64,000 bases of DNA from Planctomycetota bacterium. Lineage in GTDB: Bacteria > Planctomycetota > Phycisphaerae > UBA1845. The notes under the pieces are model-generated. The model worked only from the letters and a program-made list of their open reading frames with translations. It had not been told where the DNA came from and did no database searches. The stretch spans positions 1 to 64,000 of the forward strand of contig JACQXM010000005.1 of the NCBI GenBank assembly GCA_016208685.1, in the 5' to 3' direction. Position numbers and translations under genes: made by a program. Shown in pieces: positions 1 to 64,000 of the stretch (position 1 is the first letter of the stretch; each line of letters opens with the position of its first letter).

Positions 1-955
1 CGCCGCCGGCGCGGAGGTCCGCCCCGGGCACGCCCACGTCGCCGTTGATGGTCTGTCCGGTGTTGCGCAGGCCCCATTGCAGGGCGAAGTCGGGATCGTC
101 GGGGATAACGCCGCCGGAAGTACTTCCGCGAACGCCGGCCTCCTGCCTCGTCTGCGATCCGAGCTGCGCCCCCCCGCCGCCCGCGCCCTCCCGGACCGGC
201 CCCACGCCGGAGCCATTAGTGCCACCTTGTGACACTCCATTACCGTCCGCGTCCTCCGGCAGCCGCCACACATAATCCGGCTCCGCGTACAGCACCTCCC
301 CCCGCGCCGTATAGGCGGCAAGCGTCCGCTCGACGTCGCCCGTCTCGACCTCGACAACGGCGATGTCGGCGGCCGCAGGAACTCCCGGCCCCACCCGTAG
401 AGCGCCGCCGCCCGCGGACGTGCCGGTACGGGTTCGGCCGACCACCGCGGCAGGCGAAAGTGAGAGCTCCTCGAGGACCCGGCGCGGTTGGACCAAACCG
501 TGCACCGCTGCCTGGGAAGCGCGGTCAACGCCCGGTTTGAACCGGACGAGAATCCGCCGCGGATGCGCCGCGTTTTGATCGGGCGTGGATGGATCACTCG
601 CGCCACCGGACGTCGGTTCTCCCGGATTGCCGGAGCCGGCCGGGATGGACGCCGCGTCCGGGGGGATCGGGGGTGGCGCCGGCGCGAGGCCCTCCGTACC
701 TTGGAAGGCTCCCTCGCGGGAAACGAAGTTCCACCACGCATAGTCGCGTACCGTGCGGCGACGCGGGCCGTCGGTTGGTGCCGCGCGCTTAGGAGCTGGG
801 TCCAGCGAAGGCGGGACGGAGGCGGCGGGCTGGTCGCTTGCCGGCGACAGCAGCCCAGCGGATGCAACGGAGAACGCGATCCAAAGGGCGAAGGCGATGC
901 ACGCCGCCTCGCCCAGCAGGCGCAGTCCGCGGTTGCCCGGGAAACGGTTGGTCAC
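1..955 (-). CDS. Secreted S8 (subtilisin-like) serine peptidase, N-terminal part
   Basis: The frame is open from a GTG at 955 to the window edge, so the 3' end, with most or all of the catalytic domain, is missing. After a basic start comes a hydrophobic stretch (residues about 19-33, CIAFALWIAFSVASAG), read as a signal peptide. A Pro/Ala-rich linker follows, then a propeptide-like segment (RRILVRFKPGV ... VLYAEPDYVW). The last residues, DDPDFALQWGLRNTGQTING, followed by GADLRA, match the segment that opens the catalytic domain of many secreted bacterial subtilases. The Asp/His/Ser triad is outside the window. The start is uncertain: an in-frame TTG lies two codons upstream, and no strong ribosome site is visible. 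A good promoter lies 57 bp upstream. Confidence 0.8.
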   Translation of the reverse strand, partial: MTNRFPGNRGLRLLGEAACIAFALWIAFSVASAGLLSPASDQPAASVPPSLDPAPKRAAPTDGPRRRTVRDYAWWNFVSREGAFQGTEGLAPAPPPIPPDAASIPAGSGNPGEPTSGGASDPSTPDQNAAHPRRILVRFKPGVDRASQAAVHGLVQPRRVLEELSLSPAAVVGRTRTGTSAGGGALRVGPGVPAAADIAVVEVETGDVERTLAAYTARGEVLYAEPDYVWRLPEDADGNGVSQGGTNGSGVGPVREGAGGGGAQLGSQTRQEAGVRGSTSGGVIPDDPDFALQWGLRNTGQTINGDVGVPGADLRAGG

Positions 956-1011
956 TGCCAAACCCCGTACATACGAATCCGTACTCTCTGGGCTCGAAGG
1001 GAGGCTACGCC

Positions 1012-1040
1012 ATTATACGACCTTGACCCCCCGGTGTGAA
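1012..1040 (-). promoter_or_regulatory. Sigma70-type promoter for the S8 peptidase
   Basis: On the minus strand a perfect TATAAT (1017-1012) is preceded by TTCACA (1040-1035) with a 17-bp spacer. It sits 57 bp upstream of the peptidase GTG and in the divergent gap before cdsA. Confidence 0.6.
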
Positions 1041-1170
1041 TAATCTGCCAACTTGTTTCCCTGAAACAAGGCCCCCACCCGGCTTCCGCTGAGTTGGACA
1101 ACGTCCGGGCCGCCCTCTATCGTGCCCCCGGTGTTCGCCGTGTGGGTCGCGGCGCTAGTCGAGGATTTCC

Positions 1171-2184
1171 GTGGACAGGCGGATCGTCGTTCAACGAACG
1201 GCCTACGGCACGCTCGCGATCGCCGTGCTGCTCGTGCTCTTTGCGGCGGATGCCTGGATCGCGGCACAAGCCGCGGGAGGCCAGACCCGATGGTCGGCCT
1301 GGTTTCGCCACGGCAGCGTCATCCCCGTTACAACGATGGGCGTGTTCTTCCTTGGTGCGGTTGAGCTGGTGCGGCTCCAGCGCGCCACGGGCGCGCGGCC
1401 GTCTACCTGGCAGGTGTACCCGCTGGTGATTGCTCTTATCGCCGCCCCCTGGGCTGCCGCCGCAGGGTTCTGTGCCCGCACCGTGGATTCGGATTCCGCG
1501 TGGGCGACGACCGTGTTACTACTGACGATCGCGGCGGTGGTTTGCGTGGTTACACCGGTGATTCGGCGGGAGACTCGCGGTTCCCTCCGCGACGCCGGCG
1601 CGACATGGTTAATCGTCGGGTACCTCGGGTTCTTCGGCTCCTTTGCGGTTCGGATACACTGTGCCGAGAACGCTCACGGCCACGTCGGCGGCTGGCTGCT
1701 GCTCTACATCGTGCTCGTAACGAAGGCGTCGGACATCGGCGCCTACTTTGTCGGTTCGGCGATTGGTCGGCACCGGCTGATCCCAGCCGTGAGTCCCGGC
1801 AAATCGGTCGAGGGCACGATCGGCGGGCTTCTCGGCAGCGCGCTAGTGGCGGTGGGTTTGGCGGCCGCCTTGGCGGCGGCGGCTACGGGCACGCCTGGCA
1901 CGCCCGCCAAGGCGCCGAGCATCGGGCTCTTTGAATTCGCCGCGCTTTTTCGTTCGTCCGTAGGGGCACACGGGCTGCCTGCGGTGGCCGGCTTCGGGGC
2001 GCTCCTTTCCCTTGCCGGGCAGATGGGCGATCTTGTAGAGTCTTGCTTCAAGCGGGACGCCTCGGTCAAGGATTCGGGGCACGTGATTCCGTGGTTCGGT
2101 GGTATACTGGATTTGATAGACAGTCTAGTTCTGGCAATGCCTTTGGGCTGGTTTCTGCTACGTTGCTCGGGGACGCTTGGCTGA
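1171..2184 (+). CDS. cdsA: Phosphatidate cytidylyltransferase (CDP-diglyceride synthase)
   Basis: This integral membrane enzyme makes CDP-diacylglycerol from phosphatidate and CTP, the branch point of phospholipid synthesis. The 337-residue product has about eight hydrophobic segments. It carries the family motif around residues 184-210 (SDIGAYFVG, SPGKSVEGTIGG) and the C-terminal signature near 290-315 (FKRDASVKDSGHVIP, then FGGILDLIDS). Compared with the E. coli signature, the GHGG and DRID positions read WFGG and DLID, so a His and an Arg are replaced while the KD and terminal Asp remain. The start is GTG. It heads a same-strand run with phoH, the HD hydrolase, ybeY and corC. Confidence 0.9.
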   Translation: MDRRIVVQRTAYGTLAIAVLLVLFAADAWIAAQAAGGQTRWSAWFRHGSVIPVTTMGVFFLGAVELVRLQRATGARPSTWQVYPLVIALIAAPWAAAAGFCARTVDSDSAWATTVLLLTIAAVVCVVTPVIRRETRGSLRDAGATWLIVGYLGFFGSFAVRIHCAENAHGHVGGWLLLYIVLVTKASDIGAYFVGSAIGRHRLIPAVSPGKSVEGTIGGLLGSALVAVGLAAALAAAATGTPGTPAKAPSIGLFEFAALFRSSVGAHGLPAVAGFGALLSLAGQMGDLVESCFKRDASVKDSGHVIPWFGGILDLIDSLVLAMPLGWFLLRCSGTLG

Positions 2185-2338
2185 CGGGCGGGTAGAGGCC
2201 CTATATCGGAGGGACTCCCGGCGGCCGCGGTCCGCGTAAACCGGCGGGGCCGATGCGGGACGGGCTGGGTGCAAGAGCGTTGGGGCGGAGTGACGCCGGG
2301 GTGCGCTGCTTCGGGGTCGTTGTGCGTCGGAGTCGTCG

Positions 2339-3319
2339 TTGGACATAACCATACCGATCGAGGATCCCGCGCGGCGCGGCGCCCTTTTCGGCACGACGGA
2401 TCGCAACCTGCGCCTGATTCGCGCCGCGTTTGACGTCCGCATCAGCGCTCGTGATACGAAAGTCCACATCAGCGGTCCGCCGGATGGCGTGCACCGCGCC
2501 GCCCGCGTCTTCGAAGAGCTCCAGCGCAGTCTGCGAAGCCGGCCGGACATCCCGGATTCGCTCCTGCAGGATCTGATCTCGGAGAGCGCCCTGGAAAACG
2601 GCGACGGCGTCGAAGGCGCGCTGGACGTCTTCCTGCCCTCGGCGGTCGTCGTTCCACGCGGCGAGGGACAGCGCCAGTACGTGGATGCCATCTATCGCCA
2701 CGACCTGACGTGCTGCGTCGGACCGGCAGGCACGGGGAAAACTTATCTCGCGGTCGCGGTCGCCGTTTCCATGCTCAAGCAGCATCGCATTCAGCGCATC
2801 GTCCTGGTGCGACCGGCCGTGGAAGCCGGGGAGAAACTGGGCTACCTGCCGGGCGACATGCAAGCAAAAGTTAACCCCTACCTGCGGCCGCTCTTCGACG
2901 CCATGCATGACATGATGACCTTCGACCAGTTCAAACGGTTCGTGCAAACGGACGTGGTCGAGGTGGTTCCTCTGGCGTTCATGCGCGGTCGGACGCTCAA
3001 CAACTCCGTGATCATCCTGGACGAGGCGCAGAACGCCACCATCGGGCAGATGTTGATGTTTTTGACTCGCTTGGGACACCATAGCAAAATGATCGTTACG
3101 GGGGACGACAGCCAGAGCGACCTGCGGAACGGCGAGGAGAGCGGCTTCGTCGACGCGGTTCGCCGATTGCAGGGCATCGAGGGCGTGGCAGTCGTGCGTC
3201 TGACGAAAAGCGACATTGTGCGGCATCCGCTAGTGCAACGGGTCGTGGAGGCATACGAGCGCGGGCTTGAGTCGTCCGATAATCATAACGCGGAACGCGC
3301 CACGACGGAGTCAACGTGA
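2339..3319 (+). CDS. phoH: PhoH family ATPase
   Basis: A cytoplasmic P-loop ATPase of the PhoH/YbeZ family, which is linked to RNA metabolism and commonly encoded next to ybeY. The 326-residue product opens with the KH-like N-terminal region typical of the family (ALFGTTDRNLRLIRAAFDVRI). It then has a Walker A near residues 127-135 (GPAGTGKTY) and a Walker B near 224 (VIILDEAQNA). Length fits the family. The start is a TTG; the protein begins where family members usually begin, which supports it. It lies 154 bp after cdsA and 65 bp before the HD hydrolase, so co-transcription is likely. Confidence 0.93.
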   Translation: MDITIPIEDPARRGALFGTTDRNLRLIRAAFDVRISARDTKVHISGPPDGVHRAARVFEELQRSLRSRPDIPDSLLQDLISESALENGDGVEGALDVFLPSAVVVPRGEGQRQYVDAIYRHDLTCCVGPAGTGKTYLAVAVAVSMLKQHRIQRIVLVRPAVEAGEKLGYLPGDMQAKVNPYLRPLFDAMHDMMTFDQFKRFVQTDVVEVVPLAFMRGRTLNNSVIILDEAQNATIGQMLMFLTRLGHHSKMIVTGDDSQSDLRNGEESGFVDAVRRLQGIEGVAVVRLTKSDIVRHPLVQRVVEAYERGLESSDNHNAERATTEST

Positions 3320-3384
3320 GGTCACCCGGTCTGTTCGCGCGGCAGGCCGATATGACAGGTTGAGTATGCACCACGTAGCCCCCC

Positions 3385-4947
3385 TTGAGAGCCAAACCCG
3401 TGTGGCGTCGTAGCGGTCCGACGTCGGCCAGGCGGCGTCACGCCCGTGAGCACCGCACCCGGGCCTTCAGCACTGGCGGCGGGGCATTGCCCCGTCGCGT
3501 TTTCTCATGGCGCACGCTGATCGGTGTGATGTTTGTGGCCGGAACCGCCGCTTTGAGCCGCTTCGGCGCCGACGCGACACCAGGTGACGCGTCCTCCGCC
3601 GGCTCCATCTGGCTTCCACACTCAGCGCATGCCCTTTTCGTCGCCGTCATCGCCGTTGTGTTTCTGGTGTACGCGTTGGGTACGGAGCCGAGGCTCGCGG
3701 ACCGGCGGACGCGCTTCCTGTTCGTGTGCCTGACGATCCTGGGAACTCTGGCAGTGGCGTGCGCCCTGAACCGGCGGTTCAGTCACCTGCCCGAGCTCGT
3801 CGTGGCTCCCTGCCTGCTGGCGACGTACGTGCTGGCCATCGTCTTTCCGGGGCGCTTCGCCGTCGGGGCGTCCTGCCTCTTCAGCCTGCTGACCGCGGCA
3901 ACGTTGGGAAGCAGCGCGGAGCTCCTGCTAGTGCTCTTCGTGGGCTCGGCCGCGGCGGCGTACCAACTCGACGAAATCCGTTTTCGGACCAAGCTGATTA
4001 CCAGTGGCGGTCTTACGGCGGGCCTGATGGCGCTGGTGTATCTCGCGGGTGAAATACGTGCCGGCGCGGCGATCGGACCGACCTTGCAGCACGCGTTCTG
4101 GGTGGCCGCCGCCGCGCTGCTTGCCGCCTTCGCGGTATCCGGGCTGCTTCCTTTTCTGGAGCGCGTCTTTCAGGTTGCGACATCGTTGACGCTTCTCGAG
4201 TGGCGTGATCCCACCAAGCCGCTGCTCCAGGCGCTGGCCCGCGAGGCTCCAGGGACGTACAACCACAGTCTCGTCCTGAGCACGCTCGCGCAGGCAGCGT
4301 GCGAGTCGATCGGTGCCAACGGGCTGCTCGCCCAGGTTGGTGCGCTGTACCACGACGTGGGGAAAATCCCCAAGGCCGATTACTTCGTGGAAAACCAGCT
4401 CGGTGGGGTCAATCGCCATGAACACCTGGCGCCGTCCATGAGCCTGCTCATCATCCTCGGGCACGTCAAAGACGGCATGGAGATGGCTCGCGAGTTCAAA
4501 CTGCCGCGGGTGTTGCACCAGTTCATCGAGGAACACCACGGCACCACCGTCGTCCGCTACTTCCACCAGCGAGCCAGCGAATTGCAGCCGCGAATCGCCA
4601 GCGGCCGGCACGACCGCGAAGTGCGCGAGGCGGAGTTCCGCTACGGCGGACCCAAGCCGCGCACCCGGGAGTCGGCAGTGGTCATGCTCTGCGACGGCGT
4701 CGAGGGGGCGACCCGCGCCATCCCCGATCCCACCGTCGGCCGAATCGAAGGCATCGTGCACGAGGTGATCAGTGACCGGCTCAACGACGGCCAGTTGGAC
4801 GACTGCCCCATCACGCTCAAGGAGATTCACAGGGTGGAAGAGTCGTTGGTGAAGAGCCTCTGCGCGATCCACCACGGTCGGGTGGCCTACCCGAAATCCT
4901 CGCGCCCGGGGGACGAAGCCGCCGAGCCGGCCAGGAAGACCATCTGA
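3385..4947 (+). CDS. Membrane HD-domain phosphohydrolase, PgpH/YqfF-like, short form
   Basis: The 520-residue product has an N-terminal helix near 45, a block of about seven hydrophobic segments (residues ~75-270), and a cytoplasmic HD domain from about 290 with YNHS, LYHDVGK, HEHLAPSM and EEHHG motifs. Family members from Listeria and Bacillus hydrolyse c-di-AMP and are about 710 residues long. The roughly 200-residue extracellular 7TMR-HDED domain that normally follows the first helix is missing here: after the first helix only about 25 residues precede the next. c-di-AMP phosphodiesterase activity is inferred from family. Start is TTG 3385; an in-frame GTG at 3400 is an alternative. It sits between phoH and ybeY, as is common for this family. 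Confidence 0.85.
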   Translation: MRAKPVWRRSGPTSARRRHAREHRTRAFSTGGGALPRRVFSWRTLIGVMFVAGTAALSRFGADATPGDASSAGSIWLPHSAHALFVAVIAVVFLVYALGTEPRLADRRTRFLFVCLTILGTLAVACALNRRFSHLPELVVAPCLLATYVLAIVFPGRFAVGASCLFSLLTAATLGSSAELLLVLFVGSAAAAYQLDEIRFRTKLITSGGLTAGLMALVYLAGEIRAGAAIGPTLQHAFWVAAAALLAAFAVSGLLPFLERVFQVATSLTLLEWRDPTKPLLQALAREAPGTYNHSLVLSTLAQAACESIGANGLLAQVGALYHDVGKIPKADYFVENQLGGVNRHEHLAPSMSLLIILGHVKDGMEMAREFKLPRVLHQFIEEHHGTTVVRYFHQRASELQPRIASGRHDREVREAEFRYGGPKPRTRESAVVMLCDGVEGATRAIPDPTVGRIEGIVHEVISDRLNDGQLDDCPITLKEIHRVEESLVKSLCAIHHGRVAYPKSSRPGDEAAEPARKTI

Positions 4948-5114
4948 AACCCAGGCGCCAAAAACCCGCACCGCTAGGGTCCAAACCGCGCTTTCGAATT
5001 GCCGTCACGGCTACGGCCTCCCGCGCCGGTGTTCCCCTTACACCGCTACGGGCAGTAGTCCGCGCCGCGCTGGCGCGACACGGGGTTCGTGAGGCGTCGA
5101 TCAATGTTGCCCTG

Positions 5115-5630
5115 GTGGATGACGCGACCATCGCGCGCCTGAATCGGGACTACCTCGGTCACGACGGCCCGACGGACGTGTTGACGTTCGACCTCGCGGA
5201 TGATGCCGGGAGCACCGCCGCCTCGTTCGCTAGGTCGGTCGAGGGCGAGATCGTCGTATCCGTGGAAACTGCACGACGAGAGTCCAGGAAGCGCATGTTA
5301 TCGACCCTTCAGGAAGTGGGGCTTTACATCGTTCATGGCGTGCTCCATCTGCTCGGCTACAATGATCGGACGGCGGCTGAGGCGCGCCGGATGCACGATC
5401 TTGAAGACGAAATCCTTGATAGCGCGTGCATGGGACGGCCGTTTGCCTCGCCCGTTCGGAATTCCGTCATGCCCGCGTGTGGAACGTGCAGCGCTGGCAA
5501 CGTGCAGTCCCGCGGGAGTCGCGGGTCGCGCCGCCGCGGGGCGTCAGCTTGCTCCGGGGTCAGCGCCGCCGCGCCGCCACGCGCAAGCAGCCACGTGCGA
5601 TCACCGGCAAGGCGGGCTGGTTCGCGTTAG
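5115..5630 (+). CDS. ybeY: Endoribonuclease YbeY (rRNA maturation factor)
   Basis: A metal-dependent RNase of 16S rRNA maturation and ribosome quality control. Family motifs are LNRDYLGHDGPTDVLTFDL and HGVLHLLGYND. The third metal ligand, His in most members (GYDH), is Asp here. The 5115 GTG is the first conventional start, but homology clearly begins earlier. The same frame is open back past 4944 and encodes a plausible YbeY N-terminus (PLRAVVRAALARHG, then EASINVALVDD). A non-standard start is therefore likely: CTG 4944, overlapping the upstream stop, or ATT 4998. The last ~60 residues are a low-complexity Arg/Ser/Ala tail not typical of the family. It lies between the HD hydrolase and the CorC-like gene. 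Confidence 0.85.
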   Translation: MDDATIARLNRDYLGHDGPTDVLTFDLADDAGSTAASFARSVEGEIVVSVETARRESRKRMLSTLQEVGLYIVHGVLHLLGYNDRTAAEARRMHDLEDEILDSACMGRPFASPVRNSVMPACGTCSAGNVQSRGSRGSRRRGASACSGVSAAAPPRASSHVRSPARRAGSR

Positions 5631-5642
5631 CATCCAGGGGCT

Positions 5643-7040
5643 TTGCGTCGAGTTTTGCCTGTGAACCAGTGGGAACTCTGGGTCGGACTGCTCAGTCTGT
5701 TCGTGATCCTCGCGGCCACGACACTGAACAACTCCCTGCGCTCCTTCTCCCGCGTTCGGCTGGCGGAGCGGTTGGAAGCCGCCGGGCGACTGTCGGAGCT
5801 GGACCGTCTCCTCGCCTTGCGCCCGCAATACGCCCTAGCGACGGCGGTGTTGCGCTCCCTCTCCGTGTTCGCCTACTTCGTGGCGGTGGTCCACTACATT
5901 TACCCGCTGGAAAGCTCGCTACATCTGACGCGGACCCTGCTGGCCTTCGGCGTGGCCTGGATACCGTTCGTGATCTTCGGTGTTTCGATTCCCGATGCGT
6001 GTGGCCGTTATGCCGGGGAGTCGTTGATTGTACGTTCGCTGCCCATCCTCGCGGCGCTGCGGGCCGGACTGCTGCCGCTGGTGGCCGTGTTCACCGCGCT
6101 GGACTCCCTGGTTCGGCGGCTGGCCGGCGTGCGCCCGCGGGGCGCCAACGGGTACGCGGAGGAGGTGGAGCAGGAGATTCTGGAGGCGGTCAGCGAGGGC
6201 GAGAAGCTCGGTGCCGTGGACGAAGAGGAAAAGGAGATGATCGAATCGGTCATCGAACTTACCGACACGCGCGTGGCGGCCATTATGACCCCACGTACGG
6301 AGATCGTAGCGCTTCCCAAGGAAGCCGACCTGGCGGCGGCGCTGGAGACCATCCGCGCCACGGGGTATTCACGGATACCGGTGTACGAGGAGACGATCGA
6401 CACCGTTCTGGGCATCCTGTATGCCAAGGACCTGCTGCGTCGTTCGGAAGGCGCGGCGTTCGAGTTACGCAGTGCTATGCGCAGCGCGCTGTTCATTCCG
6501 GAAACCAAGCCGGTTCGGGAGCTGCTCCGCGAGTTCCAACGGCAGCAAGTGCACATGGCGATCGTGCTGGATGAGTACGGAGGGACGGCCGGGCTGGTGA
6601 CCATCGAAGATATCCTCGAGGAACTCGTGGGTGAGATTTCAGATGAGTACGAGCCCTCCGCCGCCGCGGCGGTGCAACGGATCGACGAACGTACCGTGGA
6701 GGTCGACGCACGAATGCGGGTCGACGACCTCAACGAGCAGTTGGACCTGAACCTTCCCGAGGACCAGGAATTCGAGACCATCGGCGGGTTCGTCTTCGGG
6801 AGCCTGGGCCGGATCCCCACGGTCGGAGAGCAGTTCGAGCACGCCGGCGTGGTGATCGTCGTGCTGGCGACCGATCCCCGGCGAATCCTGCGGCTGCGGC
6901 TCACGGTTCCGGAACGTCCGCCGCATGGCGAGGACGCGGCCCAGGTGGCTTCTCCGAGGGGTGAGTCCGTTCCAGCGGAAGTTCGAGCTCCGAGCCGGCC
7001 GGCGGAGGCCCCGTTACCGCCCGTTGTGCCCAACGCCTGA
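5643..7040 (+). CDS. CorC/HlyC-like membrane protein with CNNM, CBS pair and CorC_HlyC domains
   Basis: Domain order is a CNNM-type transmembrane region (residues ~10-150), a CBS pair (~210-330, starting VAAIMTPRTEIVALP and including GYSRIPVYEE and DEYGGTAGLVTIEDILEELVGEI), and a C-terminal CorC_HlyC domain (~345-430, FETIGGFVFGSLGRIP). Proteins of this architecture are thought to take part in magnesium or cobalt efflux; the name haemolysin is historical. TTG 5643 is the first start, but GTG 5661 gives a more natural N-terminus (MNQWELWVGLLSLF). The C-terminal ~40 residues are a Pro/Ala-rich tail. It ends the cdsA-phoH-ybeY run and is followed by a long non-coding stretch and a terminator. 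Confidence 0.88.
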   Translation: MRRVLPVNQWELWVGLLSLFVILAATTLNNSLRSFSRVRLAERLEAAGRLSELDRLLALRPQYALATAVLRSLSVFAYFVAVVHYIYPLESSLHLTRTLLAFGVAWIPFVIFGVSIPDACGRYAGESLIVRSLPILAALRAGLLPLVAVFTALDSLVRRLAGVRPRGANGYAEEVEQEILEAVSEGEKLGAVDEEEKEMIESVIELTDTRVAAIMTPRTEIVALPKEADLAAALETIRATGYSRIPVYEETIDTVLGILYAKDLLRRSEGAAFELRSAMRSALFIPETKPVRELLREFQRQQVHMAIVLDEYGGTAGLVTIEDILEELVGEISDEYEPSAAAAVQRIDERTVEVDARMRVDDLNEQLDLNLPEDQEFETIGGFVFGSLGRIPTVGEQFEHAGVVIVVLATDPRRILRLRLTVPERPPHGEDAAQVASPRGESVPAEVRAPSRPAEAPLPPVVPNA

Positions 7041-7566
7041 CGGCCGCGTGTCGCAGGGATCGCGTAGGGCGCGCCCCCTCGAGTCCGGGAGAGCGTTCCC
7101 GCCCCGACCGCCAGGCGCCGCAAGCCCCCCGCGTCGCGGGAGGAGCTCACGAACAGCTCCCCTGCCACCGGCGGCTCCCGACGCCGATCTTGGGCTCCGC
7201 CCCGCCGCGGCTCGCCGATAACCCACCTTCGCCCGGGATCTTCCCCGGGGTTGTGACCGGGGGGGTTTTCACCCTGGCCGGACCGGCCTTTCTTGGGTCC
7301 GGAGGCAATCGGCGCTTTACTCGCGGTGGTTCCGGGCATATTATCAACGCGCGATAACGCAGAGGGAGCGCTTCGTCGGCGAGCAACGCCGAAAGCGTTG
7401 CGGCCCAGGCACCGCGGGGTAAGCGCCTGCCGCGTCACCGCGTTAGGTCGACATCGGGGTGGGGAGCCGTTCGGCGCGACGCCGGCCGGCCGTTTGAGCC
7501 GTTCCGAGGTCGCCTGAGACAGGGGGCAACAGGGAAACGGGGTTACTGAGGCAGTCCCGATTGAAG
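7041..7566. other. Intergenic stretch without a recognisable gene
   Basis: About 525 bp between the CorC-like gene and the terminator at 7567. The open frames here look compositionally random (Pro/Arg-rich) and match nothing I know. A few short GC-rich inverted repeats occur, for example around 7226-7243, but none is followed by a T-run. Confidence 0.5.
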
Positions 7567-7587
7567 CCGACCCAGGGTCGGTTTTTT
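7567..7587 (+). terminator. Rho-independent terminator
   Basis: A 6-bp perfect stem (CCGACC / GGTCGG) with a CAG loop is followed at once by six T residues (7582-7587). It would end transcription coming from the CorC-like gene. Confidence 0.75.
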
Positions 7588-7608
7588 ACCCCTTTTGCCT
7601 TATGGGGC

Positions 7609-7637
7609 TTGTTTGCCCGCCGCGGCACCGTTACGAT
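7609..7637 (+). promoter_or_regulatory. Possible promoter of the giant secreted protein gene
   Basis: TTGTTT (7609-7614) and TACGAT (7632-7637) are separated by 17 bp. They lie just after the terminator and about 170 bp before the ATG at 7808. Both boxes are imperfect. Confidence 0.35.
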
Positions 7638-7807
7638 GGTGCTTTGCGGGGTACAAACGACGAACCTGGCATCTACATTGAACGGCCCGGAGGGTGTTGG
7701 TTCGCGTGGGGGATTCCAGTTGGGAGCGCACGCTTGCGTCGCCGACCGAACGAGCGGTCTCGGCTGGGGGTAGCTTGTTCGCGTTGGCCTTTGCCAAAGG
7801 GAAAAAC

Positions 7808-10800
7808 ATGGAGACGATGCGAAAACTTCGGTTTGGAATGGTTGCGCTGTTGGTTGGCGCCGGGTTGCTGTGGGCCGCGCCGTTGGCTCGTGCTGCCGCG
7901 CCGGTGGGGAACGAGGTTGCTGCGGCGTCGGCCGACGGCCCGGATGTCGAGCAGATCCTTCTGGAAACGATCGAGGCGCAGAAGCTGGTCCCGCTCCCCG
8001 AGAACGTTCGCGTGTCGCGGCGTCTGGCGGACGGAGTGGCACCCTCGGGCGTCACCGCCAGCAGCCTGGTGGACAAGCTGATCTACAGCTCCACGCAGGG
8101 GTTGCTGCTCTATCCACCGGGGCGCAACATCCGAGTGGCGGACGACGTTACCACGGACGCCGTCAACAGTTGTGGTATGACGCGGTACGTGATTCGCGTA
8201 AGCGGCGGTGTTCCCAACGGTTCCGGCGAGTTCACGACCAAGGTCGGCCTGTGGACGGGCTGTCCCCCGCCGCAGGGCACGGGCACCCTGATTCCCGGTA
8301 CGGAGTTCACCTTCTCGGGGCTGTCGGACGATGCTGCCGAGGTGTTTGACCTGGAGATTGACGTCTCCTCCGCCCCGGTAGCCATTCCACCCACGGTCTG
8401 GGTGCGCGTGCAGTTCGATACGAATTCGGCGGGGTGGGTCGTAGGCTCCCTGGCTGAGAAGGGCTTCTCCGCCGACATCTACCACCACCCCTCGACCGGA
8501 TGCAGCACCTGGTTCGGCGGCTGTCCGATCTGCGCCGTCTTCTATGTGCAGATCTACGCCGATGCGACTTGCGAGACCCATCACCTGGCCTATGCGGCGA
8601 TCTCGTTTACCCGCCCCGGGTTTGCTCTCGGGAGCGGCATCTACGGCGCGGACGACATCCTGCTCGTAGAGCCAACCTGCGAGCTGAGCGCGCTGGAGGT
8701 GGGCATGCGGGGTACCTCGGGCGCGTACCAGGTCGACATCGACATCAGGCCGCCCGAAGACCCGAACCCCACACCCGGAACGCTGCGCACGTTCACCAGC
8801 CATCCGCAGGCGGGTAATGGCCAGTTCCAGTTGGCCAGGTTCGTGTACCCACCGGGCATCGGTGTCCCCAATCCCGCGTGGCTGGCGTGGAAGGCGAATC
8901 GAAATAACACGGGCCCGATCCTGGCGACCAGAACGCAGGCTGGGTTCAGCGATCCGCGGCTGTGGTGCAACAATTGCCCGATTCTGGGTCCCGGCTGGCA
9001 GGATTTCATCCCGACGGGGTCGCGACCTCCCTTGGGCGTCATTTACGTCGCCGTGTATTGCCGCGGCGAAGCGCCGCGGGGCGCATGCTGCAAGGATCAG
9101 CTCCCCAACCAGCCGATTCGATGCGACAGCGACGTTCCCGTTACGTCGTGCCTTGGGGAACGGTGGCTCAACGCAGTGAGCTGCGGGACCGGGGTTAACG
9201 ACCCGTTCACGCCGGAATGCGGCACGCATGCATGCTGCACGCCTGACAACAACTGCCAGGATCTGTTCTACAACCAGGACGATCGAAACGGCAACCCAGG
9301 GTGCAAGTTCATTACGGACCCCCTCACCCCGGTCGTCTCGTGTGCCTCGGATGCCGATTGTCCGCCCAACCGTTTCTGCCAGCCGGACGGCAAGTGCTCG
9401 CCGCGAACGGCCATCTGGACGCCCGGTGAGTTCTGCGGTTTCGAGGGTTACGGTTGTCCCATTTTTGCCTGCTTTTATGGCGTCGACGACTGCTTCGCCG
9501 CGGATACCGAGATTATTTGTGACACGGATGATGACTGCCCCGGCGAGCGCGTGTGCCTGATCTCGCACTGCGACGCCAACACGTCCGTCGAGTGCACGCA
9601 GGACTTCGATTGTCCCCCCGGGGACTTCTGCCGGATCATCGGCAACCACATATGCGACGGACGTCGCGGATGCGGGAACCTGACCTGCTGCGACCAGGTA
9701 TGCCGCGACCAACCTCCGGAGAGCCTCTACTGCTGCGAAGTATCCTGGGACAGTGGTTGCGTGCAGCTCGCCAACAATCTTTGCGAGGTAGCCCCGGGTA
9801 ACGATGTCTGCGGCGACCCCAGCCCCAACCGGGGCGCGGCACAGATCGTCCTCGATCCAGCCGCGTTCGAGGGCAACGCCGTTGCCAACAACACGTTCGC
9901 GACCACCGGCACCCAGCCGGGTGACCGTGATCCTGGTGCTTGCTGCAACAACCGCGGCGTGGACGCCCTCGCCGCCGGCAGCCTCTGGTACTACTTCGTC
10001 ATGCCAAGCACGCCGCAAAACTACACCACGGCGCGGATTCACACCTGCGCCACGCCCGGTTCGGACACGGCGATCGATTCGATCCTCCAGGTGTTCAGCG
10101 TGGGAGACCCCACGAGCGAAGTGACGTCCTGCAACAGTCTGCGGGTGATCGGTTGCAACGACGATTATCCGAACTGCGGTGACGGGCAGCTTTCCGATCT
10201 GTGCGTCGAGAACCTGGTGCCGGGGCAGAAGTACTACATCCTGCTCGGCGCGGGCCTTGGCGCGTTCCAGGGGCCATACCGGCTGGACGTGGCGATTCCC
10301 TGCCCCCGGCAGCTTCCGCCGAACAACATCTGCGGGCAGGCGACGCCGGTTCCCACGGGAAACCCCAACCTGGCGCTGCCGTTTAACCTGCGCAATGCCT
10401 CGTTGGATTGCCCGGCCGAGCCTTGCGTTAACGATATGAAGAGCGATATCTGGTACGAGTACGTGGCGCCCTGCACCGGTGCGGCCGTGGTCGAAACGTG
10501 CAGCCCGGTTCCCGCGGATCCCGATCCGCCCACGGCACTGGCCGTTTATCGCATTCCGAACCCGCAGTTCCCCTGTGATCTGGACAGCGGTGACGTTGTG
10601 GGATGTAACGACGACGCCCCCGTCGGCGCCGCCGCCCATGCCCGCCGGCCGCAAAGCTGCGAAACATACGGGCATTGCAGTGGAAGCCCCAGCACCCTTT
10701 GCTTGCTGGGTGAGACCACCTGTCCGGTGGGGCAGAACTGCGTTCCTACGGATTGCGACACGGATGCGAACTGCCAGACGGTCTGCGAAACGGCGCGCAC

Positions 10801-12368
10801 GCTGTGCGACACGGTGGCCGACTGCAACCACTGCGAGATCACGAACACCCCCTGCGTGGCGGGCCCGGACTGCTTCCAGTGCGGTCCGGGGGGCGCGCTC
10901 TGCGATCCGTTCAATCCCAACTGCCCGCCGGGCGTCCTCTGCCAGAACACTCAAGCGTGCATCATCACGGGTGACACCTGCGTGCCGGAGAAGTGCGTCA
11001 GCTCCTGCGGTGAAGCCGCAGCCGTGCTCGCCCCGGTGTTCGCCGGGCAGACGTACAAGATCCGCCTGGGCGGCGATCCGGGCGAAGAGCCGCAGGGGAC
11101 GTTGACCATCAAGTGCGAGCAGGACGACTGCCAGCCGAACCTCATTCCGGACCTCCAGGACATCGCCGACGGGCGAAGCATGGATTGCAACGGCAACCTT
11201 GAACCGGATGAGTGCGAGATTGCCGCCTGCGCCCCCAACAACACGCGCTGCCGGGACTGCAACAGCAACGGCGTGATCGACGTTTGCGAGATTGACCAGG
11301 AGAGCACGGCCTTCGGTGGTCCGTTCTATTGCGTGACGGATTGCGATCCGGACTGCAATACCAACGGGAGACCGGACACCTGCGACATCGCAACGTGCAT
11401 CGCGAATCCGGACTGCAAGGACTGCAACAACAACCAGATTCCGGACAAGTGCGATATCGCCAGCGGACACTCGCCGGACGTGAACCAGAATCGCGTGCCG
11501 GACGAGTGCGAGTGCACGACGCCGTCCCAGTGTGACGACGGCAACATCTGCACAGATGACGATTGCGTTGGGGGCGCCTGCGTTCACAACCCGAATGCCG
11601 CCACGTGTGCCGACGACGGCAACACTTGTACGGAGGACGTGTGCAACAACGGAACGTGCACGCATCCCAACAAGCCGGTGAACTCGCCGTGCGCCCTGGA
11701 TGCCTTGGAATGCACCGCGGACGTGTGCAACGCCGGCGGCTTGTGCACGCACCCGAACAAGCCGGTGAACACGCCGTGCACGGCCGACAGCAACGAGTGC
11801 ACCAACGACGTGTGCAACGCCAGCGGCGTTTGCACGCATCCCAACGCCCAGGACGGTACGCCATGCACGGGCGGGCAGTGCCAGAACGGCCAGTGTATCG
11901 TGAGCAACGTCTGCAACCTGTTCGTGACTGATCATCACCTTCAACGCCCAGTGCGCGGCGAATACGCTTACGGCCGCGAACTTCGGCTTGTCGGTGATCC
12001 CCGGCCCCGTGCCGCCCGGTCTGAGCATCACCGGGGTCAGCGGCGCAGGTGCCGTGGCGACGGTGCAACTGTCGCAGCCCATTCCCACCAAGAACTGGAC
12101 GTGCGTGACGCACACCGCCAGCGGGCAGCGGACGTGCATGGGCTTCCTGCCCGGCGACGTGAACAAGAGCCGGGTGAGCAACGCTCAGGATATAACGGCG
12201 CTGGTCAACGCCCTGAACAACGCGGTGCCGCGGCCTATTTTCGCCACGGACGCCAACCGCAGCGGTGTGGCCAACGCCCAGGACATTACCTCGCTCGTCA
12301 ACCTGCTCAACGGTGCGAGCGCGTATGACGTGTGGCTCAACGGGGCGATCCCGGTCGCCTGCCCGTAA
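7808..12368 (+). CDS. Giant secreted Cys-rich protein with dockerin-like C-terminus, frameshifted near the end
   Basis: From ATG 7808 the product starts with a clear signal peptide (MRKLRFGMVALLVGAGLLWA, then APLARAAA). The body of about 1370 residues is unusually rich in Cys. It includes segments of the form CxxDxDCPxxxxC, a PPC-like region (residues ~680-830), calcium-type repeats (DCNGNLEPDECEI) and tandem 28-29-residue Cys repeats (~1240-1360). The frame stays open to 12328, but after about 11927 it stops looking like protein. The +1 frame from there to 12368 encodes the expected end, with two EF-hand-like dockerin repeats (GDVNKSRVSNAQDITALVNA; DANRSGVANAQDITSLVNLL). A one-base shift therefore separates body and tail. 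Function is unknown; it is probably cell-surface or exported. Confidence 0.8.
11636..11860 (+). repeat. Tandem coding repeats, 84-87 bp units
   Basis: The 12-mer GACGTGTGCAAC recurs at 11636, 11720 and 11807, marking units of 84 and 87 bp inside the giant gene. Each unit encodes a Cys-rich motif of the form DVCNxxGxCTHPNKPVNxPC. A more diverged unit precedes them from about 11530. Confidence 0.8.
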
Positions 12369-12425
12369 GCCACGCACCGGTCCCGCGGAACGGGATCGGA
12401 TTCCGATAGCGTGTCCTCCATGACG

Positions 12426-12461
12426 GCGGCGTAACGGCGAGGGAATGCGCCGTTACGCCGC
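12426..12461 (+). terminator. Strong hairpin, probable terminator
   Basis: A perfect 14-bp inverted repeat (GCGGCGTAACGGCG and its complement) encloses an 8-nt loop (AGGGAATG), 57 bp after the end of the giant gene's tail frame and 60 bp before aceE. No long T-run follows (TACTTTG), so efficiency as an intrinsic terminator is uncertain. Confidence 0.6.
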
Positions 12462-12521
12462 TACTTTGCGCGCCGGCCTCCGGCGGTGGTCACCGCTTGC
12501 GCGCTCGGCTATGCTGATTGC

Positions 12522-15218
12522 ATGGCCACGCACCCCCTGACCGACGTCGACCGCACCGAGACCCAGGAGTGGATCGACTCGCTGCGACAGGTCGCCCACA
12601 CTGAAGGGCGGGCTCGCGCTCGTTTTCTGCTCAGCAAGCTCATCGAATGGGGTGAGCAACACGACATCGGCGCCCCGTTCACCGCCAACACGCCCTACAT
12701 CAACACCATCGCCGCCGATCGGCAGCCGCCCTACCCCGGCGACCGGGCGATCGAACGGCGCCTCAAGAGCATCATGCGCTGGAACGCCATGGCCATGGTA
12801 GTTCGCGCCAACCGGGCCTCGCCGGGCATCGGCGGCCACATCTCGACGTACGCCTCGGCGGCCACGCTCCTGGAAGTCGGATGGAACCACTTCTTCCGCG
12901 GCAACACCAAGGACCAGGTGGGCGACCAGATCTACTTTCAGGGTCATGGCGCCCCGGGTATTTACGCCCGCGCCTACCTGCTTCGCCGACTGACGACGCA
13001 GCAGCTCGTGAACTTCCGCCGCGAACTTCAGGCGGGCGGAGGTCTTTCGTCGTACCCCCACCCGTGGTTGATGCCGGACTTCTGGGAGTTCCCCACCGTC
13101 TCCATGGGCCTGGCGCCCATCACCGCGATCTACCAGGCGCGGTTCAATCGCTACCTCCAGGACCGCAGGTTGAAAGATACGTCCGGTTCTCACGTTTGGG
13201 CGTTCCTGGGGGACGGCGAGATGGATGAGCCGGAGGCCCTGGGGGCGATCACGCTCGCCGCCCGCGAGGAGCTCGACAACCTCACCTTCGTCGTGAACTG
13301 CAACCTTCAGCGGCTCGACGGTCCGGTGCGCGGCAACGGCAACATTATCCAGGAGCTCGAGGCCGCCTTCCGCGGCGCCGGCTGGAACGTCATCAAAGTG
13401 ATCTGGGGCAGCGATTGGGACCCGCTACTGGCCGCCGACACAGATGGCATCCTGGTGGAACGCATGAACGAGACCATCGACGGCGAGTGGCAGAAGTACA
13501 CCGTCGAACCCGGCTCCTACGCGCGAGAGAAGTTCTTCGGCACCGACCCCCGCCTGCGGAAGATCGTGGAGCACCTTTCGGACGAACGTCTGGCGAAGCT
13601 TCGCCTCGGCGGCCATGACCCTGAAAAGGTGTACGCCGCGTACAAAGCGGCGCTGGAGCATCGGGGCCAGCCCACGGTCATCCTGGCGCGCACCATCAAG
13701 GGCTACGGTCTGGGCGAGGCGGGCGAAGGCCGGAACATTACCCATCAGCAGAAGAAGCTGTCCGAGGAGGAGCTGCGCGGCTTCCGCGACCGGTTCGACA
13801 TCCCCATCCCCGACGATCAGTTGGAGGAGGCGCCGTTTTTCCGCCCCGCGGAGGACAGCGAGGAATACCGCTACCTGCTGGAGTCGCGCCGCGCGCTGGG
13901 TGGATTCGTGCCGCGGCGGCGAGTCCGGGCGGCGCCTCTGAGCGCTCCGCCGCTGGATCGTTTCGCGGAGTTTCTTGAGGGCAGCGGCGACCGCGAGATG
14001 GCGACTACCATGGCGCTGGTGCGCCTGTTGACGCGCCTCATGGACGACAAGGAGTTCGGCGATCTGATCGTTCCCATCGTGCCCGACGAAGCGCGGACCT
14101 TCGGCATGGACGCGTTGTTCCGCAAGTACGGCATCTACGCACACCGCGGCCAGCGTTACGAACCGGTGGACTCGCACCTGCTGCTCTACTACCGCGAAAG
14201 CAAGGACGGGCAGATTCTGGAGGAGGGCATCAATGAGGCCGGCGCCATGGCGTCGTTTGCCGCCGCCGGGACGGCGAACGTTACCTTCGGCATCAACACC
14301 ATCCCTTTCTTCCTCTTCTACTCCATGTTCGGCTTCCAGCGGATCGGAGACATGATCTGGGCTGCCGGTGACGCGCGCACGCGTGGCTTTCTGGTGGGGT
14401 GCACCGCCGGGCGGACGACACTGGCCGGTGAGGGGCTGCAACATCAGGACGGCCACAGCCACCTGCTGGCGAGCACCGTGCCCAACGTCATCAGCTACGA
14501 CCCGGCCTATGCCTACGAAATCGCGGTGATCGTCCGTGACGGCATTCGCCGCATGTACCAGGAGCGCGAGCCGGTTTTCTACTACCTGACGGTGGGCAAC
14601 GAGCCGTACCTGCACCCGCGGATGCCGGAGGGAGTCGAGGAGGGAATTCTTAAGGGACTGTACCGCTTCCGGGCCGCCCACCAGCCCGCCGGGCGTCCCC
14701 GCGTGCACCTGTTCGGGAGCGGATCGATCCTCCGAGCGGCGCTGGAAGCGCAGGAGTTGCTGGCGCAGAAGTTTGACGTGGCCGCGGATGTCTGGAGCGC
14801 CACCAGCTACAACACGCTGCGCCGTGAGGCGCTGGCGTGCGAGCGCTGGAACCTGCTGCACACGGGTCAGCCGCCGCGCGTGCCGTACGTGACGCAGTTG
14901 CTCGCCGGCGAACCCTGGCCGGTGATTGCCACCAGCGACTACATGAAGGCCGTTCCGGACCAGATCGCGCGGTGGGTCCCCGGCGGACTGTATCCGCTGG
15001 GCACCGACGGCTTTGGGCGCAGCGAAGCGCGCAAGGAGCTGCGCGATTACTTCGAAATCGATGCCAGGTATGTGGCCCTCGCCGCGCTGCGGCAACTGGC
15101 CCTGGCCGGGAAGTTCGAGGCCGCGAAACTGCCCGGGGCCCTTGTGACGCTCGGGATCAACCCCGACAAGCTCGACCCGGTTCGCGCGCCCAGGCCGGAG
15201 ACGCTCCAGGAGGATTAG
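12522..15218 (+). CDS. aceE: Pyruvate dehydrogenase E1 component, homodimeric type
   Basis: Thiamine diphosphate-dependent decarboxylation of pyruvate, the first step of the pyruvate dehydrogenase complex. The 898-residue product is close to the usual length of AceE. It shows the ThDP motif near residues 229-260 (GDGEMDEPEALGAITLA, then NCNLQRLDGPVRGNG) and long stretches close to E. coli AceE (GWNVIKVIWGSDWDPLL). The ATG at 12522 is preferred to an upstream in-frame start because it matches the family N-terminus. No E2 (aceF) or E3 (lpd) gene lies in the window, so partners must be encoded elsewhere. The next gene is convergent with only a 25-bp gap. Confidence 0.95.
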   Translation: MATHPLTDVDRTETQEWIDSLRQVAHTEGRARARFLLSKLIEWGEQHDIGAPFTANTPYINTIAADRQPPYPGDRAIERRLKSIMRWNAMAMVVRANRASPGIGGHISTYASAATLLEVGWNHFFRGNTKDQVGDQIYFQGHGAPGIYARAYLLRRLTTQQLVNFRRELQAGGGLSSYPHPWLMPDFWEFPTVSMGLAPITAIYQARFNRYLQDRRLKDTSGSHVWAFLGDGEMDEPEALGAITLAAREELDNLTFVVNCNLQRLDGPVRGNGNIIQELEAAFRGAGWNVIKVIWGSDWDPLLAADTDGILVERMNETIDGEWQKYTVEPGSYAREKFFGTDPRLRKIVEHLSDERLAKLRLGGHDPEKVYAAYKAALEHRGQPTVILARTIKGYGLGEAGEGRNITHQQKKLSEEELRGFRDRFDIPIPDDQLEEAPFFRPAEDSEEYRYLLESRRALGGFVPRRRVRAAPLSAPPLDRFAEFLEGSGDREMATTMALVRLLTRLMDDKEFGDLIVPIVPDEARTFGMDALFRKYGIYAHRGQRYEPVDSHLLLYYRESKDGQILEEGINEAGAMASFAAAGTANVTFGINTIPFFLFYSMFGFQRIGDMIWAAGDARTRGFLVGCTAGRTTLAGEGLQHQDGHSHLLASTVPNVISYDPAYAYEIAVIVRDGIRRMYQEREPVFYYLTVGNEPYLHPRMPEGVEEGILKGLYRFRAAHQPAGRPRVHLFGSGSILRAALEAQELLAQKFDVAADVWSATSYNTLRREALACERWNLLHTGQPPRVPYVTQLLAGEPWPVIATSDYMKAVPDQIARWVPGGLYPLGTDGFGRSEARKELRDYFEIDARYVALAALRQLALAGKFEAAKLPGALVTLGINPDKLDPVRAPRPETLQED

Positions 15219-15243
15219 CCGTCCACCGACGCCGCCCACGCCC

Positions 15244-16812
15244 TTACGGCGAACCCGGCGGTGCCGGTGCTGACTTAGCCGCATCCTCCGCGGGCGATGG
15301 CTCGCGGGGGGCGTCCTCGCGCGGCTCGGCCAGCGTGCTGAGCGCCGCATCGGCCGCGGACCAGGGCCTATCGCCCGACGTTTCCTCCCCGGCGGCGGAA
15401 CCGGCAACCAGGAACGCCCGGCTTTTGTCGGCGAGTACCGTACCCATCAGACACCCGCACGCCGCCAGGATGGGGTCCGTCAGGCTCACCACGCGAACCG
15501 GAATGAAAACCTGGACGCATTCCAGCGCCCCGGCGAGCAACACGCCGACGAGAACGATGGCTTTTCTGTGCGCCAGCCAGGACTCGCCGCGCTTCGGCCC
15601 CGCGGAGGCGGTAAGCAACGCCGCGAACACGGCGTAGGCCGCCAGCTTCTCAATGACGTCGATGAACATGACGTCAGCCCGTGAAGTGAAGTACCCGAAG
15701 AACGGCAGGAATGCCGATGTGCCGAGCGCTTGGGTGATACGCCCGGCGCCGGTGTCGAATGTCGCCGGCAACACGCCGACATACGCAATGTAGAGCACGA
15801 CCAACGACGCCAGGAACGCCGTCGTTCGCCGGGACAGCACGATTCCGATTGCGCCGGCGCCCGGCGCGGTGCTGCTCCGCCCCCCTGCCGCCGAGCCCGC
15901 TGCAAGTCCGGCGAACCGGAACAGGGCATCGGTGGCGTCCAGCCCGCGTCCGAGCACGGGAATCTGAAACACGCTCAGCGCGATCGCGCCCAGTCCGCCG
16001 TACCAGAGCACCAGGGCCGCGGCGCCGGGCGGCGCGAAGCCGAACTCGGTTTGCAGCCAGTAGCTAACCAGAACGGCAAGTACGGCGAAAGAGGCCGCCT
16101 CCGCCGCCCAGCGCGACCATAACCGCAGTCGACCCCATCGGGCGAGCGAATAGGCGCGGGGATCGCCCCCCCGCCGGAGCGAGTCTTCCAGGGCGCTCTG
16201 CTCGACAAGCGACGCGAACGGCGTGAGCCTCACCTGTTTGGCAGCCTTACGCAGCAGCCCGCGATCCAACGTGAAGGAGAAGGGCATGACCGCCATGATG
16301 ATGAGCACGACGGCATAGCCCTTCACTACTACCGCGAGCGGGCGGTGCCGCGCCTCCCATGCGAAGGACTCACGGAGTCGCGGCCCCAGCCATGCCACGC
16401 CGGAAGCCGCGAGCACGCCGACCGACGCGCCGAGCACATTGCAAACCAGGTCAACAAGCGAGGAAACGCGCGGCGGGGCAAGCGCCTGCACGGCCTCTAC
16501 GACGCCGCTCAGCACCGCCGCCGCAACGACCGCCGCCGCCGCGGCTCGCGCCCCGCGACCCAGCCGCCGGCGCCAGCTCCAGTGGAAGCACGCGCCCACG
16601 GGGACATAAAGGAACAGGTTGCTGACGATATCCGGAAACGAAAATGAGCCCGTGCCGAACAGTGGGCGTGGTTCACCGGCCGCAGCTCCGGAAATATGGT
16701 ACGGCAGTAGTCCGGTTTGGAGGACGAACGCCGTCACCAGCAGCGTGGCGAGGTCCACGAACGAGAGGCCGCGCCGCGGCGATGCACCCGATGTGTTGAC
16801 GTTCGCGGTCAT
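15244..16812 (-). CDS. VanZ-like membrane protein, apparently with two VanZ-like units
   Basis: The 522-residue product has about ten to twelve hydrophobic segments. An N-terminal unit (residues ~20-145) has the VanZ-family layout, with VSNLFLYVPVGACFHW and GVVEAVQALAPPRVSSLVDL followed by a glycine-rich helix. A second unit near the C-terminus repeats it in part (FIDVIEKLAAYAVFAALL; LECVQVFIPVRVVSLTDPIL). VanZ gives low-level teicoplanin resistance in Enterococcus, but most homologues have no assigned function. The C-terminal ~50 residues are an acidic Pro-rich tail. It is convergent with aceE and on the same strand as the lipoprotein gene. Confidence 0.75.
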   Translation of the reverse strand: MTANVNTSGASPRRGLSFVDLATLLVTAFVLQTGLLPYHISGAAAGEPRPLFGTGSFSFPDIVSNLFLYVPVGACFHWSWRRRLGRGARAAAAAVVAAAVLSGVVEAVQALAPPRVSSLVDLVCNVLGASVGVLAASGVAWLGPRLRESFAWEARHRPLAVVVKGYAVVLIIMAVMPFSFTLDRGLLRKAAKQVRLTPFASLVEQSALEDSLRRGGDPRAYSLARWGRLRLWSRWAAEAASFAVLAVLVSYWLQTEFGFAPPGAAALVLWYGGLGAIALSVFQIPVLGRGLDATDALFRFAGLAAGSAAGGRSSTAPGAGAIGIVLSRRTTAFLASLVVLYIAYVGVLPATFDTGAGRITQALGTSAFLPFFGYFTSRADVMFIDVIEKLAAYAVFAALLTASAGPKRGESWLAHRKAIVLVGVLLAGALECVQVFIPVRVVSLTDPILAACGCLMGTVLADKSRAFLVAGSAAGEETSGDRPWSAADAALSTLAEPREDAPREPSPAEDAAKSAPAPPGSP

Positions 16813-16875
16813 GGCAGTACATGGACGCGCCGAGGCGCGTCCGGGAAACCCGCCGACCGTCGATTACGCCCGGGC

Positions 16876-17712
16876 CTACGGCGCGTACGGATTAACTTCC
16901 TCGGAAAACCGTCGCGGCGGCCACTCCACGGGCCGGATCGGGCCCGCCGGCGTCCACCCCGTCGGCGGTTCGACATCCGCCGGTTCGTCGTTCAGGATCA
17001 GCTCGCGGATGGCGGCGTAGGCCAGACGCTCGAATTTCGCGCGCACCAGGGCACGCGAGTCGCTCTTCCAGGCATCGACCGGTTTCTTTCGCGGTTCGTT
17101 CTCCGGCGGAATGACGGACTCGGCCTGGGCGTGGACTACCGCCAGCGGAACACCGGCAGCGGTGTCGAAGATGACGCCCAGCATCTCGGTTTCCGTCGGC
17201 CCGAGTTCGTTGACCGCATACACCAGGCCGAGCTTGGCGTGCAGCGCCCGGACCGCGGCGATGATCTGCCGCGGATCTGCCTCCGCTCCTCCCAGGTCGC
17301 GTTGGCTGATGGGGTAAACCTCGCTGACTGCCATCTGGTCGTCGAAGGCACGGTTCCATTGCAGGAATTCGTTCCGGGGGTCGCGGTGGAGTTGCGCCTT
17401 TCCCGCACCCGGCGTGCTGAGTGTGTCGCCCGGCTCGACCACGGCCACCCGGGTCACGCCCATCGCCGCGGGAAACAGCCCGCGCGTCGCGCCCGAGGCT
17501 AGCACGCGATAATCGTTTGAAACGGGAGTCACCGCCTGCGGCGTCAGGTCCGTCCAGGCGACCTTGGGCTTCGGCGTCCAGACCGGCTCCTTCTTCGCTC
17601 CCGTTGAATAGCAGCCCGCCACCAACCCGAGCGAAAGACTAACGCATGCGGCGCGAGAGCCGCGCCGGATTCTGGGTGGTTCCGAGAAGCGTACCAGGGC
17701 CAAGGCCGTCAT
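16876..17712 (-). CDS. Putative lipoprotein of unknown function
   Basis: From ATG 17712 the product has a basic start and a hydrophobic segment ending in a lipobox (LGLVAGC, Cys near residue 34), so a lipid-anchored envelope protein is predicted. The rest (~245 residues) matches no family I know. It contains GDTLSTPGAGKAQLH and a mixed alpha/beta-looking domain ending in a Pro-rich tail (PPTGWTPAGPIRPVEWPP). An earlier in-frame start at 17835 would bury the signal sequence inside the protein and is rejected. It lies 63 bp from the VanZ-like gene and may share its transcript. Confidence 0.65.
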   Translation of the reverse strand: MTALALVRFSEPPRIRRGSRAACVSLSLGLVAGCYSTGAKKEPVWTPKPKVAWTDLTPQAVTPVSNDYRVLASGATRGLFPAAMGVTRVAVVEPGDTLSTPGAGKAQLHRDPRNEFLQWNRAFDDQMAVSEVYPISQRDLGGAEADPRQIIAAVRALHAKLGLVYAVNELGPTETEMLGVIFDTAAGVPLAVVHAQAESVIPPENEPRKKPVDAWKSDSRALVRAKFERLAYAAIRELILNDEPADVEPPTGWTPAGPIRPVEWPPRRFSEEVNPYAP

Positions 17713-17971
17713 ACTCGTGCCGATCCAAGCCTGCGGCGGAGCCGCCGCCCGTGGGAACCGCCCGAGGGCAGTCCTTGCCGTTTCTATCGGGTGTGAGCCG
17801 GGCTTACTGGTCCAAAAAAACGGAGCGCGCGCCACGTCCGGTGGGATGCTCCCTTATCGGTCCTTTATGGAGCCCCGCGACGGAGCGGAACCACCCCGAT
17901 AATTCACCCGCACGACGCCGCCATCCGATGGGTTCGACGGTGCCACCCCTGCCCTCACGAAGAGGAGGCTT

Positions 17972-19468
17972 ATGCACGCTCCCATGGCTGCCGGCGTCGA
18001 TGCTGCGAACGTTGCATCCTCCACGTTCGCCCGGCTGACTCAGGAACGCCACATACCCCGTCGTGCGCAAGCCGGAAGCTTCTGGCAACGGCTGGCACAC
18101 CGCGTCGGGCGTCCCTTCGTCGGCCTGCGTCCCGGGATGTGGCTGGCGTTGGACATCACGATCCTCACGGCCGGGCTGACGGCGGCCTACCGGCTGTTCC
18201 CTCCCCTGGACACGCTGACCACACCGCACGTGGCGTTGTGGGAGGCAGCGGCGATCTTCTCCGGCCTGACCGCCATGACCGGGTTGGTGTTCGGCCTGTT
18301 CGAGCGCGAAACGCTGCTGAGTCGCTCGCGGATCGTCACCCGCATGCTGCTGGCCACGGCGGTGGTAACGGCGCTGGCGTATGCCGTCATTTATGTGCTG
18401 CTCTACGCTACGTTGAACCGCCGCACCGCGGGTCTGGCGATGGCTGTGTTTCTTGTTGCCGGGAGCGGCTTGCGGTTGTGCGCCTGGTGGGCGATCCGGC
18501 AGATGCGGCGCGGGCTTCTGATCGTCGGATCACGCGCGTTGTACGAGTCGTTCGAACGCGCCATGGATAGCGGAACGTTGCACGGGTACCGCCTGCTGGG
18601 CTACGCTTTCTGCGGCGAACCGCCGCAAGCACCGCCGGCCGACCCTCACTTCCGTGGCACGATTGCCGGCGAGGTCCTCAATCTGAAGAACTCCGACGTG
18701 TCCGATATCGTCGTCGGCGAACCGGCGGCACGGGATCCGCGGGTGATGGACTGGATGGTCCCCTGCCTCCAGCGCGGGTGCCGAGTGACCAACGAGGCAA
18801 CGTTCTATGAGAAGGCGACGGGGCAGATCCTTGTTGACGAGATCACGCCGAACTGGTTCCTTTTTGCCGACCTGAAGGTGCATTGCGATCAGCACGCGGC
18901 CCTGAAGCGCGCCGTGGACGTCATTACCGCGACGCTCGGGTTGGTGGTTACCGCACCGTTGTGGCCGCTCATCGCGCTGGCGGTGAAGCTCTGCGACGGC
19001 GGCCCCGTTTTCTATACCCAGGACCGCGTGGGGCAAAACGGGCAGATCTTCCGACTGCACAAGTTCCGCACCATGCGCCCCAACGCCGAGAATGGCAGGA
19101 GCATCTGGTCCTCGCCCAACGACCCGCGCGTGACCGGCGTGGGTCGAGTGCTTCGGCGCACGCGGCTGGACGAGTTGCCGCAGCTTTGGAATGTGCTGCG
19201 CGGTCAGATGTCGATCGTCGGCCCGCGTCCAGAACGCCCCGACATCGTCCGCGAACTCTGCGAGAAGATTCCCTACTACGCCGAGCGGCACCTCGTGAAA
19301 CCGGGCATCACCGGCTGGGCACAGATCAGCTTCCGCTACGGCTCGTCGATCGAGGACGCCAAGCGCAAGCTGCAATTCGATCTCTACTACCTCAAGAACA
19401 TGTCGCTGGAGCTGGACATGATGATCCTGCTCCGCACGCTGGGCACGTTCATTCGCGGAGCGTGTTGA
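17972..19468 (+). CDS. Polyprenyl glycosylphosphotransferase (exopolysaccharide initiating transferase)
   Basis: This membrane enzyme transfers a sugar-1-phosphate to undecaprenyl phosphate, starting a surface polysaccharide unit. The 498-residue product has four N-terminal membrane segments (~60-180), a Rossmann-like CoA-binding region (RGLLIVGSRALYESFERAM), and a C-terminal bacterial sugar transferase domain from ~310. The latter shows KRAVDVITATLGLVVTAPLW, DRVGQNGQIFRLHKFRTM, RRTRLDELPQLWNVLRGQ, SIVGPRPERP and PGITGWAQ. Length and order fit the WcaJ/PssY-type family. Which sugar is used cannot be read from the sequence. Glycosyltransferases that may act downstream are at 35315 and 37240. 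Confidence 0.92.
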   Translation: MHAPMAAGVDAANVASSTFARLTQERHIPRRAQAGSFWQRLAHRVGRPFVGLRPGMWLALDITILTAGLTAAYRLFPPLDTLTTPHVALWEAAAIFSGLTAMTGLVFGLFERETLLSRSRIVTRMLLATAVVTALAYAVIYVLLYATLNRRTAGLAMAVFLVAGSGLRLCAWWAIRQMRRGLLIVGSRALYESFERAMDSGTLHGYRLLGYAFCGEPPQAPPADPHFRGTIAGEVLNLKNSDVSDIVVGEPAARDPRVMDWMVPCLQRGCRVTNEATFYEKATGQILVDEITPNWFLFADLKVHCDQHAALKRAVDVITATLGLVVTAPLWPLIALAVKLCDGGPVFYTQDRVGQNGQIFRLHKFRTMRPNAENGRSIWSSPNDPRVTGVGRVLRRTRLDELPQLWNVLRGQMSIVGPRPERPDIVRELCEKIPYYAERHLVKPGITGWAQISFRYGSSIEDAKRKLQFDLYYLKNMSLELDMMILLRTLGTFIRGAC

Positions 19469-19574
19469 AGCGCCACCCGCGCGCACTGAGCTGCCGCTAT
19501 TGCTGGAACGGGTAGAGCCTGACGAAGGGTACACTCGGAAGGCGCGGCAGCAGGCCAAGGCGTGCGGGGCGACC

Positions 19575-20792
19575 CTACCCTACAACCAGTCGCACGAACT
19601 TCCGCTTCCCGCGCTGGAGTATGTCGCCGTTCTTGATCGCCACGCTGCCCAGCGGATCCTCGATGACCTGACCGTTCAAGCGCACGCCGCGTTCATTCAC
19701 CAGCCGCCGCCCCTCGCCGCGTGAATCCACGAACCCGCAGTGAGTGACCAGATCGAGCACGGGCACCTGCCCGTCGTGGAGGAGGTCTGCGGGAAGCACG
19801 ACCTCCGGGATCTCGTCGGGCAGCCCCCCGCCGCCGCCGAAGACACGGCGGAACTCGGTGGCGGCCAGTTCCGCCGCCGCGGGCGAATGGTATTTCGCGA
19901 TGAGCGACCGAGCGAGGGCCTCCTTGGCGTCGCGCGGGTTGCACTGCCGCGCATCCGTCAGCCGGTCGATGGCCGCCGGTGCCTCATCGGTCAGGAGTTC
20001 GAAGTAGTTGCGCAGCAGCGAATCCGGGATGCTCATGATTTTGCCGAACATCTCACCGGGCGGATCGGTGACGGCGACGTAGTTGCCCTGTGATTTGCTC
20101 ATCTTGTTCTTGCCGTCGGTGCCGATGAGGATGGGCATGACCATGACGATCTGCGGCGGCTGGCCGGCGCTGCGCTGCAAGTCCCGCCCGCAGAGGTTGT
20201 TGAACGTCTGGTCCGTTCCGCCGAGCTCCACGTCGGATCGAATCGCCACGCTGTCGCGGGCCTGCATCAGGGGATAGAGCAACTCGTGGAGGAATATCTC
20301 CTTGCCCTCCGCCTGGCGCTTGGCGAAGGTGTCGCGCTCCAGCATCCGCGCTACCGTCATTTCGCTCATCAGCTTGATCACGTCGGCGCAGGTCATGGGG
20401 CTGAGCCACTCGCTGTTGTGGCGCACTTCGAGCTTCCCCGGCGACAGGTCGAGCACCTTGCCCGCCTGATCCAGGTAGGTTCGTGCGTTGGCCTCCACCT
20501 GCTCGGCGGTCAGCATGGGGCGGGTTTTCGAGCGGCCGGTGGGGTCGCCGATCATGGCGGTGTAGTCACCGATGATGAGCACCGCCTGATGTCCGAAGTC
20601 CTGAAACTGCCGCAGTTTCCGCAGCACCACGGTGTGCCCGAGGGTCAGGTCGGGCGCCGTAGGGTCCATGCCCAACTTCACGCGCAAGGGCCGTTTCAGT
20701 GCCAGCCGGGCGCCCAGCTCCTCCGCCGTGTACACGCTGTCGCAGCCGCAGAGCAGCGCTTCGAGTTGGGTAGCCGGGGCGGGGAGGGTCAT
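19575..20792 (-). CDS. tyrS: Tyrosine--tRNA ligase
   Basis: A class I aminoacyl-tRNA synthetase of 405 residues. It has the ATP-binding HIGH-like motif (PDLTLGHTVVLRKLRQFQD), the tyrosine-binding segment (VELGGTDQTFNNL), the KMSKS loop (GKNKMSKSQGNYVAV), and a C-terminal S4 RNA-binding domain (VNERGVRLNGQVI ... GDILQRGKRKFVRL). The motif pattern fits the TyrZ-type branch found in many bacteria. Its ATG overlaps the stop of the upstream ymdB-like gene by four bases (ATGA), so the two genes are almost certainly translated from one mRNA. Confidence 0.96.
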   Translation of the reverse strand: MTLPAPATQLEALLCGCDSVYTAEELGARLALKRPLRVKLGMDPTAPDLTLGHTVVLRKLRQFQDFGHQAVLIIGDYTAMIGDPTGRSKTRPMLTAEQVEANARTYLDQAGKVLDLSPGKLEVRHNSEWLSPMTCADVIKLMSEMTVARMLERDTFAKRQAEGKEIFLHELLYPLMQARDSVAIRSDVELGGTDQTFNNLCGRDLQRSAGQPPQIVMVMPILIGTDGKNKMSKSQGNYVAVTDPPGEMFGKIMSIPDSLLRNYFELLTDEAPAAIDRLTDARQCNPRDAKEALARSLIAKYHSPAAAELAATEFRRVFGGGGGLPDEIPEVVLPADLLHDGQVPVLDLVTHCGFVDSRGEGRRLVNERGVRLNGQVIEDPLGSVAIKNGDILQRGKRKFVRLVVG

Positions 20793-21601
20793 GCCGATAC
20801 CGTCCTCGCGGAAGTGCCGTTGAAGCGGACGCGCTCCACGGACGCCGCCTTCCCCGTGGCGGTATCCACGGCGACGAGGACACCGTTCATTCGCGCGTCG
20901 TCGGTGGCCACGTCGAACTTGCAGGGTACGGAGGTCATCATGCTGCCGATCACCCGCGCTTTATCGCGGCCCAACACGGAATCGTACGGACCGGTCATGC
21001 CCACGTCGGTAATGTAGGCCGTTCCCTTGGGCAAGATTCGCTCGTCCGCGGTGGGAATGTGCGTGTGCGTGCCGAACACCACACTGACCCGCCCGTCCAG
21101 ATGCCAGCCCATCGCCACCTTCTCGCTGGTGGCCTCGGCGTGCACGTCCACCACGATGATCTTGATGTCGGACGGCAGGGTGCGCAGCAGCCGGTCCACA
21201 GCGGCGAAGGGGCAGTTCGCCTGCATCCGCATGAACATCCGCCCCAGCAGGGAGATGACGGCCACGCGGTGGCCCGAAGGCGTCTGGTGGACCGCGAACT
21301 CCCGTCCGGGAGCGGTGGCCGGCAAGTTCGCGGGCCGAACAATACGCTCGGACGTCTCCAGCAGAGGAATGACCTCGCGACGGCGGTATAAGTGATCCCC
21401 CAGCGTGATGAGGTGCGCTCCGGCGGCGACGATTTTGTCGTACAGGGCGGGTGTCAGTCCGGAGCCGGAGGCGGCGTTTTCGGCGTTGACGACAACGCAC
21501 TCGATGCCCCGTTGCGGAACCAGCGCGGTGAGTCCATCGCGAAGTGCTTGCCGCCCGGGTGCGCCGACGACATCCCCAACACACAGCAGGTTGAGCACCA
21601 T
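20789..21601 (-). CDS. YmdB-family metallophosphoesterase
   Basis: The 270-residue product belongs to the TIGR00282/YmdB family; B. subtilis YmdB is a 2',3'-cyclic nucleotide phosphodiesterase affecting biofilm and motility decisions. Visible metal-site motifs are GDVVGAPGR, VVNAENAA, VDVHAEATSEK and GTHTHIPTADE. The usual GNH motif reads GDH (ITLGDHLYRR), an Asn to Asp change at a metal ligand. The gene directly precedes tyrS with a 4-bp overlap. I see no ribosome site stronger than background upstream of its ATG. Confidence 0.9.
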   Translation of the reverse strand: MVLNLLCVGDVVGAPGRQALRDGLTALVPQRGIECVVVNAENAASGSGLTPALYDKIVAAGAHLITLGDHLYRRREVIPLLETSERIVRPANLPATAPGREFAVHQTPSGHRVAVISLLGRMFMRMQANCPFAAVDRLLRTLPSDIKIIVVDVHAEATSEKVAMGWHLDGRVSVVFGTHTHIPTADERILPKGTAYITDVGMTGPYDSVLGRDKARVIGSMMTSVPCKFDVATDDARMNGVLVAVDTATGKAASVERVRFNGTSARTVSA

Positions 21602-21669
21602 GGCTCTATCCTATGCCCGAACGCCGCCTGATGCCTAGTACGGCGACACACGTGAGTTTTCGGCGCCAC

Positions 21670-21831
21670 CCCCCGCCGCTGGGCGGTGGAGTCTTCGTGG
21701 CCGCCCACCAGGGGCCAAGGCCCCTGGCAATAGACGCGCGCCCTCCGGGCGGAGGACGTCGCCGCTGGCAGCCCGAGGCAGAACTCGTGCATGGGCTTCC
21801 AGCCCATGGTTCCACGGGCAGGATGCCCGTG
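21670..21831. repeat. Cluster of successive palindromes between genes
   Basis: Within 160 bp there are five hairpin-forming units: CCGCC-GCTG-GGCGG (about 21674-21687), CCAGGGGCC-AA-GGCCCCTGG (21708-21727), CCTCCG-GG-CGGAGG (21742-21755), CATGGGCT-TCC-AGCCCATG (21790-21808) and CACGGGCA-GGA-TGCCCGTG (21813-21831). All arms are perfect. There is no coding frame here. The stretch 21602-21917 separates the ymdB-like and the small conserved gene. Confidence 0.8.
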
Positions 21832-21917
21832 CTACATCGCGAAGGCCGCTTCTCGCCACGGGCTGCGAGGTGGCCGCATCCGCTGTGATGGCGTTGGGCG
21901 GGAACGGCGCGTTCGTT

Positions 21918-22196
21918 TCAACGCCGCAAGCGCGCCGCCTCATCGAGCAAACGGCGCAGGTGAGAAGCTAGCAACTCCGGGCGGCGTTCGGTGATGATAT
22001 GCGTCACGACTGTGGCGGGCACCTTCAGTCCCTGCATCGCCTTCTCGGCGCGGCGCCAGAGCTGCGTCCGGCGCGATTCGCTTTCCGCGAGGTACAGTTC
22101 GCTGGCGATCTCGCCCAGGCGGGTCAGGAGAATCTGCTCGCGGCGATCGTAATAGCGCTCGATCACCCTCCTCTGGTAATCCGTGAACTCGCCCAT
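21918..22196 (-). CDS. Small conserved-looking protein of unknown function
   Basis: A 92-residue, highly charged, almost entirely helical protein starting MGEFTDYQRRVIERYYDRRE. It has no signal peptide, membrane segment or metal motif. I prefer ATG 22196 to the upstream in-frame start because residues before it are low-complexity and unlike the rest. Protein-like composition and clean boundaries suggest a real gene, but I recognise no family. It lies between a palindrome cluster and the divergent dacB-like gene. Confidence 0.6.
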   Translation of the reverse strand: MGEFTDYQRRVIERYYDRREQILLTRLGEIASELYLAESESRRTQLWRRAEKAMQGLKVPATVVTHIITERRPELLASHLRRLLDEAARLRR

Positions 22197-22381
22197 GCCT
22201 GCTGGGTAACTCGCGCTGCCGGGTTGGTCAAGGCCTGTGTTGCGGAGTGCGGTCAGGGGCTGCGTTTTGGCTCGGCTCGTGCGCTCCACCGGGCGGCGGC
22301 CGACCCCGGCGCCGACGGGGCGCTTGGCCTAACGCCCTTCGCCTCGACTTCCCGATATGGGATACGTCGATTGATCGGAGG

Positions 22382-23923
22382 ATGGCGGTGCCTATGATGA
22401 ATGGCATGTGGCGTGAAACTCACAGGCGTCGGCGGCTTGCGGGTCGCCGGGTTGGCGCGGGCCGGGATTTCGTGATTCCGGCGGTGTTGGCGTTGCTGGC
22501 GGGGCAAGGGACGGCCGGCGCGGATCCGGGCCTGGAACGCGAGCTTCGCGCCGCCCTCCGGCCGCTACCGCACCCGCAGACGGTGCTGGGAGTGTCGATC
22601 GTCGACGCTACCAGCGGGGCTGCGGTCCTGCTCACGGATGCCGACAAGCCGCTGGTGCCGGCCAGCAATATGAAGGTGTTTGTCATGGCCGCCGCCCTGT
22701 CGGAGCTGGGCCCGGACTTCGCCTTCGAGACCGTGCTGGCGACGGACAACACGGACCTGTACCTCATCGGTGACGGCGACCCCGGACTCGGTGACGAGAA
22801 GATCCACCGTGCTCGCGGTGAGTCCACGACCGCGCCTTTCGAACGCTGGGCGGAGGCGCTGCGCGCCCGAGGCGTCAGCCAGATTAGCGGCGACCTGATC
22901 GTCGACGCCACGATCTTCGACGACCAGGAGCTGCACCCCGATTGGGAGAAGGGCGACCTGGGCACCTGGTACGCAGCTCCGGTCAGCGGATTGAGCATCA
23001 ACGACAACTGCCTGGACATCACCTTGACGCCGGCGGGAAAGCGGAATGGCGCACCGGTGGTTTCCGTTGAGCCGCCGAACTCTCTCACCCGGTTCGTCAA
23101 CCTCGCCCAGAGCGGGGGCAAGGGACAACCGACGCTGAACCGCGGGCGAAACCCGCACGAATTTCGCGTCGAGGGGCGGTGTCCTCGGCCCTGGACGTTC
23201 GGGCCGGTGGCCTGCAACGACCCGTCGCTGCTGGCCGGTGACGCGCTGCGGACGGTTCTGTCGCGTCACGGGATCAGGATCACCGGGAACATCCGCAAGC
23301 AACGCATTCGACGCGCCGACGGGTCCCTTCCTCCGACGCTTTCGGTGGTGGGAACGAATCGGACGACGCTGCCCGAGATACTGCGCCGCGTGGGGAAGGA
23401 TAGCCAGAACCTGTTCGCGGAGTGTCTGCTGAAGCGTACGGGCTACGCCTGGGCTCGGCGCAACGGGATGAACGACCCGCGGGGTAGTTGGGAGCTGGGG
23501 CGTCGTGCCGTGCTGTCGCACCTTCAACAAGCGGGCATTGCCACCGAGGGGCTGGTGGTGGCGGACGGTTCAGGACTGAGCCGCAGTGACCGGTGCACGG
23601 CGCGCCAGCTTACGGATGTCCTCCGCTGGATGGGGCAACACCGTGGTGGCGAGATGTTCTTCGAGAGCCTCGCGGCGTCCGGCGTCGATGGGTCGCTGCG
23701 CAAACGGCTCAAGGACCTCCCCGCGTCGGCGCCCGCCAAAACCGGCACCATGCCCGGCATCCGCACGCTGAGTGGCTACGTCACCTCCGAGGCCGGCCGC
23801 CGTTATGCCTTCGCCGTGCTGTTCAACGGCTACAAGGGGCCCAGCGCGCCCTATAAGCAGATCCAGGACCGGATTTGCCGGATTCTCGCCGGCGGCGGGA
23901 ATGCCAAAGCTGATCGGTCGTAG
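22382..23923 (+). CDS. dacB: D-alanyl-D-alanine carboxypeptidase/endopeptidase (PBP4 type)
   Basis: A peptidase of family S13 that trims or cleaves peptidoglycan cross-links in the periplasm. From ATG 22382 the product is 513 residues with an Arg-rich start and a hydrophobic signal segment (FVIPAVLALLAGQGTAGA). Catalytic motifs are SNMK (Ser95, Lys98), SQN (from 341) and KTG (from 453), in the order and spacing of PBP4, with the large insertion between the first and second motif that is typical of the class. Later ATGs (22394, 22406) are possible starts. It is divergent from the small gene at 21918 and followed by a non-coding stretch. Confidence 0.9.
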   Translation: MAVPMMNGMWRETHRRRRLAGRRVGAGRDFVIPAVLALLAGQGTAGADPGLERELRAALRPLPHPQTVLGVSIVDATSGAAVLLTDADKPLVPASNMKVFVMAAALSELGPDFAFETVLATDNTDLYLIGDGDPGLGDEKIHRARGESTTAPFERWAEALRARGVSQISGDLIVDATIFDDQELHPDWEKGDLGTWYAAPVSGLSINDNCLDITLTPAGKRNGAPVVSVEPPNSLTRFVNLAQSGGKGQPTLNRGRNPHEFRVEGRCPRPWTFGPVACNDPSLLAGDALRTVLSRHGIRITGNIRKQRIRRADGSLPPTLSVVGTNRTTLPEILRRVGKDSQNLFAECLLKRTGYAWARRNGMNDPRGSWELGRRAVLSHLQQAGIATEGLVVADGSGLSRSDRCTARQLTDVLRWMGQHRGGEMFFESLAASGVDGSLRKRLKDLPASAPAKTGTMPGIRTLSGYVTSEAGRRYAFAVLFNGYKGPSAPYKQIQDRICRILAGGGNAKADRS

Positions 23924-24416
23924 TGCGGCGGGCGACACGCACGAGTTCCCGGGCCAACGCCCGACTGCGACCGCCCGACGGGCCGCAGGCTGTAGCCCGG
24001 TCACCGGCTCAGGTGGACCGTATCCGATGTGGCCACACCACCCGAAAGAACGGGCGGTCGATGCACCACGCGGCGCCCGGCCGATTCCGGACCGCGGCCC
24101 GTGCGTTCTCCGAGCCTCGTTTCCTCCCTGCGCTCCGCGTAGCCGCCCTGCCTGATCGGACGTTCCGCGGCGCCCGCGTCTGAGAAAATTAGTGCCACCA
24201 GCCTGGCAGTAGGCCTGTCAAGAAAAAAAGCCACGGAATCTTGTCCGCCGCCCAGGCCGGGTCTAGAGTCCCATGACCCTTTCCTCCGCACCTGCTCGAC
24301 GAAATGGTCCGCGAGGCGCGGTGACCATCCGAGTCAGGGCGAACCGACAGTTTCGACAATGGCGGGGACCATTGCAGAGCATCGGCGGGCAGGGGTCGTC
24401 AAGGGGGGGAAAGAGC
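23924..24416. other. Intergenic stretch before the TadG-like genes
   Basis: About 490 bp with no convincing gene. An A-rich run (AAGAAAAAAAG, about 24219-24229) sits near weak inverted repeats. No clean promoter pair could be assigned. A purine-rich GGGGGGAAAGAG just before 24417 may serve as the ribosome site of the next gene. Confidence 0.4.
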
Positions 24417-25559
24417 ATGAGCGGCAGAGTTCATCAGAAATCGAATCGCCGTGGGGTCGCGGCGGTACTTGCGGTGGTCATGATCCTGGTGTTGTTCGGG
24501 TTCGGCGCATTGACGCTGGACATCGGCGCCGGCCAGATGGTGCGGACGGAGCTCCAGCGCACGGCAGACGCCGCCGCCCTGGCCGCAGTGCAGGACCTGC
24601 GGGGCTCCGATCCGGCCAAGTCGGAAGCGATGGCCATCCAGTCGGCGCTGGATTTCGTGCGCCGCAACCCGGTGCTCAACCGCCAGCCGGTCTACTGCAA
24701 TCCGACGCGGGACATCGTACTCGGGAAGCTGGAAGAGAGCGGCCCCGGTGAAGCGGTGCAGTTCTCGCCCTGGGTGGCGCCCTACAATGCGGTTCGGGTC
24801 ACGGTGCACTACCCGCTCGAGTACTACTTGGCGCGTATCTTCGCCGGTAAGGGACGGATGCTCCACGCCACGGCGCTGGCCGCCGTCCCCCCGCCGCGGC
24901 AGATCGATGTGATTCCCGCTGCCCTGCCGGTACCGGGGTTCGGACCCGTGGACCCGGATTACCCGGCGCACAACCCGGGCAAGACGAGCCCGTCGGAACC
25001 GGCCGACGGCCAGCAGTTCCAGATCGGGGAGGAAGTGGCGGTGTTCATTTTCGGCAAGGGCCCCATGCCCTCGGTACACCTGGTGCTCGACATGCGCGAC
25101 GCCGAAGGTGTTTCCGACATGAACAACTGGCTGGCCACGGCCGACGCACTGGGGGGTGAGCGCGAGCCGTTCGCGGTGTCCGTGGGCGACGAACTTCCGG
25201 TCTGGAACACCGGCACCGGGAACCAGAACTTCGGCGAGAAACTCGAAACCCGAATCACCAACAGCGATCCCGCGGATGACACGGTAATCATGCCCATCAT
25301 CGAGACCACGGAAGTCTCGCGCGACCTCAACGGCGACCTTACGGGCAACGTGCGCATCGTGGATTTCGTCGCCGTGGAGTTGACCGAAATCCGCGCCGTG
25401 AAAATCCCGGACCCCACGCACCTCGGAAAACTCATGACGGTGAACGTGCTCTACGGGAATGTCGTCGAGCGCATGGTGGGCACCGGCAACGGCATCGGGA
25501 CAACGTCCGGGACCTTCACCCTGGGCAGCGTTCGCAGCATGCCCGCGCTGGTCATGTAA
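24417..25559 (+). CDS. TadG-like (pilus assembly/DUF2134 type) membrane-anchored protein
   Basis: From ATG 24417 the 380-residue product has the TadG-type start. A short basic tail (NRRG) is followed by one transmembrane helix (VAAVLAVVMILVLFGFGALT), and then LDIGAGQMVRTELQRTADAA with an Ala-rich segment. The remainder is an extracytoplasmic domain without a von Willebrand motif. TadG-like proteins belong to Flp/Tad pilus or surface systems, but no tadA/B/C gene lies in the window, so a role in pili is only possible. The upstream in-frame start at 24273 would place a low-complexity tail before the helix. The stop TAA is 27 bp before, and in the same frame as, the next gene. Confidence 0.8.
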   Translation: MSGRVHQKSNRRGVAAVLAVVMILVLFGFGALTLDIGAGQMVRTELQRTADAAALAAVQDLRGSDPAKSEAMAIQSALDFVRRNPVLNRQPVYCNPTRDIVLGKLEESGPGEAVQFSPWVAPYNAVRVTVHYPLEYYLARIFAGKGRMLHATALAAVPPPRQIDVIPAALPVPGFGPVDPDYPAHNPGKTSPSEPADGQQFQIGEEVAVFIFGKGPMPSVHLVLDMRDAEGVSDMNNWLATADALGGEREPFAVSVGDELPVWNTGTGNQNFGEKLETRITNSDPADDTVIMPIIETTEVSRDLNGDLTGNVRIVDFVAVELTEIRAVKIPDPTHLGKLMTVNVLYGNVVERMVGTGNGIGTTSGTFTLGSVRSMPALVM

Positions 25560-25586
25560 CTGTGGAGAAACATCCATCTGACGCTG

Positions 25587-27299
25587 ATGTACAACGCCCG
25601 CGCCGACCTTCAGCGTGCCGCCGACGCGGCGGCCCTGGCGGCCGCGGCGCGACTGGCCGAGCATACCGGGACCGATCCCGTGGGCCAGGCGCGGCAGGCG
25701 GCGCTGGAGTACGTCGAACGCAATCACGTCACGGGACGCCGGGTCACGGTCGATCCTCAGGCCGACATCACTTTCGGGCTGGCGGACTACGACGTGGACG
25801 CCAACCGCTACAACTTCGCGCCCACGGAAGTCCTGCCGGACGCGGTTCGCGTTCGCGTGCGCTGCACGGAAGATTCCTCGAACGGTCCCCTGTCGCTGTG
25901 GTTCGCGCGTATTTTCGGGCGAACGACGGCGAGCGTGTCGGCGGAGGCAACCGCGGTGATGACGCCGCGCGACATCGCCGTGGTGGCCGATCTTTCCTCC
26001 TCCATCAACGACGACAGCGAGTTGCAGAACTACCGCCTGACGCATGTGAACCTCGAGGAGGTCTGGGCGGCGCTGCCGCCGAAGGCGGCCGCCGTCGGTG
26101 ACGGCACGGCGTTCACCCTGGACCCGCTGCCGCTCTCCGCGCTGCCGGTGCTCCCCGGCGTGCAGGGAGCGCTGCCGGCGCAGCTCGACGGTCCGGCGTG
26201 GGGCTACATGAACGCCCTGGGCTTCGGCTCCGATCTCGATCCCGCCAGTTATGACCCGGCGGCCGATCCGGGGCTGATCCGCCTGGCGTACAACAGCGCC
26301 TGGGCGGACGCGGCGCTGACGGCGTATCTCCAGGATCGAGGCTACTCCGCGGCGGAGGTGACGGCGATCCTCTCGCCCGGCTTTGATTCGGGGGGGGCGT
26401 ATAAGTACCGCGTCGCAGCGGCCCTGGGGTTGGCCTACTGGAATAGCGGCTTGTCGGGGGGACTCTGGAGCCGCCGCGGCGCTTCCGCGGGCAACAACAA
26501 CAACGCCGTCGAATCGACGGAACTGGAATGGGCGCAGCCGATCTTCCAGAACTCGCCCGCCGCGTCGGCGACGATCTGGCTGGATTACATCGACAATTAC
26601 GTGCGCCGCAACAACAACGGCATGACCGGCGCCAATGCCGCGTTTCAGTATCGATACGGCATCAAGACGTTCGTGAATTACGTGCTGGAGCGCCGGAACT
26701 CCAACGCTGCCACCCCGGAGCTTGCCGACGTGCCTTGCCAGCCGTTCCAGGCGGTCAAGGACTCGGTCAACTTCCTGACCGACCTGATGACCACGCTGCA
26801 AACCAACGACCAGTTGTCGCTGGAGGTCTATGCCCAGTCGGCGCGCCACGAGGTCGACCTGACCACGGATTTCGCCCTGGTCAGCAGCCGCCTCAATGAC
26901 ATGCAGGCCGGCCACTACGACGGCTGGACCAACATGGGCGGCGGGTTGGTGCGGGCGATCGAGGAGCTCTCCAGCCCCCGCGCCCGGGGCGTGGCACGGA
27001 AAGTGATCATCCTGCTGACGGACGGCAAGGCCAACGTGACCGAGACCGGCCGGACCAACGACTACGCCGGGGGTGGTGCCTATGCCATCGCCGAGGCGCA
27101 GAAGGCAGCGGCGATGGGTTGGAAGATCTTCACCGTCAGCGTGGGCGCGGATGCCGACCAGGCCCTGATGCAGCAGATCGCCGACATCGGGCACGGTGAA
27201 CACCTGCACGCCGAGGGCACGATCGATCAATACAGTGCCGACCTGGCGCGCATCTTCGCACGCATCGGCACGCGGCGCTCCGTGGAGTTGATCCAGTAG
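25587..27299 (+). CDS. TadG-like vWA-domain protein lacking its N-terminal membrane helix
   Basis: The 570-residue product begins MYNARADLQRAADAAALAAA, a sequence that in TadG-like proteins follows directly after the membrane helix. Here only 27 bp separate it from the previous stop, so the helix and its basic tail are missing. A von Willebrand factor A domain starts near 132 (DIAVVADLSSSINDD; the MIDAS DxSxS is Asp135-Ser139). It is interrupted by a ~250-residue insertion before the second half (WTNMGGGLVRAIEELSS, KVIILLTDGKANVT, IFTVSVGADADQALMQQIAD). Without an anchor or signal the protein would be cytoplasmic unless made by readthrough from the upstream gene, which is in the same frame. 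Confidence 0.8.
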   Translation: MYNARADLQRAADAAALAAAARLAEHTGTDPVGQARQAALEYVERNHVTGRRVTVDPQADITFGLADYDVDANRYNFAPTEVLPDAVRVRVRCTEDSSNGPLSLWFARIFGRTTASVSAEATAVMTPRDIAVVADLSSSINDDSELQNYRLTHVNLEEVWAALPPKAAAVGDGTAFTLDPLPLSALPVLPGVQGALPAQLDGPAWGYMNALGFGSDLDPASYDPAADPGLIRLAYNSAWADAALTAYLQDRGYSAAEVTAILSPGFDSGGAYKYRVAAALGLAYWNSGLSGGLWSRRGASAGNNNNAVESTELEWAQPIFQNSPAASATIWLDYIDNYVRRNNNGMTGANAAFQYRYGIKTFVNYVLERRNSNAATPELADVPCQPFQAVKDSVNFLTDLMTTLQTNDQLSLEVYAQSARHEVDLTTDFALVSSRLNDMQAGHYDGWTNMGGGLVRAIEELSSPRARGVARKVIILLTDGKANVTETGRTNDYAGGGAYAIAEAQKAAAMGWKIFTVSVGADADQALMQQIADIGHGEHLHAEGTIDQYSADLARIFARIGTRRSVELIQ

Positions 27300-27391
27300 T
27301 CGCGGGCCGGCCTGGACGGAGGGATTCCGGTTTCCCCCCTCCCCCGGCGGTTCGGGGCTCGGAGGACGTTCCCGGAAGGAGGGACAGGCGT

Positions 27392-27778
27392 ATGATTGCG
27401 TCTCGTACTCACGAGGCGGCGGCGATTCTGCGTGAGATCGCTCGGCTGGTGGAACTGGCCGAGATGCACGGCGAGATCGAACCCGCCACCGGCAAGCGGA
27501 AGTGGACGCGTTTTGCCGAGGGCATGTTGCTTGACGTCACGTCCCGGCTGGCTCCCCCGGCGCCGGTTTGGCCGGTGGTCATGCACAATGTCTGTGAGCG
27601 CGGCTTCGCCTTCTGGCTCAAACGCCCCATGGACTTGAGGGCAGGTCTCTTCGTGCGCGAATTCTCGGCCGAGAACTCGCGACTTTGGTTAACGGTGTAC
27701 GTCACGCACTGCACGCGTGGCATCTGCGGCTTCCTGGTCGGCGTTGGGCTGGCCATCGCGCTTCCCGAGTCGAACTGA
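27392..27778 (+). CDS. Small PilZ-like protein
   Basis: The 128-residue product has a helical N-terminus followed by RKWTRFAEGMLLDVTSR and PVVMHNVCERGFAFWLKRPM and a beta-rich end (LWLTVYVTHCTRGICGFLVG). The pattern of an Arg-containing start, a central N-x-S/C-x-x-G-like turn and short strands resembles PilZ domains, which bind c-di-GMP, but the canonical RxxxR and DxSxxG motifs are not clean. I regard PilZ membership as likely but unproven. A purine-rich GGAAGGAGG precedes the ATG. It lies 92 bp after the vWA gene. Confidence 0.6.
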   Translation: MIASRTHEAAAILREIARLVELAEMHGEIEPATGKRKWTRFAEGMLLDVTSRLAPPAPVWPVVMHNVCERGFAFWLKRPMDLRAGLFVREFSAENSRLWLTVYVTHCTRGICGFLVGVGLAIALPESN

Positions 27779-27969
27779 CCGTACCGCGGGCCGGCCTAAG
27801 CCGGGACGTGGGTGCGGCGTTGCACGAGGCACGCCGAGGACGCCGACGCAACCAGCGCTCGCGCGGCCAGTTTCGCAGCTGCGAGCCCTTCGCTCGCCAG
27901 CAATCCGAGCCGCCCCCATCACTGGTTCGCCGCGCATCGAACCTATTCACGCACACGCCCGGATTCGAC

Positions 27970-27999
27970 TTGTCAAGTACCCCTCAAATCTGGTATGCT
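27970..27999 (+). promoter_or_regulatory. Promoter of the membrane protein at 28035
   Basis: TTGTCA (27970-27975), an 18-bp spacer and TATGCT (27994-27999) preceded by TGG, an extended -10 type. The expected transcript start is about 30 bp before the ATG at 28035. Confidence 0.5.
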
Positions 28000-28034
28000 A
28001 AGCAGCTACAATTGATCTTGGCGAGGGAATTCAC

Positions 28035-28694
28035 ATGATCGGCAACTTCGGACAAGGAGCGAATCCACCATCACCGGCAGCCGTTGCTGGCGGGGCTGGA
28101 GTCGTGCAGGCGGCGAGCGCGGAGGGAGGGGTTTCCGCCCCCATGTCCCGAACCCGTGTCCGTCTGTTGGCCGCTTACTTCCACGTTCAGGCGGTGTTGC
28201 TCACGGTGCTGCTCGTCGTGTTCTGGCCGGAGCGGATGTTGGACACGGCCGGGAAGGAGGCATGGTCCCAGGAGATTCCCCTATTCTTCTGGAGCCCGTT
28301 AACGATCGGGCACGAGCGGCGACTTCTCATCTTGGTCATGTTGGCCGCGGGCTGGGGCAGCTACGTCCACGCCGCGACCTCGTTCACGACGTATATCGGA
28401 AACCGTGCGGCGCGGGTGAGCTGGACGCTGTGGTACGTGCTCCGCACGCCTATCGGGGTCGGCCTGGCGTTGGTGGCCTACTTTGGGATTCGCGGCGGGC
28501 TGATCTCCGCCGGCGCTTCGGTGGATGCGCTCAGCCCATTCGGAGTGACCGGGATTGCCGGAGTCATGGGTATGTTCTCGAAACAGGCTGCGGACAAGCT
28601 CAAGGAGCTCTTCGACGTGTTCTTCCTGTCGAGCCCGGGTCGGGAGGTCCAGCGCCGTGATCGCGAGATGGAGGAGGCCGCCGCGACGCCGTGA
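28035..28694 (+). CDS. Membrane protein of unknown function
   Basis: The 219-residue product has a Gly/Ala-rich N-terminus without a signal peptide and three to four hydrophobic segments: YFHVQAVLLTVLLVVFW, LLILVMLAAGWGSYVHAATS, VLRTPIGVGLALVAYFGI and FGVTGIAGVMGMFSKQ. The soluble C-terminal end is KLKELFDVFFLSSPG with a charged tail. I recognise no family. A later in-frame ATG at 28143 would also leave the membrane part intact. It has its own promoter and is followed by a 255-bp gap before the peroxidase gene. Confidence 0.65.
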   Translation: MIGNFGQGANPPSPAAVAGGAGVVQAASAEGGVSAPMSRTRVRLLAAYFHVQAVLLTVLLVVFWPERMLDTAGKEAWSQEIPLFFWSPLTIGHERRLLILVMLAAGWGSYVHAATSFTTYIGNRAARVSWTLWYVLRTPIGVGLALVAYFGIRGGLISAGASVDALSPFGVTGIAGVMGMFSKQAADKLKELFDVFFLSSPGREVQRRDREMEEAAATP

Positions 28695-28802
28695 TCCTTG
28701 CCTGCAAGTCTGTGGGGCGCGATCCGTGTGGCGCCCGTGCGGTGCAAGTTCTCACCCCGTTTTGACATACTCGCTTGCCAGTCACAAGCGTGCGGCTCGT
28801 AG

Positions 28803-28831
28803 TTGACACCTGGATCGCGCGCGACCATACG
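28803..28831 (+). promoter_or_regulatory. Possible promoter of the peroxidase gene
   Basis: A perfect TTGACA (28803-28808) is followed after 17 bp by CATACG (28826-28831), a poor -10. A second TTGACA at 28762-28767 has no good partner. Confidence 0.3.
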
Positions 28832-28949
28832 GGTCCGGCGGTTGATGCGGCGGCGGATGTCGGTAGACTTCGCCGGCGGTTTTGCGGGCGTCGGTTGCGG
28901 TGCGAACCGCCCGGTGTGGATTCCGACCAGGTTCAAAGGGAGATGGACG

Positions 28950-29537
28950 ATGGCGACGAGGTTGCTGCCGCTTGCGGCAGCGGGAGCGATGGCGATGGTG
29001 TGTTCATGGGCTCACGGCGCTGAGCCCCCGGCGGGCGGCGCGTCGATCTACGACTTCACGGTCAAGAGCATCGACGGTCAGGATGTCCCACTGGCGAAGT
29101 ACAAGGGCGACGTGCTGCTCATCGTCAACGTCGCCAGTCGGTGAGGGTTCACCAACAAGACCTACTCCGGTCTGGAGTCGCTGTACAACAAATACAAAGA
29201 CCAGGGCCTGCGCGTGCTCGCCTTTCCGGCGAACAACTTCGGCGGCCAGGAGCCCGGATCGAACAGCGAGATCAAGGAGTTCTGCCGGTCGAACCAGAAG
29301 GTGACCGTCGACCTGTTCGCCAAGCTCTCCGTCGAAGGCGCGGACCAAGCTCCTCTCTACAAGTACCTTACGGGCCATCCCAACACGGATATCGCGGGCA
29401 AGGTGGAATGGAACTTCCAGAAGTACCTCGTCGGGCGCGACGGAACCGTGCTGGCGAAGTTCGGGACGCGTACGCTGCCGGAGGACCCCAAGGTCATCAC
29501 CGAGGTGGAGAAGGCGCTGGCGGCCCCGAAGAAGTAG
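28950..29537 (+). CDS. Exported glutathione peroxidase with in-frame UGA (probable selenoprotein)
   Basis: The frame from ATG 28950 to TAG 29537 is interrupted only by TGA 29142-29144, codon 65. Family homology runs unbroken across it: LLIVNVASR-[UGA][14 protein letters not shown] aligns with the glutathione peroxidase motif NVASxCGFT, where the first Cys or Sec is the catalytic residue. The other catalytic residues are present: Gln100 in FGGQEPG, and Trp154 and Asn155 in VEWNF. The Cys found in the usual FPCNQFG motif is Ala94. The first ~26 residues ([20 protein letters not shown], then AHGAE) look like a signal peptide, so export is predicted. A SECIS-like hairpin follows the UGA. Selenocysteine insertion is inferred; a nonsense mutation is the alternative. 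Reduces hydroperoxides at the expense of thiols, by family. Confidence 0.8.
29164..29178 (+). promoter_or_regulatory. Bacterial SECIS-like hairpin
   Basis: ACTCC-GGTCT-GGAGT forms a perfect 5-bp stem with a GGTCT loop, beginning 19 nt after the UGA. Bacterial SECIS elements place an apical loop with conserved G residues about 16-37 nt downstream of the UGA. As I recall it, the E. coli fdhF element carries the same GGUC core. The lower stem is weak. The hairpin lies inside the coding frame, as bacterial SECIS elements do. Confidence 0.65.
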
Positions 29538-29654
29538 CGCGGTTTGCCCCGCGCGGCCAACGTGCCGATGGTCGAACGCCGATGGTTGTTCGACCATCGA
29601 TCGGCAAACCGGCTGCCCGATCGCTGACGCAGCCTGCGGTTCGGGCCGCGTAAT

Positions 29655-29674
29655 GACCGGCTGGAAAGCCGGTC
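29655..29674. repeat. Intergenic palindrome (GACCGGCT-GGAA-AGCCGGTC)
   Basis: Perfect 8-bp arms around GGAA in the 216-bp gap between two convergent genes. It resembles the other intergenic palindromes at 21790, 45204, 49448 and 49517 in arm length and in having a TTCA/TGAA/GGAA-type centre. Confidence 0.7.
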
Positions 29675-29753
29675 CCACAGCGCCACGCCGGGGCCACCGT
29701 CGGGAGCGCGGCTTTCCTTGCGAGCCGACCGCCGCGAATCTGCAAGGGCGAGG

Positions 29754-30299
29754 CTATGTCAGCCGCGCGACGAGCGCTTTCAGGAACCCCTGCACCAGTG
29801 CCGGCGGGACGTTGGCGAACGTCGGCGGCATTTCATCGAGCATGAGCCCCTCGACGTAGTCTTTTCCCCGCGTTCCTGTCTTGCGCAGCCGCCCGGCCGC
29901 CGCCTCCGCGGCGTCGAGCTTCGAGTCGCGCATCGCCAGAACGAATCTCTCGACTTCTTCCGCGAGGTCGATGACCTGGCCCGGTGCATCCTCGGTGCCG
30001 CGCCGCGGCGCGCCGCCGGCGGCAGCGGCCTTGCCGCGGCCGGCCGGTTCCGCCCCACCGGGTGTGTCGGTCAGTTTGTCAATCACGGCGCTGAACCGGA
30101 CCGCCTCCCGTCGCTCCTCGGCGGCCCGCCGTTCCTCGTCCTCGTCGAGCGGCGCCAGCGGGATTACCCCATCGTCCTCGGGCGGCATGGGAACATAAAC
30201 GCTCTCCATGCAGTAGGGGCACTTGCCGTGCTTTCCGCCGGCGCTCTCCGGCGCTCGAATGAGTTTTCCGCATTTGGCGCAATGCAGCTCGATCGGCAT
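29754..30299 (-). CDS. Zinc-ribbon protein of unknown function
   Basis: The 181-residue product starts with a four-Cys zinc ribbon (CAKC at ~8-11, CPYC at ~27-30) embedded in IELHCAKCGKLIRAPESAGG and GKHGKCPYCMESVYVP. A Pro/Asp-rich acidic segment (MPPEDDGVIPLAPLDEDEE), a charged helix and an Ala-rich helical C-terminus with VIDLAEEVERFVLAMRDSKL follow. No enzyme motif is visible; the ribbon suggests binding to nucleic acid or protein. It lies 15 bp downstream of der on the same strand, so it is probably co-transcribed with it. Confidence 0.75.
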   Translation of the reverse strand: MPIELHCAKCGKLIRAPESAGGKHGKCPYCMESVYVPMPPEDDGVIPLAPLDEDEERRAAEERREAVRFSAVIDKLTDTPGGAEPAGRGKAAAAGGAPRRGTEDAPGQVIDLAEEVERFVLAMRDSKLDAAEAAAGRLRKTGTRGKDYVEGLMLDEMPPTFANVPPALVQGFLKALVARLT

Positions 30300-30313
30300 A
30301 TCTCACCCCGAAC

Positions 30314-31663
30314 TCAGTGTTCCGCCCGCGTCGCGTCGAACGACGCACGCGCCCGACGCGCCCGCCACAATAATCGTATCGGGATCTCGCCATAGGGCAA
30401 ACGCTCGCGGAAGCGGTTGAGCACGAACCGGCGGTAGTCTTCCGTGACCAGGTCTGGAGCATTCACAAAGACGACGATGGTGGGCGGCTCGGTAGCGATT
30501 TGCGTGGCGTAGAAGAGCTTGGGGGCCCTGCGCCCCCGCCGGGCGCGCGGGGCATGGACCGCCAACGCCTCTTGCAGCATCTGGTTGAGCGGTCCGGTGC
30601 CGACGCGGATACGCGACTGTTTGGAGAGTCCCGCGGCGAGATCGATGGTGGCGTCGATATTCCGGCCGGCGATCGCCGAGGTGAACGCCACCGGGGCGTA
30701 GTCGATTTCGGGCAGCATCTTGTCCAGATACTCACCGTAATCGTCCGATCCCGCCCGGCCGATCGCCTGGTCCCATTTGTTTACGACGATGACGCAGGGC
30801 TTGGCCTCGTCCGCGATCACCTTCGCTAAGCGCTTGTCCACCTGCCCCACCGGTTCGGTGGAGTCGATGAGCAGCAGGACCACGTCGGCGCGGTGGATGG
30901 ACTGCGTGGCCCGCGAGTAGGCGTAGAACTCCACGTCATCGGCGATTTTGCTCTTCTTGCGTACCCCGGCGGTGTCGATGGCCACCAGCACCCGGCCGTC
31001 CTTCTCGAAGCGCACGTCGATGCTGTCGCGGGTGGTGCCGGGGATCTCGCTGACGATGACCCGCTCTTCGCCGGCCAGGGCGTTAATGAAGGTGCTCTTG
31101 CCCGCGTTGCGCTTACCCACCAGGGCGATCTTCATGGCGGGGTCGGCCGGCACCTGGGAGCCGACGCGCGACACCGTTTCTTTGATGAGTTCCAGCAGTT
31201 CGCGCCGCCCGGTGCCGTTCGCGGCGCTTACCGGCAGCGGTTCGCCGTAACCGAGCTTGAGAAACTCGCCGGTGCCGGCGGCGAGGTGCGGTTCATCGAC
31301 TTTGTTGGCGACCAGCCGTACCCGATCGGAGTGCCGCTTGAGCATGTCCGCCGTGCTGCGGTCCAGCGGCGTGAGCCCCTCCCGCGCGTCGACCAGGAAG
31401 AGGATGAGGGCCGCCTGCTCCACGGCGTAACGGATTTGCCGCTCCACGTGCTCGCCCAGATCGTCGCGGTCGACGATGCCGTGGCCGCCGGTGTCTACGA
31501 GTTCGAAGTAAAGGTCGTCCACGTCGCAGATGGTGCTCACCCGGTCCCGCGTGACGCCCGGGGTGGGATCCACGATGCTCATGCGCGTGCGCGCAAGGGT
31601 GTTGAACAGGCTGCTCTTGCCCACGTTCGGCCGGCCGACGATGGCGATGACAGGTAGTGGCAT
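30314..31663 (-). CDS. der: Ribosome-associated GTPase Der (EngA)
   Basis: An essential double-GTPase of 50S ribosomal subunit assembly. From ATG 31663 the 449-residue product has the first G domain (GRPNVGKSSLF, DPTPGVTRDR, DTGG, NKVD) and the second (GKRNAGKSTFINAL, SEIPGTTRDSIDV, DTAG, NKWD), followed by the C-terminal KH-like domain (PKLFYATQIATEPPTIVVFV and FRERLPYGEIPIRLLWRAR). Length fits the family. An in-frame start at 31750 only adds a sequence unlike Der. The zinc-ribbon gene follows at 15 bp. A 7-bp tandem repeat lies upstream at 31756. Confidence 0.96.
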   Translation of the reverse strand: MPLPVIAIVGRPNVGKSSLFNTLARTRMSIVDPTPGVTRDRVSTICDVDDLYFELVDTGGHGIVDRDDLGEHVERQIRYAVEQAALILFLVDAREGLTPLDRSTADMLKRHSDRVRLVANKVDEPHLAAGTGEFLKLGYGEPLPVSAANGTGRRELLELIKETVSRVGSQVPADPAMKIALVGKRNAGKSTFINALAGEERVIVSEIPGTTRDSIDVRFEKDGRVLVAIDTAGVRKKSKIADDVEFYAYSRATQSIHRADVVLLLIDSTEPVGQVDKRLAKVIADEAKPCVIVVNKWDQAIGRAGSDDYGEYLDKMLPEIDYAPVAFTSAIAGRNIDATIDLAAGLSKQSRIRVGTGPLNQMLQEALAVHAPRARRGRRAPKLFYATQIATEPPTIVVFVNAPDLVTEDYRRFVLNRFRERLPYGEIPIRLLWRARRARASFDATRAEH

Positions 31664-31755
31664 AGAACCTTGTACGGTTGCTTCCCTGGACTCAGCGTTC
31701 CATGGAGCGTGGGCAAAACACCGATGCCCCGAACCGAAGCGGTAGGGCACGCAGC

Positions 31756-31790
31756 GAATTGCGAATTGAGAATTCAGAATTCAGAATTCG
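31756..31790. repeat. Five tandem heptanucleotide repeats
   Basis: GAATTGC, GAATTGA, GAATTCA, GAATTCA, GAATTCG in a row, exact in period (7 bp), in the gap between the P5C dehydrogenase stop and the der start (about 93 bp upstream of der). It is strikingly AT-rich against the surrounding sequence. Confidence 0.85.
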
Positions 31791-31858
31791 CCAGTTGGGG
31801 GCCGATGACGGTTCGCGCGGGCCATCGCCGTCGGCACCCACCGACGCACGGTGTCCCC

Positions 31859-33409
31859 CTACCACCTTTCACAAATGCTCTTCGCCTGGAGGAAGAGCTG
31901 CAGATAATCCCTCCCGCCCGCCTTGGAGTCGGTGCCGGACATGTTGAACCCGCCGAAGGGCTGCACGTCCACCAGCGCCCCGGTGCACTTGCGGTTCAAG
32001 TACAGGTTGCCCACGTGGAACTCGTGCCGCGCCCGTTCCAGCCGCATGCGGTCGCGAGAGAAACACGCCCCCGTCAGCCCATACTGGGTTCCGTTGGCGA
32101 TGCGTAGGCCCTCGTCAAAGTCCTTGCACGCGATCACGGCCAGCACCGGGCCGAAGATCTCCTCCTGGGCGATCCGCGCGTCCGGCGACACACCTTCGAT
32201 GATCGTCGGCGGGATGAAGTGCCCTTTTGCGGGCACCTTTCCCTCGCCCAGCACCAGTCGCCCCTCCCCCCTGCCGACCTTGACGTACTCGTTGATTTTG
32301 TTGTAGGCGGGTTGGTCGATGACCGCGCCCAGGTAGAAGTTGTCGGGCGCCGTCGTGTCTCCGATGGTCAGCTCGCGCGAGCGCGCTACCACGCGTTCGA
32401 GCAACTCGCGATAGACCGCCTGGTGCGCGATGAGCCGGCTGCATGCCGAGCACTTCTGGCCCTGGAAGCCGAAGGCCGACATCACCACCGCCTCCGCCGC
32501 CGCCGGCACGTCCGCCGTCTCGTCCACAAGGATGCAGTCCTTGCCGCCCATTTCCAGCACCGTGCGCTTGAGCCAGATCTGCTCCTTCTGCACCCTGGAC
32601 GCTTTCTCGAAGATGCCGATTCCCACCTCGCGCGAGCCGGTGAAGGAGATGAACCGTGTCAGCGGGTGGCACACCATAGTGTCTCCGACGCTGCTTCCCG
32701 GCCCGGGAACGAAGTTCAGCACGTTTTTCGGCAGCCCCGCTTCGTGCAGAATCTCCACCAGCTTGGCGGCGATTACGGGCGAGGCGCTGGCGGGTTTCAG
32801 GCACACCGTGTTGCCCGTAACCAGGGCGGCCGTGGTCATGCCGGCGCAAATGGCCAGCGGGAAGTTCCAGGGCGGGATCACCACGCCGACACCCAGCGGA
32901 ACGTAGCGCACCTCGTTCTCTTCCCCGGGAAAGGGCGTCGTAGGATGGGCTCCGCCCAGGCGCATCATCTCCCGGGCGTAGAACTCCAGAAAGTCGATCG
33001 CCTCGCAGGCGTCGGCGTAGGCCTCGATCCAGCTCTTGCTTTCCTCGTAGCACATCCACGCCGACAGCTCGTAGAGGCGGCGGCGCATGATGGCCGCGGC
33101 CTTGATGAGCACGCGGGCGCGGACGTCGGGTTCGACACGGCTCCAGGTCTTGAACGCTTCGGCCGCCTGGCGGACGGCACGATCCGCAATGTCGGCGTTG
33201 GCCTTGCACATGACACCGACGACGCGGTCCGGATCGGCCGGCGAGGTGGAGGCAAATGTCTCCTTGGTGGTCACCGCTTCTCCGCCGATCCAGAGGGGAT
33301 AGGTGCGACCGAGTTGCTCGCCCACGAGCTTGAGCGCCGCGAGCATCCGGTGGCGCGGGTCCGGCTGGTTGAAGTCCACGTAGGGCTCGGGCGAATACGG
33401 GGGCAACAT
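31859..33409 (-). CDS. L-glutamate gamma-semialdehyde dehydrogenase (1-pyrroline-5-carboxylate dehydrogenase)
   Basis: NAD-dependent aldehyde dehydrogenase of proline breakdown, giving glutamate. From ATG 33409 the product has 516 residues, typical of the single-domain RocA/PruA group. Visible features are the NAD-binding part (PLGVGVVIPPWNFPLAICAG, FVPGPGSSVGD, FTGSREVG), the catalytic Glu (VLEMGGKD) and the catalytic Cys region (FGFQGQKCSACSR), with the ending FGGFNMSGTDSKAGG typical of P5C dehydrogenases. The track of sequence upstream to 33625 is open but not homologous. No proline dehydrogenase gene is adjacent. Confidence 0.92.
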   Translation of the reverse strand: MLPPYSPEPYVDFNQPDPRHRMLAALKLVGEQLGRTYPLWIGGEAVTTKETFASTSPADPDRVVGVMCKANADIADRAVRQAAEAFKTWSRVEPDVRARVLIKAAAIMRRRLYELSAWMCYEESKSWIEAYADACEAIDFLEFYAREMMRLGGAHPTTPFPGEENEVRYVPLGVGVVIPPWNFPLAICAGMTTAALVTGNTVCLKPASASPVIAAKLVEILHEAGLPKNVLNFVPGPGSSVGDTMVCHPLTRFISFTGSREVGIGIFEKASRVQKEQIWLKRTVLEMGGKDCILVDETADVPAAAEAVVMSAFGFQGQKCSACSRLIAHQAVYRELLERVVARSRELTIGDTTAPDNFYLGAVIDQPAYNKINEYVKVGRGEGRLVLGEGKVPAKGHFIPPTIIEGVSPDARIAQEEIFGPVLAVIACKDFDEGLRIANGTQYGLTGACFSRDRMRLERARHEFHVGNLYLNRKCTGALVDVQPFGGFNMSGTDSKAGGRDYLQLFLQAKSICERW

Positions 33410-33795
33410 CGCGCGTCTCCATCGAAAGGCAGCCAGGCACCGCGACGTTCCCCGTCCGGCCCGGTGCGCGTCACGCAGGTCCTGGGCAGAATCATACTCG
33501 TTGCGCGGGGTCCCCACCATTGAGCGGCCCGCGCTCCGCAGCCGCTCCGTGATGCCGAGGGAGTCGTCGATGGCCGTTTCGCTGGGCTTTGTTGAACCCG
33601 ACTTCGTCACACGGGGCGTCCCCATCCAACGCTATGATCTAAAACTGCTGCTAATCGCCCATTGACGAAGATTCAGCATAAGTGATAGCATCACGTGTGC
33701 GTCGCCACTTGGCGCGCCATTCTGGTACACAATTGCAGGAACAGTGCACTGTGCGGCGGAAGCCGATGTCCCTCAGCGGCTCGAAAGGAGCGACG

Positions 33796-35163
33796 ATGCT
33801 AGTTCTCATCAGCGACCTTCACCTCACGGATGGAACTTCGGGCGAGACGATCAAGGCCGGTGCGTTCAAGCTATTCCGCGAGCGCATCCGTGATCTCGCC
33901 TACGACGCCTCGTGGCGACGCGATGGGAAATACCGGCCGGTTGGGACGGTCAACCTCCTCCTGCTCGGGGACATTCTGGACGTGATCCGCTCCACGCAGT
34001 GGCTCGCGGACGGGGCCACGCGGCCCTGGACCAGGACCGACAAGCCTGCGTTCGCGGAGAAGGTGGCGGCCATCACCGACGGTATACTGAAGGCTAACGC
34101 CGAGAGCCTGGCCGTACTCAAGGGGCTTCAGGACCCGGCGGTGATGACCATCCCGGACGCCGGTGCCGACGGCAAACCCAAGGTCGTGGGGCGCGATCCC
34201 GCCGCCGCGGGGCGAGTGCCCGTAGCCGTCAAAGTGCATTACCTCGTCGGCAACCACGACTGGTTCTATCACCTGCCAGGCGCCAAGTTCGACGCCATTC
34301 GTCGTTCCATCGTCGATGCGATCGGCCTTTGCCATCCGGCGAACGAGCCGTTCCCGCACGATCCCGCCGAATCGGCGGCGATCAGCAAACTCTACGCCGG
34401 GCATCGCGTGTTCGCGCGACACGGCGACATCTACGACCCGTTCAATTACGAGGACAATCGCGACGCATCGTCGCTCGGCGACGCCATCGTCGTTGAGCTG
34501 TTGAACCGGTTCCCGAAGGCGGTGCACGACAGTCTGGGCGACGATCTTTCGGCCGCCTGCAGCGACGGCCTGCGCGAGATCGATAACGTTCGCCCGCTGC
34601 TGCTGATTCCCACCTGGCTCGCGGGGCTGCTGCATCGTCACTGCGCCGATTCCCGGCAGGCCGGTGAGATCAAACGCATCTGGGACGGCCTGGTGGATGA
34701 ATTCGTGGAGAACGCGTTCGTCAGGGAGCACGACCGGCGCTTCTGGCCGGACCTGGTGGACGAGCTCCAGGCCGGGCTCAAGCTCTCGAAGGGCATTTCG
34801 ATGGGTGGGCTGGGCCGGCTGATGAGCTGGTGGAATGAGCGAACCGGCAGCAAGGCCAAGTCCTACTCACGGTATGCGTTGACCGAACGGGCCTTCAAGA
34901 ACCGCAGCGCCCGCTACATCGTGTATGGGCATACCCACCATCATGAAATCGTGCCCCTGGATTCGTCCGTGGATGCCCGGGGCGTCTTCAATCAGATGTA
35001 TCTGAACTCCGGCACCTGGCGCCGGGTTCACGAGCTGGCGGCCGTTCATCCTGAAGAGCAGGAGTTCCTCGACCACTACGTGATGACCTATTTCACTTTC
35101 TTCGACGGCGACGAGCGCGGAGGGCAGGGGTTCGAATCCTGGTCTGGGGCGTTGGGGATGTAA
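33796..35163 (+). CDS. Calcineurin-like metallophosphoesterase
   Basis: From ATG 33796, preceded by a good ribosome site (AAAGGAG, 33784-33790), the product has 455 residues. Metal-binding motifs in order are ISDLHLTDG (near residue 5), LLLGDILDV (~55), YLVGNHDWFYHL (~150) and VYGHTHHHEIVPL (~375), the pattern of class-3 metallophosphoesterases. A large helical insertion sits between the third and fourth motif (LLNRFPKAVHDSLGDDLSAA and following), which is longer than in small family members. There is no signal peptide. The substrate cannot be told from sequence. Confidence 0.85.
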   Translation: MLVLISDLHLTDGTSGETIKAGAFKLFRERIRDLAYDASWRRDGKYRPVGTVNLLLLGDILDVIRSTQWLADGATRPWTRTDKPAFAEKVAAITDGILKANAESLAVLKGLQDPAVMTIPDAGADGKPKVVGRDPAAAGRVPVAVKVHYLVGNHDWFYHLPGAKFDAIRRSIVDAIGLCHPANEPFPHDPAESAAISKLYAGHRVFARHGDIYDPFNYEDNRDASSLGDAIVVELLNRFPKAVHDSLGDDLSAACSDGLREIDNVRPLLLIPTWLAGLLHRHCADSRQAGEIKRIWDGLVDEFVENAFVREHDRRFWPDLVDELQAGLKLSKGISMGGLGRLMSWWNERTGSKAKSYSRYALTERAFKNRSARYIVYGHTHHHEIVPLDSSVDARGVFNQMYLNSGTWRRVHELAAVHPEEQEFLDHYVMTYFTFFDGDERGGQGFESWSGALGM

Positions 35164-35314
35164 AGTCGCGGGCTGCAGGAGCCGGGATCGCACTTCGCGC
35201 CCGCGGTCTTGCGTTGCGGCGGCGGGCGTGGTCGGATGCGGCGGGGCGTCCGGTCGGTCGCGGCCGGACGCCTCGTCCGCGAACGACGGAACGAGGCGAG
35301 GGACCGCCCGCTTG

Positions 35315-36499
35315 GTGGATCGACCAACCTGCAACACGGTGCTCGGCATCACCGGCAACGCCGTCGCGCAACGCGACGGCACATGGTACGTGCATCACTC
35401 CTTCGGCCGGATCGTGGAGCAGCTCGCACCGTACTTCCGCGAGATCCGCTACTTCGGCCCGCAGGCTCCCGCGGCCGTTGCCGGTAGTTGTGACTATCCC
35501 CTGACAGCGCCGAACATCACGGTCCGACCGTGGGAAGTTCGGCGCCATACAGGACACGCCCTCCGCCGGCCGGATCGACTTCTACTCAACTACTGGCGCA
35601 TGTGCCGCGAGTGCGACGTGCTGTTCCTTCGGGGAAGCCCGCCGCTTATCTGGACGGCGCACTGGATGGCTCGGATGCGCGGGCGCCGCCTCGCGCATTG
35701 GGTCGTGGCCAATCCACCGGCCGTGCTGCGTTCCAACCCCCGCGGATATGGCCGACTCGGCGACGCCGCGGGGCTGTGGTTCGCCTTGGCGGAACAGCGA
35801 CTGTTGCGGCTCTCGACCCGGGTAAGCCGGGCGGCGATCCTCGCGAACGGGCAGGAGGTGGCGCGGTTGTTCGTTTCGCCGCGAACCCACGAAGTCGTCA
35901 GTACGAGCATTACGGAACATGACTTTCACGTTCGCGCGGACACCTGCCAGGGAGCCGCGGTACGCGTGTTGTACGTGGGGTTCGTCAGGCCGGAAAAGGG
36001 AATCGAGTACCTGATCCGCGCTCTTGCGGCGTTACGCGTCGATCGCGCCGTGGAGGTGGCGATCGTGGGGTCGTGGGGGCAGTTTGCCGGCGAATATGAG
36101 CGTTTGCGGGCGCTGGCGGGCGAAATAGGCGTGGCCGATGCCGTCCGCTGGGAAGGACATGCTGCTTTTGGGCGGGAATTGTTCGAGCAGATGGACCGGT
36201 CCGACCTGTTGGTGCTTCCGAGCCTTTCGGAGGGCACGCCGCGGGTACTGGTGGAGGCGCGAGCCCGCAGCCTGCCCGTGATCGCCACGAACGTGGGTGG
36301 CATCCCCAGCAGCGTCCGTGATGGCGAGGATGGGCTGCTGGTGCCCACGCGCGATCCTGCGGCGTTGGCGCAAGCTATGACGCGGATCATCTCCGACGGT
36401 GAGCTTCGCCGGGGGCTGATCGAGCGCGGCCGGGAGCGCGTCCGCGGATGGACCGTGGAACGATTCGTAGAACAGGTCGTGGCGCTGTTGCGCGGATGA
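35315..36499 (+). CDS. Glycosyltransferase family 4 protein
   Basis: A GT-B glycosyltransferase of about 394 residues from GTG 35315 (TTG 35312 or GTG 35339 are alternatives; the open frame reaches back to 35228 but is not homologous). The C-terminal Rossmann half is clear: VRVLYVGFVRPEKGIEYLIR, VEVAIVGSWGQF, LLVLPSLSEGTPRVLVEARA and GGIPSSVRDGEDGLLVPTRD, including the E-x7-E-type donor site (EGTPRVLVEA). The acceptor is unknown. It is the first of three closely spaced glycan genes (35315, 36695, 37240). Confidence 0.88.
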   Translation: MDRPTCNTVLGITGNAVAQRDGTWYVHHSFGRIVEQLAPYFREIRYFGPQAPAAVAGSCDYPLTAPNITVRPWEVRRHTGHALRRPDRLLLNYWRMCRECDVLFLRGSPPLIWTAHWMARMRGRRLAHWVVANPPAVLRSNPRGYGRLGDAAGLWFALAEQRLLRLSTRVSRAAILANGQEVARLFVSPRTHEVVSTSITEHDFHVRADTCQGAAVRVLYVGFVRPEKGIEYLIRALAALRVDRAVEVAIVGSWGQFAGEYERLRALAGEIGVADAVRWEGHAAFGRELFEQMDRSDLLVLPSLSEGTPRVLVEARARSLPVIATNVGGIPSSVRDGEDGLLVPTRDPAALAQAMTRIISDGELRRGLIERGRERVRGWTVERFVEQVVALLRG

Positions 36500-36694
36500 G
36501 CCGGAAGAGCGGCATCGGCGGTCTCGCGGAGGGCCGCTGCGTGGCGGTTCGGTTGACCCGCTGGGCTGGGCTGCCGATGATTAGGGGCGCATGCACACGC
36601 GGTTCGGCGGTTTCTGCGGCCTCGCACCGTGAGCCGGAATCGCCCGGCGTGCCCATCGCGCGCCGGGGCCCGGGCCACGGCTCGGCAGATCAGC

Positions 36695-37216
36695 ATGGCG
36701 AGACTCCTGGCGTACACATGGTTCACGTTGGTCGTGAGCCTTACCGGCTTTTTGGGCGATACTACGCCGATTCTGAAGCTGCGGGGCGTGCTGGTGCGCT
36801 GGTGTTTCCGCCGCAGCGGCAGGAACCTGCAAATCGCCAGCGGTGTTCGCATCTGCTTCACCACGCGCATGAGCGTGGGTAAGGACGTGTACATTGCACC
36901 GGGATGCTGGATTCAGGCCGCCGGCGGCGTGGAGCTGGGCGATCAGGTGATGCTCGGACCCTACACCGTGCTGGCCACCAACAACCACACGCGGGTCGAT
37001 GGATCGTACCGGTTCGGCGGCGGCGCGGCGGCACCGATTGTCCTGGGACGCGGGAGCTGGACCGGCGCGCACGTCGTGATCACCGCGGGCGTACGTGTGG
37101 GTGACGGCGCGGCGATCGCCGCCGGTGCGGTGGTCACTGGTGATGTTCCGGACGGCGTGGTGGTGGGCGGCGTGCCCGCCCGACCGATTTCGGCCCCCGC
37201 CGACATTCGTGCCTGA
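36695..37216 (+). CDS. Hexapeptide-repeat (LbH) acyltransferase
   Basis: The 173-residue product from ATG 36695 has a short hydrophobic N-terminal segment (LLAYTWFTLVVSLTGFLG) and then a left-handed beta-helix of hexapeptide repeats (MSVGKDVYIAPGCWIQAAGG, VELGDQVMLGPYTV). The catalytic-type His is in LATNNHTR. The WTGAHVVITAGVRVGDGAAI segment continues the helix and the usual GDVPDGVVVGGVPARP end closes it. Members O-acetylate sugars or serve as serine/maltose acetyltransferases; given the two flanking glycosyltransferases, sugar O-acetylation is the likely role. It lies 24 bp before the next gene. Confidence 0.88.
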   Translation: MARLLAYTWFTLVVSLTGFLGDTTPILKLRGVLVRWCFRRSGRNLQIASGVRICFTTRMSVGKDVYIAPGCWIQAAGGVELGDQVMLGPYTVLATNNHTRVDGSYRFGGGAAAPIVLGRGSWTGAHVVITAGVRVGDGAAIAAGAVVTGDVPDGVVVGGVPARPISAPADIRA

Positions 37217-37239
37217 GCCCTCCCGAGGTCGGACCCGCC

Positions 37240-38478
37240 ATGCACCTTCTGTATCTTCACCAGTATTTCGCCACGCCTCTGGGCAAAACCGGGACGCGCT
37301 CCTATGAATTCGCTCGGCGTTGGGTGGCGGCCGGCCATCGCGTCACGGTGCTCACCAGCACAGCCCAGCTCTCCGTGGATGACCTGGCGCTCGCGCGCGG
37401 GGGACTGGTCAAGCGCCTGAACGTATCGGGCGTCGAGGTTCTGGCGCTCAGCGTTCCGTATCGTCAGACCATGGGCTTTGTTCGTCGCGTCTGGGCGTTT
37501 CTGTGGTTCAGCGCGCTTAGTTCGTGGAAGGTGCTTCGGCTGCGCGACGTCGATCTGGTCTACGCCACGAGCACTCCGCTGACCATCGGCATTCCCGCGC
37601 TCGTGGGGCGCTGGCTGGGCGGGCGGCGGTACGTGTTCGAGGTGCGCGACGTGTGGCCGGCGGTGCCCATCGAGATGGGCGTTTTGCGCAATCCGCTGCT
37701 GATCTACGTCTGCCGCCGGCTGGAACGCGCGATCTACCGCAACGCGGAGGCGATCGTCACGCTTTCCCCCGGCATGACGGAGCTGGTTCGCGCCGCGGCA
37801 CCACCCGGCCAACACATAGAAACGGTTCCGAATTGCTGCGACACCGACAGCTTCCGCCCGGAAGTGGATGGGAACCCGGTTCGTGAACGGCACGGCTGGT
37901 CGCGGCGCTTTGTGTGCCTGCACGCCGGTGCCATGGGGCTGGCCAACGGGCTGGACCTTATCCTGCATGCCGCGGAGCGCTTGCGCGATGATCCTGAGTT
38001 CCTGTTCGTGCTGCTCGGCGATGGCCGCGAGAAGCCGCGCCTGCGGCGGGAATGTGAGAGCCGGCATCTCGGGAACGTCAGTATCATGGACGGTGTGCCG
38101 AAGGCGGACCTGCCGGCCTACATCGCGGCGGCCGACGTCTGCCTGGCAACTTTCGCCGACTATCCCATCCTGCGGCACAACAGCGCCAACAAGTTCTTCG
38201 ACTACCTCAGCGCCGGCAAGCCGGTACTGGTGAACTCCGCCGGCTGGCAGCGCGAGGTGCTTGAATCCGCGGGCGCGGGGCTGGGATGCGAGATGGGGGA
38301 CGCTACCGGGTTCGCCGCCCGGCTCGCCGAATTGAAGGCCGATCCGCCCCGCCGCGCCGCAATGGGTGTCCGCGCCCGAGCGTTGGCGACAGAGCGCTTC
38401 AGCCGCGATCTGCTGGCGGCCCAGGTTCTGCAGGTGCTCGAGGGGTCGGTCAGCCGGCGGAGGCAGGTATCCGCGTAG
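37240..38478 (+). CDS. Glycosyltransferase family 4, WbuB-like
   Basis: The 412-residue product begins HLLYLHQYFATPLGKTGTRS, the start seen in WbuB-type glycosyltransferases, and has FEVRDVWPAVPIEMG, typical of that subfamily. The donor half shows VCLHAGAMGLANGLDLILHA, LFVLLGDGREKPRLR and HNSANKFFDYLSAGKPVLVN with the end ATGFAARLAELKADP and RARALATERFSRDLLAAQVL. It probably adds an amino sugar (FucNAc-like in WbuB), but the sugar is not determined. A decayed gene with a similar C-terminus is at 58382-58639. Confidence 0.9.
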   Translation: MHLLYLHQYFATPLGKTGTRSYEFARRWVAAGHRVTVLTSTAQLSVDDLALARGGLVKRLNVSGVEVLALSVPYRQTMGFVRRVWAFLWFSALSSWKVLRLRDVDLVYATSTPLTIGIPALVGRWLGGRRYVFEVRDVWPAVPIEMGVLRNPLLIYVCRRLERAIYRNAEAIVTLSPGMTELVRAAAPPGQHIETVPNCCDTDSFRPEVDGNPVRERHGWSRRFVCLHAGAMGLANGLDLILHAAERLRDDPEFLFVLLGDGREKPRLRRECESRHLGNVSIMDGVPKADLPAYIAAADVCLATFADYPILRHNSANKFFDYLSAGKPVLVNSAGWQREVLESAGAGLGCEMGDATGFAARLAELKADPPRRAAMGVRARALATERFSRDLLAAQVLQVLEGSVSRRRQVSA

Positions 38479-38564
38479 CCGCGCCGGTCGTTTCGACGCG
38501 CCGCTGCGTACCGATGCGACGCCGCGCGGTCGATGCCCGTCGCCGGTGGTCGCGGGCCGTCACC

Positions 38565-38593
38565 GCTGGAAAAAACCGGTGTGATGCTATAAT
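38565..38593 (+). promoter_or_regulatory. Extended -10 promoter of the glutamate dehydrogenase-type gene
   Basis: TGC-TATAAT (perfect -10, 38588-38593, with a TGn extension) with only a poor -35 region (around 38565-38570). It lies 50 bp upstream of the TTG start at 38644. Confidence 0.55.
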
Positions 38594-38643
38594 CGCCCCC
38601 CGTTCGCGGCGGCGGCCGCCGAATTCGAGTACCGGAGGTTGAC

Positions 38644-39897
38644 TTGCCGAAATCGAGCCACAATCCGTTCCGCAACGCGCAGGCGCACGTGGATCGCGCC
38701 TGTGCTACGTTGAACCTCAGTGATTCGGCACGGCAACTGCTGCGCTGGCCGATGCGCGAGTATAGGGCCCTACTGCCGGTACGCATGGACGATGGCCGCA
38801 CGCGGGTCTTCAGCGCGTACCGCGTGCAGTACAACCACGCCCGAGGGCCCACCAAGGGCGGACTCCGCTGGCATCCCAACGAGACCATGGACACGGTCCG
38901 GGCGCTGGCGTGCTGGATGACCTGGAAGACGGCGATCGCCGACCTGCCCTTGGGCGGAGGCAAGGGCGGAATCACCTGCAACCCCAAGGAATTCTCCGTT
39001 GACGAGCGCGAACGGGTGTCGCGGGCGTACGTGCGGGCGTTCGCTGAGGTTCTCGCCGTGGATCGCGACGTTCCGGCGCCCGACGTGAACACCACGCCGC
39101 AGATCATGGCCTGGATGCTCGACGAGTACGAGACGGTCACCGGCCGGCATCACCCCGGCATGATCACCGGCAAGCCGCTGCAAGTGGGCGGCTCGCAGGG
39201 CCGGCATGACGCCACGTCTTACGGCGGCATGTGCATCATCCGCGAGATCGACAGCCTGCTGGGGCTGGACCTTGCGGGCGCCCGCTACGCGGTTCAGGGG
39301 TTCGGGAACGTCGGCGGCGGGATCGCTCGCCTGCTTCACGAACACGGCGGACGGGTCATAGCCATCAGCGCCGAGGACGGCGGCATCTGCAACGAGCGCG
39401 GCGTTGACATTCCCGCGGCGCTCGAGTTCTACACCAGGAACGGGCACCGGCTCGGCGGGTTTCCCGGCGGCGAGCCGTTCAGCAACGAAGACCTGCTTAC
39501 CTGCGAGTGTGACGTGCTCATCCCCGCGGCGCTGGAACACGTGCTGACGCGGCAGAACGCCGAGCGCGTGCGTGCCAGGGTCGTCGTAGAGCTCGCCAAC
39601 GGACCGACGACGCCGGGGGCGGACCATGTGCTGCAACATCGCGGCGTCACCGTGGTTCCGGACATCCTGGCCAACTCCGGCGGAGTAACGGTTTCGTATT
39701 TTGAGCAGGTGCAGAACACCTACAATTACTACTGGTCGTTGCCGGACGTGCATGCCCAGCTCGACACGCGGATCACGCATGCGTTTCATTCGATGTGGAA
39801 CCTGGCGCAGGAGCGTGGCCTAAGCCTGCGCGACGCGGCCTATGTGCTGGCGGTGCAGCGCGTGGCGGAGGCGTGCCGCGCGCGGGGGTGGTTCTAA
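38644..39897 (+). CDS. Glu/Leu/Phe/Val family dehydrogenase, probably glutamate dehydrogenase
   Basis: Oxidative deamination of an amino acid (or reverse) with NAD(P). The 417-residue product shows NHARGPTKGGLRWHPNET and ADLPLGGGKGGI (catalytic Lys region), PDVNTTPQIMAWMLDEYE, the GxGxxG Rossmann site (YAVQGFGNVGGGIARLLHEH), and PDILANSGGVTVSYFEQVQN in the C-terminal part, matching the catabolic GdhA/GudB-type family. Specificity for glutamate is inferred from this pattern. The start is a TTG after GAGGTTGAC. Its strong -10 suggests an independent promoter inside an otherwise glycan-related block. Confidence 0.9.
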   Translation: MPKSSHNPFRNAQAHVDRACATLNLSDSARQLLRWPMREYRALLPVRMDDGRTRVFSAYRVQYNHARGPTKGGLRWHPNETMDTVRALACWMTWKTAIADLPLGGGKGGITCNPKEFSVDERERVSRAYVRAFAEVLAVDRDVPAPDVNTTPQIMAWMLDEYETVTGRHHPGMITGKPLQVGGSQGRHDATSYGGMCIIREIDSLLGLDLAGARYAVQGFGNVGGGIARLLHEHGGRVIAISAEDGGICNERGVDIPAALEFYTRNGHRLGGFPGGEPFSNEDLLTCECDVLIPAALEHVLTRQNAERVRARVVVELANGPTTPGADHVLQHRGVTVVPDILANSGGVTVSYFEQVQNTYNYYWSLPDVHAQLDTRITHAFHSMWNLAQERGLSLRDAAYVLAVQRVAEACRARGWF

Positions 39898-39898
39898 G

Positions 39899-39913
39899 GC
39901 GGCCTTCGGCCGC
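39899..39913 (+). terminator. Short hairpin after the dehydrogenase
   Basis: GCGGCC-TTC-GGCCGC starts right after the stop codon. There is no T-run, so it is weak evidence for termination; it may be a stabilising 3' hairpin. Confidence 0.35.
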
Positions 39914-40126
39914 AACCAAAGGCCGTGAATGTCGAACGGCGGCTGCAGAATGGCGAAGCCCACCTTCCGCGTTCCGTTCCGTTTCCGAGGCATCGAGATT
40001 CGGGCAGGCTGCGCGGGTGTGGGGTTGTAGGATGCCAGTCGTCCTGGGCGGCGATGCGCTCGCGTCCAGGTTACACGGTCCTGACCGGCGGCCGGCGCCG
40101 GAACGAGTGGTTTCGCGGGCACGCGA

Positions 40127-41107
40127 ATGACGACGACCACCGAGCTTGTGAGTAAGCGCGTCTGCGTCACGGGCGGCGCGGGGTTCCTGGGTCGGGCGGT
40201 GTGTGCACGGTTCCACGCCGCCGGCTTCGGCAACGTCTCCGTGCCGCGCTCGGCGGAATTCGACCTTACCTCCGCGGAGAGCGTTTCCCGGCTCTTTGCC
40301 CAGGCGCGTCCCGAAGTCGTGGTTCACCTCGCCGCTGAAGTCGGCGGGATCGGTGCCAACGAAAAGCGACCCGGGCGGTTCTTCTACGCCAACATGCTCA
40401 TGGGCGTGCTGCTGATCGAGGAGGCGCGCCGTCGCGGCGTGGAGAAGTTCGTCCAGGTGGGAACGGTGTGCAGCTATCCCAAGCACTGCCGCACACCCTT
40501 TCGTGAAGAGGACCTGTGGAACGGGTTTCCCGAGGAAACCAACGCCCCGTACGGCGTCGCCAAGCGAGCCCTGGGCGTGATGCTCGATGCCTACCGCCGC
40601 GAGTACGGGTTCAACGGGGTCTATCTGTTGCCGGCGAATCTGTACGGGCCGCATGACAACTTCGACGCCGAAACCTCCCACGTCATTCCGGGCATGATCC
40701 GGCAGTTCTGTGACGCGGTGGACCAGGGGGCAGAGCGCGTGGAATGCTGGGGCACGGGCACGCCGACGCGCGAGTTCCTCTACGTGGACGACGCTGCCGA
40801 TGCCATCGTGCTTGCGACGATGAGTCACGACGATCCTGAACCAGTGAACCTGGGCACGGGCGAGGAAATCAGCATCCGGGACCTGGCGGATGCGATTGCC
40901 CGACTGTGCGGTTTTCGTGGGACGATCGCGTGGAATCCCACGCGACCCGACGGCCAGCCGCGGCGGCGGCTGGACCCCTCGCGCGCGCGGCGACGCCTCG
41001 GCTGGACGGCCAGCGTCGGGCTGGAGGAGGGCTTGCGGCGGACCATCGAGTGGTGGCGGGCGCATCGTCCGTCGGCGCTGCGGCCTGTGGCCGGCGGGTC
41101 GTCGTAG
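40127..41107 (+). CDS. GDP-L-fucose synthase-like epimerase/reductase
   Basis: A 326-residue extended short-chain dehydrogenase with the nucleotide-binding motif TGGAGFLG near residue 15, catalytic Tyr and Lys in PYGVAKRALG, and the segment CSYPKHCRTPFREEDLWNGF typical of GDP-fucose synthase (Fcl/WcaG), which makes GDP-L-fucose from GDP-4-keto-6-deoxymannose. Other signs are YGPHDNFD and TPTREFLYVDDAADA. No GDP-mannose dehydratase (gmd) is in the window, so the pathway is only partly represented. Some family members make other 6-deoxy sugars. The gene closes the glycan block. Confidence 0.85.
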   Translation: MTTTTELVSKRVCVTGGAGFLGRAVCARFHAAGFGNVSVPRSAEFDLTSAESVSRLFAQARPEVVVHLAAEVGGIGANEKRPGRFFYANMLMGVLLIEEARRRGVEKFVQVGTVCSYPKHCRTPFREEDLWNGFPEETNAPYGVAKRALGVMLDAYRREYGFNGVYLLPANLYGPHDNFDAETSHVIPGMIRQFCDAVDQGAERVECWGTGTPTREFLYVDDAADAIVLATMSHDDPEPVNLGTGEEISIRDLADAIARLCGFRGTIAWNPTRPDGQPRRRLDPSRARRRLGWTASVGLEEGLRRTIEWWRAHRPSALRPVAGGSS

Positions 41108-41579
41108 TCGCCGCGGCGGGCGGCGTTGTGGATGCGGTCGTCGCGGGACCAGCCGACCCGTTCTCCCCAGGCCGCCGGTTCCATGCGATGGATCAAGCCG
41201 AACTCGGCGCGCGGCCGCCATCCAGTGCAGGGTGGGCTTCGTAGAGCGCGGCTGGCGCCGTCGCGCGGGCAACCGGACATTGCCTGATATGGCTTTTCGA
41301 CGCGAGCCGGAACGCAGGATCGCGTCTGAGGGGTACAAAGTTCGCGGACAATTCAACTTGCCCCTGCCGGTGGGTGGTCGTAGACTCTTCTGGTGGTCAA
41401 ATGCGGCCGATCGTCCCTGTAGCGGCGCCTGCGAGCCCTAACGCCCGATGCGGGAGGGACCGCGGCGTTTTCAGGCGGGCCGCATGATTGACCGGCCGGC
41501 GTGCCTCTGCGGCGTCGCTGCCTCGAGGCATGCGACGATGCTTTCGGAGAACTGCTTAATCGCGGTGGGAGCACGTCCC
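41108..41579. other. Intergenic stretch upstream of nfeD1
   Basis: About 470 bp between the sugar-nucleotide gene and the nfeD1 ATG. Open frames here are compositionally biased shadows. No strong promoter pair, terminator or RNA gene could be identified. Confidence 0.4.
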
Positions 41580-43478
41580 ATGGCAACTCTGAGAAAGATG
41601 GGAGTGGGCCGAAATCGGCGGGCGCAGCGATCACGTGCCGTTCCCGCGCCTTCGAACTTCGCGCGACGCTTTCGCCCGCGGGCCGACCTTTGCCGCGAGC
41701 CGCACCGCGCGTGGCAGGCATGGCTCGGGCACGGTCTACCCGCTCTGCTCCTGCCGCTTCTGTTCATCACCGTGGCCGGGTTCCCGGCGCGGGCGGACGT
41801 GGAGGTAACGGCCAAGGCCCTGCCCGCCCGGGGCGCCATCATTCCCATCCGCGGCGAGATCACCGATGTCATGGTCGAAAGCGTCAAGCGCCGCATGGAC
41901 GACGCGCGCAAACAGGGCGCCGGCGTGCTGGTCTTCGAGCTTGACACGCCCGGCGGGCTGGTGACCAGCTCCATCGCCATCGCCGATCTGATTAAGAACC
42001 TGAACGACGTGCGCCCGCCGATCCGCACCGTGGCCTGGGTCAATCCCAACGCGCACTCGGGCGGCGCCATCGTGGCGGTGGCATGCAATGAGATCGTGAT
42101 GGCCCGGTCCTCGCGCATCGGTGATTCGCAGGTCATCATGGGCGGCCTGGAGGGTGTCAGCGCCGTGCCGGAGGATCTGCAACCCAAGGCGTACACTCCG
42201 GTGCTCAGCGAGTTCCGCGCCTCGGCGCGGCTCAACGGCTACGACGAAGTGCTGTGCGAAGCCTTCGTCATCCCGGAGCGTGAAGTGTGGTGGCTGGAGC
42301 ACAAGGTCACCGGCAAGCGGGAATTCGTTTTCCGCGACGAGAAGCTCAAGCGTATGGGCGAGAAGAGCGACGCCGGGGCTGATGCCTCCGACGAGGGCGA
42401 AGAGGAATCCGACGAGAAGGTGATCGAGGAAACCGCGGAGCGCATCGCGCGCAAGCTCGCCGACAAGATGGGATCGCGCGGCGACGGCGAGGCCGCGCCC
42501 GCGACCGGGAAGGCGGCGGGTGGAACGCTGGACGCCGATGACGCGACCGCCCGGTCCGAATGGAAGCTGGTGGAAAGCTACTACGACCCGGTGCTGGAGC
42601 GCGAGGTGAAGGTCGCGCAACCCATCGAGCGCGTCGATCAGCTTCTGGAGATGTCCGCCGGCGAAGCGCAGGCCTTCGGCTTCAGCAAGGGCGTGGTGAC
42701 GGCGGAGTCGGACCTGCGTGCGCAGTACGGCTTGACGGACCTGCTCCGCATCGAATTGACGTGGTCCGAATCCCTCTCCTACTGGCTCACCTCGATGTAT
42801 GTGCGCGGCTTCCTCCTGCTGCTCATTTTCCTGGGGGCCTATGTGGAGTTCCACACGCCGGGAACCGGTCTGCCGGGGCTGGTGGCGCTCATCTGCCTGG
42901 CCATCTTCGTCGGCGCCCCCTACCTGACGGGCCTGGCCAACGTCTGGGAGATTCTGCTCATCGTGGCGGGGTTCATCCTGATCGGGTTGGAGGTCTTCGT
43001 CATTCCCGGTTTCGGCGTGGCGGGTATCCTGGGGCTGGCGGTGCTGTTGGTGGGCCTGCTGGCCACGTTTGTGCCTGAGGAACCGGGTCGCTCCTTTCCG
43101 TTGTTCATGCCCTCGCTGCCGGCGACCATGCCATACGTGCGAACGGCACTGGTGACGGTGGTCTTTTCCATGGCCGCTTCGCTGCTGGGAATGTTCGTCC
43201 TCAGCCGATATCTTCCGCAATTGCCGGTCCTGGGCCGCATAATCCCGGCGAATCCAACTCCCTCCGAGGTGCTGGTCGATGATCCGTATCGCGGGGCGGC
43301 GCGGGTGGGCGATTTCGGAGAAACCGAAGGTCCGTTGCGTCCGGCAGGCAAGGCGCGTTTCGGCGGGCTCCTCGTGGACGTGGTCACCGAGGGTGAGTAC
43401 CTCGAAGGGCACACGCGGATCGAGGTCATCGAACGGCGCGGCAACCGCGTGGTGGTTCGCGCGGCGCGGACCGTGTAA
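41580..43478 (+). CDS. NfeD1b-type protein: ClpP-like serine protease fused to an NfeD membrane/OB domain
   Basis: The 632-residue product from ATG 41580 has an Arg-rich start and a hydrophobic signal/anchor (LPALLLPLLFITVAGFPARA). A ClpP-class protease domain follows (residues ~70-260; GVLVFELDTPGGLVTSSIAI and WVNPNAHSGGAIVAVACNEI with the catalytic-type Ser). After a long acidic linker (~285-345) come four transmembrane helices (~410-560) and an OB-fold (NfeDC) at the C-terminus. Such proteins occur next to flotillin-like genes and are proposed to process membrane-microdomain proteins. This layout matches: nfeD and floA follow within 650 bp. An upstream in-frame start at 41448 is less likely. 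Confidence 0.87.
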   Translation: MATLRKMGVGRNRRAQRSRAVPAPSNFARRFRPRADLCREPHRAWQAWLGHGLPALLLPLLFITVAGFPARADVEVTAKALPARGAIIPIRGEITDVMVESVKRRMDDARKQGAGVLVFELDTPGGLVTSSIAIADLIKNLNDVRPPIRTVAWVNPNAHSGGAIVAVACNEIVMARSSRIGDSQVIMGGLEGVSAVPEDLQPKAYTPVLSEFRASARLNGYDEVLCEAFVIPEREVWWLEHKVTGKREFVFRDEKLKRMGEKSDAGADASDEGEEESDEKVIEETAERIARKLADKMGSRGDGEAAPATGKAAGGTLDADDATARSEWKLVESYYDPVLEREVKVAQPIERVDQLLEMSAGEAQAFGFSKGVVTAESDLRAQYGLTDLLRIELTWSESLSYWLTSMYVRGFLLLLIFLGAYVEFHTPGTGLPGLVALICLAIFVGAPYLTGLANVWEILLIVAGFILIGLEVFVIPGFGVAGILGLAVLLVGLLATFVPEEPGRSFPLFMPSLPATMPYVRTALVTVVFSMAASLLGMFVLSRYLPQLPVLGRIIPANPTPSEVLVDDPYRGAARVGDFGETEGPLRPAGKARFGGLLVDVVTEGEYLEGHTRIEVIERRGNRVVVRAARTV

Positions 43479-43537
43479 CACCGTGGACCGGCGCGGCGCG
43501 CGGCGGCACGTGTGGGCAGTCGCGGGATCAAACATCC

Positions 43538-44032
43538 GTGGCGGGTGAGCTGGGCATCATCGTGCTTCTGTACGCCGTGGGCGTACTCATCCTCGTCGCT
43601 GAGGTTTTCATCCCCTCGCACGGCATTCTCTCGGTGCTGGGCGTGGGGTTCCTGGTCGCGGGCATCGTCAAGACGTTCGCGTTCGGCGGGCGGGAGGCGG
43701 GGCTGATCGCGGTTACCGCCTGCATGCTTTTCCTGCCGGCGTTTGCCCTCGTCGCGGTCAAGTACTGGCACCGGACCCCGTTCGGCAAGCGGATTTCACC
43801 GCCCAATCCCGTGGTGACGGCGGCGGACACGCCGGTGCCGGTAGCGGAGCTGACGCGGCTGGTTGGCGCCACGGGTCGTGCGGTGTCTCCGCTTCGTCCC
43901 GTGGGCGTATGCGAGTTTGGCGGCCGGCGCGTGGTCTGCACGGCCGAGTTCGGAATGCTCGATGCCGGGGTGGCGGTTCTGGCCTCCGGGGTTTCCGGCG
44001 GTACGCTTCGCGTCGTGGAGAGGAAGACGTAG
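43538..44032 (+). CDS. Short NfeD-family membrane protein
   Basis: The 164-residue product has two hydrophobic blocks (GIIVLLYAVGVLILVAEVFI and LIAVTACMLFLPAFALVAVK) with FIPSHGILSVLGVGFLVAGI between them. The soluble OB-like C-terminus contains LVGATGRAVSPLRPVGVCEF and LDAGVAVLASG, the NfeD pattern. It has no protease domain, so it is the short form. The start is a GTG. It sits between nfeD1 and floA, and is presumably a partner of the flotillin. Confidence 0.8.
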   Translation: MAGELGIIVLLYAVGVLILVAEVFIPSHGILSVLGVGFLVAGIVKTFAFGGREAGLIAVTACMLFLPAFALVAVKYWHRTPFGKRISPPNPVVTAADTPVPVAELTRLVGATGRAVSPLRPVGVCEFGGRRVVCTAEFGMLDAGVAVLASGVSGGTLRVVERKT

Positions 44033-44122
44033 CGCGGCGAACCGGGCGGCGCAGGCCCCCGCACGGCCGGCGATGCGATTCACGTTGGGTTTGGGCGCGG
44101 ACCAATCGAAAGGTATGAAGGT

Positions 44123-45169
44123 ATGAACGGCGAAGCACCCCTGTTTCTGGCGCAAACGCGGGGATGGGACCTGTGGATGGTGGCCGCGGTGGTGGTCGGG
44201 CTCATCCTCCTGGTGGCCCTGCTCATCATCGCCCAGTTCTTCCGTCTGTGGTTGCAGGCTTTCATGAGCAACGCCGACGTGAGCCTGGCGGAGCTGATCG
44301 GCATGCGCCTGAGGAAAGTGGACGCAGGCACCATCGTTCACTGCAAGATCCAACTGGTGAAGGCGGGCCTGCACGACATCACCACCAACGATCTGGAGAG
44401 CCACTACCTGGCGGGCGGGCGGGTTCCCAACGTGGCGCGGGCGATGATCGCGGCCAACCGTGCCGTGCTGGACCTGGACTGGAAGAAGGCTTGCGCCATC
44501 GACCTTGCCGGCCGCGACATCATTGACGCCGTGCAGACCAGCGTGAACCCCAAAGTCATCGACGTTCCCAACCCCAACAGCGGCAAGCAGACCATCGATG
44601 CCGTGGCTATCAACGGCATTCAGCTTAAGGCCAAGGCGCGGGTGACGGTGCGCACCAACATCCGCCAGCTCATCGGCGGAGCCACCGAGGAGACGATTAT
44701 CGCGCGCGTGGGCGAGGGCATCGTCAGCGCCATCGGCTCGGCAGAAACGCACAAGAACGTGCTCGAGAACCCGGATCGCATCAGCAAGGCGGTGCTGGCC
44801 AAAGGGCTGGACTCGGGTACGGCGTTTGAGATCCTCTCCATCGACATCGCCGACGTGGACGTGGGCGACAACATCGGGGCCAAGCTCCAGGCCGACCAGG
44901 CCGAAGCCGACAAGCGGCGGTTCCAGGCGGAGGCCGAGAAGCGCCGTGCGATGGCCATCGCGCTGGCGGCGGAGAATCGCGCCAAGATCGAGGAGAACCG
45001 CGCGCTCGTCACGCTCGCCGAGGCCGAGATCCCCAAGGCCATGGCGGATGCCTTCCGCCACGGAAACCTCGGCATCATGGACTACTACCGCATGCGGAAC
45101 GTACAGGCGGATACTTCGATGCGCGAGTCCATCGGGCGTACGGACGTCCCGCCGGAGCAGAAGGGCTAG
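44123..45169 (+). CDS. floA: Flotillin-like protein FloA
   Basis: A bacterial flotillin of membrane microdomains. The 348-residue product has a short N-terminal hydrophobic segment ([20 protein letters not shown]) that does not look cleaved. A PHB/SPFH-type domain (residues ~50-240) follows, with [20 protein letters not shown], the [20 protein letters not shown] segment and [20 protein letters not shown]. The charged helical EA-repeat-like tail ([20 protein letters not shown]) is the flotillin oligomerisation element. Identity to the YqfA/FloA family is clear. It follows two NfeD genes, the arrangement seen in Bacillus. Confidence 0.95.
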
Positions 45170-45203
45170 CGTAGGGTCGCATTGATCCCTGACCGTATCG
45201 AGC

Positions 45204-45222
45204 CGCGGGCCTGAAGCCCGCG
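45204..45222. repeat. Intergenic palindrome CGCGGGC-CTGAA-GCCCGCG
   Basis: A 7-bp-armed palindrome with a CTGAA loop in the gap between floA and the next gene. A near-identical unit (GCGGGC-CTGAA-GCCCGC) occurs at 49517-49533, 4.3 kb away. Confidence 0.7.
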
Positions 45223-45360
45223 CGGTGCCACGAAGGCCGAACGTCCGCCGGGAGGGCGACCCGCATACGGTCAGCGTGTGGGGCAGGTGTTTGTACCGGC
45301 CCGGACCAAGTGCGAGGCGGGCGCGGGTGAAACGCGCTCCGGAAGTGTGATGGAGTGGGT

Positions 45361-46188
45361 ATGGACGCACGGTGGCTGGCACAATTCTCGATCGACGACT
45401 GGATCGAAGTCGGTGTCCTCGTGCTCGTGGTCGCGGCGGCGGGGGCGCGGGAACTGATCAAGTTCTTCAGCCCTAAGCCCAAGCCGGAGGACCAGCCGGA
45501 CCCGATGGCGCGAAAGCGCACCACTTCCCCCCCACCGTCCCAAGCCAGGCCGGTCGCACGTCCCATGCCGCCCGTTGTCGTGCAACGCCGAACCATCATT
45601 CGTACCGCATCCGGCGACTCGGGCGAGGAATCCTCACGGACGACGATCGAGACGGTTTTCCCGACCGCTCCCGCCGCGCCGCGCGCCCATCCGCCTTCTT
45701 CCGTGCCGCAGGAGGCCGGCGACGCGCCGCCGACGGTTCCGGAGGAAGTGGCGTCGTTGCCGAATGTGATCTTCGAGATGCTCGGCCTGCCGACGCCCGA
45801 GGCCCCTCGCCCTCCTCGGTCACGGCAGCGCCCGCCGCGCCCTAGGCCGCCGCGTCGGCAGGAGGGACCTCCCGCGGCGCCGCCGCGCCCCGCGTCGGTC
45901 TCCCGTCGCGCCGCGCCGCCGCCCGACGAGGAACGCCCCCACCAGCGCGTGGTGGCGGATGCCTTGACGCCGGCGGCCTTGCAGACGGAACAGACGGCCA
46001 GGGACGCTTCCGGCGGCCAGGCGCCGCCGGAGGCAGCGCACGCCGCCGACCATGGCCGGCCGCCCGGGCACGACCTTCGCCGCCGACTCCACTCCCACTC
46101 CGCGCTTCGTGAATCGATCGCACTGGCCGAGATCCTCGGTCCCCCGCTGGGGCTACGCCCTTTTGATGAGCGTCTGCCGGCGGCGTAG
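45361..46188 (+). CDS. Membrane-anchored Pro-rich protein of unknown function
   Basis: The 275-residue product starts MDARWLAQFSIDDWIEVGVL and has one N-terminal hydrophobic segment (VGVLVLVVAAAGARELI). A long Pro/Arg/Ala-rich region follows (residues ~40-240), including PRPPRSRQRPPRPRPPRRQE. A short conserved-looking end HSALRESIALAEILGPPLGL closes it. No enzyme motif is visible. It looks like a single-span anchor with a disordered tail. It sits between floA and leuS on the same strand, so a link with the flotillin cluster is possible but unproven. GTG 45355 is an alternative start two codons upstream. Confidence 0.65.
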   Translation: MDARWLAQFSIDDWIEVGVLVLVVAAAGARELIKFFSPKPKPEDQPDPMARKRTTSPPPSQARPVARPMPPVVVQRRTIIRTASGDSGEESSRTTIETVFPTAPAAPRAHPPSSVPQEAGDAPPTVPEEVASLPNVIFEMLGLPTPEAPRPPRSRQRPPRPRPPRRQEGPPAAPPRPASVSRRAAPPPDEERPHQRVVADALTPAALQTEQTARDASGGQAPPEAAHAADHGRPPGHDLRRRLHSHSALRESIALAEILGPPLGLRPFDERLPAA

Positions 46189-46293
46189 CCGATCGCCGCA
46201 GTATGCCGGCTGGCGAACTCCGTTCGCGTCGCGTAGACTGGCCTGCTTGCCGGGTTCGCGGCAAGTTCGACAGCCAACGGATGTGCGACGTAC

Positions 46294-49200
46294 ATGACTG
46301 GCAAACCATCGGAGGAGCGCCCTGGGCGTTACGATCCCGCTGCCATAGAGGGAAAGTGGCAGCGTTACTGGGAATCGCAGCACGTTTTCCGTGCCCCCAA
46401 CCCCGGCGACGCGGGGGCGCGCGGCGCCAAGCCGAAGTTCTACATCCTGGACATGTTCCCCTACCCCAGCGGCGCCGGATTGCACGTGGGACACCCGCTG
46501 GGATACTGCGCCACGGACATCGTGGCCCGTTACAAGCGCATGCGCGGGTTCAACGTGCTGCACCCGATGGGTTTCGACTCCTTCGGTCTTCCCGCGGAAC
46601 AATACGCCATCAAGAACAACGTGCATCCTGCGGTCACCACCCGCGAGAACATCGATCGCTACCGCGCGCAGCTCAAGATGTTCGGTTTCTCGTACGACTG
46701 GGACCGCGAACTCGCCACCTCCGACCCCGGCTACTACAAGTTCACCCAGTGGATGTTCCTGCGGATGTTCGAGAGCTGGTACGACGACGAATGCCAATGG
46801 GTCGGACCGGATGGCCGAACCAACGTGGGGCGTGCCCGGCCCGTCGCGGAGCTGCTTGGCGAGCTGGAAGCCGACCGCTGGAGCGTGGACGCGCAGCTTG
46901 ACGTGGCGCGGGCGGCGCCGGGCGACGGGCGCCGATCCTGGTCGGCGCTTTCCGCCGCGGAGCGCCGCCAGGCGCTGGATCGCCGCCGGCTGGCGTACCT
47001 GGATGAGATCGCGGTGAACTGGTGTCCGGCCCTGGGCACGGTGCTCGCCAATGAAGAAGTGGACAGCAACGGCCGCAGCGAAATCGGCAACCACCCCGTG
47101 TTCCGCCGACCGCTGCGGCAGTGGATGCTGCGCATCACTCGATATGCCGAGCGGCTTCTGAACGATCTGGCGGACCTGGACTGGCCCGAGCCCATCAAGC
47201 TGATGCAGCGCAACTGGGTCGGCAAGAGCACCGGCGCCGAAGTGGCCTTCCCGCTGGCGGCCCACTGGCGGATCGAGAACGGCAGGTGGAAACGGCGGAA
47301 CGGCGACGGTCCGACCGGGCCGCCCGATTACCGAAGCTTCGCGGACGCCATACGCATCTACACCACGCGACCCGATACGCTGTTCGGCGCGACGTACATG
47401 GTGCTCGCGCCGGAACATCCGCTGGTGGAGACGATCACGACGCCCGAACATCGCGCTGCGGTGGATCAGTATGCAGCCGCGGCGCGCAAACGGTCCGACC
47501 TTGACCGGACGGCCGACACCAGGGAGAAGACCGGTGTCTTCACCGGGGCTTATGCCCTCAACCCGGTCAGCGGCGAGCGCATCCCCATCTGGATCGCCGA
47601 CTACGTGCTCATGGGGTACGGCACGGGGGCGATCATGGCGGTTCCGGGCAGCGACACGCGGGACTTCGAGTTCGCGTGCAAGTTCGACCTGCCCATCGTG
47701 GCCGTGGTCAGGCCGGTCGCGGCGTGGATCGAGGAGCGGCTGGCGGCCTTGGCCGGGCAGATCGATCAGGCAACGGTGACGATGTTCCGGGACGCGGCGG
47801 CCGAGTTTCCGGAGCTGGCAGAGGCCATCGCCGAACGCCAGCGGCGCAGCAGCGGACTTGGCGAGAAGACCGTCGCCGTACTTCGTGAGGGTCGCGACGT
47901 AGAGCGGCTCATCGCGCACTACGTGCGGCACCCGCGCAATTGGGGTGCGGCGTTCATCGACGAAGGCGGCGCGGTGAACTCGCCGGCTCCCGGTCCCGCT
48001 CCCGCTGTCCCCGGCGGCGTTTGCGACCTCAACGGACTGGCGACGTACGAGGCCAAGGCGAAGATCATCGCCTGGCTGGAGCACACCGGCGTGGGGCGCG
48101 GGGCGATCAACTACAAGCTGCGCGACTGGATCTTCAGCCGTCAGAAGTACTGGGGGGAACCGTTTCCCGTGCTGCACGGCGAAGACGGCGAGACCCTTGG
48201 GCTGTCCGACGAGGAGCTGCCGGTCGAGCTGCCGCCCATGAAGGACTTCAAGCCCACGGCTGCCGCCGAAGACGCCGACACGTTGCCGGAGCCTCCTTTG
48301 GCGCGGGCGAAGGAGTGGGTGCAGGTGCAGCGCGACGGGCGGTGCTTCCGCCGCGATGTCAACACCATGCCGCAGTGGGCGGGGTCGTGCTGGTACTACC
48401 TGCGCTTCATCGACCCGGGCAACGCGCAGCGCTTCTCCGATGCCGCCGCGGAACGCTACTGGATGCCGGTGGATTTGTACGTCGGCGGCGCCGAACATGC
48501 CGTGCTGCACCTGCTGTACGCCAGGTTCTGGCACAAAGTCCTTTACGATCTGGGGTACGTTTCCACCCGCGAGCCGTTCCGCAGGCTCTTCAACCAGGGA
48601 ATGATCCAGGGTTTCGCGTACCGCGACGGGCGTGGCCTCACCGTCGGACCGGACCTGGTCGACGAATGCGGCGAGGACCGGTACGTCCTGAAGGACACCG
48701 GCGCGCCGGTGACCCGCATCATCGCCAAGATGAGTAAGTCGCTTAAGAACGTGGTCAATCCCGACGGCATTATCGCCGAGTTCGGCGCCGATACATTCCG
48801 CCTGTACGAGATGTACATGGGCCCGCTGGACGCCGCCAAGCCCTGGAACACCCGCGACGTGCCCGGACTCTACAAGCTCTGCCAGCGCGTCTGGCGACTG
48901 GTAGTGGATGAGACCACCGGCGGCATGGCCCCCGCGCTGACGGACGACCCGCCGTCGGTCGAGGCGCTTCGGGCCCTGCACAAAACGATCAAGCGGGTAA
49001 CGCTCGACATCGAGCAACTCAAGTTCAACACCGCCATCGCCGCGATCTTCGACTTCGTCAACGCCATGACGCCTTTGGCGGCCCGGCCCCGCGCCGTCAT
49101 TGAACCGTTTGTGCTCGTTTTCTCTCCTTTCGCGCCGCACCTGGCGGAGGAGCTCTGGCAGCGGCTGGGGCATGCGACGACGCTCGCCTACGAACCCTGG

Positions 49201-49422
49201 CCGGCGTACGACGAGAAACTGGCACAGGACGAGGAAGTGGAGATCGCGGTGCAGATCGCGGGCAAGACCCGCGCCCGGCTCACGGTGCCCGCGGATGCCG
49301 ACGAGTCTGCCATTGAACGGGCGGCGCTGGCGGATGAGCGTGTAACGGCGGCCATCGCAGGCAAGCAAGTGCGCAAGGTAATCGTCGTCAAAGGCCGATT
49401 GGTGAACATCGTGGCGACCTGA
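46294..49422 (+). CDS. leuS: Leucine--tRNA ligase with large insertions
   Basis: A class I synthetase of 1042 residues, about 180 longer than E. coli LeuRS. The HIGH-type motif is HVGHPLGY (His64) and the KMSKS motif is KMSKSLKN (Lys812). The CP1 editing domain is recognisable (TRPDTLFGATYMVLAPEHPL; YGTGAIMAVPGSDTRDFEFA). The His that normally precedes the conserved Asp in the second motif is Ser here. Two additions stand out: about 65 residues around 165-230 (GRARPVAELLGELEADRWSV) and about 95 residues around 470-570 within CP1. Both are helical-looking. A Pro-rich gene precedes it at 106 bp. Confidence 0.95.
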   Translation: MTGKPSEERPGRYDPAAIEGKWQRYWESQHVFRAPNPGDAGARGAKPKFYILDMFPYPSGAGLHVGHPLGYCATDIVARYKRMRGFNVLHPMGFDSFGLPAEQYAIKNNVHPAVTTRENIDRYRAQLKMFGFSYDWDRELATSDPGYYKFTQWMFLRMFESWYDDECQWVGPDGRTNVGRARPVAELLGELEADRWSVDAQLDVARAAPGDGRRSWSALSAAERRQALDRRRLAYLDEIAVNWCPALGTVLANEEVDSNGRSEIGNHPVFRRPLRQWMLRITRYAERLLNDLADLDWPEPIKLMQRNWVGKSTGAEVAFPLAAHWRIENGRWKRRNGDGPTGPPDYRSFADAIRIYTTRPDTLFGATYMVLAPEHPLVETITTPEHRAAVDQYAAAARKRSDLDRTADTREKTGVFTGAYALNPVSGERIPIWIADYVLMGYGTGAIMAVPGSDTRDFEFACKFDLPIVAVVRPVAAWIEERLAALAGQIDQATVTMFRDAAAEFPELAEAIAERQRRSSGLGEKTVAVLREGRDVERLIAHYVRHPRNWGAAFIDEGGAVNSPAPGPAPAVPGGVCDLNGLATYEAKAKIIAWLEHTGVGRGAINYKLRDWIFSRQKYWGEPFPVLHGEDGETLGLSDEELPVELPPMKDFKPTAAAEDADTLPEPPLARAKEWVQVQRDGRCFRRDVNTMPQWAGSCWYYLRFIDPGNAQRFSDAAAERYWMPVDLYVGGAEHAVLHLLYARFWHKVLYDLGYVSTREPFRRLFNQGMIQGFAYRDGRGLTVGPDLVDECGEDRYVLKDTGAPVTRIIAKMSKSLKNVVNPDGIIAEFGADTFRLYEMYMGPLDAAKPWNTRDVPGLYKLCQRVWRLVVDETTGGMAPALTDDPPSVEALRALHKTIKRVTLDIEQLKFNTAIAAIFDFVNAMTPLAARPRAVIEPFVLVFSPFAPHLAEELWQRLGHATTLAYEPWPAYDEKLAQDEEVEIAVQIAGKTRARLTVPADADESAIERAALADERVTAAIAGKQVRKVIVVKGRLVNIVAT

Positions 49423-49440
49423 TTCACCGACCACGACTCG

Positions 49441-49585
49441 TGGGTGGCCCACCGCTTCAGCGGTGGGGGAGCCGATTTTGAACGGCGATTGGCGACGAGA
49501 CGTCTGACAGCGAACTGCGGGCCTGAAGCCCGCGCGATGGGTGGCCCACCGCTTCAGCGGTGGGCGAGCCGATTTTGAATGGCGA
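49441..49585. repeat. Two 48-bp direct repeats with palindromic cores, plus a GCGGGC palindrome
   Basis: The 48-bp unit at 49441-49488 recurs at 49538-49585 with two mismatches. Each unit contains the perfect palindrome CCCACCGC-TTCA-GCGGTGGG (49448-49467 and 49545-49564) and is followed by GAGCCGATTTTGAA. Between the copies lies GCGGGC-CTGAA-GCCCGC (49517-49533), like the element at 45204. The whole block is in the gap after leuS. Confidence 0.85.
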
Positions 49586-49757
49586 GACTCCACACTACCG
49601 ACGACGATACGATGCCGCTACCGCCCCTTAACATCGTGCAGCGATGCCAGGAGTGGGGTGGCGCGTGCCCTGGCGGCGACTGCGTCGTCGTTGCCCTGTT
49701 CTGGAGCGCAACCCTTGCGGCAGACGAGGTTGCTGCCGTTGTTCGTCACTGGCCAAG

Positions 49758-50768
49758 ATGATGGAGGTGGGCATGCCGACTGGTACCGGACGCTCGGAGG
49801 TGTCACGATGCCGACAGGAACGGCTGCGATCGCCGCACCGATCCCCGCGGCCCCGCTGCTGCCGCGCGACGTTCGGTGCAAGCGTCCTCGTTCTGGCGGG
49901 GATCTGCCACGGTCAGGGTGGGCAGGACTTCTCCGACGTCCAGATCAAGACCACCCACGTGGCAGGGAAAGTGTACATGCTCGAGGGCCGCGGCGGCAAC
50001 ATCGGCGTCTCGGCCGGTCCGGATGGCGTCCTCATCGTCGATGACCAGTTCGCCCCCCTCGCGGAGCGGATCAAGGAGGCGATCGCCAAACTCTCGCCCG
50101 ACAAGCCGCGTTTCGTGCTCAACACGCACTGGCACGGTGATCACACGGGCGGAAACGAGGTCTTCGGTCGCGACGCAACCATCATTGCACACGACAACGT
50201 CCGCAGGCGGCTGATGGAGAAGCAGTCGCTGTTCGGCCGCGACGTGGGTCCGTCACCCAAGGGGGCCTGGCCGGTCATCACCTTCAACGCCTCCGTGTCC
50301 ATCCACTTCAACGACGAAGAAATACGCGTCGTGCACCTGCCCGCCGGCCACACCGACGGTGACAGCGTCATCCTCTTTACAGCCTCCAACGTGGTGCATA
50401 TGGGGGACCTGTTCTTCTCCGGAACGTTCCCCTTCGTGGACCTGGGCTCCGGTGGAGATGTCGAGGGCCTGGCACGCAATGTGAGCGAGATCATCGCCAA
50501 GCTCCCCGCGGACGTGAAGATCATCCCCGGCCACGGGCCCCTGTCGACGCTGGACGACCTGAAGAACTACCACGCCATGCTGACGCAGACGCTGGACATC
50601 GTCCGGAAGCGCCTGGCCGCGGGCAAGTCGCTCGATCAGATCAAGGCCGAAGGGCTGCCGCCGGAATGGGCGAAGTGGGGCACGGGGTTTATCAAGACCG
50701 ATGCGTGGGTGGAGACGCTTTGCAAGAGCCTCTCCAAAGGCGAGCGCTCGGAGAAGGCAACGCCGTGA
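49758..50768 (+). CDS. Exported MBL-fold metallohydrolase
   Basis: A metallo-beta-lactamase-fold hydrolase with HWHGDHTGGN (zinc motif), LPAGHTDGDSVILF, HMGDLFF and KIIPGHGPLS. It resembles the secreted class of SoxH/BlaB-like hydrolases often called MBL fold metallo-hydrolase, whose substrates are not known. The N-terminus is hard to place: ATG 49758 gives a long Arg/Pro-rich n-region before the signal-like segment RATFGASVLVLAGICHGQ, while GTG 49800 gives a shorter one; I use the ATG as the first reasonable start. Helical C-terminal part (~290-336) includes LDQIKAEGLPPEWAKWGTGF. Confidence 0.85.
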   Translation: MMEVGMPTGTGRSEVSRCRQERLRSPHRSPRPRCCRATFGASVLVLAGICHGQGGQDFSDVQIKTTHVAGKVYMLEGRGGNIGVSAGPDGVLIVDDQFAPLAERIKEAIAKLSPDKPRFVLNTHWHGDHTGGNEVFGRDATIIAHDNVRRRLMEKQSLFGRDVGPSPKGAWPVITFNASVSIHFNDEEIRVVHLPAGHTDGDSVILFTASNVVHMGDLFFSGTFPFVDLGSGGDVEGLARNVSEIIAKLPADVKIIPGHGPLSTLDDLKNYHAMLTQTLDIVRKRLAAGKSLDQIKAEGLPPEWAKWGTGFIKTDAWVETLCKSLSKGERSEKATP

Positions 50769-50869
50769 AGGCCTGAACGCCCTGGACTCCCCGAGCGGGT
50801 TCTCCGCCCCGTGCGGAGGTGGAACTCTCGCCTACGCCGGTACACAGCGGGCCGGAGACCGTGAACTGA

Positions 50870-51442
50870 ATGCCCGAGGAGATCGAAATCAAACTTCGGG
50901 TCGAATCGCACGAGCCGGTGCGGGAACGGCTGCGGTCCGCGGGGGCCCGGCCGCTGGACCGCGTGGTCGAGACCAACACCATCTTCGACCGACCGGACGG
51001 CTGGTTGAGGCGCCAGGGTTGCGGACTGCGGTTGCGCACCGCTCGCGGCGACGACGGCCAGGCCCGCCCTGCGTTTCTGACCGCCAAGGGGCCGCGGGCC
51101 CCGGGCCCGGTGAAGCGCCGCGAGGAAGTGGAAATCCCCGTCAGTGACGCCTGCGCGGCAGCGCGACTGCTGGAGCTCCTGGGGTACGTTCCCGTGCTGC
51201 GCTATGAGAAACGGCGCGAGAGCTGGGAGTTCTGCGGCTGCCGCGTCGAGCTCGACGAACCGGCTCGGATCGGGTTGTTCGTGGAGATAGAAGGCCCGGA
51301 CGTAGGCACCATCCGTGCCGTGCAAAGCGAGCTGGCCCTGGACGCCCGGCCGGACGTCGACGCCTCGTACATCCGCCTGCTTTCGGAGCATTGTGCGTCC
51401 CACCACCTCGACTCCTGTCGTGATCTTTGTCTGGAGCGGTAA
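50870..51442 (+). CDS. CYTH-domain protein, class IV adenylate cyclase-like
   Basis: The 190-residue product starts MPEEIEIKLRVES, which contains the EIEIK motif of the CYTH superfamily, followed by basic and acidic residues arranged for a triphosphate tunnel (WLRRQGCGLRLRTAR, FLTAKGPRAPGPVKRREEVE, YEKRRESWEF, VELDEPARIGLFVEIEG). Family members include CyaB adenylate cyclases and thiamine or inorganic triphosphatases; which activity applies cannot be read here. It precedes the cardiolipin synthase gene by about 100 bp. Confidence 0.85.
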   Translation: MPEEIEIKLRVESHEPVRERLRSAGARPLDRVVETNTIFDRPDGWLRRQGCGLRLRTARGDDGQARPAFLTAKGPRAPGPVKRREEVEIPVSDACAAARLLELLGYVPVLRYEKRRESWEFCGCRVELDEPARIGLFVEIEGPDVGTIRAVQSELALDARPDVDASYIRLLSEHCASHHLDSCRDLCLER

Positions 51443-51545
51443 TTGGGCGGGACGATCACGGGCACCACGACTTGCTCGTCGTGGAGGCTGGTGGCGTACG
51501 GCGGTGCCCCACTACTCCTGCCCGTGCTGCGGTTACCGGAGTAGG

Positions 51546-53000
51546 ATGCCCCCCATGGTTGCTGACCTGCTGCTGCTTCTGCATCCCGCGTTTACCGCCG
51601 TCTGGCTTACGCTGGCGGTGCTGGCCGGGGGGCACGCCGTCATGTACAAACGCGACCCCAAGAGTGCCGCCATCTGGCTCTTCGTAAGTTTCTCCATTCC
51701 GCTGGTCGGGGCATGGCTGTACTGGGTTTTCGGAATCAACCGCGTGGAGCGCCGCGCGGTCCGGCGGTTGGGAGGCCGGGAGAAGCCCTTCCACCGTCCG
51801 GAGCAGCTCCCCATCGGCGAGGCCGCCGAGCGCGATGCCGCCGCCGTCGGACATCTTACGGCCTTGCGGGACATTACGGATCGCGTCACGCGCCTGCCGC
51901 TTCTGCCGGCGAACCGGCTCACGCCGCTGCATAACGGCGAACAGGCGTATCCGGCGATGCTGGAGGCGATCGCCGCGGCGCAGCGCTCGGTCACGCTGGC
52001 GAGCTACATCTTCGATTGGGATGAGGTAGGGCATCAATTCGCGGATTGCCTGGGGGCGGCGGCGGCGCGAGGGGTGCGGGTGCAGGTGCTTCTCGACGGC
52101 GTGGGAGCGGTGGGGATTGCTTCGCGCATGGGGCGCCGACTGCTGAAGTCCGGGGCGGAAGTGGCGGCGTTCTTTCCATTGCGTTTCCCCTGGGGACGGC
52201 TGCGGTTGAATCTGCGGAGCCACCGCAAGCTGCTCATCGCCGACGGTCGAGTGGGGTTCACGGGCGGAATGAACATCTCGGCGCGGCACCTTGTCGACCG
52301 GCCGTCGCCGCGGCGCGTCGAGGACTTGCACTTTCGTCTCGTGGGGCCGGTGGTCGCGGAGTTGCAGCAGGCCTTCGCCGAGGACTGGTTCATGGCTACC
52401 GGCGAGCTGCTCTCCGGCGAGGACTACTTCCCGCCGCTTTCGGCCGAGGGCGGGGCATTGTGCCGTGCGATCATCAGCGGTCCGGACGAGGATTTCGAGA
52501 AGATTCACTGGATTCTGTTGGGGGCGCTGGCGGCGGCGCAGCGCTCGGTGCGGATCGCCACGCCGTACTTCATACCCCCGCGGGAGTTGATCTCGGCGAT
52601 GGTGATGGCCGCGCTGCGAGGAGTGGCGGTGACGTTGATTCTGCCGTCGCAAGTGGATCATCGGTTCATGCGCTGGGCGGCGGATGCCTATCTGTGGGAA
52701 CTACTGGAGCACGGAGTCCGCGTGGTGCGCCGCCCACCGCCTTTTGTGCACACGAAGTTGATGATCGTCGACGAGCGGTTGATCCTGCTGGGCTCGGCGA
52801 ACCTGGATCGGCGGAGCCTGCGGTTGAACTTCGAGTTCAACGTGGAAGCGTACGACGTGGAGCTCGCCCCGCGCCTGGCCGGATGGTTGGATGGACAGGC
52901 GGCTGCGGCCACCCCTGTGACCCTGGCGGATGTCGACTCCCGCCCGCCGTGGCGCCGCCTGCGCGACGGCTTGGTGAAGCTCCTGTCGCCGCATTTGTAG
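51546..53000 (+). CDS. cls: Cardiolipin synthase (PLD family)
   Basis: Makes cardiolipin from two phosphatidylglycerols. From ATG 51546 the product has 484 residues: two N-terminal transmembrane helices (LLLLLHPAFTAVWLTLAVLA and SAAIWLFVSFSIPLVGAWLY) and two phospholipase D motifs, SHRKLLIADGRVGFTGGMNI and VHTKLMIVDERLILLGSANL (HxKxxxxD in each). Length and layout match the Cls/YwnE type. The frame is open upstream to 51315 but overlaps the CYTH gene and lacks homology. Together with cdsA at the start of the window it belongs to phospholipid synthesis. Confidence 0.93.
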   Translation: MPPMVADLLLLLHPAFTAVWLTLAVLAGGHAVMYKRDPKSAAIWLFVSFSIPLVGAWLYWVFGINRVERRAVRRLGGREKPFHRPEQLPIGEAAERDAAAVGHLTALRDITDRVTRLPLLPANRLTPLHNGEQAYPAMLEAIAAAQRSVTLASYIFDWDEVGHQFADCLGAAAARGVRVQVLLDGVGAVGIASRMGRRLLKSGAEVAAFFPLRFPWGRLRLNLRSHRKLLIADGRVGFTGGMNISARHLVDRPSPRRVEDLHFRLVGPVVAELQQAFAEDWFMATGELLSGEDYFPPLSAEGGALCRAIISGPDEDFEKIHWILLGALAAAQRSVRIATPYFIPPRELISAMVMAALRGVAVTLILPSQVDHRFMRWAADAYLWELLEHGVRVVRRPPPFVHTKLMIVDERLILLGSANLDRRSLRLNFEFNVEAYDVELAPRLAGWLDGQAAAATPVTLADVDSRPPWRRLRDGLVKLLSPHL

Positions 53001-53126
53001 TGAGCCGAAGCCAGTAGCGCGGCGACGGCAGCGCGCCGTTTGAATGCCCGTGGGACCCTGGCATGGCGGCGTCGCGCTTGGCCGTGCTACCCGACGCGAC
53101 GAGGTCGAGGGCTCCTGGCAGTGGTC

Positions 53127-55481
53127 CTAAGGCGTTGAGTTGAAAGCCAGTTGCACGTCCGCGAAATCCGCCAGGTCCACGTCGCCGTCACCGTCGGTGT
53201 CCACGCGCGTACAGATCGAAACGGCGGAGGACCCCGGCCCGTCAAAACAACGGCGGAAGCGGGAATGATCGGCCAGATTCACAACACCGTTGCCGTCGAT
53301 GTCCCCGATGACCTCACAGCCGTCGGGTACGCCGTTGTTGTTGTCGTCCGGCAAGGTACCCTGACCGACGTCAATCAGATCAAAGACGCCATTCTGGTCA
53401 CAGTCCGCGAACTGCTGTTCATAGGCGCCGATGTCGCAGTGTACGCTGCCGTCGTTGTCGCCGTCGGCTGGTCGGCCGTAGTTCCGCTGGTCATGGCCGG
53501 CACAGGTGGCGTCGTTCGCGGCGTCGATCGCAAGACTGCCAAAGAGCGGGCGATGCGTCAGGGACAAGCCTCCGTTGGCGGCGAGCGGGCCGAGCATGGG
53601 ATCGGTGTCGGGCAGGTCGGCAGGGTCGGTCAGTCCGCACGTTCCATCGCCGTCGAGGTTGCCGCCGCCGGAGGCCAAGGGGCCGACCAACACACAATCG
53701 CGGACCGTGTTTCCGGAGATGATGCTGTTTCGCAATTGCACCGATGCGCCTGAGGGGATCGTCGTGGTCAGCCCGTGCCCATTGTTGCCGAAGATCGTCA
53801 GGTTGGTCAGCGTGGTTCCCGGGCCGCTGACCAGGCCGCCGCCCTGATTTCCCAGGTTGCCGCTGATCGTGCAGTTGGTCATCGTCGTCGTCGGCCCGAC
53901 GATCACGACCGCCCCTCGTTGCAGGCCCGAGGTGTTTCCATGGAAGGCGCAGCGTTCGATCGTTGCCGATCCGCCGGCCATGTGCAGGGCGCCTCCCTGG
54001 TCGGCCTGGTTGCCGACGAAAGTGCAGTCGCGCAAGGTCAGCGGGCCGCTGCTGCCCAATCCGCCGCCTCGGTGGTTCAATCCTCCGATGATGTTCCCAC
54101 GAAAGACGGTGTCAGTGATGGTGGCGGCGCTGGCGGTAAACACGCCGATCCCGCTGGCGACCGCGCTTAGGGAGCGGTTGTCGCGGATGGTGCAACCGGA
54201 GATGGTCAGTTGAGCGGCGTCGTGATTGTTGAGGATCCCACCGCCGAAGTTCCCGCCGGTGTTCCCGGCGATCACGCTGTTGGTGATCGTCAACCGCCCG
54301 CCGGCCCGGTTCAGAATCGCCGGCGCCTCGCTGAAGGAGGCGCTCGGGCGGTTGTTGCGAATCGTGCTGTCGATGATCTGGGCGTTGGACTGTGAACCGA
54401 TGTTCAGGATTGCGCTTGCGGTATTGAACCCCACCACGTTATCGCGGATCACGCAGTTGCTCCGCACCGTCAGAGTGCCCTGGTTCCGTACGGCGGTACC
54501 GGCGGCGCCGACCCCCCGAACCATGGTGGTCTCCAGGGTCATCGTCGCGCCGGCCTCGTTGTTCATCCCGCCGTAGCTCCCCTGAATGGTGCTGCGTCGA
54601 ACGGTGAGATTCCCAGGCGGCCAGTTGTCCACGAAGCCGCCATCAAACAGGCAGTCTTCGATCACGACCGTCCCACCGGGAATGACGGCCCCGGCGGCGC
54701 CGCCATTGCTCAGCTCGTCGTCTGCCACCAGCGTCCGCCGCACGGTGAGCGTGCCGCGGTTGAGGATTCCGTCCGCCCCGTAAAGGCCGACGTTGGCGAC
54801 GAGCAACGAATCATCGAGATTGGCGGTGCCACTGGCCACATAGATGCCGCCGCCCGCCTGGGCGGTGCCGCTGTAACGATTGTAGCTGACGGTCGTATGG
54901 TTCAGAGTGAGCACCCCGCCGGAGGTGTAGATGCCGCCACCGCTGGTTGTCGCCTCGTTGCCCGTGATGGTGCAATCCGTCAGGGTTAGCCGCCCCAGGT
55001 TGTAGATACCGCCGCCGTTGGCGTCCCGGCCATTACGGATCGTCAGCCCGTAGATGTCCGCGGTGACGTTCCCCGCGACGTGGAAGATCCGTTCCGTGGC
55101 ATTGCCGTCGATCGTCGCACCGTTTCCGACGATGGTCACGTCGTTGTTCACGAGGTCGAGGTCGCCTCCGGAGCCCACCAGATCCTGGTCTGGAGTCAGC
55201 GGGTTCGGACGAGTCAGAACGTAGACGGCGCCGACCTGAAGGTAAATGGTGTCGGGGCCGGGGTTGCCGTTGGCTTCCATCACCGCAGCGCGGAGCGTGC
55301 AATCGCCGTTACCGGGGATCGTCTCGCACACTTCGTTGCCGGGATTCGCGTCGATCCCATCATCCGCCGTGCTTGTTACGACGAGTTCGAGCGGTCCGCC
55401 CGCCTCGACCGACGGAAAGGCCATCGCCAGAGCCAGGACTCCGGCCGCCAAAGGGCTCCGTTTTCGGGCGGAGATAGACAT
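53127..55481 (-). CDS. Secreted right-handed beta-helix protein with CSLREA-like start and EF-hand-type tail
   Basis: The 784-residue product has a signal peptide (RSPLAAGVLALAMAFPSVEA), then the CSLREA-type entry motif (NGDCTLRAAVMEANGNPGPD). A long run of parallel beta-helix repeats follows (residues ~85-600) of the form GGGIYN-x-GTLTVxxxTIxxN. Near the end is a DPADLPDTDPMLGPLAANGG segment of the choice-of-anchor-Q type. Two dockerin-like EF-hand repeats close it (GDIDGNGVVNLADHSRFRRC and DTDGDGDVDLADFADVQLAF), preceded by DDNNNGVPDGCEV. A surface or exported role such as adhesion or polysaccharide breakdown is likely, but unknown. Confidence 0.85.
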   Translation of the reverse strand: MSISARKRSPLAAGVLALAMAFPSVEAGGPLELVVTSTADDGIDANPGNEVCETIPGNGDCTLRAAVMEANGNPGPDTIYLQVGAVYVLTRPNPLTPDQDLVGSGGDLDLVNNDVTIVGNGATIDGNATERIFHVAGNVTADIYGLTIRNGRDANGGGIYNLGRLTLTDCTITGNEATTSGGGIYTSGGVLTLNHTTVSYNRYSGTAQAGGGIYVASGTANLDDSLLVANVGLYGADGILNRGTLTVRRTLVADDELSNGGAAGAVIPGGTVVIEDCLFDGGFVDNWPPGNLTVRRSTIQGSYGGMNNEAGATMTLETTMVRGVGAAGTAVRNQGTLTVRSNCVIRDNVVGFNTASAILNIGSQSNAQIIDSTIRNNRPSASFSEAPAILNRAGGRLTITNSVIAGNTGGNFGGGILNNHDAAQLTISGCTIRDNRSLSAVASGIGVFTASAATITDTVFRGNIIGGLNHRGGGLGSSGPLTLRDCTFVGNQADQGGALHMAGGSATIERCAFHGNTSGLQRGAVVIVGPTTTMTNCTISGNLGNQGGGLVSGPGTTLTNLTIFGNNGHGLTTTIPSGASVQLRNSIISGNTVRDCVLVGPLASGGGNLDGDGTCGLTDPADLPDTDPMLGPLAANGGLSLTHRPLFGSLAIDAANDATCAGHDQRNYGRPADGDNDGSVHCDIGAYEQQFADCDQNGVFDLIDVGQGTLPDDNNNGVPDGCEVIGDIDGNGVVNLADHSRFRRCFDGPGSSAVSICTRVDTDGDGDVDLADFADVQLAFNSTP

Positions 55482-55489
55482 GACCCTTC

Positions 55490-55518
55490 ATGTTAACGAC
55501 TCGACGATCGGATTGCAA
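55490..55518 (-). promoter_or_regulatory. Possible promoter of the beta-helix protein
   Basis: TTGCAA (55518-55513) and TAACAT (55495-55490) on the minus strand with a 17-bp spacer. The predicted transcript start falls only one to two bases before the ATG at 55481, which would give a leaderless mRNA, so this call is weak. Confidence 0.3.
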
Positions 55519-55830
55519 ACATCCGTTAGACGCCTTGGCAACGGTCCGGTGTTGCGCAAACGGCTCGGAGAATGACGACCGACGTCAATCGTGGTTGTCC
55601 GTTTGGCCCGAGAAAGTGCAGGTTAACCGCGTCGGTCCCCATCCGATAATAGCCGCCGTTCGGAGGCGTTCTGCGCATGCGGGCGGCAGCGCGGTACGGA
55701 ACTGGTGGCTCAGAACTCGTCGCCCGAGAAGCGGCAGCGTGGGCGCTCGGTGCCATGCCTCGGCCGCCCCTCGCCTCGCGGGGGCACGGCTGCTTCGATA
55801 TACTCGCCGCGAAACGAAGGAGGCTTCACC

Positions 55831-57420
55831 GTGCGGTATCCCGACTTGCAGGCGTTTCTTTCCGACCTCGAGGCGCGGGGACAACTGCGGCGCGTGGGCG
55901 TTGAAGTCGACCCCATCCTGGAGATCAGCGCTATTACCGATCGGGTGAGCAAGCTGCCGGCCGCCGGCGATGCTCCCCCACCGGCTACGGATCCGGTTCA
56001 CGGGCGACAGGGAGGCGTCGGGCTGCTCTTCGAGAAGGTTAAGGGATCGAACATCCCCGTCGCCATCAACGTGTTCGGCAGCTACGAGCGGATGCGCCTG
56101 GCGCTGGGCGTGGAGGATTTCGAAAGCCTCGCCGGGCGGGTTCAGGAGCTGGTCAAGCCGGAAGTGCCCACGACCCTGCTGGAGAAGATGAAGAAACTCC
56201 CGCAACTTGCCCGGCTGGCGGGTTACGGGCCGAAAGTCGGCAAGCGCGGCATCTGCCAGGAGGTGGTGCACACCGACGATGCGGACCTGCTGTCGCTGCC
56301 GGCGATCCAGTGTTGGCCGCACGATGGCGAGCCGGGGTACGGGGGCAAGCCGTCGGCACAGGATACGGACACCCAAAGCCGCGAAGGCACGGATGACGTT
56401 CGTGACCCCGGCGTGGGCACCGGCCGGTACTTCACCTTCGCGGGCATCTACACCAGAGACCCCGAGACGAATGACCGAAACGTAGGCATGTACCGCGTCC
56501 AGGTGTACGGGCCGAAACTGGCGGCCATGCACTGGCACATGCACCACGATGGCGCGCGGCACTTCCGCAAGTACAAGGCGCGCGGCGAGCGTATGCCGCT
56601 GGCCATCGTGCTGGGCGGCGAGCCGGTGCTGGCGTACGCGGCAACGTGTCCGCTTCCCCCCGACGTAAGCGAGCTGCTCTTCGCCGGGTTTCTGAACGAC
56701 GGCGGCATCGAGCTGGTGCCCTGTAAGACGATTCCGCTGGAGGTGCCCGCCAACGCGGAAACCGTCATTGAGGGCTGGATCGACCCCGAACGTACGCTCG
56801 TCGAAGGCCCGTTCGGGGATCACACGGGTTTCTATTCACTGGCCGACCGCTACCCGCGCTTCGACGTGACGGCGATTACGCATCGCCGCAACCCCGTGTT
56901 TCCGGCGACCATCGTGGGCAAGCCGCCGCAGGAGGATTACTACCTGGGCAAGGCGACGGAGCGGATCTTCCTGCCCCTGCTCCGGATGTTGATCCCCTCC
57001 ATCATCGACTATCACCTGCCGATGTTCGGGGCGTTCCACAACTGCGTGTTTGTGACGATCCGCAAGGAGTATCCTCTGCACGCCCGGGCGGTGATGAGCA
57101 GCATCTGGGGCGCGGGACAGATGATGTTCGCCAAGATGATCGTGGTGGTCGACGAACATGTGAACGTTCACGATGAGCAAGAGGTGCTGTTCTACATGGG
57201 GGCCAACGTCGATTGGCGGCGCGACACGATGATCGTGGACGGTCCGTGCGACATCCTGGACCACTCCACGCCCTACTACGGCGCCGGCGCCAAGATCGGC
57301 ATCGACGCGACGCGCAAAATAGCCGGCGAGGGCGTGGTGCGGGAGTGGCCGGAGGAGCTGGAGATGGGCGAGGTAGTGCGTGAGCTCGTAGAGCGGAAGT
57401 GGCGGGAGTACGGGATCTGA
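55831..57420 (+). CDS. UbiD-family decarboxylase
   Basis: A prenylated-FMN-dependent decarboxylase family that includes the ubiquinone and menaquinone precursor enzymes. From GTG 55831, with a good ribosome site (AAGGAGG, 55817-55823), the product has 529 residues. Family features are FEKVKGSNIPVAINVFGSYE, the R-E...E region in the second half (EGPFGDHTGFYSLADRYPRF and TIVGKPPQEDYYLGKATERI), and IVVVDEHVNVHDEQEVLFYM. The first 42 codons of the longer frame (from 55705) are not homologous. No ubiX gene is in the window. Its physiological substrate is unknown. Confidence 0.9.
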   Translation: MRYPDLQAFLSDLEARGQLRRVGVEVDPILEISAITDRVSKLPAAGDAPPPATDPVHGRQGGVGLLFEKVKGSNIPVAINVFGSYERMRLALGVEDFESLAGRVQELVKPEVPTTLLEKMKKLPQLARLAGYGPKVGKRGICQEVVHTDDADLLSLPAIQCWPHDGEPGYGGKPSAQDTDTQSREGTDDVRDPGVGTGRYFTFAGIYTRDPETNDRNVGMYRVQVYGPKLAAMHWHMHHDGARHFRKYKARGERMPLAIVLGGEPVLAYAATCPLPPDVSELLFAGFLNDGGIELVPCKTIPLEVPANAETVIEGWIDPERTLVEGPFGDHTGFYSLADRYPRFDVTAITHRRNPVFPATIVGKPPQEDYYLGKATERIFLPLLRMLIPSIIDYHLPMFGAFHNCVFVTIRKEYPLHARAVMSSIWGAGQMMFAKMIVVVDEHVNVHDEQEVLFYMGANVDWRRDTMIVDGPCDILDHSTPYYGAGAKIGIDATRKIAGEGVVREWPEELEMGEVVRELVERKWREYGI

Positions 57421-57464
57421 CGGCCCGCCTGCGAACCTATGGCAACCTCGTCAAGCTCTGACAC

Positions 57465-57893
57465 TCAACGCGACCGCTTGCGTCGCGCCGACGGACGGCC
57501 TGGCGTCCGACGGATCCGCAAGCGAACCCAATCGACCAAGCCCGGCTCGTCGAGCGCGCTGCTGGCCAGTGCAACTAGCGCCGCGTGTTTGGCGTGCTGG
57601 GATGCGTCCAACTCGTCGCCATTGATGGCCAGGAACGTTCGCATGACGACCAACCCGGTGCGCTTGTTGCCGTCAAGGAAGGGGTGGTTCCTCACGATCC
57701 CGAACGCATAGGCGGCAGCGACAGCCGCGAGGTCCGGCTTGGGATCGGCGTACGCCCAGAGGTTCCGCGGGCGCGCCAGCGCCGAGTCGAGCAGTCCGGC
57801 ATCGCGGATTATGGCCTCACCCCCATGCTCCGCGATCTGCCGCAAGTGAATGGCCCGGACGACGTCCGGCCTGACCCATGCCGGCTCGCGCAC
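57465..57893 (-). CDS. doc: Doc-type toxin (Fic/Doc family)
   Basis: A 142-residue Fic/Doc protein with the motif HPFLDGNKRTG (His70-Gly80), the HxFx(D/N)GNKR core of the Doc toxins that modify elongation factor Tu or other targets by phosphorylation or AMPylation. The start residues MREPAWVRPDVVRAIHLRQI and GGEAIIRDAGLLDSALARPR match Doc. The last ~25 residues are strongly basic. It follows the AbrB-type antitoxin gene by 6 bp, and the pair forms a complete toxin-antitoxin module. It probably shares the promoter at 58153. Confidence 0.9.
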   Translation of the reverse strand: MREPAWVRPDVVRAIHLRQIAEHGGEAIIRDAGLLDSALARPRNLWAYADPKPDLAAVAAAYAFGIVRNHPFLDGNKRTGLVVMRTFLAINGDELDASQHAKHAALVALASSALDEPGLVDWVRLRIRRTPGRPSARRKRSR

Positions 57894-57899
57894 GGGCAG

Positions 57900-58124
57900 C
57901 TACTCCGCGAGCCGACGCAGGGCGTTTCGATCCTCGCGCATGATCCGCTCCGCACTTTCCATCTGGCGGCCGAACTCGGGATCGTAGGGTGTGAGCTCGA
58001 CCCCGTTCGGTGTTTCGAGGATGTACAACGAGTCGCCCTTTCCGACGCGAAGGCGGTCGAGAATCTCCTTGGGCAGGACGACCCCTGCGGAGTTCCCGAC
58101 AGTCGTGATCCTCAATGTCCGCAT
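57900..58124 (-). CDS. AbrB/MazE-type antitoxin
   Basis: The 74-residue product starts MRTLRITTVGNSAGVVLPKE, the swapped-hairpin AbrB/SpoVT DNA-binding fold of antitoxins, followed by a C-terminal part (residues ~48-74) that could bind the toxin. The ATG at 58124 lies 29 bp downstream of the -10 (58153) and is preferred to the longer frame that reaches 58385. It lies 6 bp upstream of the doc toxin, as expected for the antitoxin-first order. It probably binds its own promoter region, which carries two 12-bp direct repeats. Confidence 0.88.
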   Translation of the reverse strand: MRTLRITTVGNSAGVVLPKEILDRLRVGKGDSLYILETPNGVELTPYDPEFGRQMESAERIMREDRNALRRLAE

Positions 58125-58150
58125 CACGGCAGCTCCAGCTTTCGATGAAC

Positions 58151-58174
58151 CGATTATAACATCGGTTATAACGT
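58151..58174. repeat. Two 12-bp direct repeats, probable antitoxin operator
   Basis: CGATTATAACAT (58151-58162) is followed directly by CGGTTATAACGT (58163-58174), identical in 10 of 12 positions. They overlap the spacer and -10 of the module's promoter, the place where an autoregulating antitoxin would bind. Confidence 0.65.
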
Positions 58175-58181
58175 GGGTCCA
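58153..58181 (-). promoter_or_regulatory. Promoter of the antitoxin-toxin operon
   Basis: On the minus strand a perfect TATAAT (58158-58153) follows TGGACC (58181-58176) after a 17-bp spacer. The expected start is about 22 bp before the antitoxin ATG. The spacer and -10 hold the repeats described separately. Confidence 0.65.
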
Positions 58182-58381
58182 CCCTTGACTTGCGCCGCCC
58201 GACCTGCGTTTGATCACTGGCCATGCCTGTAGCGGGCCGGCGGCGTGGGGCGGGCCACTCCGGGCCTGGGCGATCGGCGGCACGACTGCGAATCCGCGGC
58301 GGGCGCGCCGCCACGGGACGCGCGGCGGGAAACGACTCCCGGTGGGTCCGGGAGTTTCGGCAGCGGGCGAGGCGTCGCGCG

Positions 58382-58639
58382 TCACCTCGCCGACCCCATT
58401 CCCCGGCCGTCTTGACGCTGCTCAACGTGGTGCGCAACGCCGGTCGCCTTCGTTCCGGCCGCCGCCTTCAGCACGCACAGCACCTGTGCCACGAGCATGT
58501 CGCGGTTGAAGCCCTCTTCGGCCAGTCGTCGCGCCCGTGACGCCATCGACGCGCGGTTCGCCGGCTGGGCGGCCAGGACAAGCACCTCCACCGTCCGGAG
58601 CAGCTTCCCATCGCCGCGGCGGCGGAGCGCGATGCTACG
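58382..58639 (-). pseudogene. Decayed glycosyltransferase (GT4) C-terminal fragment
   Basis: The frame open from 58639 down to the stop at 58382 reads GDGKLLRTVEVLVLAAQPAN, then RASMASRARRLAEEGFNRDM, then LVAQVLCVLKAAA. The last half matches the C-terminal end of GT4 glycosyltransferases, including the one at 37240 (RAAMGVRARALATERFSRDL; LAAQVLQVLEGS). The body of the enzyme is missing: a TGA lies at 58642-58640, and no glycosyltransferase sequence continues beyond. A remnant of an old copy is the likely explanation. Confidence 0.6.
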
Positions 58640-58642
58640 TCA

Positions 58643-58938
58643 GTTCGCGGGCCCGGCGTCTGGTGGCTCCAGCGCGGACATCGGCTGGCGCGATCGTACG
58701 CGGGAGGTCGCTGCTCCGCGCCACCGACAGATCCGGCAAGGTGGAGTACTCCGCGACTGGGCTATGAAAGGCCGGCGCGGCGCGTACACTTTCCCGCTGA
58801 CACGGCGCGGGCGGCGGGCAGGGCCGTCGTCGGCGCCGGCAACCCGTGCGTCGCGAGGTCCGCGCCGGCGATCCTGCCCAGAGGCTCGCCGGAACGTGGT
58901 GCGGCGCGCGGACCGGCACCCGCAAAGGAACGATCCCC
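58643..58938. other. Intergenic stretch before the tryptophanase gene
   Basis: Nearly 300 bp with no coding frame of note. TACACT (around 58787-58792) could be a -10 for the downstream gene, but no partner -35 is convincing. AAAGGA just before 58939 is a usable ribosome site. Confidence 0.4.
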
Positions 58939-60321
58939 ATGAAGACCATCATTGAGCCCTTCCGCATCAAGTGCGTGGAACCCATCCGCATGACGACCGC
59001 GGCGCAGCGCGAGCGCATCCTCCGCGAGGCCGGCTTCAACGTCTTTCTCATCCGCGCCGACGACGTCATCATCGACCTGCTCACCGACAGCGGCACGGGG
59101 GCGATGTCGTCGGAGCAGTGGGCGGGCATCATGCGCGGTGATGAATCCTACGCCGGGGCGCGTAGCTTCTATCACTTCCAGGATCGCATCCAGGAGCTCA
59201 CCGGGTTCGCGCACGTGCTCCCCACGCACCAGGGCCGGGCCAGCGAGCGAATCCTCTTCGAACTCGTCGGAGGCCCCGACAAGGTGGTCCCCAACAACGC
59301 CCATTTCGACACCACGCGCGCCAACGCCGAGCATTCCGGGGCGACGGCCGTGGACCTGCCCATCCCCGAGGCCGGCGATCCGCAGAACCAGCATCCCTTC
59401 AAGGGCAACATGGATGTCGCGGCGCTGGAGCGGCTCATCGCGGAGGTGGGTGCGAAGCGCATCCCCCTGGTGATGGTCACGGTCACCAACAACAGCGGCG
59501 GCGGTCAGCCGGTGAGTCTGGCGAACCTTCGCGCCGTACGCGAGGTGTGTGATCGCCACGAGCTGCCGCTCTTTCTGGATGCCTGCCGCTTCGCGGAGAA
59601 CGCCTTTCTCATCAAGCGTCGGGAACCGGGCATGGCGGACAAGGACGTCCGCGAGATTGTCCGTGAGATGTTCGCCCTGGCGGATGGCGCGACGATCAGC
59701 GCTAAGAAGGACGGGCTGGTGAACATCGGGGGCCTGCTGCTCCTGCGCGACGAAGAACTGCTGCATCGCGCCAGTAATCTGCTCATCCTCACCGAAGGCT
59801 TCGTCACATACGGCGGACTGGCGGGTCGTGACCTGGAGGCGATGGCGCAGGGGTTCGAGGAAGTGGTGCATGAGGACTACCTCGCGTACCGCATCCGCAG
59901 CGTTGAGTACCTGGGCGAGAAGCTCACCGCCATCGGCGTTCCCATCGTGCAGCCGCCGGGCGGGCACGCCATTTACATCGACGCCGCCGCTTTCTGCCGG
60001 CACATTCCCGTGGAGCGCTTCCCCGGTCAGGCGCTGGTGTGCGGGCTTTACCGCAGCGCCGGGATCCGCGCCGTCGAGATCGGCTCGGTTATGTTCGGCG
60101 GCAAGAGCACTGCGTCGCCGGCGGGGGCACCGCCGAAACGGGCGCGCCTGGAGCTGGTCCGCCTGGCGATACCGCGGCGCGTCTACACCCAGAGCCACAT
60201 CGACTACTGCATCGAAGCCATCGCCGAGGTCTACCAACGGCGCGATGGCTTGCGCGGACTGCGCATGACCTACGAGCCCCCCGTGCTTCGGCACTTCACC
60301 GCGCGTTTCGAGGAAGTCTGA
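58939..60321 (+). CDS. tnaA: Tryptophanase (tryptophan indole-lyase)
   Basis: PLP-dependent cleavage of L-tryptophan to indole, pyruvate and ammonia. The 460-residue product from ATG 58939 has EPFRIKCVEPIRMTTAAQRE, IDLLTDSGTGAMS, FYHFQDRIQELTGF, THQGRASERI, and the PLP lysine region ISAKKDGLVNIGGLLLL (Lys257). To separate it from tyrosine phenol-lyase: AGIRAVEIGS and YEPPVLRHFTARF have the tryptophanase residues (the phenol-lyase has Arg in place of the Ile and Phe in place of the His). It is followed by an MFS transporter on the same strand. Confidence 0.88.
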   Translation: MKTIIEPFRIKCVEPIRMTTAAQRERILREAGFNVFLIRADDVIIDLLTDSGTGAMSSEQWAGIMRGDESYAGARSFYHFQDRIQELTGFAHVLPTHQGRASERILFELVGGPDKVVPNNAHFDTTRANAEHSGATAVDLPIPEAGDPQNQHPFKGNMDVAALERLIAEVGAKRIPLVMVTVTNNSGGGQPVSLANLRAVREVCDRHELPLFLDACRFAENAFLIKRREPGMADKDVREIVREMFALADGATISAKKDGLVNIGGLLLLRDEELLHRASNLLILTEGFVTYGGLAGRDLEAMAQGFEEVVHEDYLAYRIRSVEYLGEKLTAIGVPIVQPPGGHAIYIDAAAFCRHIPVERFPGQALVCGLYRSAGIRAVEIGSVMFGGKSTASPAGAPPKRARLELVRLAIPRRVYTQSHIDYCIEAIAEVYQRRDGLRGLRMTYEPPVLRHFTARFEEV

Positions 60322-60491
60322 CGCCGTCGCCCGCGGGCCATGGCGATGCGAATGCGCCGCCACGCCGCGGGCCACGAACACCCGGCCTCATCGCCTTTGG
60401 TGGTGGCCGCAGCGGCCGAGTTGCGGCCCGACACGCCGGCGGATCGTGTGGCCGGCGCGCCGCGTGGCGAGTACAGTGCGCCGTGCAGGCG

Positions 60492-61784
60492 ATGGGAGGC
60501 GGCGGGCGGGTGGATGGCGAGCAGGCAGGTCGGCAGGCGCTTCGCAGGTTACTGCTGGCCCACTCGATGGCGGTAGTGCTCATCCAGTCGGTCTGGTTCG
60601 CGGTCTCCACCATGATGGCGGTGCTGGCGCGCAAGCGCTTCGGCGCCGGCGACTGGGAGACGATGGCGGTCACGGCCGCCGTTCCCACGCTCATGATCTT
60701 CTCCGTGTTCTGGGACGCGGTGCTGCGCCGCGTCGGGGTGCGGCGCTTCCTGGCAATCAACTGGGCCTGCACCACGCTGCCGCTCGCCGTGGCGGCGCTT
60801 TCCACCGGGTTCTGGTTTCTGCTCGGGTGCCACGTGATGGCAGCGATCGGGGCCGCGGGATGGTCGCCGGTGTCGGGCGACCTGCTCAAGCGGTTCTACG
60901 GCGACCGCGTGCGGGGACGCGCCTTCGGCGTGATCAACACTGCCATCTTCCTGGGCATGACGCTGGTGAGCTACGTGGTGGGCCGGTCCCTGGACCACGA
61001 CGACGACGTGTTCCGCGTCTATCTGCCCGCGGCCACCGCGGCGTACGGCCTGGGGGTCGTGCTGTTGCGGCGGCTGGTGGCGGTGATGGACAGACAGACG
61101 AATGTGTCGGCGGCGCCGCCCGAGCTGCGGCCCGTGCGCCTGCGCTCGTTGTTTGCGCCGATCGTACACCTGCGCAGCGTGCTGCGCGAGGACCGCCGGT
61201 TTTATCGCTACGAAGCGGCGTTCATGACCTACGGGATGGGTTGGATGATCTGTAACGCCCTGCTCCCGGTGCTGGCGACGGATCGACTTCGCATGACTTA
61301 CACCCAGTTCGCGGCCGCCACGCAAGTTGCGTATCCGCTGGGACTACTGCTGATGACGTTTCCCATGGGCTGGGTACTGGACCGCATCGGGCCCACACGT
61401 ACGTCCGCCCTGTCGTTTGCGTGTCTGGCGCTTTACCCCCTGGGGCTGCTGGCGGCGGATCGCGTGGCCACCGTGGCCGCGGTGACCGTGTTATACGGAA
61501 TCGCCATGGCCGGCGTGCACATGGGGTGGATGCTCGGGCCGGTGGCGCTGGCGCCGTCGCCCGATCGCGTGGCGCATTACGTCGCGATCCACGCTTCGCT
61601 GGTAGGCTTACGCGGTATCCTGGCCCAGGGGTTGGGGATGTTCATCTACCGCATGACCGGCAGCTTCACCTGGCCATTCCTGATTGCTGCAGCGGCGATC
61701 CTCTGGGCGTCGCTCCAGATGTGGCGCTTGCATGAACTGACGCGCGCCGCCCGGCCGGGTTTCGAAGCGCCGGATGCCGCGTAG
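60492..61784 (+). CDS. MFS transporter
   Basis: The 430-residue product has about eleven to twelve hydrophobic segments in the two-halves arrangement of the major facilitator superfamily (first half from HSMAVVLIQSVWFAVSTMMA to AYGLGVVLLRRLVAVM; second half from YEAAFMTYGMGWMICNALLP to FTWPFLIAAAAILWASLQMW), with a basic cytoplasmic loop between them. A short RVGVRRF segment resembles the loop 2-3 motif. The substrate is not evident. GTG 60483 is a possible start. It follows tryptophanase by 170 bp and may move an amino acid or indole, but this is only context. Confidence 0.8.
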   Translation: MGGGGRVDGEQAGRQALRRLLLAHSMAVVLIQSVWFAVSTMMAVLARKRFGAGDWETMAVTAAVPTLMIFSVFWDAVLRRVGVRRFLAINWACTTLPLAVAALSTGFWFLLGCHVMAAIGAAGWSPVSGDLLKRFYGDRVRGRAFGVINTAIFLGMTLVSYVVGRSLDHDDDVFRVYLPAATAAYGLGVVLLRRLVAVMDRQTNVSAAPPELRPVRLRSLFAPIVHLRSVLREDRRFYRYEAAFMTYGMGWMICNALLPVLATDRLRMTYTQFAAATQVAYPLGLLLMTFPMGWVLDRIGPTRTSALSFACLALYPLGLLAADRVATVAAVTVLYGIAMAGVHMGWMLGPVALAPSPDRVAHYVAIHASLVGLRGILAQGLGMFIYRMTGSFTWPFLIAAAAILWASLQMWRLHELTRAARPGFEAPDAA

Positions 61785-62021
61785 CGGCACATGGGGCGAG
61801 ATGCCGCGGCGTGTTCGGGACTCCGAGCCCGCATGAGGCGTTCGCGGTCGCAGGACCGTTCGATTCGGTTCGGGGGTTCCCGTGGAACGGAGGCGGAAGC
61901 GAGCCTGCCGACAGCCCGCCAGGCCTACTACCGGAGCTGGGCGTCTCCGGTGTGGCCCGTCGAGGTGACGCCGGTAGTCGCGCCGTCGCAAGCTGGCGCA
62001 ACAGCGCCTTGCGCAGGTGCG

Positions 62022-62627
62022 CTACAGCCCGGCGAGCAGCTCAGAAACCTGAAGCCCGAGCGAGTTGCTGATCCGGGCCAGCGCCCAGATTGACGCCGCG
62101 TTCTTTCCCAGCTCAACCTGGGAAAGCTGCGAAGTCGTCAGGTCAGTACGATCCGAAAGCTGGCGGAGCGTCAGATTCTGATTAAGCCGGTGGCTCCGGA
62201 TGCGCTGACCGATCAGGCGATTCAGCTCGTTCTCGTCGGTGTAGATGATCCCCATGCGCTGGCATGCCCGATCGACCGCGGTCACCAGCTCTTCCTGCTT
62301 GAAGGGCTTGGTGATGTAGTCGCACGTGCCGCGGCGCATGGTCTCCGTGGCGCTGTCGAGGTCCGGGTACGCGGTCATGACGATGCAGCTCATGCGTTCG
62401 TCGTTTCGCTTCAATCGCTCGACCACGTCGACACCGTCCATCGCCGGCATGCGCAGGTCGACGAGCGCGATCTGGAACGACTCCTTCTCCGCGGCCGCCA
62501 GGGCGGCGTCCGGATCCGTGAACGTCCGCGGGCTGTACCCATGGTCCTCGAGGAGCAAGCCAACCGTCTTGCAGATCGAGGGGTCGTCGTCGATGACCAG
62601 CACTTTTATGTGGTGTCTTACCGCCAT
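62022..62627 (-). CDS. Response regulator with REC receiver and XRE-type HTH domain
   Basis: The 201-residue product from ATG 62627 (with AAAGGAG upstream, 62634-62640) has a REC domain (residues ~6-125) with acidic pocket Asp13-15, phosphoacceptor Asp57 (ALVDLRMP), Thr85 and Lys108. A linker follows, then a Cro/C1-type helix-turn-helix (~138-200) containing LRQLSDRTDLTTSQLSQVEL. Most response regulators carry OmpR-, NarL- or NtrC-type output domains; an XRE output is uncommon. No histidine kinase lies nearby in the window, so it is an orphan regulator. The longer frame (to 62741) adds nonhomologous sequence. Confidence 0.88.
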   Translation of the reverse strand: MAVRHHIKVLVIDDDPSICKTVGLLLEDHGYSPRTFTDPDAALAAAEKESFQIALVDLRMPAMDGVDVVERLKRNDERMSCIVMTAYPDLDSATETMRRGTCDYITKPFKQEELVTAVDRACQRMGIIYTDENELNRLIGQRIRSHRLNQNLTLRQLSDRTDLTTSQLSQVELGKNAASIWALARISNSLGLQVSELLAGL

Positions 62628-62925
62628 CCTCAGTCTCCTTTCACTAGGTGTCCCGATAATCAAGCCCGGTAGCCCCGAGCGGAGTCGTAGATCGCGGGAT
62701 TCCGCACTTCGGGCCCTCGCCCCGAGCCCGCCCGGTCGCACGGCCGGGGTCCGCCCTTCGTGGGGCCGTCGGCCGGCAGTCGGATGAGGCGGCCCACTGC
62801 CCGGCCGTCAGAGTTGAACCATTTACAGTACAAAAGTCAAACCGGCGAGTATGTGTTGTCGCGCTAAGCATATCGGTGCCAAGCGTATGTCACCGTCCGG
62901 CCGGCGTGCCCGCGCTCACCCAAAT

Positions 62926-62946
62926 CTTTGCCAATAGTTGGTAAAG
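62926..62946. repeat. Inverted repeat CTTTGCCAA-TAG-TTGGTAAAG
   Basis: Nine-base arms with one mismatch that would be a G-U pair in RNA, in a stretch of lower GC content. No T-run follows on either strand, so an operator or a structured RNA is more likely than a terminator. Confidence 0.5.
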
Positions 62947-63031
62947 GAGCAAGCGACCGCACGGTCTCGATCCGTCCATCTTAAGGCGATCGACCACCGC
63001 CATCAAGCCAAACCAAACGGAGAACTGCGTT

Positions 63032-63061
63032 TTGACAAAAATACTGTCGGAGTGGTATTGT
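63032..63061 (+). promoter_or_regulatory. Orphan plus-strand promoter-like sequence
   Basis: A perfect TTGACA (63032-63037) with TATTGT (63056-63061) after 18 bp, pointing away from the response regulator and towards the 3' end of the DUF4340 gene. There is no gene downstream on that strand, so it may be chance or drive an antisense RNA. Confidence 0.3.
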
Positions 63062-63116
63062 TGCGTTATTGCTGTCCGTAGACAAGTGCTACAGGCAGCA
63101 CGAACGTGAAGCAGCG

Positions 63117-64000
63117 CTACTTCTTGGCCTCGATTTCGTCGAGGCTTACGTTGAAGCGTGCGGCCGCCTCCGGGGAGAGAAGGAACACCTCGTTGCGCCC
63201 TGCGACGGCGGCAAACACGCCTTTCGCGGGGTCTTTTGTGCACGTCATTGCCGAGACGCGAAGCGATAGCGACGTTCCGTCGTCAAGTGTAATCGTTGCC
63301 TCGTGCTGTGGCGCAGCGAGTCCGAAGCCGCCTGCCTCCGAGGGACCGTACGCCACGTAGCGCTCCGTCTTGAGGTCCTTGAGCTGTAACAGCAAGTTTT
63401 CGACCTTCTTGGCGTCCAACGGCAGATCGGGTTCGGCGTCGTAAACCCATCGCGCCCCGGAACGACGGAACACGTGCCGTTGCTCCCCGGAGCGGACGGA
63501 GAACTCGCGCACCTGCTTCTCGTCGAACGTCACGATGCCGTCGGTGCGAAACTCCTCGAAGAGCGAGTTGTAGAACTCCGGCGTTACCTCGAAGATCGTG
63601 TTGCGATCGGCCCGTTTGGCATAGTGCTTCCCATCGTGCTCGGTTACCAGCAACTCCAGCGTCGTGGCACTGCCGCCGGCGAGCGCGCCGTGACCGGCGG
63701 GGCCCTCTTCACCCTTGCCCGCCTCGGCGGCGCCCGGCGCGCCTGGCGCCGTGCCATCCTCGGCAGGCGCCGGCGCCGCTGCGGGATCGCTCTTCGCGTA
63801 ACGGATCTGCACGGCGGCCGCCGGCGCATGAAGCCCGTAGGCGCTCGCCTCGCCTTGATCCGACACGATGGCGACCGCGGACAGCGAGCAGAGCGCGTCA
63901 AGCAGTTTGGTAAGCGGCTCGGGTCGAATGGCCGCGGATACCGGCGACGTCAGCGACCATTGCCCACCGTCGCGCGTGAAGACGAATTCCGTTCGCCCCT
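63117..64000 (-). CDS. DUF4340-domain protein, N-terminus missing
   Basis: The minus-strand frame is open from the window edge (64000) to a stop at 63117, so the 5' end lies beyond the window. Its final ~294 residues contain WSLTSPVSAAIRPEPLTKLL, a low-complexity linker rich in Ala/Gly/Glu (~around 63680-63800), and segments such as GKHYAKRADRNTIFEVTPEF, FRRSGARWVYDAEPDLPLDA and LQLKDLKTERYVAYGPSEAG. The repeated W-x-l...P layout is typical of DUF4340 proteins, which are membrane-associated and often encoded with ABC transporters of the gliding-motility type. A transmembrane start is expected but outside the window. Confidence 0.8.
   Translation of the reverse strand, partial: GRTEFVFTRDGGQWSLTSPVSAAIRPEPLTKLLDALCSLSAVAIVSDQGEASAYGLHAPAAAVQIRYAKSDPAAAPAPAEDGTAPGAPGAAEAGKGEEGPAGHGALAGGSATTLELLVTEHDGKHYAKRADRNTIFEVTPEFYNSLFEEFRTDGIVTFDEKQVREFSVRSGEQRHVFRRSGARWVYDAEPDLPLDAKKVENLLLQLKDLKTERYVAYGPSEAGGFGLAAPQHEATITLDDGTSLSLRVSAMTCTKDPAKGVFAAVAGRNEVFLLSPEAAARFNVSLDEIEAKK

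Follow-up and report, generated by a model that had tools for sequence, protein, structure and literature searches.

The window, a 64,000-nucleotide stretch of planctomycete DNA lying on contig C49 of a 4.79-Mb genome (77 contigs, 93% complete), very probably contains a gene for the selenocysteine (Sec) form of glutathione peroxidase (GPx), to judge from its sequence and that of its homologues. Publications on bacterial Sec-GPx date back to 2005, and this kind of enzyme is already known. What is added here is a planctomycete branch, a probable export of the enzyme and a mixture of Sec and Cys forms inside one family.

The initial annotation had described the in-frame TGA as codon 65 of an otherwise unbroken frame, standing at the catalytic Cys/Sec position of the family with the other catalytic residues intact. 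Translation confirmed that it is the sole break in the frame. In an alignment of 26 sequences, which are 26 of the loci in hand at that stage, the codon falls in a column that is Cys throughout when Sec is read as Cys, and the intact Gln100, Trp154 and Asn155 are invariant; together with residue 65, these are taken here to be the catalytic set of GPx. The homologues carry either TGA or Cys in this column, as the selenocysteine reading expects. The frame belongs to GSHPx (PF00255), scoring 130.9 bits where the cut-off is 27. It also matches the NCBIfam equivalog models PRK10606.1 and gpx7 below their own cut-offs, so that no NCBIfam name is applicable. The AF2 model has a mean pLDDT of 88.6, with low confidence in blocks 1-30, and its nearest solved folds are poplar GPX5, Schistosoma mansoni GPx and human GPX4, all 50 PDB matches listed being GPx-family proteins or GPx-based designs. 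The features of the gene, its neighbours and the related loci of the same genome are collected in Table 1.

Table 1. Features of the predicted Sec-GPx gene, its neighbours and the Sec-related loci of the same genome (positions refer to the window unless a contig is given)
Feature	Position	Strand	Evidence or remark
Shine-Dalgarno-like AGGGAG, 7 nt 5' of ATG	28937..28942	+	sequence reading
Predicted Sec-GPx gene, 195 residues counting TGA as Sec; stop TAG 29535-29537	28950..29537	+	
Signal-peptide-like N-terminus, residues 1-23, ending SWAHG before A	28950..29018	+	read by eye
In-frame TGA, predicted Sec65, catalytic position, UxxT motif UGFT	29142..29144	+	
Apical hairpin of the bacterial SECIS type, ACTCC-GGTCT-GGAGT; loop starts 24 nt 3' of the TGA	29164..29178	+	comparison
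Gln100, catalytic set	29247..29249	+	invariant, 26-sequence alignment
Cys112, probable resolving cysteine	29283..29285	+	invariant in 26 sequences; 22/22 TGA genes
Trp154-Asn155, catalytic set	29409..29414	+	invariant, 26-sequence alignment
EngA/Der-like GTPase	30314-31750	-	Pfam
Aldehyde dehydrogenase	31859-33625	-	Pfam
Metallophosphatase-like protein	33682-35163	+	Pfam
SelB, just upstream of selA	C8:43475 on		320 bits; 364 with second (neighbour) piece; cut-off 242
SelA	C8:45637-46731		466 bits
tRNA-Sec	C44		65.6 bits, gathering 47; loop CUUCAAA = UCA anticodon
SelD (L018), with own in-frame TGA	C77:62659-63579	-	385 bits
L191, thioredoxin/TlpA-like frame, TGA in UPPCRAEAPHL, then 7-bp hairpin	C77:49108-49572	-	same genome
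L196, two-domain redoxin-like frame, two in-frame TGA	C29:190259-190639 and upstream	-	same genome

For comparison among relatives, codon 65 was called in 159 GPx loci, or 157 after repeats were removed (L149, from genome G401 of the window's family, is identical to L022 in the 75 compared bases, and the two were counted as one). These comprised 85 TGC, 49 TGT and 23 TGA. One of the TGA genes (L144) has its codon beside a scaffold gap of N; it was excluded both from the 22 TGA genes discussed below, which include the window gene, and from the tree, but kept in the Fisher test. Two further loci (L188, L189) gave no column 65 and were dropped from the GPx counts.

The perfect hairpin with a GGTCT loop, here a 5-bp stem, had likewise been noted as SECIS-like and within the distance range of bacterial SECIS elements. 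By itself it is weak evidence and thermodynamically unremarkable: its folding z-score is -0.89, 34 of 200 shuffles are equally or more stable, and, of 100,000 synonymous resamplings, 9.6% produce a stem of at least 5 bp and 1.1% such a stem with the loop GGTCT. No Rfam family matched at gathering score on the window, the selA locus or the selD locus, and the interval 29100-29260 gave one weak, unrelated match only, leaving the SECIS without Rfam recognition. What places the hairpin above chance is its distribution. When Watson-Crick stems were sought with a loop of 4-6 nt starting 16-37 nt after the codon and a G in loop positions 1-2, all 22 TGA genes had one at the corresponding place (5 bp in 20, 4 bp in L139 and L167), whereas a 5-bp stem was found in 1 of 134 Cys genes (L084), where both its position and its loop differ; allowing G-U pairs brought the Cys genes with at least 5 bp to 9 of 134. 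The hairpin was absent from the seven same-family Cys genes aligned with the window gene. Fisher's test of hairpin against TGA, L144 included (20/23 vs 1/134), gave p = 4e-21, which serves as a guide only, the related genes being non-independent and the TGA genes having been deliberately oversampled when loci were fetched. The loop begins 24 nt after the TGA (21 nt in L137, L139 and L141) and reads GGTCT, AGTCT, AGTTT or AGGTT among the TGA genes.

Across 21 distinct rows, standard pairs make up 98.1% of the hairpin pair cells, a share that drops to 21-40% when the pairing is slid; one of the five pairs covaries, one has two unpaired cells and three are invariant. The covariation is a closing pair changed from C-G to G-C in L104, L105 and L133 (all from a single genus and making up two distinct rows), which is synonymous on both sides (Ser TCC to TCG, Leu CTG to CTC). 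Shuffles reached the covariation score in 3 of 500 cases and the number of covarying pairs in 96 of 500. Compared with the window gene, codons 72-78, which hold the hairpin, have a median pS of 0.32; their pS is lower than that of the downstream part in 17 of 21 genes and higher in L104, L105, L133 and L163; the hairpin codons thus appear mostly constrained at silent sites.

Having seen no Sec machinery in the window, the initial annotation had expected it elsewhere, and the genome search found selA, selB, selD and tRNA-Sec on other contigs (Table 1). The SelD gene has its TGA within ASCAGUAGKL, followed by a hairpin (GCTCCC-GCT-GGGAGC), and is predicted to be a second selenoprotein of this genome. 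Among the 22 TGA genomes, SelA was found in 21 (as a fragment only in G407), SelB exceeded its cut-off in 20 (it is below in G407 and G281) and tRNA-Sec exceeded the gathering score in 17 (it is below in G407, G411, G420, G405 and G343), in a search limited to scoring 100 of the several hundred candidates in each genome, so that misses are possible. The genome without SelA, G393, does have tRNA-Sec. In G393 the match to selB covers model positions 2-345 of 581 and ends at contig base 696 on the minus strand; the remainder would run to the contig end and leave no room for a selA behind it, as we infer from the selB-selA order in the window's genome. SelA exceeds the cut-off in 263 of the 392 genomes of the phylum and in 53 of the 60 relatives. 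Since it is so widespread, Cys genomes included, the co-occurrence of SelA with TGA-GPx is not discriminating.

Reading through the TGA has to be weighed against three other explanations, all of them very unlikely. An in-frame stop, with a GTG-started open reading frame downstream (29214-29537), could mean a nonsense mutation, leaving either a recent pseudogene of a Cys-GPx or two halves that are separate genes. The window gene is free of any further frame break, however, and TGA stands at the identical position, together with a hairpin that goes with it, in 21 other genes, whose identity ranges down to about 43%. In codons 80-190 compared with the window gene, median pS is 0.63 and median pN 0.27, and each of the 21 comparisons gives a pN lower than its pS; hence the region 3' of the TGA evolves as translated protein. 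There is accordingly very little room for a nonsense mutation. Still less probable is a sequencing or assembly error that turned TGC or TGT into TGA: the genome is a draft in 77 contigs, but the same codon and hairpin recur in other genomes, for example in JAJDEA010000102.1 (L022, Phycisphaerae bacterium OFTM303), whose hairpin is identical to that of the window letter for letter. A genome-wide reassignment of TGA to an ordinary amino acid, in favour of which nothing beyond the GPx frame can be cited, is just as remote, because TGA terminates ordinary frames of the window (28035-28694, 30314-31750, which is the EngA-like gene, and 35228-36499), in agreement with the earlier remark that it is a normal stop here, and the Sec system of the genome is complete.

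Under the preferred reading, Sec insertion at codon 65, a complex of SelB, GTP and Sec-tRNA would bind the hairpin while the ribosome holds UGA65, and Sec would be inserted in competition with termination. The chain would then leave the cytoplasm through its signal peptide. Similar signal-like starts are present in five further Sec genes (L022, L103, L104, L105 and L133); the enzyme is probably exported, as its N-terminus suggests, and a periplasmic location is plausible. The selenolate at position 65, held by Gln100, Trp154 and Asn155, would reduce hydroperoxides, and the resulting selenenic acid would be resolved by Cys112 to give a Sec65-Cys112 selenylsulfide; an extracytoplasmic protein of the thioredoxin-like kind would then reduce this bond. 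We regard the resolving role of Cys112 and the thioredoxin-like reductant as likely. The name 'glutathione' peroxidase leaves the reductant unsettled, and the presence of Cys112 speaks for a cycle of the thioredoxin type; in thioredoxin-type GPx the resolving Cys is presumably that of the EFC stretch, to which Cys112 corresponds.

Within the Sec-GPx reading, the enzyme might instead be of the one-Sec kind, in which a small thiol reduces it directly and Cys112 is structural or accessory. The animal Sec forms of GPx are one-Sec enzymes reduced directly by a small thiol, and the S. mansoni GPx in the alignment has no Cys at the place of Cys112. Against this stands the complete conservation of Cys112 in the 26 aligned sequences and in the TGA genes, as does the account of plant GPX, in the available part of the source, where the second Cys makes the disulfide and thioredoxin is more effective than glutathione (PMC9404953). 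The one-Sec route therefore seems unlikely, and the cycle through a Sec65-Cys112 selenylsulfide is preferred.

Known relatives of the enzyme are found in several systems. Five prokaryotic Sec-GPx sequences with a UXXT motif were described from the Sargasso Sea, in a paper whose available text also describes the bacterial SECIS as a hairpin just after the UGA with a G in a small apical loop (PMC1088965); the hairpin of the window gene likewise lies shortly after the UGA and has a G within its small apical loop. The accessible text of another study lists one bacterial GPx selenoprotein and names Gpx in Treponema denticola (PMC1794560), and a 2026 review, in the part available, mentions a GPX-like protein (PF00255, UxxT, WP_010957027.1) predicted with high confidence (PMC13188914). 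As far as these descriptions go, the bacterial proteins share PF00255, a peroxidatic Sec, the UxxT motif and a SECIS within the coding sequence. By description, the window gene differs from those of T. denticola and the Sargasso Sea in belonging to Planctomycetota, in its signal-like N-terminus and in the loop 24 nt after the TGA. Selenoproteins have been reported in two planctomycetes in a paper whose main text, in the part available, does not contain the term 'glutathione peroxidase' (PMC4807772), and no planctomycete Sec-GPx was named in the literature searched, namely the main texts of open-licence papers. In the portions of that literature covered, only a few sequences represent bacterial Sec-GPx. 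Selenoprotein genes are in general easily split or shortened by standard annotation according to the available text of one of these papers, and on this general point genes like the present one would be prone to such mis-annotation (PMC1088965).

Among solved structures, the best match is poplar GPX5, a thioredoxin-type two-Cys enzyme (2p5q, TM 0.95 by target length, 42% identity), and the solved GPx 26jk has a Cys that aligns with Cys112. Unlike thioredoxin-type enzymes such as poplar GPX5, the window protein is predicted to have Sec rather than Cys at position 65. It also reads FPANNF, with Ala, where several homologues have FPCNQF, with Cys. Human GPX4 has the same fold, the listed entries giving TM values of about 0.80-0.90 by target length, and a Sec active site as well. 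The general difference is that its kind of SECIS is placed in the 3' UTR, whereas the bacterial SECIS of the window gene would lie inside the coding sequence of a probably exported protein. The Escherichia coli fdhF SECIS has the same GGTCT apical loop in the codons after its Sec UGA, although the fdhF loop starts 18 nt after the UGA rather than 24 nt and the stem differs.

Sec and Cys forms are interspersed among the relatives. In a search of named genomes, the best 80 of 216 relatives had TGA at column 65 in L022 and TGC or TGT in the others. Among 392 phylum genomes, at least seven besides that of the window have a TGA in this column (G245, G117, G281, G343, G193, G136 and G120), and G148, the source of L144, has one beside the scaffold gap. 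The 60 relatives include 36 genomes of the window's family. A full-length GPx is present in 23 of these, with TGA at column 65 in 15 and Cys in eight; the other 13 gave weak GPx matches or none. All eight Cys genomes have SelA and SelB and seven have tRNA-Sec, which indicates that the Cys form is not due to loss of the Sec system. With both versions in one planctomycete family whose genomes nearly all have the Sec system, this mixture offers a natural experiment on the reasons for retaining or abandoning selenium in an enzyme. A quick-method tree built from 134 Cys and 22 Sec rows, 156 in all, requires at least five Sec/Cys changes, two of them forced by well-supported branches. Exported-type Sec genes are not united as a single clade in this tree: the Sec genes of families f1, f64 and f71 fall in an unresolved part alongside f1 Cys genes, and three f30 Sec genes (L137, L139 and L141) fall in a separate well-supported group that also holds Cys genes. 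These f30 genes have no signal-like start, read FPCNQF and carry their hairpin 3 nt nearer the TGA. Eight loci tried as Sec-GPx (L132, L134-L136, L138, L140, L142 and L143) were rejected, having Cys at column 65 and their stop (TGA or TAG) outside the catalytic column, at or past one end of the domain. A search of plasmids yielded 184 records, all below 60% identity.

Around the gene, between 28035 and 35163 of the window, no evident operon partner for GPx was seen, and the frames 28035-28694 and 29754-30299 had no Pfam family match. Elsewhere in the genome, two further frames with in-frame TGA are of interest. The thioredoxin/TlpA-like frame L191 is, as a guess, a candidate reductant partner of the Sec-GPx; if export is true, a selenoperoxidase would act outside the cytoplasm beside a candidate selenothioredoxin of the same genome. 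The redoxin-like frame L196 is possibly a double selenoprotein, as its sequence suggests. Its TGA sites lie in SRYUAFSREE and in YGUPAYIV, the latter just before a presumed cis-Pro, and a hairpin is predicted by folding after each. One could imagine an extracytoplasmic selenium relay in which an exported UPPC selenothioredoxin (L191) reduces the selenylsulfide of the exported Sec-GPx, alongside the two-Sec redoxin-like L196, in a family that has GPx as a Sec form with SECIS and a Cys form without, the machinery being kept in both; such a scheme is speculative and, on present evidence, improbable.

Frames like L191 also occur in relatives (L181, L182, L183 and L186 with UPPC, L187 with UGPC), and two redoxin-like frames, L185 (G394) and L184 (G423), have TGA in WUPFC and UPPFRR motifs, respectively. 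As candidates for GPx, L181-L187 were rejected and dropped from the GPx counts, being other thioredoxin-like proteins.
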